A DNA stretch of 39,794 nt, from contig PWYL01000057.1 in assembly GCA_003568315.1 (NCBI GenBank), positions 1-39,794 of the forward strand, in the 5' to 3' direction. Position 1 is the first letter of the stretch; each line of letters opens with the position of its first letter. Below, in pieces: positions 1-39,794 of the stretch. Source of the DNA: Mollicutes bacterium. GTDB taxonomy: Bacteria > Bacillota_I > Bacilli_A > Izemoplasmatales > Izemoplasmataceae. A model generated the notes under the pieces. That model was not told the origin of the DNA and searched no databases. It saw only the letters and a list, made by a program, of their open reading frames with translations. Made by a program: the position numbers and the translations under genes.

Positions 1-29
1 TGAAATTTGCAACTTTTTCTCATAAGAAA

Positions 30-71
30 ACACACGCTTTCTTCGCTTGTTCCAGCGTAGAAAACGTGTGT
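30..71. other. Imperfect long hairpin in the left-edge intergenic region
   Basis: The segment forms an inverted repeat: ACACACG at 30-36 pairs with CGTGTGT at 65-71, and inner pairs continue to a six-base loop with two mismatches. Read leftward it is followed by a short T-rich run, so it could be a terminator for a minus-strand transcript. It could equally be the 3' end of a gene lying left of the window. No gene lies between positions 1 and 205. Confidence 0.35.
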
Positions 72-148
72 CTGTTGTAAAGGTATTATGAAATCAGGCA
101 ATCAAAAGTGTGAAAGTCAGGTGAACTACGGACCTTCCGTCTCTGATG

Positions 149-176
149 TAGACAGCCGGTAAAAAAGTGTTATAAT
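149..176 (+). promoter_or_regulatory. Promoter of the MATE gene
   Basis: TAGACA at 149-154 and a perfect TATAAT at 171-176 are separated by 16 bases. The start codon follows 29 bases downstream of the -10 box. Confidence 0.6.
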
Positions 177-205
177 GGTCTCGTGAGTGCATCGAGGTGG
201 TTGTC

Positions 206-1603
206 ATGGACACGGAACAACGAAGCAGAATGTTAGGCAACATGGACGTGCGAAAACTGCTCGTCAAGTTGTCGATACCCGCCATCATCGCCATGATGGC
301 GAACGCCATTTACAACCTGGTCGACACGATTTTCATCGGAAGAGCTGTGGACACCATTGCAATCGGCGCATTGTCAATCGCTTTTCCCGTACAGATGATC
401 GTGTTGGCGATCGGCATCATGATCGGTATCGGCAGCGCCTCGGTTTTCTCCCGTGCCTACGGCAGGGGGGACAACGAGACCATGGTGCGCACGGTCAATA
501 CCGCGCTATTCATGGGCCTCGTTCTTTCGGTCGCCATCTCCTTGTTGACGTATATCTTCTTGGAGCCTCTGCTCGTGTTTTTCGGCGCGACCGCCGGAAA
601 CATCGACTACGCCAGAGAATATCTGGTATTCATCTTGGTCGCCCTACCGCCCTTTTCCCTCTCGATCATCCTGAACAATCTGACGCGGGCGGAAGGAAGA
701 CCGAATGTCGCGATGATCTCGCTTTTGATCGGTGCCGGATTGAATATCGTGTTGGACCCCTTTCTCATCTTCGATTTCGGCCTCGGTCTCGGTGTGCGCG
801 GCGCCGCCATCGCGACCGCCATATCGAAGACGGCTTCCTTCATCTATGTCCTATCCCGGGCCATGACACCGAAAAGCGCGCTTGTCATCCGTCTCAAGAC
901 GTTGTACAAGGTCGATTTCCAAGTGGCCAAAGAGATGCTCGCCGTCGGAGCGCCGACTTTCGTCAGAAACTCCCTCGGCGCGATTCTCGTCATCATCGTG
1001 AACAACCTCATCAGGCACTACGAGACGGCAAACCCCGAAATCTACATATCGATCTATGGCGTCATCACCCGCATGACGATGTTCACGTTGCTTCCCGGTT
1101 TCGGCCTCGTGCAAGGGTTGCAGCCGATTGTCGGTTTCAACTTCGGTGCCCGATTCTACCAACGGCTCATGGATGTCCTCTCGTTCGCGACGAAACTCGT
1201 CTTCGGCTATTTCTTTCTCATGTCGGTCATCGTCATCGTGTTCGCCCGGCCGCTCTTTTTGCTGTTCAGTCCCGAAGGTGCCACGGAGCCGGCTTTGCAC
1301 GAGATTTTCATAACGGAAGGCAGTCGTGCCTTCCGCATTGTGGCCGCCGGTTTTACCATGATCAGTTTCCAGGTTCTGCTCTCGGCCGTCTATCAGGCCA
1401 TGGGCTATGCGCTCCGCGCCTTCTTTGTCGCTTTGTCCAGGCAGTTCTTCCTTTTCATCCCGCTCGCATTCCTTTTCACACATCTCACGGGGGATGTCAT
1501 CGGCGTCTGGTTCGCGTTCGTGGCCTCGGACCTTCTCGCCGGCGGGGGTTCCCTCGCTGTACACCTCTATGAGATGCATATCCTCAAACAAAAGATCGCT
1601 TGA
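206..1603 (+). CDS. MATE family multidrug/cation efflux transporter
   Basis: This 465-residue protein is a multidrug and toxic compound extrusion transporter. It would exchange Na+ or H+ for organic cations across the cytoplasmic membrane. About twelve hydrophobic segments form two MatE repeats. The first begins near residue 15 (KLSIPAIIAMMANAIYNLVD), and the family-typical stretch IFIGRAVDTIAIGALSIAFP follows. Length is normal for the family. I chose ATG 206 because GAGGTGG at 194-200 sits five bases upstream; an in-frame GTG at 197 would lie inside that ribosome-binding site. The gene is monocistronic, with its own promoter and a terminator right after the stop. The substrate cannot be told from sequence. 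Confidence 0.93.
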   Translation: MDTEQRSRMLGNMDVRKLLVKLSIPAIIAMMANAIYNLVDTIFIGRAVDTIAIGALSIAFPVQMIVLAIGIMIGIGSASVFSRAYGRGDNETMVRTVNTALFMGLVLSVAISLLTYIFLEPLLVFFGATAGNIDYAREYLVFILVALPPFSLSIILNNLTRAEGRPNVAMISLLIGAGLNIVLDPFLIFDFGLGLGVRGAAIATAISKTASFIYVLSRAMTPKSALVIRLKTLYKVDFQVAKEMLAVGAPTFVRNSLGAILVIIVNNLIRHYETANPEIYISIYGVITRMTMFTLLPGFGLVQGLQPIVGFNFGARFYQRLMDVLSFATKLVFGYFFLMSVIVIVFARPLFLLFSPEGATEPALHEIFITEGSRAFRIVAAGFTMISFQVLLSAVYQAMGYALRAFFVALSRQFFLFIPLAFLFTHLTGDVIGVWFAFVASDLLAGGGSLAVHLYEMHILKQKIA

Positions 1604-1608
1604 CGAAA

Positions 1609-1633
1609 AAACCCCCTCTTCGCGAGGGGGTTT
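1609..1633. terminator. Bidirectional terminator between the MATE and ABC-F genes
   Basis: AAACCCCCTC (1609-1618) pairs with GAGGGGGTTT (1624-1633) around a five-base loop. A and T runs on either side let it serve both convergent genes. Confidence 0.85.
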
Positions 1634-3174
1634 CATTCGGTGGTCAAGGTGATCTCGTAATCGCAGACTTTTTCATAGAATGCTTTTTCGTGGGAGACGA
1701 GGATGAGCGTTCCCTGATAATCCGCAAGCGCCTCGAACAACGCCTCTTTCGCCTTGAAATCCAGATGGTTCGTCGGTTCGTCGAGGATGAGGACGTTGGC
1801 CTTTTCGTGCCGCAGGAGAGAAAGGCGCAATTTGGTGAGTTCGCCGCCCGAGAGGGTGGCGATTTTCCTTCTGGCCATCTCTCTGTCGATACCGTGGGCC
1901 GCGAGGAGGTCCATGACTTCCTTCCGGGTGAAGGCGGGGTAGTGTTCCCGGATGAACGTGAAGGGGGTGTGGTTCCCGGGAAGGGCTTTTTCTTGTGCGC
2001 AATACCCGATATGCGCAGAATCGATCCAGGTGAAAGATCCCGCGAGGGAAGGGAGCTCTTCGAGGACGGTGCGGACGAACGTCGTCTTGCCGATACCGTT
2101 CTCACCGGTGATGACGACTTTCTCTCCGCGTTTCACGGTCCAGTTCAAAGGTTCGACGAGCGGCTCTTCATAGCCGATGACGAGGTCCTCGACGACGAGG
2201 ACCTTCTCGCCCGCCCGTCTGCCGGAGGGAAAATGGAAGCGGTAAGCCCTCTCTTTCGAAGGACGTTGCACGCGCTCCAATTTCTGCAACATCCGCCTAC
2301 GGCTCTTGGCCCGTTTGGCGGTCTTTTCCCGGGCGATGTTCTTCTCGATGAACTCCTCGGTGCGTTTGATGAATTTCTGTTGAGATTCATAGGCCTTTTC
2401 CCGTTGACTCCGCCTTAATGCGCGTTCGGCGAGATAATAGGAGAAATCCCCCTTGTAGCGGACGAGGCGGGTGTTCTCGACGGCATGCACCGTCTGGGCG
2501 ACGCTTCGCAGGAGGTCTTCATGGTGGCTCACGACGAGGAAGGCTTTCGGGTAGTCGGCAAGGAATTTCTTCAGCCATTCGATGTGTTCGGCATCGAGGA
2601 AGTTCGTGGGTTCATCGAGCAAAAGGAGGTCGGCTTCCTCGAGGAGGAGTTTCGCGAGGATGATGCGTGCCCGCATCCCCGCCGAGAGTTGCCGGATGCG
2701 CATTTCCAAGATGTCCGATGCGAGGCCCAGACCCCCGAGGATGCGTCCGATCTCCGATTTCACGCCGTAGAAGTTCTTCTCGACGAGCTCATCACCGATG
2801 GCGGCCGCCCGGACGAAGAGTCGCTCCTGCTTGGTGGGTTCGGTTTGTGCGGCTTCTTCATAAAGGGCCTCCATCCGTCTTTCCTTCGCGAAGAGGTCGG
2901 CGTAGGCCTCCTCGAGGTAGTCCTCGACACTACGTGCGGGATCGATCTCGGCATATTGGTCGAGGTAGCCCACGCGTTTCTTGCCGTTTTTGCGGATGAG
3001 GCCGCTGTCGGGCTTCAGTTCCCGGTTCAAGAGTTTCAAAAGGGTCGTCTTGCCCGAGCCGTTCGGACCGACGAGGGCGGCATGCTCGCCTTCGAAAAGC
3101 CGGATGTCCGCCGCGGCGAAGATGGTCTTGTCGCCAAAGGCGAAATGGATGTCTTTCGCTTCGAGAAGGCTCAT
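1633..3174 (-). CDS. ABC-F family ATPase (ribosome-associated type)
   Basis: This 513-residue protein has two ATP-binding cassettes and no membrane segments, which defines the ABC-F class. Members act at the ribosomal E site in translation quality control or antibiotic protection. Visible motifs are Walker A GPNGSGKTT (residues 36-44), signature LSAGM, Walker B LLLLDEPTN, a charged inter-domain linker rich in Lys/Arg (the P-site tRNA interaction motif region, about residues 260-310), then GENGIGKTT, LSGGE and LILDEPTNHLD. The start ATG at 3174 follows a GGGAGGGGG ribosome-binding site. It lacks a long C-terminal extension and is shorter than YfmR/Uup types. I cannot say which ABC-F subfamily it belongs to or whether it confers resistance. 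Confidence 0.92.
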   Translation of the reverse strand: MSLLEAKDIHFAFGDKTIFAAADIRLFEGEHAALVGPNGSGKTTLLKLLNRELKPDSGLIRKNGKKRVGYLDQYAEIDPARSVEDYLEEAYADLFAKERRMEALYEEAAQTEPTKQERLFVRAAAIGDELVEKNFYGVKSEIGRILGGLGLASDILEMRIRQLSAGMRARIILAKLLLEEADLLLLDEPTNFLDAEHIEWLKKFLADYPKAFLVVSHHEDLLRSVAQTVHAVENTRLVRYKGDFSYYLAERALRRSQREKAYESQQKFIKRTEEFIEKNIAREKTAKRAKSRRRMLQKLERVQRPSKERAYRFHFPSGRRAGEKVLVVEDLVIGYEEPLVEPLNWTVKRGEKVVITGENGIGKTTFVRTVLEELPSLAGSFTWIDSAHIGYCAQEKALPGNHTPFTFIREHYPAFTRKEVMDLLAAHGIDREMARRKIATLSGGELTKLRLSLLRHEKANVLILDEPTNHLDFKAKEALFEALADYQGTLILVSHEKAFYEKVCDYEITLTTE

Positions 3175-3209
3175 GCCCGCCCCCTCCCTTCGTTTTGGAC
3201 TACTTTTCG

Positions 3210-3238
3210 ATTATACAACACAAAGATGCGCTTTTGAA
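3210..3238 (-). promoter_or_regulatory. Promoter of the ABC-F gene
   Basis: On the minus strand, TTCAAA (3233-3238) and TATAAT (3210-3215) are 17 bases apart. The start codon lies about 35 bases downstream. Confidence 0.55.
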
Positions 3239-3247
3239 GGAGGAATC

Positions 3248-3277
3248 CAAAAAAACCCCCGCTCACGAGGCGAGGGT
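3248..3277 (-). terminator. Terminator overlapping the mrp stop codon
   Basis: On the minus strand, ACCCTCGC pairs with GCGGGGGT (3270-3277 with 3255-3262; one G-U pair). The mrp stop codon lies in the loop and seven T residues follow the stem. Confidence 0.8.
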
Positions 3278-4276
3278 CTTTGCGAGTTTGTTGGCGAGGC
3301 CGAGATAGATGAGTCCGACTTCCTCCTCCATGTCGAAGAGACTGTGATGGCCGCTTTCGGGCCGGGCGATCGGTATCTTCTGGATGAGACTCGTGGAAAG
3401 CTTGTCGGCGACCGTTTCGCCCCCGCCCTTTCCGAAGATGTGGAGCGTCTCGCCTTCATGGTCGAAGTGGCTCATGTTCTCGATGACACCGAGAAGTTCG
3501 TGCTTGAGTTCCTTGGCCATGAATCCGGCCTTCACGGCCACGCTGGATGCGCTGGGGTGCGGAGTCGTCACGATGAGCATGCGGCATTCGGGGATGAGGC
3601 GTTGGATGTCCAAGGCCACATCGCCGGTTCCGGGCGGGAGGTCGATGATGATGTATTCGATTCCGTCGTTCCAGGCCACATCGTAGAAGAAGTGGTTCAA
3701 CATCTTCGAAAGCATCGGTCCCCGCCACATGAGGGGCTTTCCCTCATCCATGAAGAATTGCGTCGAGATGACCTCGACGCCGTGTTTCTCGAAGGGCACG
3801 ATCCGTTTCTTCGCATCACTTTTCGGCGGTTTGATCGGCATGTCGAGAATCACGGGCATGTTCGCACCATAGATATCGGCGTCGATGAGGCCGACCTTCT
3901 TGCCGATGCGTGCGAGAGCCAACGCCAGATTCGCGGCGACGGTCGACTTGCCGACGCCGCCCTTGCCGCTCGCGACCCCGATGTATTTGACTTTCTTCCC
4001 CTTGCCGAGGATGCTCTCTTTCTTTTTCAAGGGTTCGAAATCGATGCTCACACCGCCATAGCCCATGTCGCGTTTGAGGATGGTCGCGATTTCGCGTCTG
4101 AGCTTCTGTTTGGCCTGTTGGTCGTCTTCGTTCGCCACACCGACGAGCACGGTGACCGCCTGTTTCTCCTCATCGAGACCGATGTGGCGGAAAGCGTCGT
4201 TCTCACCGAGTGTGCGCTCATTCGAAGGATCCTTGATCGCGGAGAGTTTCTCTTGGATTCTTTCCTTTTCATTCAC
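3263..4276 (-). CDS. mrp: Mrp/NBP35 (SalA-like) P-loop ATPase
   Basis: This 337-residue protein is an Mrp/ApbC-family ATPase. Family members carry Fe-S clusters to target proteins; in Bacillus the relative SalA acts as a regulator. An N-terminal MIP18-like domain (about residues 1-85) is followed by a deviant Walker A GKGGVGKST (104-112), the switch region IDADIYGANMP, and IIIDLPPGTGDV (210-220). The usual CxxC near the C-terminus, which binds the bridging cluster, is absent: after ENMSHF (266-271) there is no cysteine pair. The start is GTG 4276, since no in-frame ATG lies nearby and a G-rich stretch precedes it. A promoter sits upstream, and the gene lies downstream of tmcAL on the same strand. 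Confidence 0.9.
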   Translation of the reverse strand: MNEKERIQEKLSAIKDPSNERTLGENDAFRHIGLDEEKQAVTVLVGVANEDDQQAKQKLRREIATILKRDMGYGGVSIDFEPLKKKESILGKGKKVKYIGVASGKGGVGKSTVAANLALALARIGKKVGLIDADIYGANMPVILDMPIKPPKSDAKKRIVPFEKHGVEVISTQFFMDEGKPLMWRGPMLSKMLNHFFYDVAWNDGIEYIIIDLPPGTGDVALDIQRLIPECRMLIVTTPHPSASSVAVKAGFMAKELKHELLGVIENMSHFDHEGETLHIFGKGGGETVADKLSTSLIQKIPIARPESGHHSLFDMEEEVGLIYLGLANKLAKTLAS

Positions 4277-4293
4277 GGGACATCACCACGGCC

Positions 4294-4322
4294 ATTATAG
4301 GTCAAAGCGCATCATATCGCAA
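4294..4322 (-). promoter_or_regulatory. Promoter of mrp
   Basis: On the minus strand, TTGCGA (4317-4322) and TATAAT (4294-4299) are 17 bases apart, just downstream of the tmcAL stop codon. mrp can therefore be transcribed independently of tmcAL. Confidence 0.6.
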
Positions 4323-4330
4323 ACGAAACA

Positions 4331-5476
4331 CTATGCCCCGATCACCGGAGCGAATTCTTGTTTGAAGATGTCTTCAAAGGAGAGGAGTCCATAGATTCCC
4401 GAAATCCGGAGGTCAAGATCGAGGTGGGGGTGTCTTTTCCGGCGGATTTTCGTCAAGAGGGGGATGTCGAGGTCCTTCTTGATATCGCCGAGATGCTTCT
4501 GCCCCATTTCACTCATACCGAGGATGCGGAGATAGGGGGTGCGGAAAGTTTCGATGTCGCTTCTTTTCACATCCAACAAAGCGTGCATCGCCGAACGCTT
4601 GATTTTCGATTGCGTGTAACGCTTCGTGGAAGTGTTCTCCAAGAATTCATGGAAACTCCGGAAATCCCGGTTCTTCAAGAAGAGGTTCTCCAACCCCTCT
4701 TCGAAAGAAAACACCTCATGCAAAGAAGAAGGGGTATGGAGATGCAAGCGATAGGAAAGGAAGGACGCGGCTTTCTCCCAGTGGACGGGATTCTTTCTTT
4801 CCAGAGAGGAAAGCACATGTGGCGGGACGCTTTCGGCATAGGCGCCGCCTTCCAGCAGGCGTTTCCGGATGGCGCTCGCGCTCTGGATGGTCTTCGTTTC
4901 GTCGAAGTCGTCATGATAGCCCGCTTTGATCCTTTTCACGACGCGGGCGCGCATGTCGCTTTCCAGATGATGGATGGCTTGGAGATACTGGATCCCGAGC
5001 ATGTCGTTGGGACTTTGCGAAAGGCTCTTGCCCGTGAGTTCCTTCAGCGCTTTCTCGGCACTCGAAGGGAAACTCGCCCCGTTTTCGAGATGGACCTTCA
5101 AAGCCGCGCTGAAAGCGTCGGTCCGGAGGAGTTCGGCGATGAAACGCAAGCCTTCGATATCCCCCGATTCGCTGCCGAAGACGATTTCGTCCGTTCCGAG
5201 TCTGTCCAGGATGTCGACGGCGCTCAAAGCGAAACGGTCCGCATTCTGCAAGACGAGGACGCCGGGAATCTCGACCACAAGGTCGATGCCCGCCGCCAAC
5301 GCCCAGCGCGTCTTTGCAAATTTGTCGGTGAGGGAGAATTCCCCGCGTTGGACCACATTGCCGCTCATCGCGGCGATGACGATATCGGCCCCGGAGAGTT
5401 CTTTGGCTTTCCGCAGATGATAGAGATGCCCGTGATGCAAGGGGTTGTATTCGACAACGACGCCGAGAACCTTCAT
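4331..5476 (-). CDS. tmcAL: tRNA(Met) cytidine acetate ligase TmcAL (YlbM)
   Basis: This 381-residue protein matches the TmcAL/YlbM family. TmcAL activates acetate with ATP and forms N4-acetylcytidine at the wobble position (C34) of elongator tRNA-Met. The nucleotidyltransferase signature is near the N-terminus: VVVEYNPLHHGHLYHL, with the HxGH motif at residues 14-17. Further family-typical segments are MSGNVVQRGEFSL and GSESGDI. I chose ATG 5476 because GGAAGGAGTGG precedes it; the longer frame up to 5503 has no ribosome-binding site. It is divergent from yceD-rpmF, the same arrangement I recall for ylbM/ylbN-rpmF in Bacillus. Confidence 0.93.
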   Translation of the reverse strand: MKVLGVVVEYNPLHHGHLYHLRKAKELSGADIVIAAMSGNVVQRGEFSLTDKFAKTRWALAAGIDLVVEIPGVLVLQNADRFALSAVDILDRLGTDEIVFGSESGDIEGLRFIAELLRTDAFSAALKVHLENGASFPSSAEKALKELTGKSLSQSPNDMLGIQYLQAIHHLESDMRARVVKRIKAGYHDDFDETKTIQSASAIRKRLLEGGAYAESVPPHVLSSLERKNPVHWEKAASFLSYRLHLHTPSSLHEVFSFEEGLENLFLKNRDFRSFHEFLENTSTKRYTQSKIKRSAMHALLDVKRSDIETFRTPYLRILGMSEMGQKHLGDIKKDLDIPLLTKIRRKRHPHLDLDLRISGIYGLLSFEDIFKQEFAPVIGA

Positions 5477-5501
5477 GACAGCCACTCCTTCCACAGCTTT
5501 C

Positions 5502-5531
5502 ATTATACCTTATGTTTGACTTTCCCTTCAA
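5502..5531 (-). promoter_or_regulatory. Promoter of tmcAL
   Basis: On the minus strand, TTGAAG (5526-5531) and TATAAT (5502-5507) are 18 bases apart. The element physically overlaps the divergent yceD-rpmF promoter. Confidence 0.6.
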
Positions 5532-5544
5532 TAGAACCTATAAT
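5516..5544 (+). promoter_or_regulatory. Promoter of the yceD-rpmF operon
   Basis: TTGACT (5516-5521) and TATAAT (5539-5544) have the ideal 17-base spacing. This is one of the strongest-looking promoters in the window, as expected for a ribosomal protein operon. Confidence 0.75.
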
Positions 5545-5574
5545 CGAAGGCGTATCCCATCGGGGGGTGAGACC

Positions 5575-6051
5575 ATGATGAAATTCACCGTTGACGAACT
5601 GAAGAAGAAATTCCACCAAGACCCCACTTTCGAGACCACAGTCGATGTCAGCGACTTCCTTCCCGAGGATGAAGACATCCTCTCCGTCTCTTCGGCCGCC
5701 ATCAAGGGGGAAATCGATATCGAGAACGAGGAATACTATCATTTCGACCTTGAAATCAAGGCGACGCTCACCGTCGCTTGTGCCCGGACACTGAAGCCCG
5801 TCGAACTCGAACTCGACTTCACCGTCGTCGAGACGTTTTCGCGTGAAGAGAAGGACGAATACCGTCAGATCGAGGGAATCACTATTGACTTATTGCCCGT
5901 GATATGGTCTAATATATATTTGGAAAAACCGATGCGTGTCATCCATCCCGATCACGTGGATGATGACCGCTTTCCCTCGAGTGAGGAATGGGAGAAGAAG
6001 AAGAAACGCATACGCCCCGAACTCCAAGAACTCGAAAAGTACAAAAGTTAG
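5575..6051 (+). CDS. yceD: YceD/DUF177 family protein (YlbN-like)
   Basis: This 158-residue acidic protein belongs to the DUF177 (YceD) family. Family members are almost always encoded just before rpmF and have been linked to ribosomal RNA or L32 homeostasis, but the mechanism is not settled. The central stretch [17 protein letters not shown] and the ending WEKKKKRI are family-like. There are two adjacent ATGs, at 5575 and 5578. I took the first, six bases after the GGGGGTG ribosome-binding site. The stop codon TAG overlaps the AGGAGG of rpmF, so the two genes are probably translationally coupled. Confidence 0.88.
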
Positions 6052-6062
6052 GAGGCTACGAA

Positions 6063-6290
6063 ATGCCTGTCGTTCCGCAAAGAAGGACCTCGAAGACGCG
6101 GAAACGCAAACGTCGCACGCATTACAAGCTCCACATGCCCGGCATGGTCGTTTGTGAGAATTGTGGCGAGATGAAACTGAGCCACCGTGTCTGCAAGTCC
6201 TGCGGCCACTACAAGGGTCGCGAGGTCGTGAAAGAGAAAGAAGCAGAAGAAGAAACCGTAGATGCCGAATCCGGTGAAACCAAGGAATAG
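6063..6290 (+). CDS. rpmF: Ribosomal protein L32 with an acidic C-terminal tail
   Basis: This 75-residue protein is bacterial L32 (bL32) of the large ribosomal subunit. The N-terminus [19 protein letters not shown] is characteristic, and a zinc ribbon follows (CENC then CKSC). ATG 6063 has AGGAGG eight bases upstream, overlapping the yceD stop. Typical bL32 ends soon after the zinc ribbon, at about 57-60 residues. Here a Glu-rich tail of about 17 residues follows ([18 protein letters not shown]), which is odd for a basic rRNA-binding protein. A terminator lies just after the stop. Confidence 0.95.
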
Positions 6291-6300
6291 GCATCGAAAG

Positions 6301-6328
6301 AAGCGCTTTTCCAAGCGTTTTTCTTTTA
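6301..6328 (+). terminator. Terminator after rpmF
   Basis: AAGCGCTT and AAGCGTTT pair around a TTCC loop, and a T-rich tract (TTTTTCTTTT) follows. The rsmH start lies only 20 bases further, so some read-through into rsmH is likely. Confidence 0.75.
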
Positions 6329-6347
6329 TATGAAAGGAACATCCGCC

Positions 6348-7295
6348 ATGGAACACAAACCCGTCCTCTTCGAAGAGGCGATCAGAGAACTCGCCATCTC
6401 TCCCCAAGGCACATATGTGGATTGCACCCTGGGCGGCGCCTCCCACGCGGAAGCGATTCTGCAGAAACTCTCCGGGGGGCGCCTCTATGGTTTCGACCAG
6501 GATGCCCAAGCCATCGGGAGAGCCGAGGAGAGACTCGGAGAACATGAGACCTTCATTCCGATCAAGGAGAATTTCCGGCATCTTTGCTCCGTTTTGACAA
6601 AGCGGGGCGTCCAAGGGATTGACGGCGCTCTCTACGACCTCGGGGTCTCGAGTTTCCATTTCGATGATGCCGCCCGTGGTTTCAGTTACCGCTTCGACGG
6701 CCCCTTGGACATGCGCATGGACGAAAGCGCGTCCCTGACCGCCGAAGAGATCGTGAACACCCGGAAAGAGCGTGAGCTCAAAAGGATTCTCTATGAATAC
6801 GGCGAGGAGCGTTTCGCGCCGAGAATCGCGAAGGAGATTGTCAAGAGACGGAAAGAGAAGCCCTTCGCGACCACGTTGGAACTCGTGGATGCAATCAAGG
6901 CCGCCATGCCGAAGAAGGCGCTCCATACACCCGGACATCCCGCCAAACGGACCTTCCAGGCCTTGCGGATCGCGGTGAACGATGAACTCGCGGCATTGGA
7001 AGAAAGCTTGGAGGACGCAATCGACATGTTGAATCCGGGCGGGAGGATCGTCGTCATCAGTTTCCATTCCTTGGAAGACAAAATCGTCAAGAGACTCTTC
7101 AAGGAGGCTTCCACTGTCTTTCATCCCGAGGGACTTCCCACCATGCCGGTTGAAGAGCCGGACTACTTCCGGGTGAACAAGAAAATCATCCGGCCGACCA
7201 CCGAAGAAGCGGAGGCGAACCCCCGCTCAAAAAGTGCCAGAATGCGCGTACTCGGGCGCTTTCCGGAAAAGAAAAACGCTTCGTGTGAGGCTTGA
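6348..7295 (+). CDS. rsmH: 16S rRNA (cytosine-1402-N4)-methyltransferase RsmH
   Basis: This 315-residue protein is RsmH (MraW), which methylates N4 of C1402 in the decoding centre of 16S rRNA using SAM. N-terminal HKPVLFEEAI, the SAM-binding segment DCTLGGASHAEAIL, DLGVSSFHFDDAARGFSYR and the C-terminal ISFHSLEDKIVK are all family hallmarks. ATG 6348 is preferred over the in-frame ATG at 6330 because AAAGGA lies at the right distance from it. In most bacteria the gene heads the division/cell-wall (dcw) cluster after mraZ. Here it stands alone between rpmF and two tRNA genes. Confidence 0.96.
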   Translation: MEHKPVLFEEAIRELAISPQGTYVDCTLGGASHAEAILQKLSGGRLYGFDQDAQAIGRAEERLGEHETFIPIKENFRHLCSVLTKRGVQGIDGALYDLGVSSFHFDDAARGFSYRFDGPLDMRMDESASLTAEEIVNTRKERELKRILYEYGEERFAPRIAKEIVKRRKEKPFATTLELVDAIKAAMPKKALHTPGHPAKRTFQALRIAVNDELAALEESLEDAIDMLNPGGRIVVISFHSLEDKIVKRLFKEASTVFHPEGLPTMPVEEPDYFRVNKKIIRPTTEEAEANPRSKSARMRVLGRFPEKKNASCEA

Positions 7296-7321
7296 CAGCC
7301 TCGCGCGGTTCATGGTATCAT
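7292..7321 (+). promoter_or_regulatory. Promoter of the tRNA-Gly pair
   Basis: A perfect TTGACA (7292-7297) and TATCAT (7316-7321) are 18 bases apart. The -35 box overlaps the rsmH stop codon. The first tRNA begins 20 bases after the -10 box. Confidence 0.8.
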
Positions 7322-7340
7322 ATGAGCGCTTGGACAAAGG

Positions 7341-7414
7341 GCGGGTGTAGTTTAATGGTAGAACCTCAGCCTTCCAAGCTGAATGTGAGGGTTCGATTCC
7401 CTTCACCCGCTCCA
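7341..7414 (+). tRNA. tRNA-Gly (anticodon TCC)
   Basis: The 74-base gene folds as a full cloverleaf. The acceptor arm is GCGGGTG with CACCCGC, the D loop contains TTTAATGGTA, the anticodon loop CTTCCAA gives TCC (reads GGA/GGG), and the T loop is GGTTCGATTCC. The discriminator base is T and CCA is encoded. Gly isoacceptors with this near-identical arm are typical of Bacillota. Confidence 0.97.
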
Positions 7415-7448
7415 TCTTATTTTTTCTCGTCATCGACACACGCTTGTC

Positions 7449-7522
7449 GCGGGTGTAGTTTAGTGGTAAAACATCACCTTGCCATGGTGAAGTCGAGGGT
7501 TCGATCCCCTTCACCCGCTCCA
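7449..7522 (+). tRNA. tRNA-Gly (anticodon GCC)
   Basis: The 74-base cloverleaf has the same acceptor stem (GCGGGTG/CACCCGC), an anticodon loop TTGCCAT giving GCC (reads GGC/GGU), a T loop GGTTCGATCCC and an encoded CCA. It shares the promoter and terminator of the preceding tRNA-Gly; the 34-base spacer would be removed by processing. Confidence 0.97.
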
Positions 7523-7529
7523 AAAGACA

Positions 7530-7557
7530 AAAAAAGTCCGCAATTGCGGACTTTTTT
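7530..7557. terminator. Bidirectional terminator between the tRNA genes and the OsmC gene
   Basis: AAGTCCGCAATTGCGGACTT (7534-7553) is a perfect palindrome flanked by A and T runs, so it can end transcripts from both sides. Confidence 0.9.
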
Positions 7558-7562
7558 CATAT

Positions 7563-7964
7563 TCACGATTGGCGGAAACGGATGTTCGCGCGCATCAGGG
7601 CGACCTCGGCGAGCGTCTGATATACGCTGCAATGACGGGTGGCAATCTCGAAGGCCTTCTCGATGTTCGCCTCGTCTTCCTGCTTCGCGTTGGAGACTGT
7701 CGCTTCGACGACGACCTCCTTCAGCGTCGTGGGAGAAGAAGAACGTTTCTCGCCCTCGATCTCGAAGTTCACGCCTCCGATTTCGATTCTCTTTTTGTCG
7801 AGGATGGTCTGGAGGGTGTGTTTCAGACACGCTCCGAGACCGCCGAGGATCATATCATAAGGGGCGAGGGAACCCTCATCGCCGCCAATCCGGGCGGACC
7901 CCTTCTTGGCGGTGAGGATACCGTCGTATCCACCGTCGAATGCCATCTTCACTTTCAGGGCCAA
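7563..7964 (-). CDS. OsmC/Ohr family protein
   Basis: This protein of about 133 residues has the OsmC fold, whose members reduce organic hydroperoxides through two cysteines. Both are visible: GGLGACLKHTLQ and ATRHCSVYQTL. The start is uncertain. TTG 7973 overlaps the ppa stop as TTGA but sits only one base from the AAGGAGG ribosome-binding site. TTG 7964 is ten bases away and is used here. It is the last gene of the GNAT-ppa-OsmC operon. The exact substrate is unknown, since general OsmC-like proteins differ from true Ohr. Confidence 0.87.
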   Translation of the reverse strand: MALKVKMAFDGGYDGILTAKKGSARIGGDEGSLAPYDMILGGLGACLKHTLQTILDKKRIEIGGVNFEIEGEKRSSSPTTLKEVVVEATVSNAKQEDEANIEKAFEIATRHCSVYQTLAEVALMRANIRFRQS

Positions 7965-7969
7965 AGGAA

Positions 7970-8491
7970 TCAAGCCTCCTTTTGTGCATGTTTTTTGTAG
8001 CGGGCGATGCTCTCGTCAATGAGCTTTTCGGCATAGTCACTCTCATAAAATTCCCGCACCTCGACGATCTTGTTCTCTTGGAGGTCCTTGTAGGTCCGGA
8101 AGAAATGCTTGATCTCCCGGAGCATGTGCTCTTGGATGTCGGAAAGGTCATGGATGTGCGAGAAACGGGGGTCCGAATCCATGACGCCGATGATCTTGTA
8201 GTCCTTCTCCCCGTTGTCGATCATGTCGAGAGCGCCGATGATGCGCGCATCGACGATACAACCCGGGAAGGTCTTTGTGCTCGCGAGAACGAGGATGTCC
8301 AACGGATCGTCGTCCTCGGCCAGGGTGTTCTCGATATAGCCGTATTCGGCCGGATAGGTCATCTGCGAGTAGAGGACCCTGTCCAGCTTGATGCGGTTTC
8401 GCAATTTGTCGATCTCGTATTTGTTCTTGGTGCCCATGGGGATTTCGATGATGGCTTCGACCACCCGGTTGTCCCGACCTTTTTCTGCCAT
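7970..8491 (-). CDS. ppa: Inorganic pyrophosphatase, family I
   Basis: This 173-residue soluble enzyme hydrolyses pyrophosphate to phosphate, pulling biosynthetic reactions such as aminoacylation and nucleic acid synthesis forward. The signature DDDPLDILVL (residues 60-69) supplies metal-binding aspartates, and YPAEYGYI and the GVMDSDPRF segment are typical of family I. Bacillus itself uses the unrelated family II enzyme, so this gene resembles Mollicutes and most other bacteria. The start ATG 8491 follows AGGAGGTGG. The gene sits 16 bases after the GNAT gene and touches the OsmC start, so the three form one operon. Confidence 0.96.
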   Translation of the reverse strand: MAEKGRDNRVVEAIIEIPMGTKNKYEIDKLRNRIKLDRVLYSQMTYPAEYGYIENTLAEDDDPLDILVLASTKTFPGCIVDARIIGALDMIDNGEKDYKIIGVMDSDPRFSHIHDLSDIQEHMLREIKHFFRTYKDLQENKIVEVREFYESDYAEKLIDESIARYKKHAQKEA

Positions 8492-8507
8492 GGGACCACC
8501 TCCTTCT

Positions 8508-8918
8508 TCACAGTCTCTTTTTCATCTTGCGATGCTCGATGCCGGCATCGAGATATGTTCCGCCGTAGGCCTCGTAACCCAAGGATTCGTAGAAGGGGAT
8601 GATGTATGTCTGCGCGCCGAGGAAGAGTTCCTTGAGGCCCGCTTGTCGGGCGTGTTCTTCGAGGTGTTCCATCAATATCGTGCCGGCTTTCTTCTTCCGT
8701 TCTTCCTTGAGAACGGCCACACGGCCGACCTTGTCGCCGCAAAGCCTTGCGGCGCCGATGGGGATGTTTCTGTCGTAGAGGACGAAGAGGACGCTTTGGT
8801 AATCGTCATCGTCGAACTCGAGTTCCCAGGGGATGTTTTGTTCCTTGATGAAGACCTCTCCCCGGATCCGGTAATGGTCGAGGAAGGCTTTTTGGTCCTT
8901 GGCGGCGACCACTTTCAT
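8508..8918 (-). CDS. GNAT family N-acetyltransferase (YjcF-like)
   Basis: This 136-residue protein has the GNAT acetyl-CoA fold. RIRGEVFIKEQNIPWELE near the N-terminus and PFYESLGYEAYG near the C-terminus match the YjcF/ElaA-like group. The acetyl-CoA pyrophosphate loop region (RKKKAGTILMEHLEEHA) lies between them. ATG 8918 is chosen because GAGGAG lies eight bases upstream; a GTG at 8927 would overlap that site. It is the first gene of the operon with ppa and the OsmC protein. The acceptor substrate is unknown. Confidence 0.85.
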   Translation of the reverse strand: MKVVAAKDQKAFLDHYRIRGEVFIKEQNIPWELEFDDDDYQSVLFVLYDRNIPIGAARLCGDKVGRVAVLKEERKKKAGTILMEHLEEHARQAGLKELFLGAQTYIIPFYESLGYEAYGGTYLDAGIEHRKMKKRL

Positions 8919-8973
8919 GAGCCTCACTCCTCTTGTGGAATAGGACTTCCGGACGGGGTTTCCGCCCTTTCAT

Positions 8974-8979
8974 ATTATA
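8974..8979 (-). promoter_or_regulatory. -10 box for the GNAT-ppa-OsmC operon
   Basis: A perfect TATAAT on the minus strand lies about 55 bases upstream of the GNAT start. I see no convincing -35 box at 16-18 bases. Confidence 0.45.
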
Positions 8980-9009
8980 CACGAAAGCATTCCAAATTGA
9001 AACAGAGTG

Positions 9010-9018
9010 TGGTAGAAT
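9010..9018 (+). promoter_or_regulatory. Extended -10 promoter for the EIIB-like/ptsH pair
   Basis: TGGTAGAAT matches the extended -10 form TGnTATAAT with one mismatch. A weak TTCCAA lies 17 bases upstream, and the start codon is 29 bases downstream. Confidence 0.5.
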
Positions 9019-9047
9019 GGGGATTAAGCCGAAAGTGAGGTGGTTTT

Positions 9048-9380
9048 ATGCCGTATGAACCGTCTTTGATTCTCGCGGCGATCATCATCTTGGCCCTCAT
9101 CCTCTATCTTTCCTTCCGTCCTCGTAAACGACATGTGGATGTCGAGGGAATCCATGCCTCTTTCGGCGAAGACAATCTCCTCTCCCTCTCGTTCGAAAGG
9201 GAAAGAATCCGGGCGAAACTCAAAGACAACAAACGTTTCGACGCGGAGAGACTCAAGGCCGAGGGGGCCAAGGGCATCAATATCGTCGGTGACACGGTCA
9301 AGTTCTATTTCGACCGCCACAACGAGGCCATCTATCACGCATTGAACGAAAGGCTCGGCAAGCGGGGGGATGACGGATGA
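9048..9380 (+). CDS. Membrane-anchored EIIB(Glc)-like domain protein lacking the active cysteine
   Basis: This 110-residue protein has one N-terminal transmembrane helix (about residues 6-23), a basic stretch (RPRKR), then a soluble domain. By pattern I align residues 33-105 with the glucose-type PTS EIIB domain: FGEDN, an xRIRxKL strand, a FDAERLKAEGAKGINIVGDT segment and a closing helix. The phosphorylated cysteine of EIIB falls at Glu50 (context SFERERIR), and the protein has no cysteine at all. It cannot pass on phosphate the usual way. The stop overlaps the HPr start as ATGA, so both are made together. A sensory or scaffolding role near HPr is my inference. ATG 9048 follows GAGGTGG. Confidence 0.72.
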   Translation: MPYEPSLILAAIIILALILYLSFRPRKRHVDVEGIHASFGEDNLLSLSFERERIRAKLKDNKRFDAERLKAEGAKGINIVGDTVKFYFDRHNEAIYHALNERLGKRGDDG

Positions 9381-9649
9381 TCAGGAAGGAATTCGTGATT
9401 GCCCACCCGTCGGGTCTCCACGCCCGCCCGGCGACTTTGATTGTGAAAATCGCGAACCGTTTCGATTGTGAGCTCCGCATCACGCATGAAGGGGAGACGG
9501 TGGATTTGAAATCGATCATGGGCGTCCTCTCCTTGGGCGTCGACAAGGGCGCGCTCGTTGTCATCGAAGCGGAAGGTGAAGATGAATTGCGGGCGATGGA
9601 AGCCATAAGCGACCACATCACCGAGATGAACATCCAGGGAAAAGAATAG
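9377..9649 (+). CDS. ptsH: Phosphocarrier protein HPr
   Basis: This 90-residue protein is HPr of the phosphotransferase system. It carries phosphate from enzyme I to sugar EIIA domains. The active His15 lies in HPSGLHARPAT, and the regulatory Ser46 lies in LKSIMGVLSLGV. Ser46 is the target of HPr kinase, so CcpA-type carbon catabolite control is probably present. The ATG overlaps the stop of the EIIB-like gene (ATGA), with a GGGGGGA ribosome-binding site inside that gene. ptsI is not adjacent, unlike the common ptsHI operon. Confidence 0.97.
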   Translation: MIRKEFVIAHPSGLHARPATLIVKIANRFDCELRITHEGETVDLKSIMGVLSLGVDKGALVVIEAEGEDELRAMEAISDHITEMNIQGKE

Positions 9650-9682
9650 GACGGCGCTTCCTGATAAGCGGCCGTCCTTTTT
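9648..9682. terminator. Terminator between ptsH and trpS (both directions)
   Basis: AGGACGGC (9648-9655) pairs with GCCGTCCT (9671-9678), with an inner GCTT/AAGC stem. Five T residues follow on the plus strand. The stem starts at the ptsH stop codon. Confidence 0.85.
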
Positions 9683-10692
9683 CATTTCCGTTTACGCCCG
9701 AGACCGATCTTCTCTTTCAATTTCGCGACCTTCCTCTCGGCCAAGGTTCGGGCTCTTTTTCCTCCCTCGTCGAAAATCCTCTCCAACTCTTCGGAATCGA
9801 CGAGTTCGTGGTAACGCTCCCTGATGGGGGCGATCTCGGCTATGAGCCTTTCCGTCAAGTCCTCCTTCAGTGTCTTGTAGTCCTTGTCCTCGTAGCGGGA
9901 GACGATCGTCTCCACTCCGACCTCCTCGAGGGCGGCGAACATGGCGAGGAGGTTGCTCAGTCCGGGTTTGTTCAGGGGATCGAAACGGATGGTGGGCTCG
10001 CTGTCGGTGACGGCGCTCATGATCCGTTTTCTGATGATGTTGTCGGGATCGAGGAGATTCACCCGGGATTTCTCGTTTTGATCGGATTTCGACATTTTTT
10101 TCACAGGATCCGTCAAGCTCATGATGCGGGCGCCCACTTCGGGGATCAGGGGCTCGGGCACGGCGAAGAACTCGCCGTAGCGGTTGTTGATGCGGCGGGC
10201 GATGTCGCGGGTGAGTTCGAGATGCTGTTTCTGGTCCTCGCCGACGGGCACATAAGCGGCATCATAAAGCAGGATGTCGGCCGCTTGGAGGACGGGATAG
10301 GTGAGCAGGCTCGAAGGGATGCCTTCGGAGGCTTTTTGCGACTTGTCTTTGTACTGGGTCATCCGTTCGAGCTCCCCGACATAGGTGAAACACTGGAGGA
10401 GATAGTTCATCTCCGCGTGTGCGGCGATCTCCGATTGGATGAAGAGGGAGAGATTCTCTTGTTTCAGACCGCTCGCAAGATAAAGCGCAGCGAGTTCCTT
10501 CGTCTTTTTGCGCAAGACCTTCTTTTCAATGGGGAGGGTGATGCTGTGGAAATCGGCGATGAAGATGAAGAAATGGTGGTCGGCATAGGTCTCCTGGAGG
10601 CGGATGAAATTGCGGATGCCGCCGAGATAGGTGCCGATGTTCAAGCTTCCTGTCGGCTGGATGCCGCTGACGATGTGTTTTTGTTTGGGCAT
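9682..10692 (-). CDS. trpS: Tryptophanyl-tRNA synthetase
   Basis: This 336-residue class I synthetase charges tRNA-Trp. The HIGH-equivalent lies in SGIQPTGSLNIGTYLGGI near the N-terminus, and the KMSKS loop is present near residue 200 (VKKMSKSDQN). Length is typical. ATG 10692 is preceded by AAGGAGTG; a longer reading up to 10740 would run into the T-box region. The upstream leader carries a T-box with a plausible Trp specifier, so expression should rise when tRNA-Trp is uncharged. Confidence 0.97.
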   Translation of the reverse strand: MPKQKHIVSGIQPTGSLNIGTYLGGIRNFIRLQETYADHHFFIFIADFHSITLPIEKKVLRKKTKELAALYLASGLKQENLSLFIQSEIAAHAEMNYLLQCFTYVGELERMTQYKDKSQKASEGIPSSLLTYPVLQAADILLYDAAYVPVGEDQKQHLELTRDIARRINNRYGEFFAVPEPLIPEVGARIMSLTDPVKKMSKSDQNEKSRVNLLDPDNIIRKRIMSAVTDSEPTIRFDPLNKPGLSNLLAMFAALEEVGVETIVSRYEDKDYKTLKEDLTERLIAEIAPIRERYHELVDSEELERIFDEGGKRARTLAERKVAKLKEKIGLGRKRK

Positions 10693-10722
10693 GGCAGTCA
10701 CTCCTTGGTCTATGGATAGAAA

Positions 10723-10915
10723 AAAGCCCCCGGTACGCAAGGACGGACGAAATCCGCGGTACCACCTTGCTTCCCGGAAGGGCGCTTGTCGCCTTAACGC
10801 GGCCGTACGGGTGTCTTTAGCACCACTCGAAGCCCCACACCAAAACGTTTTCCCCGGCTTTCACCGTTCCGGGGTCGCTAATGTCTGTTCCGGTGCCGCT
10901 CGTCTTCGTGTTATC
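10723..10915 (-). promoter_or_regulatory. T-box leader controlling trpS
   Basis: On the minus strand the leader contains the conserved T-box AAGGTGGTACCGCGG (10754-10768 on the plus strand). A GC-rich stretch and a six-T run next to trpS follow. A purine-rich GAAGACGAG element lies near its 5' end. A candidate specifier TGG (10823-10825) sits in GAGTGGTGCT, opposite a partly complementary 5' stem strand (AGCGGCACC), as expected for tRNA-Trp. Uncharged tRNA-Trp would stabilise the antiterminator. I could not resolve the exact terminator stem by eye. Confidence 0.85.
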
Positions 10916-10918
10916 TAT

Positions 10919-10948
10919 ATAGTAATACACTTCAGTCCTCCAATGCAA
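10919..10948 (-). promoter_or_regulatory. Promoter of the trpS T-box leader
   Basis: On the minus strand, TTGCAT (10943-10948) and TACTAT (10919-10924) are 18 bases apart. The -35 box lies inside the 3' end of pepF. Confidence 0.5.
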
Positions 10949-12692
10949 GCGTCAATTCATCGAGCAAGGTCTCGAAACGTTCGGCGACGCCGAGGAAGGC
11001 CTCCTTTTTCGTGAGGTCGATGCCGGCGCGTTTCACCTGTTCCATGGGAAAGTCGTTGCCCCCGGCCTTCAAAAGGCCGATATGTTTCTCGATGGCTTCC
11101 TTGTCCTTTTCCACCATGCCGTAGAGTTTCAAACTCGCCGCGAAACTGGTGGCGTACTGATAGACATAGTAGGAATAGTGGAAGAAGTGCGGTATATAGG
11201 CCCAGACATAGCGTTTCGCCGGCTCTTTCTCGATGTCGATGTCGTAGAACTCCTTGTACAAGGAGACCATGATGGCCGAAAGCGATTCGTGTGTTATGGG
11301 ATCCCCGCGTTCGGCGAGACGGTGGGCCTCGAGTTCATAGGCCGCAAAGAGCGTCTGGCGGTAGAAGGTGCCCACCATGTCGTCCAGCGCCTGCTGGATG
11401 AGCCGGATCCGGTCGGCTTTCGTGCCTTTGCCCGTCTTCAGGAAATGATCGAGCAGGACATGCTCGTTGAAGGTCGAGGCGATCTCGGCGACAAAGATGC
11501 TGTAGCTTTGCGTCGGGACGGGTTGGGTCTCCCCCGCGAAGAGCGAATGCATCGAGTGTCCCGCCTCGTGCGCCAGAGTGAAGACATCGGAGAGGGTCCG
11601 GTCATAGTTCAGAAGAATGAAAGGATGGGTGTCGGCAACACTCGAGGAATACGCGCCCGTGGCCTTCCCGCCTTTTTCGTAGACATCCACATAGCCCTCT
11701 TTCAAAGCGTCTTTCGCCTTTTCGAGCATCGTTTCGCCATAGGGGGCCACGGCCGCGAAAAAGAGTTCTTTCGCTTCGGGGTAGTCGAACTTGCTTCTGG
11801 ATTCGGCCAAGGGCAGGAAACGGTCGAAAGTGCGGTGTTCTTCGAGGCCGAGTGCCTTCTTCCGGAGGTCGTAATAGCGACGGACGAGTCCGCTCGTCTC
11901 TTTCGCGGCGGCCACAAGGTTCTCATAGACGGAGGCGTCTATCTTGTTGGAAAAGAGATAGCTCTGAAGGGTGTTATCGTAGCCCCGGGCCCGCATCCGC
12001 GCCACATCCGCCTGCAACACCGTGTCATAGATCTGCGCGAAGGTGTGCTTGTGTTCGTCGAAATGGCGGAAGATGGCATGAAAGACCTTCTCACGGTCCG
12101 AAGGGTTCTCGAGCTCGGCCAGATGGGTCTGGAAGTTCCCGCTCGTGACAGTGATGGTCCGGCCGTCTTCGAGGGTGACTTCGCCGGCCTCGTTGTCGGC
12201 GACGGAAAGGGCCGAATGGAGAGAACCGCCTTCATCGGCGAGACGTCCGTAATGGGCGAGGAGGTTCTCGCTCTTCTTGTCGAGGACGTGTTTGTGGGTG
12301 TGGAAGAGCTTCTCCAGGGGAAAGCGGAAGTCTTGCAGATCTTCATCCTCTTCAAGGAAGGAAAAGACTTTCTTCCTTCCCAAAGCGAGAATCTCCGGCG
12401 CTTCGAAAGCCGTCTTCTTCCTGAATTCGTTCAAAAGATGGCCGATGCGCTGCAATCGAGCCGCATTCTCGACATTCTTCTTGTCGAGGTCGCTTTTCAA
12501 CTGGGCGTATTGGTAGAGCCTTTGTAAAAGCACCGTCGTCTTCCGTTGGCCTTTGAAATACTCGCGAAAGGTAGCGAACGAGGAGAGCCCCCCCTCATAG
12601 GCGTCGATTTCTTCAAGGACGGATTCCGCCTTCTTGAAGTCTTTCTCCCAAGTTTCGTCATCAGCGAAGAGTTTTTGCAGATTCCATTCCAT
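10932..12692 (-). CDS. pepF: Oligoendopeptidase F (M3 family)
   Basis: This 586-residue cytosolic zinc metallopeptidase cleaves short peptides. The zinc site HEAGH is at residues 375-379 (FTLAHEAGHSMHSLF), and the family context SYSIFVAEIASTFNE follows with the third ligand Glu. Length is normal for PepF. I chose ATG 12692 because GGAGGTCC precedes it; the frame extends 19 codons further upstream without a ribosome-binding site. It is divergent from spx and carries an extended -10 promoter. Confidence 0.96.
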   Translation of the reverse strand: MEWNLQKLFADDETWEKDFKKAESVLEEIDAYEGGLSSFATFREYFKGQRKTTVLLQRLYQYAQLKSDLDKKNVENAARLQRIGHLLNEFRKKTAFEAPEILALGRKKVFSFLEEDEDLQDFRFPLEKLFHTHKHVLDKKSENLLAHYGRLADEGGSLHSALSVADNEAGEVTLEDGRTITVTSGNFQTHLAELENPSDREKVFHAIFRHFDEHKHTFAQIYDTVLQADVARMRARGYDNTLQSYLFSNKIDASVYENLVAAAKETSGLVRRYYDLRKKALGLEEHRTFDRFLPLAESRSKFDYPEAKELFFAAVAPYGETMLEKAKDALKEGYVDVYEKGGKATGAYSSSVADTHPFILLNYDRTLSDVFTLAHEAGHSMHSLFAGETQPVPTQSYSIFVAEIASTFNEHVLLDHFLKTGKGTKADRIRLIQQALDDMVGTFYRQTLFAAYELEAHRLAERGDPITHESLSAIMVSLYKEFYDIDIEKEPAKRYVWAYIPHFFHYSYYVYQYATSFAASLKLYGMVEKDKEAIEKHIGLLKAGGNDFPMEQVKRAGIDLTKKEAFLGVAERFETLLDELTLALED

Positions 12693-12729
12693 GCAAGGAC
12701 CTCCATTGTGATATAATGATTTCGCACTC

Positions 12730-12738
12730 ATTATAGCA
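12730..12738 (-). promoter_or_regulatory. Extended -10 promoter of pepF
   Basis: On the minus strand TGCTATAAT is a perfect extended -10 element, about 38 bases from the pepF start. No good -35 box is visible. Confidence 0.55.
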
Positions 12739-12753
12739 TAAAGCGGCATAACC

Positions 12754-12784
12754 GAAAAAAACCGTGAATTATGAAAAAAAACCG
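12754..12784. repeat. Direct A-tract repeats between pepF and spx
   Basis: GAAAAAAACCG at 12754-12764 recurs as GAAAAAAAACCG at 12773-12784. The offset is about two helical turns, so the tracts could bend the DNA or act as an UP element for spx. Confidence 0.5.
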
Positions 12785-12794
12785 CAAAAGCTTA

Positions 12795-12823
12795 TTCATA
12801 TATATTCTAAATTATGTTATACT
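12795..12823 (+). promoter_or_regulatory. Promoter of spx
   Basis: TTCATA (12795-12800) and TATACT (12818-12823) are 17 bases apart, with TG two bases before the -10 box, which makes an extended -10. The leader to the start codon is about 80 bases. Confidence 0.6.
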
Positions 12824-12912
12824 ATCATTACATCAACGAATGACTCTCGCACACCCATTTTCGCCCGTCAATCCGGGTGTCACGGACAAACGCCCGAAAG
12901 GAGGCGTCACCC

Positions 12913-13383
12913 ATGATCCAGATGTACACGACACCAAGCTGCTCTTCTTGCCGCAAGGCGAAGAAGTGGTTCGAGGAGCATCGCATTCCCTATCGTGAAA
13001 AGAACATTTTCAATGTCAAACTCACGCGTGACGATATCATGAGTATGCTCAAAAACTCCGAGGGGGGCTTCGAGGATATCATCTCCAAGCGCTCCAAGGT
13101 CTTCCAAGAGATCGACCTCAATCTCGACGACATGTCGTTGAACGAACTTACGGATTTCATCATCGAGAACCCGAGCGTCCTCCGCCGCCCCATCATAATC
13201 GAACAACAGAAGATGCAGGTCGGCTACAACGAGGACGAGATTCGCGCCTTCATCCCCAAGAGGTTGCGCGAGATCATCATGTGCACAACCTGCGACAAAG
13301 GCGAGGACTGCGACTATCGGCGCGCCCTCGACCAGTATTTCCGCGAATTGCGGCGGAAAGAGTCGCCCGCCCGCTCCTCTTGA
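12913..13383 (+). CDS. spx: Spx/ArsC-family transcriptional regulator with a C-terminal Cys extension
   Basis: This 156-residue protein is an Spx-type regulator. Spx binds the alpha subunit C-terminal domain of RNA polymerase and activates thiol-stress genes. The redox switch C10-S-S-C13 is present (TTPSCSSCRKAKKW), as are Gly52, needed for alpha binding, and the ISKRSK and SVLRRPIII segments. ATG 12913 follows AAAGGAGGCG. Bacillus Spx is about 131 residues. Here about 30 extra residues carry C124, C127 and C133 (MCTTCDKGEDCDYRR), a possible metal or redox site that ordinary Spx lacks. It may be a paralogue such as MgsR. Own promoter and terminator. Confidence 0.92.
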   Translation: MIQMYTTPSCSSCRKAKKWFEEHRIPYREKNIFNVKLTRDDIMSMLKNSEGGFEDIISKRSKVFQEIDLNLDDMSLNELTDFIIENPSVLRRPIIIEQQKMQVGYNEDEIRAFIPKRLREIIMCTTCDKGEDCDYRRALDQYFRELRRKESPARSS

Positions 13384-13384
13384 T

Positions 13385-13411
13385 AACGCGTCCCTTTGGA
13401 CGCGTTTTCTT
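13385..13411 (+). terminator. Terminator after spx
   Basis: AACGCGTCC (13385-13393) pairs with GGACGCGTT (13398-13406) around CTTT, and a TTTCTT tract follows. Confidence 0.88.
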
Positions 13412-13425
13412 GTGAAAACGCCTAC

Positions 13426-13439
13426 TGAAAACGCTTTAA
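13426..13439 (+). promoter_or_regulatory. cre-like box upstream of gap
   Basis: TGAAAACGCTTTAA matches the CcpA cre consensus TGWNANCGNTNNCA except at position 13. A second partial copy (TGAAAACGCC) lies 13 bases upstream. It lies just before the -35 box of gap, a position where CcpA usually activates or modulates. HPr with Ser46 is encoded about 4 kb away. Confidence 0.4.
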
Positions 13440-13452
13440 GCTGTAATACAGG

Positions 13453-13481
13453 TTGTCTTTTTCCTGACGATTCCCTATAAT
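13453..13481 (+). promoter_or_regulatory. Promoter of gap
   Basis: TTGTCT (13453-13458) and a perfect TATAAT (13476-13481) are 17 bases apart. The start codon lies 46 bases downstream. Confidence 0.75.
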
Positions 13482-13526
13482 TATAGTGGTTGAACAAAAA
13501 TCCCACATTTCCAAAGGAGGAGCACT

Positions 13527-14537
13527 ATGTCTGTAAAAGTCGCCATCAACGGATTCGGACGCATCGGAAGACTGGCTTTCCGCTACATGCATGAAAATCC
13601 CGACTACGAGATTGTGGCCTTGAACGACCTCACGGATGCGGACACTCTCGCATACCTTCTGAAGTATGACACCGCCCAAGGCCCCTACAAGATCGATTCA
13701 GTCACCGCCGGTGAGGATTCCGTCATCGTCGACGGCAAGACCGTCAAGGTCTTCGCCGAGAAAGACCCCGAGAACCTCCCCTGGAGCGATCTCGGTGTCG
13801 ATGTCGTGCTCGAGTGCACAGGCATCTTCACCAAGAAAGACGGCGCCATGAAACACATCAAGGCCGGAGCCAAGAAGGTCATGATCAGCGCTCCCGCCAA
13901 GGGCGATGTCAAGACCATCGTCTACAACGTCAACCACGAAGACCTCGACGGTAGCGAACAAGTCGTGAGCGGCGCAAGCTGCACCACGAACTGCCTCGCG
14001 CCCGTGGTCAAGGCTCTCGACGACAGTTTCGGCGTTGTCATGGGCTACATGACCACCGCCCACGCCTACACGAACGACCAGAACACGCTCGACGCCCCCC
14101 ACGCGAAAGGCATCAACGCCCGTCGCGGACGGGCCGCCGCCGCCAACATCTGCCCCACCACCACCGGCGCCGCGAAAGCCGTCGGCAAAGTCCTTCCCCA
14201 TCTCGAAGGGAAACTCGACGGCATCGCCCTCCGCGTTCCGACCATCACCGGCTCGGTCGTCGACCTTACGATCGAACTCGGAAAATCCGTCACGGCCGAA
14301 GAAGTCAACAAGGCTGTCAAGAACGCCGCCAACGAGACCCTCGTCTATACCGAGGATCCAATCGTCTCGAGCGATTCGATCGGCAGTGAGGCCGGCAGCA
14401 TCTTCGACGCCCAGATGACCAAAGTTCTCGAAGTCGACGGCAAGCAGTTGGTCAAAGTCCTCGCCTGGTACGACAACGAGATGGGCTATGTGGCCCAGAT
14501 GGTCCGCACCATGAAAATCCTCGCCGAACAAATCTGA
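13527..14537 (+). CDS. gap: Glyceraldehyde-3-phosphate dehydrogenase, type I
   Basis: This 336-residue enzyme oxidises glyceraldehyde-3-phosphate to 1,3-bisphosphoglycerate with NAD+ in glycolysis. The Rossmann start [15 protein letters not shown] and the catalytic Cys152 in [17 protein letters not shown] are both intact, and the C-terminal [15 protein letters not shown] is standard. ATG 13527 follows AAAGGAGGAG. The gene is monocistronic with a strong promoter and a strong terminator. Codon choice is strongly skewed to C-ending codons, consistent with high expression. No pgk follows, unlike the common gap-pgk operon. Confidence 0.98.
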
Positions 14538-14553
14538 CACCCCTGAAAACAAA

Positions 14554-14592
14554 AAAAGAGCGGTTCCCGTGGATGGATGGGAGCCGCTCTTT
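14554..14592. terminator. Bidirectional terminator between gap and the Na/Pi transporter gene
   Basis: AAAGAGCGGTTCCC (14554-14567) pairs with GGGAGCCGCTCTTT (14579-14592), with one wobble. An A run on one side and T-rich sequence on the other allow use by both convergent genes. Confidence 0.88.
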
Positions 14593-14598
14593 CGTTGT

Positions 14599-16272
14599 TC
14601 AGGCGGTCACGGCCTCGGGACGGTAGTAGCTCTCGTGCAGGATGTTCGTCGCGATGTTCTCGCAGTGGTCGCCGATCCGCTCGATGTTGGAGAGGATGTC
14701 CACGAAGAGTTCGTCGTCGCAATCGGCGATGCCGATGTTGCATCTTTGGACGTGGGCCTTCCGGTAGCGTCGGACCATATCGTCGATGGCCTCTTCGCGG
14801 TCGATGATCTTTTCCGCTAATTCTTTATCGTTCGCTTTGAAAGACATGATGGTCATCTTGAGTGTCTCGCCTACGAAGTCATAGAGTTTTCCCAGTTCCT
14901 CTTCAGCGTCCTTGCTCAAGGCAAGTTTGTTATCATGACGGTGTTCGAAGAAGTCGAAGAGGTTCTGGCAGTGGTCGGCGATCCGCTCGAAGTCGCGGAT
15001 GGTGTCCACATAGCGTGCCTGTTCGCTTGCGGTCGCATCGTCGAGGAGGTTTCGCGAAACACGCACCAGATAGTCGTGCACCTTCAAATCGATGGTGTCG
15101 ATGAGCTCCTCCAAGCTTCGCCCTTCCTCCAAGCGGCGGCGACTATTAGCGAAGGAGTAATCGGTCGCCGAGACATACATCTTCTGCACAATGTCCCCCA
15201 TCGTCGATATCACCCGTTTCGCGTTCTCGAGAGCGAGGACGGGCGCTTTCTTGATGAGACCCTCCTGCAGACTCTCGACATCGATGACGATGTCTCCTTT
15301 TTTCGCGGGCACAATCCTTTCGCTCGCGATCACGAGGTATTTGATCAGCCAGAACATCACGAAGGTCGTGGCGAGATTGAAGAATATGTGGGCGAGGCTC
15401 ACCGTCATGGCCGCTTCGCGTCCATCCAAAAAGACATCCTGCAACAGGAGGATGAAACGGGTGTAGGGGATGATGAGGATGAAGAAGAGCACCGCCCCGA
15501 AAACGTTGAACATGACATGCGCGGCCGCCGTCCGTTTTGCCGCCGTGGAGCCGCCGAAAGAGGCGATGATGGCGGTGATGGTCGTGCCGATATTCGAGCC
15601 GAACACAATGGCGATGGCGCCAATGAGCGGCATGGCACCGGTGGTGTAGAGTTGCTGGAGGATGCCGATGACGGCGGAACTCGACTGGACGAGCGCCGTG
15701 AGGATTGCGCCGGCCCCTATACCGAGGAGGGGATTGTCGCCGACACTCTCCAAGACACTCCGGAAAGCCTCGAGTTCGGTGAGCGAAGAGAGGGTGCTTC
15801 CCATGAGGTCGAGACCATAGAAGATAATGCCGAAACCAAGGAAAACGCCCCCTAAACGTTTGAAACGCTTGGCGGGGGCGAAGAGTATGAGAAGGCTTCC
15901 CAATCCGATGACGGGAAGGGCGTAGCGATGGATTTCGAGACCGATGAGGAAACTCGTGGAGGTGGTGCCCAGGTTCGCGCCGAGGATGATGCCGAGTGCC
16001 TGGGGGAAACTCATGAGACCGGCGCGGACGAGACTCACGGTCAAAGCCGTGGTCCCGGTCGAAGTCTGCAGGAGGATGGTCACCAAAGCGCCGACGAAGA
16101 TGCCTCTGAGCGGGGTGCTCGTCGTCTTCTCGATCATCTTTTTCAAACGGTTGCCGGCGAGGAGCTTCAAGGAGTCTCCGAGCTTGTGGATGCCATAGAG
16201 GAAAATCCCGAGGCCGCCGACAATGAGGAACACGGTTTCGGCCCAATCCATGGTCGATACGTTAAGAAGCAA
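14599..16272 (-). CDS. Na+/phosphate cotransporter (NptA/YjbB type) with a PhoU-like domain
   Basis: This 557-residue membrane protein belongs to the Na/Pi cotransporter family, which moves phosphate with sodium. The paired signatures LLQTSTGTTALTV (about residue 65) and LVQSSSAVIGIL (about residue 210) mark the two inverted repeats. About eight to nine hydrophobic segments fill residues 10-320. A cytoplasmic PhoU-like four-helix region follows (about 345-550), with the repeated FERIADHCQN and IERIGDHCEN motifs. The start is TTG 16272, nine bases after GGGGAG; the first ATG, seven codons in, has no suitable ribosome-binding site. Whether it imports or exports phosphate cannot be told. Confidence 0.92.
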   Translation of the reverse strand: MLLNVSTMDWAETVFLIVGGLGIFLYGIHKLGDSLKLLAGNRLKKMIEKTTSTPLRGIFVGALVTILLQTSTGTTALTVSLVRAGLMSFPQALGIILGANLGTTSTSFLIGLEIHRYALPVIGLGSLLILFAPAKRFKRLGGVFLGFGIIFYGLDLMGSTLSSLTELEAFRSVLESVGDNPLLGIGAGAILTALVQSSSAVIGILQQLYTTGAMPLIGAIAIVFGSNIGTTITAIIASFGGSTAAKRTAAAHVMFNVFGAVLFFILIIPYTRFILLLQDVFLDGREAAMTVSLAHIFFNLATTFVMFWLIKYLVIASERIVPAKKGDIVIDVESLQEGLIKKAPVLALENAKRVISTMGDIVQKMYVSATDYSFANSRRRLEEGRSLEELIDTIDLKVHDYLVRVSRNLLDDATASEQARYVDTIRDFERIADHCQNLFDFFEHRHDNKLALSKDAEEELGKLYDFVGETLKMTIMSFKANDKELAEKIIDREEAIDDMVRRYRKAHVQRCNIGIADCDDELFVDILSNIERIGDHCENIATNILHESYYRPEAVTA

Positions 16273-16308
16273 TCCCGATCACTCCCCGGTAAACCGTCAT
16301 CCGAACAT

Positions 16309-16328
16309 AGGATACCACAGACCTGTGG
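16309..16328 (-). promoter_or_regulatory. Extended -10 promoter and palindrome upstream of the Na/Pi gene
   Basis: On the minus strand TGGTATCCT is an extended -10 candidate (16309-16317). It overlaps the perfect inverted repeat CCACAG-AC-CTGTGG (16315-16328), which could be an operator. No good -35 box is visible. Confidence 0.4.
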
Positions 16329-16352
16329 ATTCGCCTACCCTGTCAGAGAGTT

Positions 16353-16363
16353 AAGCGTTTTCA
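16353..16363 (-). promoter_or_regulatory. cre-like half site upstream of the Na/Pi gene
   Basis: TGAAAACGCTT on the minus strand repeats the 11-base core of the cre-like box at gap. The rest of the palindrome is poorly conserved, so this is tentative. The remainder of the intergenic stretch 16273-16527 holds only weak promoter-like sequence for the lipoprotein gene. Confidence 0.25.
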
Positions 16364-16527
16364 ACAACAGCATGACATTGATCAAGCAACTCTGTTTTTA
16401 CAAACCGCGCCTTGTGCATCTGAAAAGGGCAAACTTGCGCATCATCCCGTATCGACAGAAATCTTCTTGCATCAAAGAAGTCGCTGTGATAGTTTATGTA
16501 TGAGTTGTATTAGAAAGGTCTGATAAC

Positions 16528-17022
16528 GTGAGAAGATTCTTTTGGATTTTGCCCGCGATTCTCTTGTTGTTTTTCATTTCCGCTTGCGGCAGCGGCAAAG
16601 CAGACCCAGCGGACAATCCCGTCGACGCCGAGGCTGGAAAAATCTACGAACTGCTCAAGGCCGAACACGCAGAGACATCCGTCCGGGTGGAAGAGGTCGA
16701 ATGGATCCATTTCAAGGTCGACGGCGAGTATGAAGGGGAACCCCAAGACCAAGAAGGCATCGTCTATTTCATCGAATACCACCTCGAGGCAGAACCTCAG
16801 AAGACGTTGTATGCGGTCGGGAATTACGATTGGCTCCTCGAAGAGGGAAGCGGGCATTCCATAAATTTGTACAACGAGGATCAAAGGTATGAATATCTTT
16901 ACCATAAACATACTCTCATACATTTCATTGAGAATGAATTATGGAGCGATGAAGACGACATCGAGGTCTATCATGAGCAGGGCGAATTCGACATAGAAGG
17001 CCTTGAACGCTATTTCGACTGA
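16528..17022 (+). CDS. Putative lipoprotein of unknown function
   Basis: This 164-residue protein starts with a lipoprotein signal: charged MRRFF, a hydrophobic core, and a lipobox FISACGSG with the lipidated cysteine at about residue 20. The mature part is strongly acidic, with many Glu/Asp and aromatic residues, and shows no motif I recognise. GTG 16528 follows AAAGG at ten bases; there is no ATG alternative near the signal peptide. A possible promoter is TTGCAT (16467) with TAGTTT (16490). Base use at the 3' half is more AT-rich than in its neighbours, which may suggest a fast-evolving or acquired gene. Monocistronic. Confidence 0.75.
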   Translation: MRRFFWILPAILLLFFISACGSGKADPADNPVDAEAGKIYELLKAEHAETSVRVEEVEWIHFKVDGEYEGEPQDQEGIVYFIEYHLEAEPQKTLYAVGNYDWLLEEGSGHSINLYNEDQRYEYLYHKHTLIHFIENELWSDEDDIEVYHEQGEFDIEGLERYFD

Positions 17023-17045
17023 AACCGAATCGAATACACAATGAC

Positions 17046-17078
17046 AAGGAAGGGTACAGACTGTGCCCTTCCTTTTTT
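17046..17078 (+). terminator. Terminator after the lipoprotein gene
   Basis: AAGGAAGGGTACA (17046-17058) pairs with TGTGCCCTTCCTT around a GAC loop, and a T run follows. It is one of the strongest stems in the window. Confidence 0.92.
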
Positions 17079-17150
17079 GCGGACAGGGGGAGAAAGATGT
17101 GTTTCACGGCCTTTCACAAGGGTTTCTCCGTTTCTTTTTCCTGCATTCTC

Positions 17151-17159
17151 TGATATAAT
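17151..17159 (+). promoter_or_regulatory. Extended -10 promoter of the M24 peptidase gene
   Basis: TGATATAAT is a perfect extended -10. The start codon is 19 bases downstream, so the leader is very short. Confidence 0.6.
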
Positions 17160-17177
17160 TGGCTTGAGGTGAATGTG

Positions 17178-18446
17178 ATGAAAGAACACGCTGTAGCCGC
17201 TCGAAAACGTCTTTATGAGAAGCTCGAAAAGAAAAGCGCGGCTTTGCTTTTTTCCGGAAGCGCCCCGCACAAGACGAACGACCAGAACTATCTCTACACA
17301 CCGCAGAGGAATTTCCTCTATCTCACGAATCTCCCCGAAGAGAACATGATCCTTCTCATGTTGAAGGGGGAGGATACGGAGAAGACCCATCTTTTCATCG
17401 AGGAGAACACCGAAAAGAGAGTCAAATGGGAGGGCGCGCGTTTAACCAAAGAAGAAGCCCATGAAAGATCGGGCATCCCGAGCGAACAGATCCGCTATCT
17501 GGACCGTTTCGACAGATTCTTCGCCTCTCTCATGCATCCTTCCGGCCGTAGCGCGATTGGCACCCCACCGGAGACGCTCTATCTGGACCTTTCGCCTAGA
17601 AGCGCGAAAAGTCGTCCGGCAAGCCTTTCGCAAACCGAAGACATTCGCGAGAAATACCCGGAACTGCAGATACGGGATCTGAACAGCCACACCGCCCATC
17701 TCAGGATGTTCAAGTCTGCAACCGAAATCGAAAAGATCAAATGCGCGATTGAACACACCCGCAAAGGCCTTTTGAACATCCTCGCCAATCTTTCCCGAAG
17801 GACCCATGAGTATCAGCTCCAGGCCGACTTCCTGCACGCGATCACCCTGTCCGGAAGCGAGGGCACCTCATTCGACACCATCGCCGCCTCCGGGAAGAAC
17901 GCCACCGTCCTCCACTATACCGAAAACAAGGACCGCCTGGACAAAGAAGCCCTCATCCTTTTCGACCTCGGCGCCTTGCACGAATCCTACGCCGCCGACA
18001 TTTCGAGAACCTATCCTCTCTCCGGAAAGTACTCGAAACGCCAGCGGGAGGTCTATGAAGCTGTTCTCAGAGTCCAAAAGGAGACCATCGAGAAGGTCCG
18101 TCCGGATGTGACTTGGAAGGATCTGAACGACTTCGCCAAGGACCGCCTCACAAAAGAGGCACAAGCACTCGGACTGCTCGAGGGCGAAGAGGGAATCGAA
18201 AAATACTGCTATCACACAATCGGCCATTTCCTCGGTCTCGACGTGCATGATGTCGGTCTCTACAATGAGCCCTTCCAAGAAGGCATGGTGCTCACGGTCG
18301 AGCCCGGACTCTACATTGAAGAGGAAGGCATCGGTGTACGTATTGAAGACAACATCCTCGTGACCGACAAAGGATCCTTGAATCTGAGTGCATCGATTCC
18401 CAAGGATCCCGACGAGATCGAGAGGATCATCCGGGAGTCCTCCTGA
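17178..18446 (+). CDS. M24 family metallopeptidase (Xaa-Pro aminopeptidase-like)
   Basis: This 422-residue protein has an N-terminal AMP_N (creatinase-like) domain (about 1-150) and a C-terminal pita-bread M24 domain. Metal ligands are visible in ILFDLGALHESYAADISRTY (two Asp), GHFLGLDVHDVG (His), TVEPGLYIEEEG (Glu) and GVRIEDNILV (Glu). It should remove N-terminal residues before proline in the cytosol. ATG 17178 follows GAGGTG at six bases; a GTG nine bases earlier lies within that site. A terminator begins before its stop codon, and recD2 starts 41 bases later. Confidence 0.93.
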   Translation: MKEHAVAARKRLYEKLEKKSAALLFSGSAPHKTNDQNYLYTPQRNFLYLTNLPEENMILLMLKGEDTEKTHLFIEENTEKRVKWEGARLTKEEAHERSGIPSEQIRYLDRFDRFFASLMHPSGRSAIGTPPETLYLDLSPRSAKSRPASLSQTEDIREKYPELQIRDLNSHTAHLRMFKSATEIEKIKCAIEHTRKGLLNILANLSRRTHEYQLQADFLHAITLSGSEGTSFDTIAASGKNATVLHYTENKDRLDKEALILFDLGALHESYAADISRTYPLSGKYSKRQREVYEAVLRVQKETIEKVRPDVTWKDLNDFAKDRLTKEAQALGLLEGEEGIEKYCYHTIGHFLGLDVHDVGLYNEPFQEGMVLTVEPGLYIEEEGIGVRIEDNILVTDKGSLNLSASIPKDPDEIERIIRESS

Positions 18447-18460
18447 CGAGGCTCCCTTTT
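18433..18460 (+). terminator. Terminator overlapping the M24 peptidase stop
   Basis: GGGAG and CCTC (18433-18442, with one bulged T) pair with GAGG and CTCCC (18448-18456), and TTTT follows. The stop codon lies in the loop. Confidence 0.65.
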
Positions 18461-18487
18461 CGTAATCCATACAAGCCGGGTGAAACC

Positions 18488-20875
18488 ATGGACTATCTCG
18501 AAGGAACCATCAAGGCCATTCTCTTCTATGACGAGGAGAGCCGGTTCACCATCACGAAAATCACCGTGACGGAAAGTTCCACCGCCGACAAGCTCTTTTC
18601 CCTTGCCGACGAGGAAAAAACGGTGAAAGGGAACCTGCCCGACCCGAAAAAAGGGGAACACATCCGTTTCCACGGCTGTTACGAGAACCATCCCGAATAC
18701 GGCAGCCAGTTCCGTTTCGAACGCTACGAACGTCTCAAAGAGGCGAGCGTCGAAGGCATCGTCGAATATCTCTCGAGCGGTCTTTTCCCCGGTGTGGGCG
18801 AAAAGAGCGCCCGGCGGATTGTCGAGACGCTGGGGAAAGAGGCCATCCAGAAAATCAGCCGCGACGAGCGCGTTCTGGACGATATCGAACGGCTACCCAA
18901 GAAGGCCAAAACGAGTCTCGCCAAGAACCTCCGTTCCAACAAGGCCACCGAGGGTATCCGCATCCGCCTTCTGGAAAAGGGCGTGACCAACCGGATGATC
19001 GAGCGCATCCTCAAGGTCTATGGAGAAAGCTCCGCCGATATCGTCGAAAACGATCCTTACCGGCTCATCCGGGACATCGATGGCATCGGTTTCGAACGAG
19101 CCGACCGGATTGCGGAAAGTTTCGGTATTGAAGCGGACGATCCCCGCCGCATCCGCGCGCTCATCGAACATCAGTTCATGGTTTCCGTCTTGCGCGCCGG
19201 CCATACCCACATCGACGAGGAAACCTTCATAGACATCTGTTTGAGGAGGCTTTCGCGGGATGAGGACAGTATCGGCAAGGAGAGTGTCGAGAAACATTTG
19301 CGCCAACTCCTCGATGCCGGCCGTTTCGTGAAAGACGGGGGTCTTGTCACGACAAGCGCCATCCGCGCGGCGGAAACGGATGTCGTCGAAAAGGTCAAAG
19401 GACTCCTCGCGAGAAAGGAAGACATCGACACGACAAAGGTGCGTGAGCACCTCGGGACCTTCGAAAAGCTTGAAGGCATCGCCTACACCCCCGAACAAAA
19501 AGAGGCCATCCTCGAGGCTCTCCGCCACCCCGTCATGGTCCTCACGGGCGGTCCCGGCACCGGCAAGACCACCGTGATCAAGGGCATCGTGGAAATCTTC
19601 ACAAAATACCATTCCCTCGCTCCCGCCCGTTACGACGAAGAGAGCGAGATCCATCTCATCGCCCCGACGGGCCGGGCCGCGAAAAGGATGAATGAAGCGA
19701 CAAGGGTCTATGCGAGCACCATCCACCGTTTTCTCGGCTACAGCTACGACGGCACGTTCCAACACGACAGACACCACCCCCGCCAAGGCGAGCTTTTCAT
19801 CGTCGACGAAGCCTCGATGATCGACACCCCGCTCGCCGGTCAACTCTTCCAGAGCCTTCCGGACAAATGCCATCTCGTCATCGTGGGCGATGACGCCCAG
19901 CTTCCCTCCGTCGGTCCGGGGCAAGTGCTCCGCGACCTCCTCGAAAGCGGCACCATCCCCTCTATCACCCTGAAGACGATCCACCGCCAGGCCCAAGAGT
20001 CGAAAATCGTCGAACTCGCGAGCCATGTGCGCACGGGAAGCCTCCCTCCCGATCTGAAAAAGCCCCGTCCGGACCGTTACATCATTCCCGAAAGCCCCGA
20101 CAACTTCCACAAGCGCCTGAAGAGGATCATCGACTACTTTCTCGAGAAAGGCCTCGATCTCCACCGAGACATCCAGGTCCTCATCCCCATGTACAAGGGA
20201 GAGACCGGCATCGATCGGACCAACGCCTTCTTGCAAGCCGCCTACAACAAAAACACCGCGAAGCATCTTTCCCACAAAGACCGCCGTTTTCTCATCGGCG
20301 ACAAGGTCCTGCAGCTTGTCAACCAGCCCGAGGACGGCATCATGAACGGCGACCAGGGTGTGGTCGAAGGTATCGACGAAGAGAAGAGGATCCTCCATGT
20401 GCGCTTCGACGACAAAGAGGTCGCCTACGAGAGCGGCGATCTCGAGAATCTCACGCACGCCTATGCCATGAGCATCCACAAATCCCAAGGCAGCGAATAC
20501 AGGATGGTCGTCTTGCCCCTTTTCAAGAGCCATCGCATCCTCTTGAAACGGAAGCTCATCTACACGGCGATAACCAGGGCCGAAGAGACCCTGGTTATCA
20601 TCGGACATGTGAATCTGCTCTTCGAAGCGGTGCGCGAACTCGAAGAGAACCGGAAGACCCGCCTCGCGGAGAAACTCGCGGATTCGTCCGGAAAAAGAGA
20701 GGAAGCCATCGACAAAGCCCTTTCCGCCTTCGGGAAGGATATCCTGAAAAAAGAAGCGGAGGATTCCGCTCCGAGTCCCTACGACTTCCTCGAGGGTACC
20801 CCTCCGTCCCTTCGTGACGAGACCCCGGACAAAAGCCCCTACGATTTCCTTTCCTCTAAAGCCGACGAGAGTTGA
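18488..20875 (+). CDS. recD2: RecD2-type ATP-dependent DNA helicase
   Basis: This 795-residue SF1 5'-3' helicase matches RecD2 (Bacillus YrrC), which acts without RecBC in DNA repair and replication fork maintenance. The N-terminal region (residues 1-100) is OB-like. Helix-hairpin-helix segments follow (LFPGVGEKSARRIVETLG and an IRDIDGIGFERADRIAESFG stretch). Motif I GGPGTGKTT is at residues 354-362, then LIAPTGRAAKRM (Ia), FIVDEASMID (II), VIVGDDAQLPSVGPG (III), and the C-terminal SH3-like/motif VI region with HAYAMSIHKSQGSEY. ATG 18488 follows GGGTGA. The gene sits before alaS as in Bacillus. Confidence 0.96.
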   Translation: MDYLEGTIKAILFYDEESRFTITKITVTESSTADKLFSLADEEKTVKGNLPDPKKGEHIRFHGCYENHPEYGSQFRFERYERLKEASVEGIVEYLSSGLFPGVGEKSARRIVETLGKEAIQKISRDERVLDDIERLPKKAKTSLAKNLRSNKATEGIRIRLLEKGVTNRMIERILKVYGESSADIVENDPYRLIRDIDGIGFERADRIAESFGIEADDPRRIRALIEHQFMVSVLRAGHTHIDEETFIDICLRRLSRDEDSIGKESVEKHLRQLLDAGRFVKDGGLVTTSAIRAAETDVVEKVKGLLARKEDIDTTKVREHLGTFEKLEGIAYTPEQKEAILEALRHPVMVLTGGPGTGKTTVIKGIVEIFTKYHSLAPARYDEESEIHLIAPTGRAAKRMNEATRVYASTIHRFLGYSYDGTFQHDRHHPRQGELFIVDEASMIDTPLAGQLFQSLPDKCHLVIVGDDAQLPSVGPGQVLRDLLESGTIPSITLKTIHRQAQESKIVELASHVRTGSLPPDLKKPRPDRYIIPESPDNFHKRLKRIIDYFLEKGLDLHRDIQVLIPMYKGETGIDRTNAFLQAAYNKNTAKHLSHKDRRFLIGDKVLQLVNQPEDGIMNGDQGVVEGIDEEKRILHVRFDDKEVAYESGDLENLTHAYAMSIHKSQGSEYRMVVLPLFKSHRILLKRKLIYTAITRAEETLVIIGHVNLLFEAVRELEENRKTRLAEKLADSSGKREEAIDKALSAFGKDILKKEAEDSAPSPYDFLEGTPPSLRDETPDKSPYDFLSSKADES

Positions 20876-20880
20876 AAAGC

Positions 20881-20909
20881 TTGCAAGAAAGCGGACAATC
20901 CTGTATAAT
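20881..20909 (+). promoter_or_regulatory. Promoter of the alaS T-box leader
   Basis: TTGCAA (20881-20886) and TATAAT (20904-20909) are 17 bases apart, starting five bases after the recD2 stop. Confidence 0.7.
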
Positions 20910-20915
20910 ACGTAT

Positions 20916-21126
20916 AAATCGAAGACGAAGACGAGTACGCGGCCAGGGTCCGCAAAAAGAGAGTTTGTGGTCGGTGAGAACAAACCGGCCCCGCCGCCGA
21001 AGCCACTTCCGAGAGACGGCGAACCCGTCCGCTTCAAGAGCGTTAACATGGAGAGAGCCATACTTGTGGAATTAAGGTGGTACCACGGTGACAGTCGTCC
21101 TTATCGTTTCTTTAAGGGCGTTTTTT
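20916..21126 (+). promoter_or_regulatory. T-box leader controlling alaS
   Basis: The leader has the Stem I element AGTA (20934-20937), an AGAGAG distal stem (GTTTG...CAAAC), and GAAGCCACTT. By analogy with known T-boxes the latter puts the specifier GCC (Ala) at 21002-21004. The conserved T-box AAGGTGGTACCACGG lies at 21074-21088. A terminator follows: CGTCCTTA (21096-21103) pairs with TAAGGGCG (21113-21120), then six T. Uncharged tRNA-Ala would favour the antiterminator and read-through into the whole alaS operon. Confidence 0.93.
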
Positions 21127-21150
21127 ATTGATTAAGGGGAGTGATGCGAC

Positions 21151-23790
21151 ATGAGACATCTGAATGCGAACGAGATCCGCGAAATCTGGCGGCGTTTCTT
21201 CGAGGAGCGCGTCCACCGGATCGAGGAAAGTGCGGGACTTGTGCCCGTGAATGATCCGACCCTCCTTTTCATCAATGCGGGGATAGCCCCCCTCAAGGGC
21301 TATTTCGATGGGACCCGGGTCCCGAAGAACCCCCGTCTGGCGAACATCCAGAAATGCATCCGCACCAGCGACATCGAGGAGGTCGGCAAGACGGCCCGGC
21401 ACCACACGTTCTTCGAGATGCTGGGGAATTTTTCCATCGGCGACTATTTCCGCGATGAAGCCATCGAGTGGGCCTATGAGATCCTCACCGACAAGAAATA
21501 TTACGGAATGGATTCCGAAAGGCTCTATGTGACGATCTATCTCACGGACGAAGAGACGAAAGAGAAATGGAAAGAGATCGGTATCGCCGCCGAACGGATC
21601 ATCGCGACCGAGGCGAACTTCTGGGAGATCGGCGAAGGCCCTTCCGGCCCCTGTACGGAAATCTTCTACGACCGTGGCGACGATTTCGGCGAGCATGACC
21701 TCGACCTCTTGCGGAAAGACATCGACAACGACCGTTTTGTCGAAATCTGGAACATCGTCTTCTCGCAGTTCAACGCCAAAGAGGGCATCCCCCGCGAGGA
21801 ATACCCCGAACTCCCCAACAAGAATATCGACACGGGCATGGGGCTCGAACGGATGGCCGCCATCCTGCAAGGGGCGAAGACCAACTTCGAGACCGACCTC
21901 TTTCTGCCCTTGATCGAATCGATCGCCGAAAAGAGCGGCGTGCCCTACAAAGGTCAAAAGAGCCATAAGATCATCGCCGACCACATCCGGAGCGTGGTCT
22001 TCGCCGTCGGAGACGGCGCCACCTTCGGCAACGAAGGCAGAGGCTACGTCCTCAGGCGACTCCTCCGTCGCGCGATCAAACACGGACGACAACTCGGCAT
22101 CGAGGGTCCTTTCCTCGTCGCGCTCGCCCAAAAGGTCGTCGCGATGATGAAGGAGGCCTATCCGAACCTCGAAAAGAGTAGCGAATTCATCGAGAAGATG
22201 GTCCTCAAAGAAGAGGAACAATTCCTCGAGACTCTGAAAGACGGCGAGAACATCCTCAAAGAGATCATGCAAAAAGGTGACGGCATCATCTCCGGCGCCG
22301 ACGCCTTCAAACTCTACGACACCTACGGATTCCCCCTCGAACTCACCGAGGAATACGCCGAGGCCGAAGGCCTCACGGTTGATGGGGAAGGCTTCAAAGA
22401 ACACATGGCGATGCAGAAGGAACGCGCTCGCAAGGCGCGGGAGAAGACCACCTCGATGGCCATGCAGAATGCCGAATTCCTCGCTTTCAAAGCGGAAAGC
22501 GAATTCATCGGCTATCGGACGCTTTCCGCCGAAAGCGAGATCGTCAAAGCCTTCAACGAGGGCGTCGTCACGGCGAAAACCCCTTTCTATGCCGAAAGCG
22601 GGGGTCAGCTCGCCGACCAAGGCACCATCACCAGAAACGGCATGACCTTCGCCGTCGAGGATGTGCAGAGGCTCCCCAACGGGCAGCATTACCACATCAT
22701 CGGCGAACACGACCTCAAAGAGGGCGACACCGTCCACCTCCAAGTCGACGAGCACGCGAGAAGAAGGACCATGGCCCACCATTCGGCCACCCACCTTCTC
22801 TACAGCGGCCTCCGGCGACTCCTCGGCGAGCACATCGGCCAACACGGAAGCCTCGTCGGCCCCGACTATCTCCGCTTCGATTTCAACCATCACGAATTCC
22901 CCGCCGACGAGACGCTCCTCGCCTTGGAGCGCCATGTCAACGAAAAAATCGCCGAAGACATCGAGGTCGCCTTCGAGGAGGGCACTATCGACGAAGCGCA
23001 AGAACGCGGCGCCATCGCCGAGTTCGGCGAGAAGTATGAAGACACCGTCCGCATGGTGAACATGGGCGAGACCCTCGACCTTTGCGGCGGGACACACGTC
23101 GAGAGGACTGCGGAGATCGGCAGCGTCGCCATCGTGAGCATCGAGAGCAAGGGTTCGGGGATCTATAGGATCATCGCTCTCGCCGGCGAGCGGGTGGATG
23201 CCGCCGAAGAATTCCTCGGTGGCTTCCTCGAGAATCTCCGCCACCTCGAGAACAAGGCCGCTTCCATCCTCGAAGAAGCCCGCTCGGAAGGCATCGAACT
23301 CACCTTCGACAAGGGCGGCGAATTCCAATTCGAAGGAAGCTATAACGATGTCATCCGCCTCAGGAAGAGGCTTTCGAAGATGCAGCGGAACGTGCGCGCT
23401 CTCGAGAAGGAATTCGAAGAAAAACGGAAGCAGAGACGTCTCGCCGACCTCGACGAATATCTCGAACAAAAGGACGAACAAGGCAATCTCGTCTTGAAGA
23501 CGGAAGGGATGGACACCGAGACGTTGAAATCCTTGGCCGACAGGTTGATGGAGAACCTCCAAGAAGGTGTCGTTTTCCTCGACAACCGTAGGGACGACAA
23601 GCTCGTCTTCATCTGCAAATCCCTTGGGTCCGTCCATGCGGGCAATCTCGTGAGAGAAGCCGCGAAAATCGCCGGAGGCGGTGGAGGTGGACGTCCCGAT
23701 TTCGCCCAGGCCGGTGCGAAAGATGTCGAAAAACTCGACGAGACCTTGCGTTTCGTGAAGGAGAAGCTACGTGAAGATCCTGGCGCTTGA
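21151..23790 (+). CDS. alaS: Alanyl-tRNA synthetase
   Basis: This 879-residue class II enzyme charges tRNA-Ala and edits mischarged Ser/Gly. The aminoacylation core is at the N-terminus (FFEERVHRIEESAGLVPVND; RTSDIEEVGKTARHHTFFEM). The editing site has H544-x3-H548 (HHSATHLL) and C645-G-G-T-H649. The C-terminal DHHA1 domain has GGGGGRPDFAQAGAKD. Full length for bacteria. ATG 21151 follows AAGGGGAG at nine bases. The last 20 bases overlap the ruvX start. The T-box upstream gives tRNA-Ala-responsive control. Confidence 0.98.
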   Translation: MRHLNANEIREIWRRFFEERVHRIEESAGLVPVNDPTLLFINAGIAPLKGYFDGTRVPKNPRLANIQKCIRTSDIEEVGKTARHHTFFEMLGNFSIGDYFRDEAIEWAYEILTDKKYYGMDSERLYVTIYLTDEETKEKWKEIGIAAERIIATEANFWEIGEGPSGPCTEIFYDRGDDFGEHDLDLLRKDIDNDRFVEIWNIVFSQFNAKEGIPREEYPELPNKNIDTGMGLERMAAILQGAKTNFETDLFLPLIESIAEKSGVPYKGQKSHKIIADHIRSVVFAVGDGATFGNEGRGYVLRRLLRRAIKHGRQLGIEGPFLVALAQKVVAMMKEAYPNLEKSSEFIEKMVLKEEEQFLETLKDGENILKEIMQKGDGIISGADAFKLYDTYGFPLELTEEYAEAEGLTVDGEGFKEHMAMQKERARKAREKTTSMAMQNAEFLAFKAESEFIGYRTLSAESEIVKAFNEGVVTAKTPFYAESGGQLADQGTITRNGMTFAVEDVQRLPNGQHYHIIGEHDLKEGDTVHLQVDEHARRRTMAHHSATHLLYSGLRRLLGEHIGQHGSLVGPDYLRFDFNHHEFPADETLLALERHVNEKIAEDIEVAFEEGTIDEAQERGAIAEFGEKYEDTVRMVNMGETLDLCGGTHVERTAEIGSVAIVSIESKGSGIYRIIALAGERVDAAEEFLGGFLENLRHLENKAASILEEARSEGIELTFDKGGEFQFEGSYNDVIRLRKRLSKMQRNVRALEKEFEEKRKQRRLADLDEYLEQKDEQGNLVLKTEGMDTETLKSLADRLMENLQEGVVFLDNRRDDKLVFICKSLGSVHAGNLVREAAKIAGGGGGGRPDFAQAGAKDVEKLDETLRFVKEKLREDPGA

Positions 23791-24199
23791 TTACGGCGAG
23801 GCCTCGCTCGGGATCGCTTTGAGCGATGTGGAAGGCCTCCTCGCCCGCGGTGCGGGGAATCTGCGCTTTCCGAAAGGGAAGACCGCAGAAGCCGTCCGCC
23901 ATGTCCGACAAGTCGTAAAGAACGAGAACGTCCGGCTGGTCGTCCTCGGTCTCCCCTTGAACATGAACGGAAGCCGCGGACGACAGGCGGAGGAAACGGA
24001 ACGTTTCAAGGAAGAACTCGAACAAGCCCTCGATGTGCCCGTCATACTCGAGGATGAGAGGCTCACGACCGTCTATGCGAAAAGACGCATGGTCGAGAGC
24101 GAACGATCAAGGAAGAAACGGCGCGGGCTTCTCGATGAAGAGGCCGCCGTCGTACTTTTGCAAGCCTATCTGGACAAAACGAGAAAGGGAGATGAATGA
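23771..24199 (+). CDS. ruvX: RuvX/YqgF family nuclease
   Basis: This 142-residue protein has an RNase H-like fold. The family is implicated in 5'-end maturation of pre-16S rRNA and, by structural similarity, in Holliday junction resolution. The N-terminal LALDYGEASLGIALSD holds the first catalytic Asp, VLGLPLNMNGSRGRQA is the family loop, and LEDERLTTVYAKRRM and the LLDEEAAVVLLQAYL stretch contribute the remaining acidic residues. The GTG start follows AAGGAGAAG and lies inside the end of alaS. It is the second gene of the T-box operon, as in Bacillus (yrrK). Confidence 0.94.
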   Translation: MKILALDYGEASLGIALSDVEGLLARGAGNLRFPKGKTAEAVRHVRQVVKNENVRLVVLGLPLNMNGSRGRQAEETERFKEELEQALDVPVILEDERLTTVYAKRRMVESERSRKKRRGLLDEEAAVVLLQAYLDKTRKGDE

Positions 24200-24468
24200 T
24201 GGACGAGAAAACCTTGCGCATCATCGACGAATCGGGGAAAGAACACGACTATGAGATCGTGCTCACCTTCCGCTCCGACGAGACCGGCAAGAACTATGTC
24301 GTCTACAAGGAGATAGACGCCGCCGCCGACGAGGTCTATGCCGCCGAGTACACCGAGGAGGATGAAGACGGCGGCCGGTTGAAACCCATCGAGACCGACG
24401 AGGAATGGGACATGATCGAGGAAGTCCTCGAATCCTTCGCGAAGGAAGAAGAAGAGAAGAAACAATGA
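24199..24468 (+). CDS. DUF1292 family protein (YrzB-like)
   Basis: This 89-residue acidic protein matches DUF1292. Its core reads ESGKEHDYEIVLTFRSDETG then NYVVYKE, and the tail is very Glu-rich. No function is established; the family nearly always sits next to ruvX in Bacillota. Two adjacent ATGs exist at 24196 and 24199. The second is seven bases from AAGGGAG and is used here, while the first would make an ATGA overlap with ruvX. In Bacillus the next gene is mltG (yrrL), which is missing here. Confidence 0.88.
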   Translation: MDEKTLRIIDESGKEHDYEIVLTFRSDETGKNYVVYKEIDAAADEVYAAEYTEEDEDGGRLKPIETDEEWDMIEEVLESFAKEEEEKKQ

Positions 24469-25085
24469 AAGAACGCGCCCCTTGGGCTGATGCGCGCGTC
24501 TACGCCGAAGAGAGGGGCATCCCGATCATAGCCGATGAGAGCGCGCGTTGTATCGAAGGACTCATCCGCGAACACGGAATTCGCCGCATTCTCGAGATTG
24601 GCACGGCCGTGGGCTATAGTGCGATCCGGCTGGCCAGCGTCTCTGCGAAGATGCGCGTGGTCACCTTGGAACGCAATGCCAAGATGATAGAGAAAGCGCG
24701 GGATTTCATCCGAAGTTCCCCTTGTGGGGACAGGGTCACGCTCATCGAGGCTGATGCGCTTTGTTGGTTGCCGGCCCAGAGAGAAACGTTCGACATGCTT
24801 TTCATCGATGCGGCCAAAAGCCGATACAAGGCGTTTTTCGACCGGTTCACCCCCCATCTCCGGGCGGGGGGTGTCGTTGTCGTCGACAACGTCCTTTTCC
24901 GCGGCTTGGACGAGACCGCCCTGAACAGACGCCAAAAGCCGCTTGTCAAAAAGATTGAACGGTTCAACCGCTATTTTCTCGATCACGAGGGTTTCGATGC
25001 GGAAATCCTCGAGATCGGTGACGGTCTCGGCATCGCCGTGAAGAAGGGGGATAAAGATGGAACTTTTCGTGAAAACATCGGCTGA
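24465..25085 (+). CDS. trmR: SAM-dependent tRNA wobble-uridine methyltransferase TrmR (YrrM-like)
   Basis: This 206-residue class I O-methyltransferase (COMT-like fold) has the SAM motif ILEIGTAVGYSAIRLA and the catalytic segments LFIDAAKSRYKAFF and VVVVDNVLFRG. In Bacillus the syntenic YrrM (TrmR) methylates 5-hydroxyuridine at tRNA position 34 to 5-methoxyuridine. I infer the same here because trhP1 and trhP2, which make the hydroxyuridine, follow directly. The ATG overlaps the DUF1292 stop (ATGA), with a GGAAG-rich ribosome-binding region. The end overlaps trhP1 by 29 bases. Confidence 0.88.
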   Translation: MKERAPWADARVYAEERGIPIIADESARCIEGLIREHGIRRILEIGTAVGYSAIRLASVSAKMRVVTLERNAKMIEKARDFIRSSPCGDRVTLIEADALCWLPAQRETFDMLFIDAAKSRYKAFFDRFTPHLRAGGVVVVDNVLFRGLDETALNRRQKPLVKKIERFNRYFLDHEGFDAEILEIGDGLGIAVKKGDKDGTFRENIG

Positions 25086-25941
25086 CCATCTGTCCGACCT
25101 CCTCGAAAAGGAAGTCGACGGCATCATCGTCGGCGTGGAAGGATTCTCCGTGCGCATGAAGGAGAATGTCGCCCCTTCCGCCTTGGCAATGCTCGCCGCG
25201 AAGACGAAAAGGGCGGACAAGAGACTCTGGCTGAATCTGAACGCTTTCATCCATGAAACCGCCCTGGATGCTTTGGAGGTTTTTTTAGGACAAATTGCCG
25301 AACTTCCTATCGACGGTGTGCTCTTTGCCGATTTCGCCATCATGCGTCTTGCCGAGAAGAAAGGACTCGTTTCGCGACTCGTCTATCACGCCGAAACAAG
25401 CCCGACATTCGCAGAGGATGTCCGTTTTTTCGAAAGAGCGGGTGTCCAAGCTGTCGTTCTTGGCCGGGAACTCACCATCAAATCCATGGAGACCATCGCC
25501 GCCAAGACCGAGATCCCCCTCGTATTCGTCGGTCACGGTCGCTTGAACATGTTCCATTCGCGGCGGCGGCTCTTATCCAACTATTTCGCCATTACGGAAT
25601 CGGATGATGAAAAAGGAATGCCCGAAGACAGTTTCACCTTGCGAGAGGAGAGTCGTAACGAGCATTATCCCGTGTATGAGGATATCCACGGCACCCACAT
25701 CTTCCGCGATTCTCCCACGCAGAGTTTCACCGTGTGGGAACGTTTGGAAAAGATTCTTTCCTTCTTCATCGTGGATGGTCTCTTCTATGATGAAAGAAGA
25801 CTTCGGGAAATCGTCGACGATTGTATCGCCGTCCAAAAGGGCGCAAGGGGTGGAGACATCGCCAAGAAGTATCCGGACCACGACGAGGGCTTTTTCTTCC
25901 GAGAGACCTTCGCCAAGGAAGAGGAGGAGAAGAAACGATGA
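25057..25941 (+). CDS. trhP1: U32 family protein, TrhP1-like (tRNA U34 hydroxylation)
   Basis: This 294-residue protein belongs to the peptidase U32 family in its short form (Bacillus YrrN). YrrN/TrhP1 and YrrO/TrhP2 together take part in prephenate-dependent 5-hydroxyuridine formation at tRNA position 34. Where the long U32 member has cysteines (MCASYSGRC), this one reads GRLNMFHSRRRLLSNYF with none, so it probably has no Fe-S site of its own. ATG 25057 follows AAGGGGG, inside the end of trmR. The stop overlaps trhP2 (ATGA). A role as partner of TrhP2 is an inference from synteny. Confidence 0.85.
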   Translation: MELFVKTSADHLSDLLEKEVDGIIVGVEGFSVRMKENVAPSALAMLAAKTKRADKRLWLNLNAFIHETALDALEVFLGQIAELPIDGVLFADFAIMRLAEKKGLVSRLVYHAETSPTFAEDVRFFERAGVQAVVLGRELTIKSMETIAAKTEIPLVFVGHGRLNMFHSRRRLLSNYFAITESDDEKGMPEDSFTLREESRNEHYPVYEDIHGTHIFRDSPTQSFTVWERLEKILSFFIVDGLFYDERRLREIVDDCIAVQKGARGGDIAKKYPDHDEGFFFRETFAKEEEEKKR

Positions 25942-27122
25942 GACGCGTAGAACTCCTCGCTCCGGCGGGAGACCTTCTCAAGTTGAAAATCGCCCTCCAT
26001 TACGGTGCGGATGCCGTCTATCTCGGCGGCACCGAGTATTCACTCCGCGCCCGGGCGTCGAATTTCACCCTGCAAGACATCGAAAAGGGAGTCCGTTTCG
26101 CGCACCGGTCGGGACGGAAGGTCTATGTGGCGGTGAACGCCTTCTTCCATCCGGAGGATGCCAAAGGACTCCCCGGATATCTGAAAAAGCTCGAAGCCAT
26201 CGGCGTTGACGCTTTGATCGTGGCTTCTTCCGGTGCGGCATCCTTGGTGGGACAACACACCTCTCTTCCTTTCCACATCTCCACCCAGCAATCGACAACG
26301 AACAGCGAGGCTGTCCGCTTCTGGGAGGGAAGAGGCGCCGGACGCACCATTCTCGCCCGCGAACTCACCATGGATGAACTGGAAAGACTCCGGAAAGCGA
26401 CCGACGCGGAACTCGAGGTCTTCATCCACGGCGGCATGTGCGCCTCCTATTCGGGCCGATGCACCCTCTCGAACCACATGACCCACCGCGATGCCAACCG
26501 GGGCGGTTGCGCCCATTCCTGCCGTTGGGACTACGACCTCTATGCCATGAATGACAAATTGGACATAGAGACGCCCTTCTCTTTGGGATCCAAGGACCTT
26601 TGTGCTGTGCGGGAAGTCCCGAGACTCATCGGGATGGGTATCGACGCGTTGAAGATCGAAGGGCGCATGAAGAGCATCCACTACATCGCCACCGTCGTGA
26701 ACGTCTACCGGCGACTCATCGATGCCGTTCTGCAAGATGATCCCATCGATTTCGCCGCCTTGGAAGAAGAAATCGCCAAAGCCGAGAACCGGCCGACGGG
26801 CCAAGGATTCCTCAAAGGTTCCCCCTCTCACACCGAACAGCTCTACAACCTCCGAAGCGAACCGGTGAACAAAGTGTTTTTGGGTATTGTCAAGGCCTAT
26901 GACGAAAAACGGGAAGAAGCCGTGATCGATGTCAGGAACCGTTTCTCCGCGGGTGACACCCTCGAGATCTTGACCCCCGCGGGCCCGAGCGCCCCCTTCC
27001 GGGTGGAATCCCTCTTCGACGAAGAGGGATATCCCCTCCAGACGGCCCGTCATCCCCGCGAGAGGATTCGCTTGAAGACCCCGCGGAAAGTGGAGCCATA
27101 CGACCTTCTCCGTCGCGTCTGA
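25938..27122 (+). CDS. trhP2: U32 family protein, TrhP2-like (tRNA U34 hydroxylation)
   Basis: This 394-residue U32 protein matches Bacillus YrrO. The barrel starts with VELLAPAGDLLKLKIALHYG, and HGGMCASYSGRCTLSNHM is the U32 signature. GGCAHSC supplies further cysteines, so four clustered Cys can hold an Fe-S cluster. GIDALKIEGRMKS is typical, and a C-terminal beta-barrel domain (about 310-394) completes it. ATG 25938 follows GGAGGAG and overlaps the trhP1 stop. It is the last gene of the alaS operon as far as I can see. The old peptidase label for this family is probably misleading here. Confidence 0.9.
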   Translation: MRRVELLAPAGDLLKLKIALHYGADAVYLGGTEYSLRARASNFTLQDIEKGVRFAHRSGRKVYVAVNAFFHPEDAKGLPGYLKKLEAIGVDALIVASSGAASLVGQHTSLPFHISTQQSTTNSEAVRFWEGRGAGRTILARELTMDELERLRKATDAELEVFIHGGMCASYSGRCTLSNHMTHRDANRGGCAHSCRWDYDLYAMNDKLDIETPFSLGSKDLCAVREVPRLIGMGIDALKIEGRMKSIHYIATVVNVYRRLIDAVLQDDPIDFAALEEEIAKAENRPTGQGFLKGSPSHTEQLYNLRSEPVNKVFLGIVKAYDEKREEAVIDVRNRFSAGDTLEILTPAGPSAPFRVESLFDEEGYPLQTARHPRERIRLKTPRKVEPYDLLRRV

Positions 27123-27152
27123 AGGTTATGGGCGATATTTTACGGAATACTC

Positions 27153-27181
27153 TTGGCGGAACGCGCGCTTTATGGTAGAAT
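27153..27181 (+). promoter_or_regulatory. Promoter upstream of the greA leader
   Basis: TTGGCG (27153-27158) and TAGAAT (27176-27181) are 17 bases apart, with TG two bases before the -10 box (an extended -10). The greA start is about 178 bases downstream, leaving a long transcribed leader. Confidence 0.6.
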
Positions 27182-27187
27182 GTGTTC

Positions 27188-27345
27188 GCAAGCAGGCCCT
27201 CTTGTCCGTACAGCCCTTCTGACGGACGGGGGTGCTCTTATTTATATACATACGCAACATAAGCTTCGGAACCCAATAGACCGAACCCCCGCTTCTCACA
27301 CTCCAGTGTCAAATGCGTTGAGGCGCGGATGGTCTCCAAAGAACA
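27188..27345 (+). ncRNA. Structured leader or small RNA upstream of greA (unidentified)
   Basis: No ORF with a ribosome-binding site fills this stretch. GTCCGT (27204-27209) pairs with ACGGAC (27222-27227), with an inner CAG/CTG stem and a five-base loop. CGGGGGT (27227-27233) is complementary to ACCCCCG (27285-27291), TTCGG (27265) to CCGAA (27281), and ACACTCCAGTGT is a short palindrome (27298-27309). Some of these pairings exclude each other, as in a switch. An interrupted T-rich tract (27237-27246) follows the first hairpin. It could be an attenuator, a 6S-like RNA or a riboswitch; I recognise none with confidence. Confidence 0.4.
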
Positions 27346-27358
27346 AGGAGGCACACCC

Positions 27359-27829
27359 ATGGAGAACAATTCCCACAAGCTCACCCAGAAAGGGATCGAC
27401 AAACTGAAAGGCGAACTCGAAAGACTCAAGACCGTCGAGAGGGACCGTGTACTCGAGGCGCTTCGTGAAGCCCGTTCGCAGGGCGATCTGAGCGAGAACG
27501 CCGATTATGACACCGCCCGTTCCGACCAGGCCCGCATCGAGACCCGCATCAAGGAAATCGAGAACATCCTGAAACACGCCGAGCTCATCACGGATGACCG
27601 CACCAACAACCGCGTGAGCATCGGCAAGACCGTCACCTTGAAGATCAACGACCAAAAACCCGAGGACTACAACATCGTCGGTTCCCTCGAGGCCGACCCC
27701 TTCGACAAGAAAATCTCCAACGAATCCCCGATCGGCAAGGCCGTCATCGGCGGCAAGAAGGGCGACAAGGTCCGAGCGAAGACCGCCGCGAACAAAGAGA
27801 CCGAGATCGAGATTCTGAACGTGAAATGA
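27359..27829 (+). CDS. greA: Transcription elongation factor GreA
   Basis: This 156-residue protein rescues backtracked RNA polymerase by stimulating cleavage of the nascent transcript. The N-terminal coiled coil has the acidic tip (SQGDLSENADYDTARSDQ) that reaches the active site. The C-terminal FKBP-like domain ends with SPIGKAVIGGKKGD. ATG 27359 follows AAGGAGG; the frame is open ten codons further upstream without a ribosome-binding site. A terminator starts at its stop codon. Position after the trhP genes is as in Bacillus, although udk is absent between them. Confidence 0.97.
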   Translation: MENNSHKLTQKGIDKLKGELERLKTVERDRVLEALREARSQGDLSENADYDTARSDQARIETRIKEIENILKHAELITDDRTNNRVSIGKTVTLKINDQKPEDYNIVGSLEADPFDKKISNESPIGKAVIGGKKGDKVRAKTAANKETEIEILNVK

Positions 27830-27851
27830 GAATGGTCCTCCATTCTTTTTT
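27829..27851 (+). terminator. Terminator at the end of greA
   Basis: AGAATGG (27829-27835) pairs with CCATTCT (27840-27846) around TCCT, and six T follow. The stem begins on the last base of the stop codon. Confidence 0.8.
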
Positions 27852-27873
27852 CATTCGCTAGGAGGGATTGTCC

Positions 27874-28557
27874 ATGAGGATCGGCGTACTTTTGGCCATG
27901 GATGAAGAACTCGAAGCCTTTAGACAGACACTCGCCGATGTCCGCGAGGAGCCATTTCTCCAAGGACGGCTTGTCTCGGGGACAATCAAAGGAAACGAGG
28001 TGCTCGCCTTGAAAAGCGGCATCGGCAAGGTGCATGCCGCCCGTACGGCCGCACTCTTCATCGAAAGGAAGCGACCGGATCTTGTCGTGAGCACAGGTAT
28101 CGCGGGTGGCGTCGAAAGCGGCCTTTTCCGTGTCGTGCTTGCCGAAGGCGCACTCCAGCACGATGTCGACATCACCCCTTACGGGTATGAACCCGGCGAG
28201 ATTCCCGGTCTCGATGTCGTGTTCCCTGTCGAGAAGTCTTTTCGGAAAAAAGCGGCGGAGGCCCTGCGGAAGGAAGGCGTCCCTTTTGATGGGGGCATCA
28301 TCGCGAGCGGGGACACGTTCATGCGCGACCGCTCCCCTTTGCGTCCTTTCGAGAAGGACCGGCTGATTTCCGCTTGCGACATGGAAAGCGCGGCCATCGC
28401 CCAAGTGGCATCACTCGCGCACACGCCCTTTTTGATTGTCCGGTCGGTCTCCGATTGTCTGGAGGCCGAAGACCAACTCGAAGAAAGCGGCCAACGCATA
28501 GAAAAAGCCGCGAAGACGGCCGCGGAAGCCCTCGCCGTGGTGATACGCGCTTTATGA
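27874..28557 (+). CDS. mtnN: 5'-methylthioadenosine/S-adenosylhomocysteine nucleosidase
   Basis: This 227-residue enzyme hydrolyses MTA and SAH, by-products of SAM use, to free adenine. The N-terminal IGVLLAMDEELEAF contains the catalytic Glu region, STGIAGGV is the ribose/purine-site loop, and DMESAAIAQVA and RSVSDCL hold the conserved Glu and catalytic Asp. ATG 27874 follows AGGAGGG. It would detoxify the SAH made by trmR and rsmH, among other enzymes. The stop overlaps the next gene as ATGA. Confidence 0.95.
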   Translation: MRIGVLLAMDEELEAFRQTLADVREEPFLQGRLVSGTIKGNEVLALKSGIGKVHAARTAALFIERKRPDLVVSTGIAGGVESGLFRVVLAEGALQHDVDITPYGYEPGEIPGLDVVFPVEKSFRKKAAEALRKEGVPFDGGIIASGDTFMRDRSPLRPFEKDRLISACDMESAAIAQVASLAHTPFLIVRSVSDCLEAEDQLEESGQRIEKAAKTAAEALAVVIRAL

Positions 28558-29279
28558 GGCTCACCATGTCCCTTCTGGGCGAAGACCGCCACATCCGCAT
28601 CAAGCGGAGGAAACGTCAGAAACGGGTCTATGTGAGAGCCCTCGCCGACGGGTCCTTGACGGTCAGCGCTCCCCGTCACACCCCGCTTTCGGCCATCCGG
28701 AAAATCCTGCAAGAACAAGCCACAAGAGTGGAAAAGCTACCGGTCTATCTGGATCCCGGATTGCGACTCGAACACGCGCAGAAGATCCCTTTTTTCGGTC
28801 AAGAGACCTCCATAGTGAGAACCCTCCCCGCGGAAGGCTTTGTCCGTCATGATGAGGACCAATGCCGGCTTCTCGTTCCCCGGGGACCTTTTCATGGCAG
28901 GAGGGCCTTGGAGGATTTCTTCCGGGAACATTTCCTTTCGGCGGCGACTTTGGCACTGAAAGACCTCGCGGCGCGCTTTCCGGAGGTCGCGAACGTCCCT
29001 TTCCGCGTGACTTGTCGCTACATGAAACAGACACTCGGGAGCTACAGGAAAAACCCCTCGCGGATCAGTCTGAATCTCTGTCTTGTCCACTACCCCGCGG
29101 AATTCACCCGGCTCATCGTGAGCCACGAAGTCGCCCATCATTTCCATCCCGACCATTCGCAAGCCTTCCATGCCACACTCGAAAGATACTTCCCCGACCA
29201 CAGAAAGAAGCACACCGAACTCAAGCGGATCCATGAAGCCTTCCTCTACAGGAAACATGACAAACCGCTTCCGCTTTAG
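28554..29279 (+). CDS. YgjP-like (DUF45) metal-dependent hydrolase
   Basis: This 241-residue protein matches the YgjP/SprT-like DUF45 group. The zinc motif HEVAHHFHPDHSQAFH gives HExxH and a downstream His. Upstream, LNLCLVHYPAEFTRLIVSHE and the N-terminal IRIKRRKRQKRVYVRAL (a family-typical basic beta strand) agree. The biological substrate is not established. The start is either ATG 28554, overlapping the mtnN stop, or ATG 28566, six bases after GAGG. I list the longer form. The yqeG promoter lies within its last codons. Confidence 0.85.
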   Translation: MRLTMSLLGEDRHIRIKRRKRQKRVYVRALADGSLTVSAPRHTPLSAIRKILQEQATRVEKLPVYLDPGLRLEHAQKIPFFGQETSIVRTLPAEGFVRHDEDQCRLLVPRGPFHGRRALEDFFREHFLSAATLALKDLAARFPEVANVPFRVTCRYMKQTLGSYRKNPSRISLNLCLVHYPAEFTRLIVSHEVAHHFHPDHSQAFHATLERYFPDHRKKHTELKRIHEAFLYRKHDKPLPL

Positions 29280-29285
29280 TATAAT
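29257..29285 (+). promoter_or_regulatory. Promoter of the yqeG-yqeH-yqeK-rsfS operon
   Basis: ATGACA (29257-29262) and a perfect TATAAT (29280-29285) are 17 bases apart, embedded in the end of the YgjP-like gene. Confidence 0.7.
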
Positions 29286-29311
29286 GTGGCTGTGATGAAA
29301 AGGAGGCCGCC

Positions 29312-29881
29312 ATGATCCACTATCTCATCGACTGGAAGAAATGCATCCCCGATTATCACGAACCGGACATTTTCGCCGTCGATTTCGAGAATCTTTACGC
29401 GAAGGGCTACAAAGCCCTCCTCCTCGACATCGACAACACCCTCGTGACCTATGACGAGGACCTCCCGGGCGAAAAGACCCGTGCGCTACTCGATGAACTG
29501 GAGAGAATCGGGTTCGAGGTCGTCCTCCTTTCCAACAACAACCGCTCACGGATCGAACCCTTCGCCCTTTCGTTGGGATTTCCCGCGATTTTCCGCGCGA
29601 AAAAGCCCTTTCGTCCGGGATTCAAGCGTTCGCTCGACACGCTCGAAAGACCCCGGGAAAAACACGAGGTCCTGGTCGTGGGCGACCAGCTGATGACCGA
29701 TGTCTATGGTGCGAAACGTTTTGGCCTTTCCGTCTTGCTTGTGGGACCTTTGTCGCTGGAGACCGAGCGCTGGTACACGAGGTTCAACCGGTTCGTCGAA
29801 CGGAAGATGTTGAGAAGAATCAAGAAGAAAGCTCCCGAAAGATATGACGAACTCGGCCTCGAAAGCCGGTGGAAACGATGA
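29312..29881 (+). CDS. yqeG: YqeG family HAD-type phosphatase
   Basis: This 189-residue protein is a HAD IIIA-subfamily phosphatase. Motif I is LLLDIDNTLVTYDE (DxDxT form), motif II is VVLLSNNNRSR, and motif III/IV is EVLVVGDQLMTDVYGAKRFG. Related proteins dephosphorylate phosphatidylglycerophosphate in some organisms, but the Bacillus member is uncharacterised to my knowledge. A phosphatidylglycerophosphate synthase (pgsA) is encoded about 8 kb away. ATG 29312 follows AAAAGGAGG. It is the first gene of the operon; its stop overlaps yqeH. Confidence 0.92.
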   Translation: MIHYLIDWKKCIPDYHEPDIFAVDFENLYAKGYKALLLDIDNTLVTYDEDLPGEKTRALLDELERIGFEVVLLSNNNRSRIEPFALSLGFPAIFRAKKPFRPGFKRSLDTLERPREKHEVLVVGDQLMTDVYGAKRFGLSVLLVGPLSLETERWYTRFNRFVERKMLRRIKKKAPERYDELGLESRWKR

Positions 29882-30969
29882 AAGACATCCCCTGCAAAGG
29901 CTGCGGCGGCATTTTGCAAAACAAGGATGAGTTCCGTCCCTTCTACACGCCGAAACCCTTGGAGGAAGGGGAGGAGCCCCCTTATTGCCGGCGTTGTTTC
30001 CGTTTGCGTCACTATGGCGAAGTGACACCGACGAGCCTGTCGGCCGAAGATTATCGGGCCATGCTCGCAGAAATCGACACCGACGCCCTCTTCGTCAAGG
30101 TCGTCGACCTCTTCGATGTCGAAGGATCGCTGATCCCCGCCTTGACGAGAATCTGCGCCGCAAGGGATCTTGTCGTCGTCGCGAACAAGCGCGACCTTCT
30201 GCCCAAAAGCATCAAGGATGCGCGTCTCAAACACCGGTTGAACGCCATTCTGACAGCGAACGGTTTCTCTCCCCTCGCGGTCGCGCTCGTGAGCGCGACG
30301 AAAGGATGGGGAGTCGATGACCTCATCAGTGTTCTTGCCGAGAAGGCCCAAGGACGAGACATCTATTTCGTCGGTGCGACGAACACGGGCAAGTCCACAC
30401 TCTTGAACCGCATGATCCGCTCGCTCGTGGATGAAGAGGGCACCATCACGACGTCTTTCGCTCCCGGCACCACACAAGGCACAATCCGCATTCCCTTCGA
30501 AGACCTCGCCCTTGTCGACACGCCGGGGCTCTTCAAGAAGAACCACCTCTACAATCTCCTTTCCGCTTCCTCCTTGCAGGCGGTGCAGCCGAAGAAGGAG
30601 ATCAAACCGAAAGTCTATCAGCTGGAACCCGACCAGACCGTATTCCTGGGCGCTTTGGCCCGTATCGATTTTGTGAAGGGTCTTCCTTCGTCCTTCGTCT
30701 TTTACACCGCCCCCGATGTGACAATACACCGGACGAAACTTCTGCGGGCCGACGATTTCTTCAACCGACACAAGGGCGGAGACCTCTATCCGCCCTCCGC
30801 CCTTGAAGAGCTCCCGCCGCTTTCCGCCCATCACTTCCCCTTCCGGGAGGAAGAGAAGACGGACATCGTCTTTCCCGGGCTCGGCTTCGTCACCGTGAAA
30901 GGCTCGGGTGTCTTGCGCGTCTTCACCCCGAAAGGTCTGCAGCCCTACCGAAGGGAGGCGATCATCTGA
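29878..30969 (+). CDS. yqeH: YqeH circularly permuted GTPase (30S assembly)
   Basis: This 363-residue GTPase is needed for small-subunit assembly in Bacillus. An N-terminal zinc finger uses C6-x2-C9 and C37-x2-C40. The GTPase motifs appear in permuted order: G4 VANKRDLLPKS, G5 SATKGWG, then G1 VGATNTGKSTLLNR and G3 LVDTPGLF. A C-terminal RNA-binding domain follows. ATG 29878 overlaps the yqeG stop (ATGA) with GGTGG upstream. In Bacillus, aroE (aroD), yhbY (yqeI) and nadD come next; here yqeK follows at once. Confidence 0.96.
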   Translation: MKDIPCKGCGGILQNKDEFRPFYTPKPLEEGEEPPYCRRCFRLRHYGEVTPTSLSAEDYRAMLAEIDTDALFVKVVDLFDVEGSLIPALTRICAARDLVVVANKRDLLPKSIKDARLKHRLNAILTANGFSPLAVALVSATKGWGVDDLISVLAEKAQGRDIYFVGATNTGKSTLLNRMIRSLVDEEGTITTSFAPGTTQGTIRIPFEDLALVDTPGLFKKNHLYNLLSASSLQAVQPKKEIKPKVYQLEPDQTVFLGALARIDFVKGLPSSFVFYTAPDVTIHRTKLLRADDFFNRHKGGDLYPPSALEELPPLSAHHFPFREEEKTDIVFPGLGFVTVKGSGVLRVFTPKGLQPYRREAII

Positions 30970-31544
30970 TGCTCGACAGGATCCGGCGTGATGTATGGGA
31001 AACTTTCGCGAACGATCCCGAACGCCTCGTACACATCAAGGGTGTCGTCGCGACGGCCCTCCTCTTGGCGCGAAAGATGAGGATCGACCGCCGAAGGATT
31101 TTGATCGCGGCCTATCTGCACGATATCACGAAGAACATCTCCGAAAAGGCCCATAAAGCCCTCATCCGGGAGTACTATCCCGAAGAGGCGCTTTCCGACC
31201 TCACACCCCCGCTCTATCACGCCTTGAGCGCGGCCGCCTATGTACGCAAATTCTACGGCATCGACGATGCCGAGACACTGAGAGCCATCGGCAGCCACAC
31301 CATCGGTCGGCCCCGGATGACCCCTCTGGAGAAGGTGCTATTCTTAGCCGACTACATCGAACCGAACCGTCCCTACCCGATAGCGAGAGAAGTGCGGGCA
31401 ATCGCTTTCGAAGATATCGACAAGGCCGTCTTCACGGCCATCGACCATTCCATCCGCCATTTCGAGAAAGAAGACGGTCACATCCCCAAGGCGGCCTATG
31501 CCGTCCGCGACTATTATGCGGCCAAAGGAGCATGCCATGGATAA
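30969..31544 (+). CDS. yqeK: YqeK family HD-domain Ap4A hydrolase
   Basis: This 191-residue HD-domain protein matches YqeK, which symmetrically cleaves diadenosine tetraphosphate. Metal ligands include H22 (VHIKGV), H51-D52 (AAYLHDITKN) and later His residues (YHALSAAAYV, IGSHTIG). EKVLFLADYIEPNR is a family hallmark. The ATG overlaps the yqeH stop (TGATG), with GGGAGG upstream. The end overlaps rsfS by eight bases. nadD, its usual upstream neighbour, is not in the window. Confidence 0.95.
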   Translation: MLDRIRRDVWETFANDPERLVHIKGVVATALLLARKMRIDRRRILIAAYLHDITKNISEKAHKALIREYYPEEALSDLTPPLYHALSAAAYVRKFYGIDDAETLRAIGSHTIGRPRMTPLEKVLFLADYIEPNRPYPIAREVRAIAFEDIDKAVFTAIDHSIRHFEKEDGHIPKAAYAVRDYYAAKGACHG

Positions 31545-31881
31545 ACTCGACATCGTACTCGCCACCCTCGAAGACATCAAGCTCGAGGACATCGTCGTCT
31601 ACGACATGCGGAGCCATTCGCCCTTTTTCGACCATGTCGTCCTCTCTTCCGCCAACAACCCCCGTCAACTCAAGGCGGCCTTGAACAGGCTCAAGAAGGC
31701 CGCCGACGAACAAGGCGGCGAGCGCTTGCGTTTCGAAGGCGCCGAGGGCGCCCGCTGGGTGCTTGTCGATTGGAACGATGTGGTCGTGAACATCTTCACC
31801 AAAGAGGAGCGTGCCTACTACAATATCGAGCGGATGTGGCACGACATCCCCGTGGTGGATCGGAAAGAGAAGAACCGCTGA
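31537..31881 (+). CDS. rsfS: Ribosomal silencing factor RsfS
   Basis: This 114-residue protein binds L14 and blocks subunit joining when nutrients are low. DIVVYDMRSHSPFFDHVVLSS and WVLVDWNDVVVNIFT are characteristic, and the tail YNIERMWHD closes the fold. ATG 31537 follows AAAGGAGC inside the yqeK end. It ends the operon; the hairpin 13 bases after the stop would terminate transcription ahead of comEA. Confidence 0.96.
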   Translation: MDKLDIVLATLEDIKLEDIVVYDMRSHSPFFDHVVLSSANNPRQLKAALNRLKKAADEQGGERLRFEGAEGARWVLVDWNDVVVNIFTKEERAYYNIERMWHDIPVVDRKEKNR

Positions 31882-31893
31882 AGAAGAAAAAAG

Positions 31894-31931
31894 ACTCCCT
31901 TCATCCTATCATCGGGTGAAGGGAGTGTTTT
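31894..31931 (+). terminator. Terminator after rsfS that overlaps the comEA ribosome-binding site
   Basis: The 13-base arm at 31894-31906 (ACTCCCTTCATCC) pairs with 31914-31926 (GGGTGAAGGGAGT) around a seven-base loop. A short G-TTTT follows. The GGGAG of the comEA ribosome-binding site lies in the 3' arm, so the hairpin can also block comEA translation. Confidence 0.75.
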
Positions 31932-31932
31932 C

Positions 31933-32496
31933 ATGAAGGAGCGCGCAAGAATCATCACGGGCGCCGCTTGCATCGCCCTCTTCGTCCTCGTCGTGGTCTG
32001 GACGAATCTTTCCGGCGGAAGTCCGCAAAATAAAGACCTCTTCCCCGAGGAGACCGATGAGAATGTCGACGAAACCGCCTATCTCTATGTGGAACTCAAG
32101 GGCGAGGTCCGTCTTCCCGGCATCTACAAGGTCGAAAAGGGGACAAGACTCTACGAGGTCGTCCTGCTCGCGGGCGGAACGACCAAGGAGGCCGACACGA
32201 AAGAGATCAACCAGGCGACCCTTATCACCGACGGGAAAGCCTATGTGATTCCGAAGAAATCCGCAAACGAACCTTCGACCCCGCAAGAGCCCAAAGACGA
32301 AAATGGCCCCGTCTCCATCAACACCGCCTCCAAGGATGAACTCATGAGTCTCCCCAACATCGGTCCCGCGACCGCGGAGAATATCATCGCCCATCGCGAC
32401 GAGCACGGCCCTTTCGAGCGGCTTGAAGATTTGACGGATGTGAGGGGCATCGGCGAAGCGACCCTCGATGATCTTGAAGGTCTCATCACGCTTTAG
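31933..32496 (+). CDS. comEA: Competence protein ComEA (DNA receptor)
   Basis: This 187-residue protein binds double-stranded DNA at the outer face of the membrane during transformation. It has one N-terminal transmembrane helix (about residues 9-27), an SLBB domain (LKGEVRLPGIYKVEKGTRLY) and a C-terminal pair of helix-hairpin-helix motifs (LMSLPNIGPATAENII, VRGIGEATLDDLE). ATG 31933 has GGGAG seven bases upstream, inside a strong hairpin. No separate promoter is evident, so expression may need read-through from rsfS. Its end overlaps comEC by 29 bases. Confidence 0.94.
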   Translation: MKERARIITGAACIALFVLVVVWTNLSGGSPQNKDLFPEETDENVDETAYLYVELKGEVRLPGIYKVEKGTRLYEVVLLAGGTTKEADTKEINQATLITDGKAYVIPKKSANEPSTPQEPKDENGPVSINTASKDELMSLPNIGPATAENIIAHRDEHGPFERLEDLTDVRGIGEATLDDLEGLITL

Positions 32497-34564
32497 ACAC
32501 ACGGGGCATCTTTGGGCGTTCCCTTTGGCCTTGTCCCTTTTCGGGGTGGAACACCCCGTTCTTCTCGCGGTGGCCTTGTTCTTTCTGGTGAGGCTTTTCT
32601 TCTATGACCGGGCGGTGTTCTTGTTGGCTTTCTTGCTTGTCGCCGCAACCGTGCCGAGGCTTTGGCTGCCGCCCGAGCCCGTCATAGAAAACGACACGCA
32701 CGAAGGAATCGTCGTGCGTGTCGAAGCGGAAAGGGAACATCCCCGTCTGCGACTTTCGACGGAAGACGACAACTTTCTCGTCTATCATGAGAGAGCCGGT
32801 GATGTTCTCCCGGGAGACGGTCTCCATGTCCGCGGAAGCGTCGAGTTTCCCGATCCCCCGGATTTCTTCGGCGGCTTCGACTACGCTTCGCACTTGCGGG
32901 CGGAAGGAATAGACGGCATCATCTATGCCGATCGGATCGAAGAAAGGCAAACGGGACCGAATCCCTACCGTCTGCGCGGCATCGTCTCCGCCTATGTCGG
33001 CAGGCATTTCACACCGGAGACAAGGGTCTATGTGGAGACGTTCGTTCTCGCCGACCGGTCGGCCTTTTCCGACGAGTTCAAGGAGATGGTCGCCGCTTTG
33101 GGAGTGATGCATCTTTTCGCGGTAAGTGGACTCCATGTCTCCTTTCTCGCCCTCGTCTTCCACAAGGGGGCGCAAAAAATCTTCGCATCCGCGATCGCGG
33201 CCGATACCACATTGGTCCTCTTCCTCCTCGTTTTCATGTTCTTGACCGCTTTCCCCCCATCCGTCCTCCGCGCCGCTTCGGCGGCGATCCTGCTTGTGCT
33301 GAACCGTCGCTTGCGCCTTGGATTCTCGGCTTTAGACATCCTCTGCCTGGTGGGGGCCGGCATCCTTTTGGCCAACCCTTTCCAGATCCGTCACACGGGA
33401 TTCATCCTCACCTTCGCCGTGAGCCTCTCCCTCGTTCTCTCAAGACCCCTGTTCGCAAAGAAATCCTTGTTCACCCAAGGTTTTCTCGTCTCTTCGGTCG
33501 CCTTCTCCACGACACTCCCGATCATTCTCGCGATGCGTTTCGAGGTGAATCTCACCGGCATCTTCTTGAATATCCTCTATGTGTGGTTTTTGACGGTTCT
33601 GCTTTTGCCGGGGAGTTATATCGTCTTTCTCGCGCCCTTTCTCGCGCCGATATATGCCCATGTCGTGGCTTTTTTCGAGACCTCGATCGAACAATTCCAC
33701 CGCTTCGGGCGCTTGATGGTCCCTCTCCACATTCCCGCCGGGATTGCGGTGTTTATGTATTATACGCTCTTTTGGTTCTTGCAGAAGGGTCTGGTCGAAA
33801 GAAGAGGAAGGCTATTGCGCGCGGGAATCCTTTCGCTCTTTTTGACTACGGTCTTCTTTTCCCCGCATCTCACCCCTTTCAAGGAGGTCACGATGTTTTC
33901 CGTACACGGGGACGCCTTTCTCATCCGTGACGCCTTCAACCGCTGCAACATCCTCATAGACACGGGGCTTCCCGACGACAATCTCTCACTTGTGAACGCC
34001 ATGCGGAGAAAGAACCTCCGCCGACTCGACTATGTCATCATCACCCACGAACACGCCGACCATTACGGCGCCTATCCCGATGTGGCAAGGTTCTTCCGCA
34101 TCGAAGAGACCATCACGAACGCGAACCAAGAACCGTTCGAGGACAAAAACATCCATTGCGGGGACATCGTCTTCTTCATCTATCCCTTGGAGGCGGAGCA
34201 TCCGGGCGAGAACGACCGTTCCCTCGTCATGCGGCTTCTATTGGAAGATGAGGTCTATCTCTTCACGGGTGATATCGAACACCCCCGCGAAAGGACCATC
34301 ATCGATGCTTACGACCTTTCGGCCGACATCCTGAAGGTTCCCCATCACGGCTCCTCCACGTCTTCGACCATACCGTTCCTTGAAGCCGTCGGCGCTTCGG
34401 AAGCCTTGATACCCGCCCACCGCAACAACCGTTTCGGCTTTCCCGCCGCCGATGTCCTCGAGCGATTGCGGGCGATGGATCTGGATGTGCATCGTGTGGA
34501 CCTCGAAGGGAGCGTGCGTTTCCGCTATCTCTTCGGGTTCCGTTTCAAGTGGTCGGCATATTGA
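32468..34564 (+). CDS. comEC: ComEC/Rec2 DNA uptake channel
   Basis: This 698-residue membrane protein forms the channel through which single-stranded DNA enters. Early hydrophobic segments and an OB-like region (about 75-160) come first, then the Competence core with FAVSGLHVSFLAL and several membrane helices (210-480). A metallo-beta-lactamase-like domain ends the protein (H527-E-H-A-D-H532; LYFTGD-like YLFTGDIEH; LKVPHHGSS). Length is near normal. The ATG has no clear ribosome-binding site; translation is probably coupled to comEA, which it overlaps. comEB is not between them. Confidence 0.94.
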   Translation: MILKVSSRFRHTGHLWAFPLALSLFGVEHPVLLAVALFFLVRLFFYDRAVFLLAFLLVAATVPRLWLPPEPVIENDTHEGIVVRVEAEREHPRLRLSTEDDNFLVYHERAGDVLPGDGLHVRGSVEFPDPPDFFGGFDYASHLRAEGIDGIIYADRIEERQTGPNPYRLRGIVSAYVGRHFTPETRVYVETFVLADRSAFSDEFKEMVAALGVMHLFAVSGLHVSFLALVFHKGAQKIFASAIAADTTLVLFLLVFMFLTAFPPSVLRAASAAILLVLNRRLRLGFSALDILCLVGAGILLANPFQIRHTGFILTFAVSLSLVLSRPLFAKKSLFTQGFLVSSVAFSTTLPIILAMRFEVNLTGIFLNILYVWFLTVLLLPGSYIVFLAPFLAPIYAHVVAFFETSIEQFHRFGRLMVPLHIPAGIAVFMYYTLFWFLQKGLVERRGRLLRAGILSLFLTTVFFSPHLTPFKEVTMFSVHGDAFLIRDAFNRCNILIDTGLPDDNLSLVNAMRRKNLRRLDYVIITHEHADHYGAYPDVARFFRIEETITNANQEPFEDKNIHCGDIVFFIYPLEAEHPGENDRSLVMRLLLEDEVYLFTGDIEHPRERTIIDAYDLSADILKVPHHGSSTSSTIPFLEAVGASEALIPAHRNNRFGFPAADVLERLRAMDLDVHRVDLEGSVRFRYLFGFRFKWSAY

Positions 34565-34616
34565 GACCCTCCTCCGCAGACTTTGTGGAAGAAGGCGCAC
34601 GGAAACAGTGATGCTG

Positions 34617-34625
34617 TGCTATAAT
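34617..34625 (+). promoter_or_regulatory. Extended -10 promoter of holA
   Basis: TGCTATAAT is a perfect extended -10, 18 bases before the start codon. It gives holA a supply independent of competence control. Confidence 0.55.
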
Positions 34626-34643
34626 GGCACTGAGGTGAATCCG

Positions 34644-35612
34644 ATGGCAGAGAATGTCTGGCTCTTTTACGGCGAGGACGCCTTCCACATCAAAAACCGC
34701 ATCAACCAGCTCGTGCGCCAACATGAGATCGACGAGTTCAACGTGACCACCTACGATTGCGAGGAGACCGACATCAACGAGGCGGTCAACGACGCCATGA
34801 CGATCCCCTTCATGAGCGAAAAGAAGGCCGTCATCGCGAAGAACGCCCTCTTTTTGAGCACGAAGAAGGCCGCGAAGAACGACCTCGAACAAGACCCCGC
34901 CCGGCTTGTCGAATATCTCGAGAACCCCCCCGAGGAGACTCTCTTCATTCTTTCCGTCCCACACGCTTCGTTGAACGGGAAACTGAAAGCGGTGAAGATG
35001 TTGAAGGAGCGGGCCAAAATCGTCGAGTGCCGCCTGAAGAGTCCGCAGGACCTCACGAGCTGGGTCAAACGCCAACTTGCCAACCAGGGACTCCACATCG
35101 AGACGGAGGCCCTCAAGGAACTCATGAGACGCATCGGCAAAAGCACGGAGATGGCCTATCTGGAATTGAAGAAACTCCTGCTTTATGCGACGGACATGGA
35201 GACCATCGACAAAGCCACCGTCGAGAAGGTCATCACGAAAAACATCGAAGACAATGTCTACGAGATCACGAACGCCCTTTTGGAAAAAGACCACCGACGG
35301 GCACTCGAAGTCTATCACGACCTCATCCTCTACAGCGAGGACCCCTTGCGCATCCTGGGCATAGTCGTCGCCAAGTTCCGGGAGATGTTGGAAGTGAAGA
35401 CACTCCTCGAACAAGGACTCTCCCAATCCGACATCCAGCAACACTTCGATGTCAAGAGCGGCCGGGCCTATTTCATGGTCGAAAATGCGAAAACGGCCTC
35501 GAAAGAGGCCATCGAGAAACATCTCGAACATCTCGAACATCTCGACTTTTCCATCAAGAGCGGCCGCTTGGACAAGAAGACGGCCCTCGAACTCTTCATC
35601 TTGAGCACATGA
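34644..35612 (+). CDS. holA: DNA polymerase III delta subunit
   Basis: This 322-residue protein is the delta subunit of the clamp loader, which opens the beta clamp at replication forks. The start NVWLFYGEDAFHIKNRI matches the family, and AAA+-like features and the three-domain layout are as expected (LKSPQDLTSWVKRQL; ILGIVVAKFREMLEV). ATG 34644 follows TGAGGTGA. Position after comEC and convergent to rpsT repeats the Bacillus order (yqeN-rpsT). Confidence 0.95.
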   Translation: MAENVWLFYGEDAFHIKNRINQLVRQHEIDEFNVTTYDCEETDINEAVNDAMTIPFMSEKKAVIAKNALFLSTKKAAKNDLEQDPARLVEYLENPPEETLFILSVPHASLNGKLKAVKMLKERAKIVECRLKSPQDLTSWVKRQLANQGLHIETEALKELMRRIGKSTEMAYLELKKLLLYATDMETIDKATVEKVITKNIEDNVYEITNALLEKDHRRALEVYHDLILYSEDPLRILGIVVAKFREMLEVKTLLEQGLSQSDIQQHFDVKSGRAYFMVENAKTASKEAIEKHLEHLEHLDFSIKSGRLDKKTALELFILST

Positions 35613-35651
35613 GTCGTTCCGGCCTCGCCGGAAACAAGGATGATCATCCAT

Positions 35652-35685
35652 AAAAAAAGTCTATTCCCGGAGGATAGACTTTTTC
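35652..35685. terminator. Bidirectional terminator between holA and rpsT
   Basis: AGTCTAT pairs with ATAGACT, with a few more inner pairs, flanked by seven A on the left and five T on the right. Confidence 0.85.
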
Positions 35686-35946
35686 TCACATCTCGTTGAT
35701 TTTTCTTTGCAGGTGCGCTTTCTGGCGCGCAACGTAGTTCTTGTGGCGGACGCCCTTCACTTGGGCCTTGTCGAGTTTCTTGTGCGCGATCGCGAGTGCG
35801 GCTTCCGCCTTGTCCCGGTCGCCTTCGTTTACGGCTTTTTCGACGTTCTTCACCGCCGTTCTCATACCGCTTTTGAACATACGGTTCTGCATGCGGCGTT
35901 TCGCGTCCTGCCGGGCGCGTTTTTTCTGTTGCTTGATGTATGCCAT
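35686..35946 (-). CDS. rpsT: Ribosomal protein S20
   Basis: This 86-residue basic protein is bS20 of the small subunit. KQQKKRARQDAKRRMQNR near the N-terminus, SGMRTAVKNVEKAV and the ending KNYVARQKAHLQRKI are typical. Length is normal. The start ATG 35946 follows GGAGGTGAG. It is the only leftward gene in the right half of the window and is convergent with holA. Confidence 0.97.
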   Translation of the reverse strand: MAYIKQQKKRARQDAKRRMQNRMFKSGMRTAVKNVEKAVNEGDRDKAEAALAIAHKKLDKAQVKGVRHKNYVARQKAHLQRKINEM

Positions 35947-35973
35947 TCTCTCACCTCCATGACAAGCAAAACC

Positions 35974-36002
35974 ATTCTATCAAATCGTGTCGTAAAAAGC
36001 AA
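35974..36002 (-). promoter_or_regulatory. Promoter of rpsT
   Basis: On the minus strand TTGCTT (35997-36002) and TAGAAT (35974-35979) are 17 bases apart, with TG in the extended -10 position. Confidence 0.65.
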
Positions 36003-36053
36003 CATCCCCCGCTAAATACCTGACGCCTTTTTGATGAAGGATGACGCGGTCTT

Positions 36054-36062
36054 TGGTATAAT
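36054..36062 (+). promoter_or_regulatory. Extended -10 promoter of the CvfB-like gene
   Basis: TGGTATAAT is a perfect extended -10. A TTGATG lies 20 bases upstream, too far to be a normal -35 box. Confidence 0.55.
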
Positions 36063-36079
36063 CGTCTCGAGGTGGTATG

Positions 36080-36733
36080 ATGGATGCATTGCGGATCGGG
36101 TGGATGAACACCTTCGAGGTTGTTGAAAAGAGCGGTGAGGGTCTCCGCATCAGGCATCCGGAAGCGGAAATTTATGTACCGGCCGCCGATGTGCGAGGAC
36201 ACCCCGAAGTGGGAGAGCTTGTGGAAGCCTTCGTCTATATCAACCACAAGAAGGGTCTCGCGGCCGCGCTCAAGGAACCTTTCATCGACCTTGAACGGGC
36301 CGGATTCGTCGAAGTCGCGGGCCGACGCGACAATCTCGGCGTCTTTGTCGACATCGGTTTCACCAAGGACATGCTCGTGTCCTTGGACGACCTTCCGCCC
36401 TTGAAGAGCGAATGGCCCATCCCCGGCGACAAGCTCGTCTGCCGGCTCAAACGTTCCAAGAACCAGATGACTGCGAAGCCCGTCGGTCTTTTCCAGTTGA
36501 AACGGGTCATCCCGGCGCAAGGAATTCTCGAAGTGGAAGAACGGGTGACGGCCCATGTCGTGCACCACGCCCTTGAAGGCGTCTTCCTTTTCACGCCGCA
36601 AGGGCAGAGGATCTTCGTCTACGACAAGGACATGGGAGGCCCCGTGCGTCTCGGAGAGGGGTTTTGCCCCCGCATCACCATCAAGAGGGGGTCCGGGGAT
36701 TATGTGGGCTCGTTGCCGGAAGAGGACATCTGA
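36080..36733 (+). CDS. cvfB: CvfB-like S1 RNA-binding protein, short form
   Basis: This 217-residue protein resembles CvfB (Bacillus YitL), an RNA-binding regulator with S1 folds. The stretch from about 70 to 115 (FVEVAGRRDNLGVFVDIGFT then KDMLVSLDDLPP) matches the S1 domain of CvfB, and a following S1-like segment reads PGDKLVCRLKRSKNQM. Staphylococcal and Bacillus CvfB are nearer 300 residues and end in a winged-helix domain. That ending is not evident here, so the protein is short or divergent. Adjacent ATGs are at 36077 and 36080; the second leaves a better gap to GAGGTGG. Confidence 0.75.
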   Translation: MDALRIGWMNTFEVVEKSGEGLRIRHPEAEIYVPAADVRGHPEVGELVEAFVYINHKKGLAAALKEPFIDLERAGFVEVAGRRDNLGVFVDIGFTKDMLVSLDDLPPLKSEWPIPGDKLVCRLKRSKNQMTAKPVGLFQLKRVIPAQGILEVEERVTAHVVHHALEGVFLFTPQGQRIFVYDKDMGGPVRLGEGFCPRITIKRGSGDYVGSLPEEDI

Positions 36734-36747
36734 GCGGATGTCCCTTT
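36724..36747 (+). terminator. Weak terminator at the end of the cvfB-like gene
   Basis: GGACATC (36724-36730) pairs with GATGTCC (36737-36743) around a six-base loop containing the stop codon; CTTTT follows. Confidence 0.5.
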
Positions 36748-36768
36748 TCGTGAAGACGGCAAAAACGA

Positions 36769-36798
36769 TTGAAAGAACGCCCCGTTTTGCGCTATAAT
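36769..36798 (+). promoter_or_regulatory. Promoter of the YebC-family gene
   Basis: TTGAAA (36769-36774) and a perfect TATAAT (36793-36798) are 18 bases apart. Confidence 0.65.
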
Positions 36799-36828
36799 GA
36801 GCTTGATTCCAAAGGGGAGGCGATTCGC

Positions 36829-37545
36829 ATGGGCCGCAAGTACGAGGTTCGCAAAGAAGCCATGCACAAGACACATCTGAAACGCAGCAAACTCTTCGCC
36901 CGCTACGGGAAGGCGATCTACATCCGCGCCAAGGAAGGCGGTGCCGACCCCGACACCAATCTCGAACTCACCCATCTCATCGAACGAGCGAAAAAGGACG
37001 ACGTTCCGAACGACGTCATCGAGAGAAACCTCAAGAAGGCCGTGGAAAAAGGCGGCGAAGATTACGAGTATGTCCGTTATGAAGGGTATGGGCCCGCAGG
37101 GAGCGCCGTCATGGTCGACGCTCTGACGGACAATGTCAACCGCACCGTGAGCGATGTGCGGTATTGTTTCATGAAGGCGGGCTCGAAACTCGGCGTCAAG
37201 GGTTCCGTCGAACACCTTTTCGACCAACTTTCCATCATCCGCATCGAGCCAGTCGACGAGGAAGAGATTCTCGAATGGCTCCTCGAGGAGGATTTGGATG
37301 TCTCGGACATCGTCACCGAGAACAACGAGTTCATCATCGAGGCGGCGGGTACCGAACTCGACAAGGTCGAGGCGGTTCTGAGAAAGAAGGGGGTCCGCAT
37401 CCGAGAATCGACAAACGGATGGTTCGCCAAGACGCCGATCGAACTTTCCGAGGCGGACTACGAGACCTTCAAGGAGTTCCTCGAACGACTGAACGATCTT
37501 GACGACATCCAAGCGGTCTACCACAACGTCGCCAACGACGGTTGA
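36829..37545 (+). CDS. YebC/PmpR family protein (YeeI-like subgroup)
   Basis: This 238-residue protein belongs to the YebC/TACO1 family. The N-terminus MGRKYEVRKEAMHKT differs from the usual MAGHSKWANIKHRK and resembles Bacillus YeeI. The core LIERAKKDDVPNDVIERNLK and the YEGYGPAGSAVMVDALTDN loop are family hallmarks. The family was first described as transcription regulators. More recent work I recall links YeeI-type members to rescue of ribosomes at proline runs, so translation is the likelier role. ATG 36829 follows AAAGGGGAGG. Monocistronic between its own promoter and an inverted repeat. Confidence 0.92.
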   Translation: MGRKYEVRKEAMHKTHLKRSKLFARYGKAIYIRAKEGGADPDTNLELTHLIERAKKDDVPNDVIERNLKKAVEKGGEDYEYVRYEGYGPAGSAVMVDALTDNVNRTVSDVRYCFMKAGSKLGVKGSVEHLFDQLSIIRIEPVDEEEILEWLLEEDLDVSDIVTENNEFIIEAAGTELDKVEAVLRKKGVRIRESTNGWFAKTPIELSEADYETFKEFLERLNDLDDIQAVYHNVANDG

Positions 37546-37554
37546 GCACCGGCG

Positions 37555-37589
37555 AAAGGCCGAAAACCGTTTGTTGGAGGTCGGCCTTT
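37555..37589. repeat. Inverted repeat spanning the pgsA -35 box
   Basis: AAAGGCCGA (37555-37563) and TCGGCCTTT (37581-37589) are perfect inverted copies. The 17-base loop contains the pgsA -35 box. It lacks a T run, so it is a poor terminator; it might be an RNA end for the YebC-family gene or an operator. Confidence 0.55.
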
Positions 37590-37599
37590 GTGGTATAAT
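37571..37599 (+). promoter_or_regulatory. Promoter of pgsA
   Basis: TTGTTG (37571-37576) and TATAAT (37594-37599) are 17 bases apart, with TGG before the -10 box (an extended -10). Confidence 0.7.
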
Positions 37600-37619
37600 C
37601 AAGCCTGAGGTGATGGCTC

Positions 37620-38159
37620 ATGAACCTGCCGAACAAGATCACATTCGCCCGTGTGTTTTTCATCCCCTTCATCCTCGTGCTTTTTTATTTGGACAGAGAT
37701 CGGGGCGAAGAACTCAACGCTTACAGCATCGCCATCGGCGTGCTTTTCATTCTCGCCTCGTTCACCGATTTCGTCGACGGCTATCTCGCGAGGAAACACG
37801 GCATCGTGACGACGTTCGGCAAGTTTCTCGACCCGCTCGCGGACAAACTCCTCGTCATGGCGGCATTGCTCATGCTTTTGGACATCAGCTTCATCCCGAT
37901 GTGGGTCGTCTTCGTGATCCTCGCCCGCGAACTCATCGTCACCGGGCTCAGACTCGTCGTCGTCGGGGACGGGGCCGTCATCGCCGCGAGCCGACTCGGC
38001 AAGTACAAGACCGCGACCACGCTCGTCGCGATCATCCTGTTGCTTTTCCATGTCCGCTTCGCCGGTGAAATCATGCTCTATATCGCCACAGCGCTCACCG
38101 TGATCAGCGGCATCGAATACATCATAAAGAACATTCCCGCGGTCGCATCCACGAAGTAG
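37620..38159 (+). CDS. pgsA: CDP-diacylglycerol-glycerol-3-phosphate 3-phosphatidyltransferase
   Basis: This 179-residue membrane enzyme makes phosphatidylglycerophosphate, the first step to phosphatidylglycerol. The CDP-alcohol phosphotransferase motif is complete: D53-G54, A57-R58, G67, D71 and D75 within [20 protein letters not shown] and the following LAD. About six membrane helices are visible. ATG 37620 follows GAGGTGA. recA follows after 64 bases; the common intervening gene cinA is absent. The HAD protein YqeG is a conceivable next-step phosphatase, as an inference. Confidence 0.96.
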
Positions 38160-38223
38160 GAAAAGAAAAAAAGCAATCCGGCTACCACGGCGGAATCATA
38201 GTAACGAGAAGGAGGCGTTCATT

Positions 38224-39216
38224 TTGGCAAAGGAAGACCGCAAAAAGATACTGGACCAGGCCATGAAGGACATCGAGAAGGCCCACGGCAAGGGATCCGT
38301 GATGATTCTGGGCGATGACGAGGTGGGCAAGAACATCGAGACGATCCCGAGCGGTTCCCTCGCTCTCGACAAAGCCCTCGGCATCGGTGGATACCCCCGC
38401 GGCAGGATTGTCGAGGTCTATGGGCCCGAGTCCTCGGGCAAGACCACCTTCGCCCTGCACGCCATAGCACAAGCGCAGAAAGAAGGCGGATACGCGGCCT
38501 TCATCGACGCCGAGCACGCGCTTGATCCCCAATACGCCCGCGCCTTGGGCGTGGACACCGAGAATCTCATCATCAGCCAGCCCGACACGGGCGAGCAAGC
38601 CTTGGAGATCACCGAGGCCTTGATTCGCAGCGGTGCCGTCGATATCGCCGTTGTGGACAGTGTCGCGGCACTGGTGCCCGAAGCGGAGATCCGCGGCGAC
38701 ATGGGAAGCAGCCATGTCGGGTTGCAGGCAAGACTCATGAGTCAAGCGATGCGAAAACTCTCGGGCGCCATCTCCAAGTCCAACACCACCGCCGTTTTCA
38801 TCAACCAGATCCGCGAGAAGGTCGGTGTCATGTTCGGCAACCCCGAAGTCACCCCGGGCGGCAGGGCCCTGAAATTCTACAGTTCCATCCGCGTGGAAAT
38901 CCGCCGCGGCGAACAGTTGAAAATCGGCAACGACATCATCGGCAACCGCGCGAAGATCAAAGTCGTCAAGAACAAGGTCGCACCCCCCTTCAAGACGAGC
39001 GAGGTCGACATCGTCTATGGCGAAGGGATCAGCCGTCTCGGCGAACTCGTCGATCTCGGTGTCGAGTTCGACCTCCTACAAAAGAGCGGATCCTGGTTCT
39101 CCTATGAGGGGGAAAAGATCGGCCAGGGCCGCGAGAACGTCAAGAAATATCTCAAAGAGAACGAGAAGGTCGCACAAACCCTGGAAAAGGAAATCCGTGC
39201 GGAACTCGGCCTTTGA
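38224..39216 (+). CDS. recA: Recombinase RecA
   Basis: This 330-residue ATPase drives strand exchange and the SOS response. Walker [10 protein letters not shown] is at residues 67-75. [20 protein letters not shown] includes loop L1/L2-adjacent sequence, and [17 protein letters not shown] is invariant. The C-terminal tail is short and not very acidic. The start is TTG 38224, eight bases after AAGGAGG; no better start exists. No Bacillus-type LexA box or clear own promoter is seen in the 64-base gap after pgsA, so it may be read from the pgsA promoter. It would process DNA entering through ComEC. Confidence 0.98.
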
Positions 39217-39232
39217 GAACACTTTTTCCACC

Positions 39233-39271
39233 AAGCTCTTTCCGGCTCACGCCGGAAAGAGCTTTTATATA
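39233..39271 (+). terminator. Terminator after recA
   Basis: AAGCTCTTTCCGGC (39233-39246) and GCCGGAAAGAGCTT (39251-39264) form a 14-base perfect stem around TCAC, and a T/A-rich tract follows. Confidence 0.92.
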
Positions 39272-39314
39272 TTGTGTTTCAACACCTTCATCCGGCCTTT
39301 GCTTGTGCTAATGT

Positions 39315-39333
39315 ACATTGAAAAGTGTACCAC
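39315..39333 (+). repeat. IS21 terminal repeat, outer copy
   Basis: ACATTGAAAAGTGTACCAC is identical to the inner copy at 39340-39358. It probably serves as a transposase (IstA) binding site. Confidence 0.85.
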
Positions 39334-39339
39334 CCATGG

Positions 39340-39358
39340 ACATTGAAAAGTGTACCAC
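39340..39358 (+). repeat. IS21 terminal repeat, inner copy
   Basis: This is the second exact copy of the 19-base repeat, offset by 25 bases from the outer copy. It lies just before the istA promoter, so bound transposase could repress its own gene. Confidence 0.85.
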
Positions 39359-39370
39359 TTTCCCAAAGAC

Positions 39371-39379
39371 TGATATAAT
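39371..39379 (+). promoter_or_regulatory. Extended -10 promoter of istA
   Basis: TGATATAAT is a perfect extended -10, 37 bases before the istA start. Its -35 region would fall on the inner terminal repeat. Confidence 0.55.
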
Positions 39380-39415
39380 TGCCGTATCTGACAAAAGATG
39401 CGGAGGAAAGGGAAA

Positions 39416-39794
39416 GTGATCGACTTGAAGACGAAGTTCAGAATCATCGATTATCATCAACGCGGCATGAGCATCCGAGCAATCCACCGGGAGACGGGGT
39501 TCCACCGGGAAACCATCCGCAAGTATGTCAAAGCCTATGAAGAGGCGCGACAGGCGTTGGAGTCCAGCGACACCCCGGATGAACAACGCGTGATCACTGA
39601 GAGGATGATGGAGGCACCGCGTTACGACACCCGTAGCCGCAAACCGCGAAAACTCACCGAAGCCATCCGCCGTCGGGTCGACGAGTATCTCGCGGAGAAC
39701 GCGATGAAAAGGAAGAACGGCATGCGCAAGCAACAACTCACGGCCAAGGACATCCACGAGGAACTGATGGCGGCGGGGGCGGACATCTCGTACA
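39416..39794 (+). CDS. istA: IS21-family transposase IstA (partial, 3' end off the window)
   Basis: The frame stays open for 126 codons to the window edge. The N-terminal helix-turn-helix reads IIDYHQRGMSIRAIHRETGF followed by HRETIRKYVKAY, typical of IstA. A linker with RSRKPRKLTEAIRRRVDEYL and a QQLTAKDIHEELM second HTH-like helix follows. The DDE catalytic domain would lie beyond the edge. GTG 39416 follows AGGAAAGG. IstA catalyses cut-and-paste movement with the helper ATPase IstB. Confidence 0.88.
   Translation, partial: MIDLKTKFRIIDYHQRGMSIRAIHRETGFHRETIRKYVKAYEEARQALESSDTPDEQRVITERMMEAPRYDTRSRKPRKLTEAIRRRVDEYLAENAMKRKNGMRKQQLTAKDIHEELMAAGADISY

Follow-up and report, generated by a model that had tools for sequence, protein, structure and literature searches.

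Control of greA through its own leader has been described for Escherichia coli. According to the parts of the report used here, E. coli greA has two promoters, a terminator in the leader passes about one-third of transcripts, short RNAs of 37 to 59 bases are found, and the greA AUG lies at +150 of the GraL leader (PMC6829880). In the same parts of that report, GreA lowers its own expression via the leader in vivo but not in vitro, and GraL acts in trans as well (PMC6829880). For bacilli, the portion used here of the work by Naville and Gautheret (2010) gives a predicted premature terminator 5' of greA and reports an antiterminator (PMC2965389).

The greA leader considered here belongs to an uncultured Mollicutes bacterium of the Izemoplasmataceae and lies in a window of 39,794 nucleotides, the whole stretch of DNA that was analyzed (contig PWYL01000057.1, positions 1 to 39,794, forward strand). 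The host genome measures 1.41 Mb and is 96.55% complete, and the closest relatives of its GreA come from MAGs named Mollicutes bacterium or Candidatus Izimaplasma/Izemoplasmatales, several of which carry isolate names that suggest sediment. Genes near the leader encode two U32-type proteins, GreA, and an MTA/SAH nucleosidase. For both U32-type proteins the top-scoring model was trhP, yet the scores stayed under the trhP cut-off. The intergenic gap between the adjoining U32 gene (stop 27122) and greA (ATG 27359) is 236 bases, and, as read from the sequence, the leader is 5' of greA on the same strand (Table 1). The gap of the sister species (contig PUKL01000056.1) is 230 bases and aligns with that of the window; statements on conservation compare these two sequences only. 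The long TTG ORF of the adjoining U32 gene is probably too long at 25821-25937. Its start is likely ATG 25938, which is found in both species, since in the sister a stop interrupts the frame ahead of codon 40. A terminator-like hairpin with a T run (27830-27851) follows directly 3' of greA, and the sister has one too. Elsewhere in the window, a T-box leader (20913-21105; 95.5 bits), whose terminator score at 21096-21120 is good, stands ahead of an ORF at 21151-23790 that resembles alaS.

Like the E. coli leader in the parts of the report used here (PMC6829880), the present one is situated 5' of greA and combines a promoter, an early hairpin with a U-rich tail, and a long untranslated spacer. 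It differs in having about 8 bases 5' of the hairpin, versus 19 in the corresponding part of the E. coli account, in its neighbor gene, in its weaker tail, and in its terminator score (-19.7 in the window and -26.0 in the sister, versus 8.5 for the E. coli greA leader in the same computation). It also lacks a match to RF01769 (cut-off, 60 bits) in window or sister up to an E value of 10; the K-12 leader, used as a positive control, scored 127.5 bits. By analogy, the leader may work like GraL while not being a member of the RF01769 sequence family. The greA leader of bacilli described by Naville and Gautheret is alike, at the level of description, in its predicted terminator ahead of greA. Of the 50 distinct loci whose gap before greA was measured, 44 have at most 77 bases there, so that most loci offer little space for a leader of that type. 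Our literature search did not find this greA leader described; the kind of control is known for greA, and this instance is apparently new, at least to us.

Table 1. Features of the greA leader, with positions in the window
Feature	Position	Strand	Basis or comparison with the sister species
Extended -10 promoter, TTGGCG-17-TAGAAT, TG at 27173-27174	27153..27181	+	Promoter scan; 1/29 sites differs from sister
Constrained block: promoter and first ~70 transcribed bases	27153..27257	+	7/105 sites differ, versus 99/238 fourfold sites
Weak early hairpin GCAAG/CUUGU, antiterminator candidate; excludes lower part of terminator-like stem	27188..27205	+	Nascent-RNA folds
Terminator-like hairpin (upper part 27204-27227)	27196..27235	+	Fold; 14/15 modelled pairs same in both species, 1 broken in sister
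U-rich tail TCTTATTTATATACA	27236..27250	+	Same in both species; tail score 2.62
Unconstrained leader spacer, with ACCCCCG (27285-27291) and small stems	27258..27344	+	34/79 aligned sites differ; 11 gap columns
Usual greA promoter place in most relatives	27304..27336	+	No recognisable promoter; in both species the best match is no better than chance
Shine-Dalgarno of greA, AAGGAGG	27345..27351	+	Read from sequence; kept in sister
greA	27359..27829	+	NF001263, 185.3 bits versus cut-off of 145

Constraint on the promoter and early leader

The scan of positions 26900-28100 returned a single promoter-like site, against a mean of 0.3 in shuffled sequence, and this site bears out the extended -10 promoter that the preliminary description had placed ahead of the leader. 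Transcription would start near 27188, so that the leader would measure about 170 bases.

The promoter and early leader (27153-27257) were significantly more conserved than fourfold sites pooled from both flanking genes, with the U32 gene read from ATG 25938 (P = 5e-12). The same was true of the transcribed part (27188-27257), in which 6 of 70 sites differed (P = 5e-8), and positions 27236-27257 differed at 1 of 22 sites. Use of the over-long TTG ORF of the U32 gene changed the pooled count to 102/250 and left the outcome the same. Compared with the fourfold sites of greA alone (16/60), the block was again more conserved (P = 7e-4), and the result for the transcribed part was weaker (P = 0.009). 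Constraint stops at 27257, slightly 3' of the tail, and positions 27258-27344 have changed at the fourfold rate (P = 0.90). The leader is constrained, yet its important part is shorter than first drawn. The two further small stems proposed earlier fall in the drifting portion and are not upheld.

No credible ORF had been seen in the leader, and none emerged here, as no start within 27183-27358 combines a Shine-Dalgarno-like motif with a frame kept in the sister. ATG 27329, the only start that has such a motif, shares the greA frame and is missing in the sister. A leader peptide was considered and rejected: the two starts that the species have in common, TTG 27202 and GTG 27232, both lack a Shine-Dalgarno motif and open frames that diverge. 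In the GTG 27232 frame, 7 of the first 9 residues are the same in both species. The frame opened by ATG 27172 runs into a stop at 27193 in the sister, as judged by eye.

Terminator-like hairpin and alternative pairings

The hairpin first recognized at 27204-27227 is present and forms the top of a larger stem (27196-27235) followed by the tail. The first 59 leader bases of the window folded with a z score of -2.56, and 2 of 200 shuffles were equally stable; in the sister, the z score was -0.53, with 54 of 200 shuffles equally stable. Terminator strength was scored for hairpin and tail together with the d'Aubenton-Carafa formula and its usual cut-off of 0. Both leaders fall under this cut-off. 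The window score of -19.7 was reached by none of 60 and none of 200 dinucleotide shuffles, and in the sister, which scored -26.0, 15 of 200 shuffled versions of the sister sequence did as well. As 15 shuffles reach this score and 54 are as stable, the sister terminator does not exceed chance.

Controls for this score were of our own choosing and comprised the ends after greA in both species, the second tRNA, the T-box region, and six inner gene ends. The presumed true terminators scored 1.2 (window) and -0.6 (sister) after greA, 24.0 after the second tRNA, and 6.5 in the T-box region. Four of the six inner gene ends, all in the window, scored from -65 to -90, and the other two had no candidate. 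The window leader thus falls between the inner gene ends and the presumed true terminators (-0.6 to 24.0). Its tail contains few U for a terminator, and the tail score is likewise lower than those at presumed true terminators (4.57 to 4.92). Overall, hairpin and tail are terminator-like but weak, chiefly owing to the tail, and are at chance level in the sister.

A covariance check had been suggested for the leader; it was run and yielded neither a family match nor covariation between the two species. All modelled pairs but the broken one are identical (14 of 15), in a structure that was derived from the window fold and does not include the pair 27209-27222. In the predicted folds, changes at 27209, 27210, and 27222 swap U27209-A27222 for G27210-C27222, a single event outside the pair count.

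Two mutually exclusive pairings had been proposed on the basis of CGGGGGT (27227-27233) and ACCCCCG (27285-27291). Both motifs are there and form 6 of 7 pairs in the minimum-energy fold, but the pairing is not conserved in the sister, and this particular switch is not kept. The entire leader is also not unusually stable (z score, -1.33; equalled by 25 of 200 shuffles). A different exclusive pairing, between 27188-27192 and 27201-27205, is possible, though weak, in both species according to folding models. In the window, this early hairpin is part of the best fold of nascent chains of 19 to 37 bases (-2.5 kcal/mol up to 34 bases). In the sister, it is part of the best fold at 19 to 25 bases (-3.3 kcal/mol) and again at 37 to 43 bases, while a different fold is best at 28 to 34 bases. 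Folds of the growing chain predict that the early hairpin gives way as soon as the main hairpin has its 3' arm exposed.

The preliminary description of a promoter-driven structured leader, possibly an attenuator, stands, apart from the CGGGGGT/ACCCCCG switch. Our preferred reading, held tentatively and with slightly less than even confidence, is a leaky greA attenuator of the GraL type. RNA polymerase would initiate near 27188, and the weak 5' hairpin (27188-27205) would form first, to be replaced by the strong one (27196-27235) as polymerase arrives at TCTTATTTATATACA. At the tail, some polymerases would pause and release an RNA of about 50 to 65 bases, and others would continue into greA. 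Since paused and backtracked polymerase is what GreA acts on, read-through could be set by the GreA level, in line with what was reported for GraL in vivo.

The weak tail and the chance-level terminator score of the sister (15 of 200 shuffles) would also be expected of a hairpin that does not terminate at all, that is, a plain 5' untranslated region (UTR) element, either an mRNA-protecting stem or a pause, located 3' of a relocated greA promoter. Stabilizers are typically 5' hairpins close to the start. However, a stabilizer needs neither a fixed tail nor fixed bases up to 27257, and the near-invariance of 27236-27257 is at odds with it. We consider this explanation unlikely, although it deserves to be taken seriously.

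Ownership of the promoter and nature of the conserved unit

A survey of promoters ahead of greA covered 55 distinct loci. In 42 of them, an extended -10 (TGNTANNNT, with 4 or more of 6 positions matching) occurs no more than 60 bases from the start of greA, and each of the 42 has one at -27 to -45; window and sister are among the 13 loci with none at this distance. In this survey, starts were picked by script, the gap was measured to the nearest stop-to-stop frame of at least 80 codons, and rows whose 60 pre-greA bases were identical to those of an earlier row were removed, which left the 55. A looser score for -35 and -10, covering 54 of these loci, was at least 9 in 43 of them; window and sister each scored 7, a value also seen at three other loci. 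When the upstream bases of these two species were shuffled, 52% (window) and 30% (sister) of the shuffles equalled this proximal score. The old promoter may have been shifted by an insertion, or a new one may have taken its place; the motif GTGTCA (27306-27311), at the -35 place of the relatives, may by eye be a remnant of it. A second promoter in TTATTTATATACAT was rejected as a poor match, judged by eye only. As neither window nor sister has a recognizable nearer promoter, greA is most likely transcribed from the 27153 promoter, which would place the hairpin in the greA 5' UTR. greA may also be read through from the U32 operon.

The conserved unit, a promoter and about 70 bases that close with a terminator-like structure ahead of a drifting spacer, is also what an independent gene for a trans-acting small RNA would look like, having a promoter and a weak terminator of its own and merely located 5' of greA. 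GraL likewise works in trans according to the parts of the report used here (PMC6829880). In that case, however, greA would be left with no recognizable promoter unless transcription of the U32 operon extends into it. The genome also contains no second copy: the search found two further matches only, of 29 and 18 bases (E values of 0.08 and 0.27). A separate small RNA gene appears improbable.

Promoter and inverted repeat are conserved jointly, and DNA and RNA function are inseparable from two sequences; the block could accordingly work as double-stranded DNA, with a regulator site over the inverted repeat 3' of the start. A site limited to the repeat would leave the conserved tail unexplained, and 4 of the 7 changes in the block (27209, 27210, 27222, and 27226) are inside the repeat. 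We regard a DNA site as very improbable.

A riboswitch or a 6S-like RNA had been offered as further options for a structured leader with no ORF of its own. No covariance model of the known riboswitch classes in Rfam 15 matched the leader, nor did that of 6S RNA (RF00013), and Rfam searches of the leader in both species up to an E value of 10 returned nothing except one chance-level match each to an unrelated eukaryotic family. The constrained RNA of about 70 bases with one main hairpin would leave little room for an aptamer. Although 6S RNA resembles the leader in being short, structured, and transcribed from a promoter of its own, the genome carries a full-length 6S candidate on another contig, slightly under the cut-off (C26:23605-23786; 44.8 bits versus 46.4). 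A new riboswitch or 6S-like RNA in this leader is scarcely to be expected. The 6S candidate is the only RF00013 match in the genome at an E value of 0.001. Matches at that level occur in 7 of 26 genomes searched, none of them over the cut-off, so 6S RNA may be under-annotated in this order.

Origin of the leader and its implications

Sequences resembling the leader were confined to the window and its sister. In a blastn search of 27145-27262 against 49 family genomes, its own included, these two were followed by a next-best match of 26 bases (E value, 0.0086), and a two-sequence covariance model returned the same two only at an E value of up to 0.1 among the family genomes, with the stricter filters that apply when more than 40 genomes are searched. 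Phage and plasmid collections gave no match at an E value of 0.01, and viral contigs contained no exact match to a 24-base core. In the other four members of the genus, the gap before greA is 62, 62, 62, and 34 bases. Many relatives have a gene between U32 and greA that is presumably udk. The possibility that the long gap is a remnant of this gene was rejected, as five such proteins had no match in the gap of either species. A greA locus of the Erysipelotrichaceae (L055) has a 152-base gap that contains a promoter-like site (at -86) and, by eye, a small hairpin, and is perhaps a separate greA leader.

This distribution makes the leader look like a recent, lineage-specific gain. In the ancestor of the two species, a short distance between promoter and greA, with the -10 at 27 to 45 bases before the ATG, would have been replaced by a roughly 170-base leader, in which the first 70 bases would have come to hold a hairpin with a U-rich tail. 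The more far-reaching proposal is that an attenuator with GreA feedback has newly arisen in one genus of the Izemoplasmatales, as an independent re-invention of the GraL circuit seen soon after its origin. Taken as a whole, we consider this proposal quite unlikely. If it holds, early-hairpin control of greA arose more than once and far from the Enterobacteria, and such a repeated origin would hint that the action of GreA on stalled polymerase favors feedback of this kind. The relatives without the leader would make the gain traceable. For annotation, the locus would be described as a short constrained greA leader that is neither a known riboswitch nor 6S RNA.
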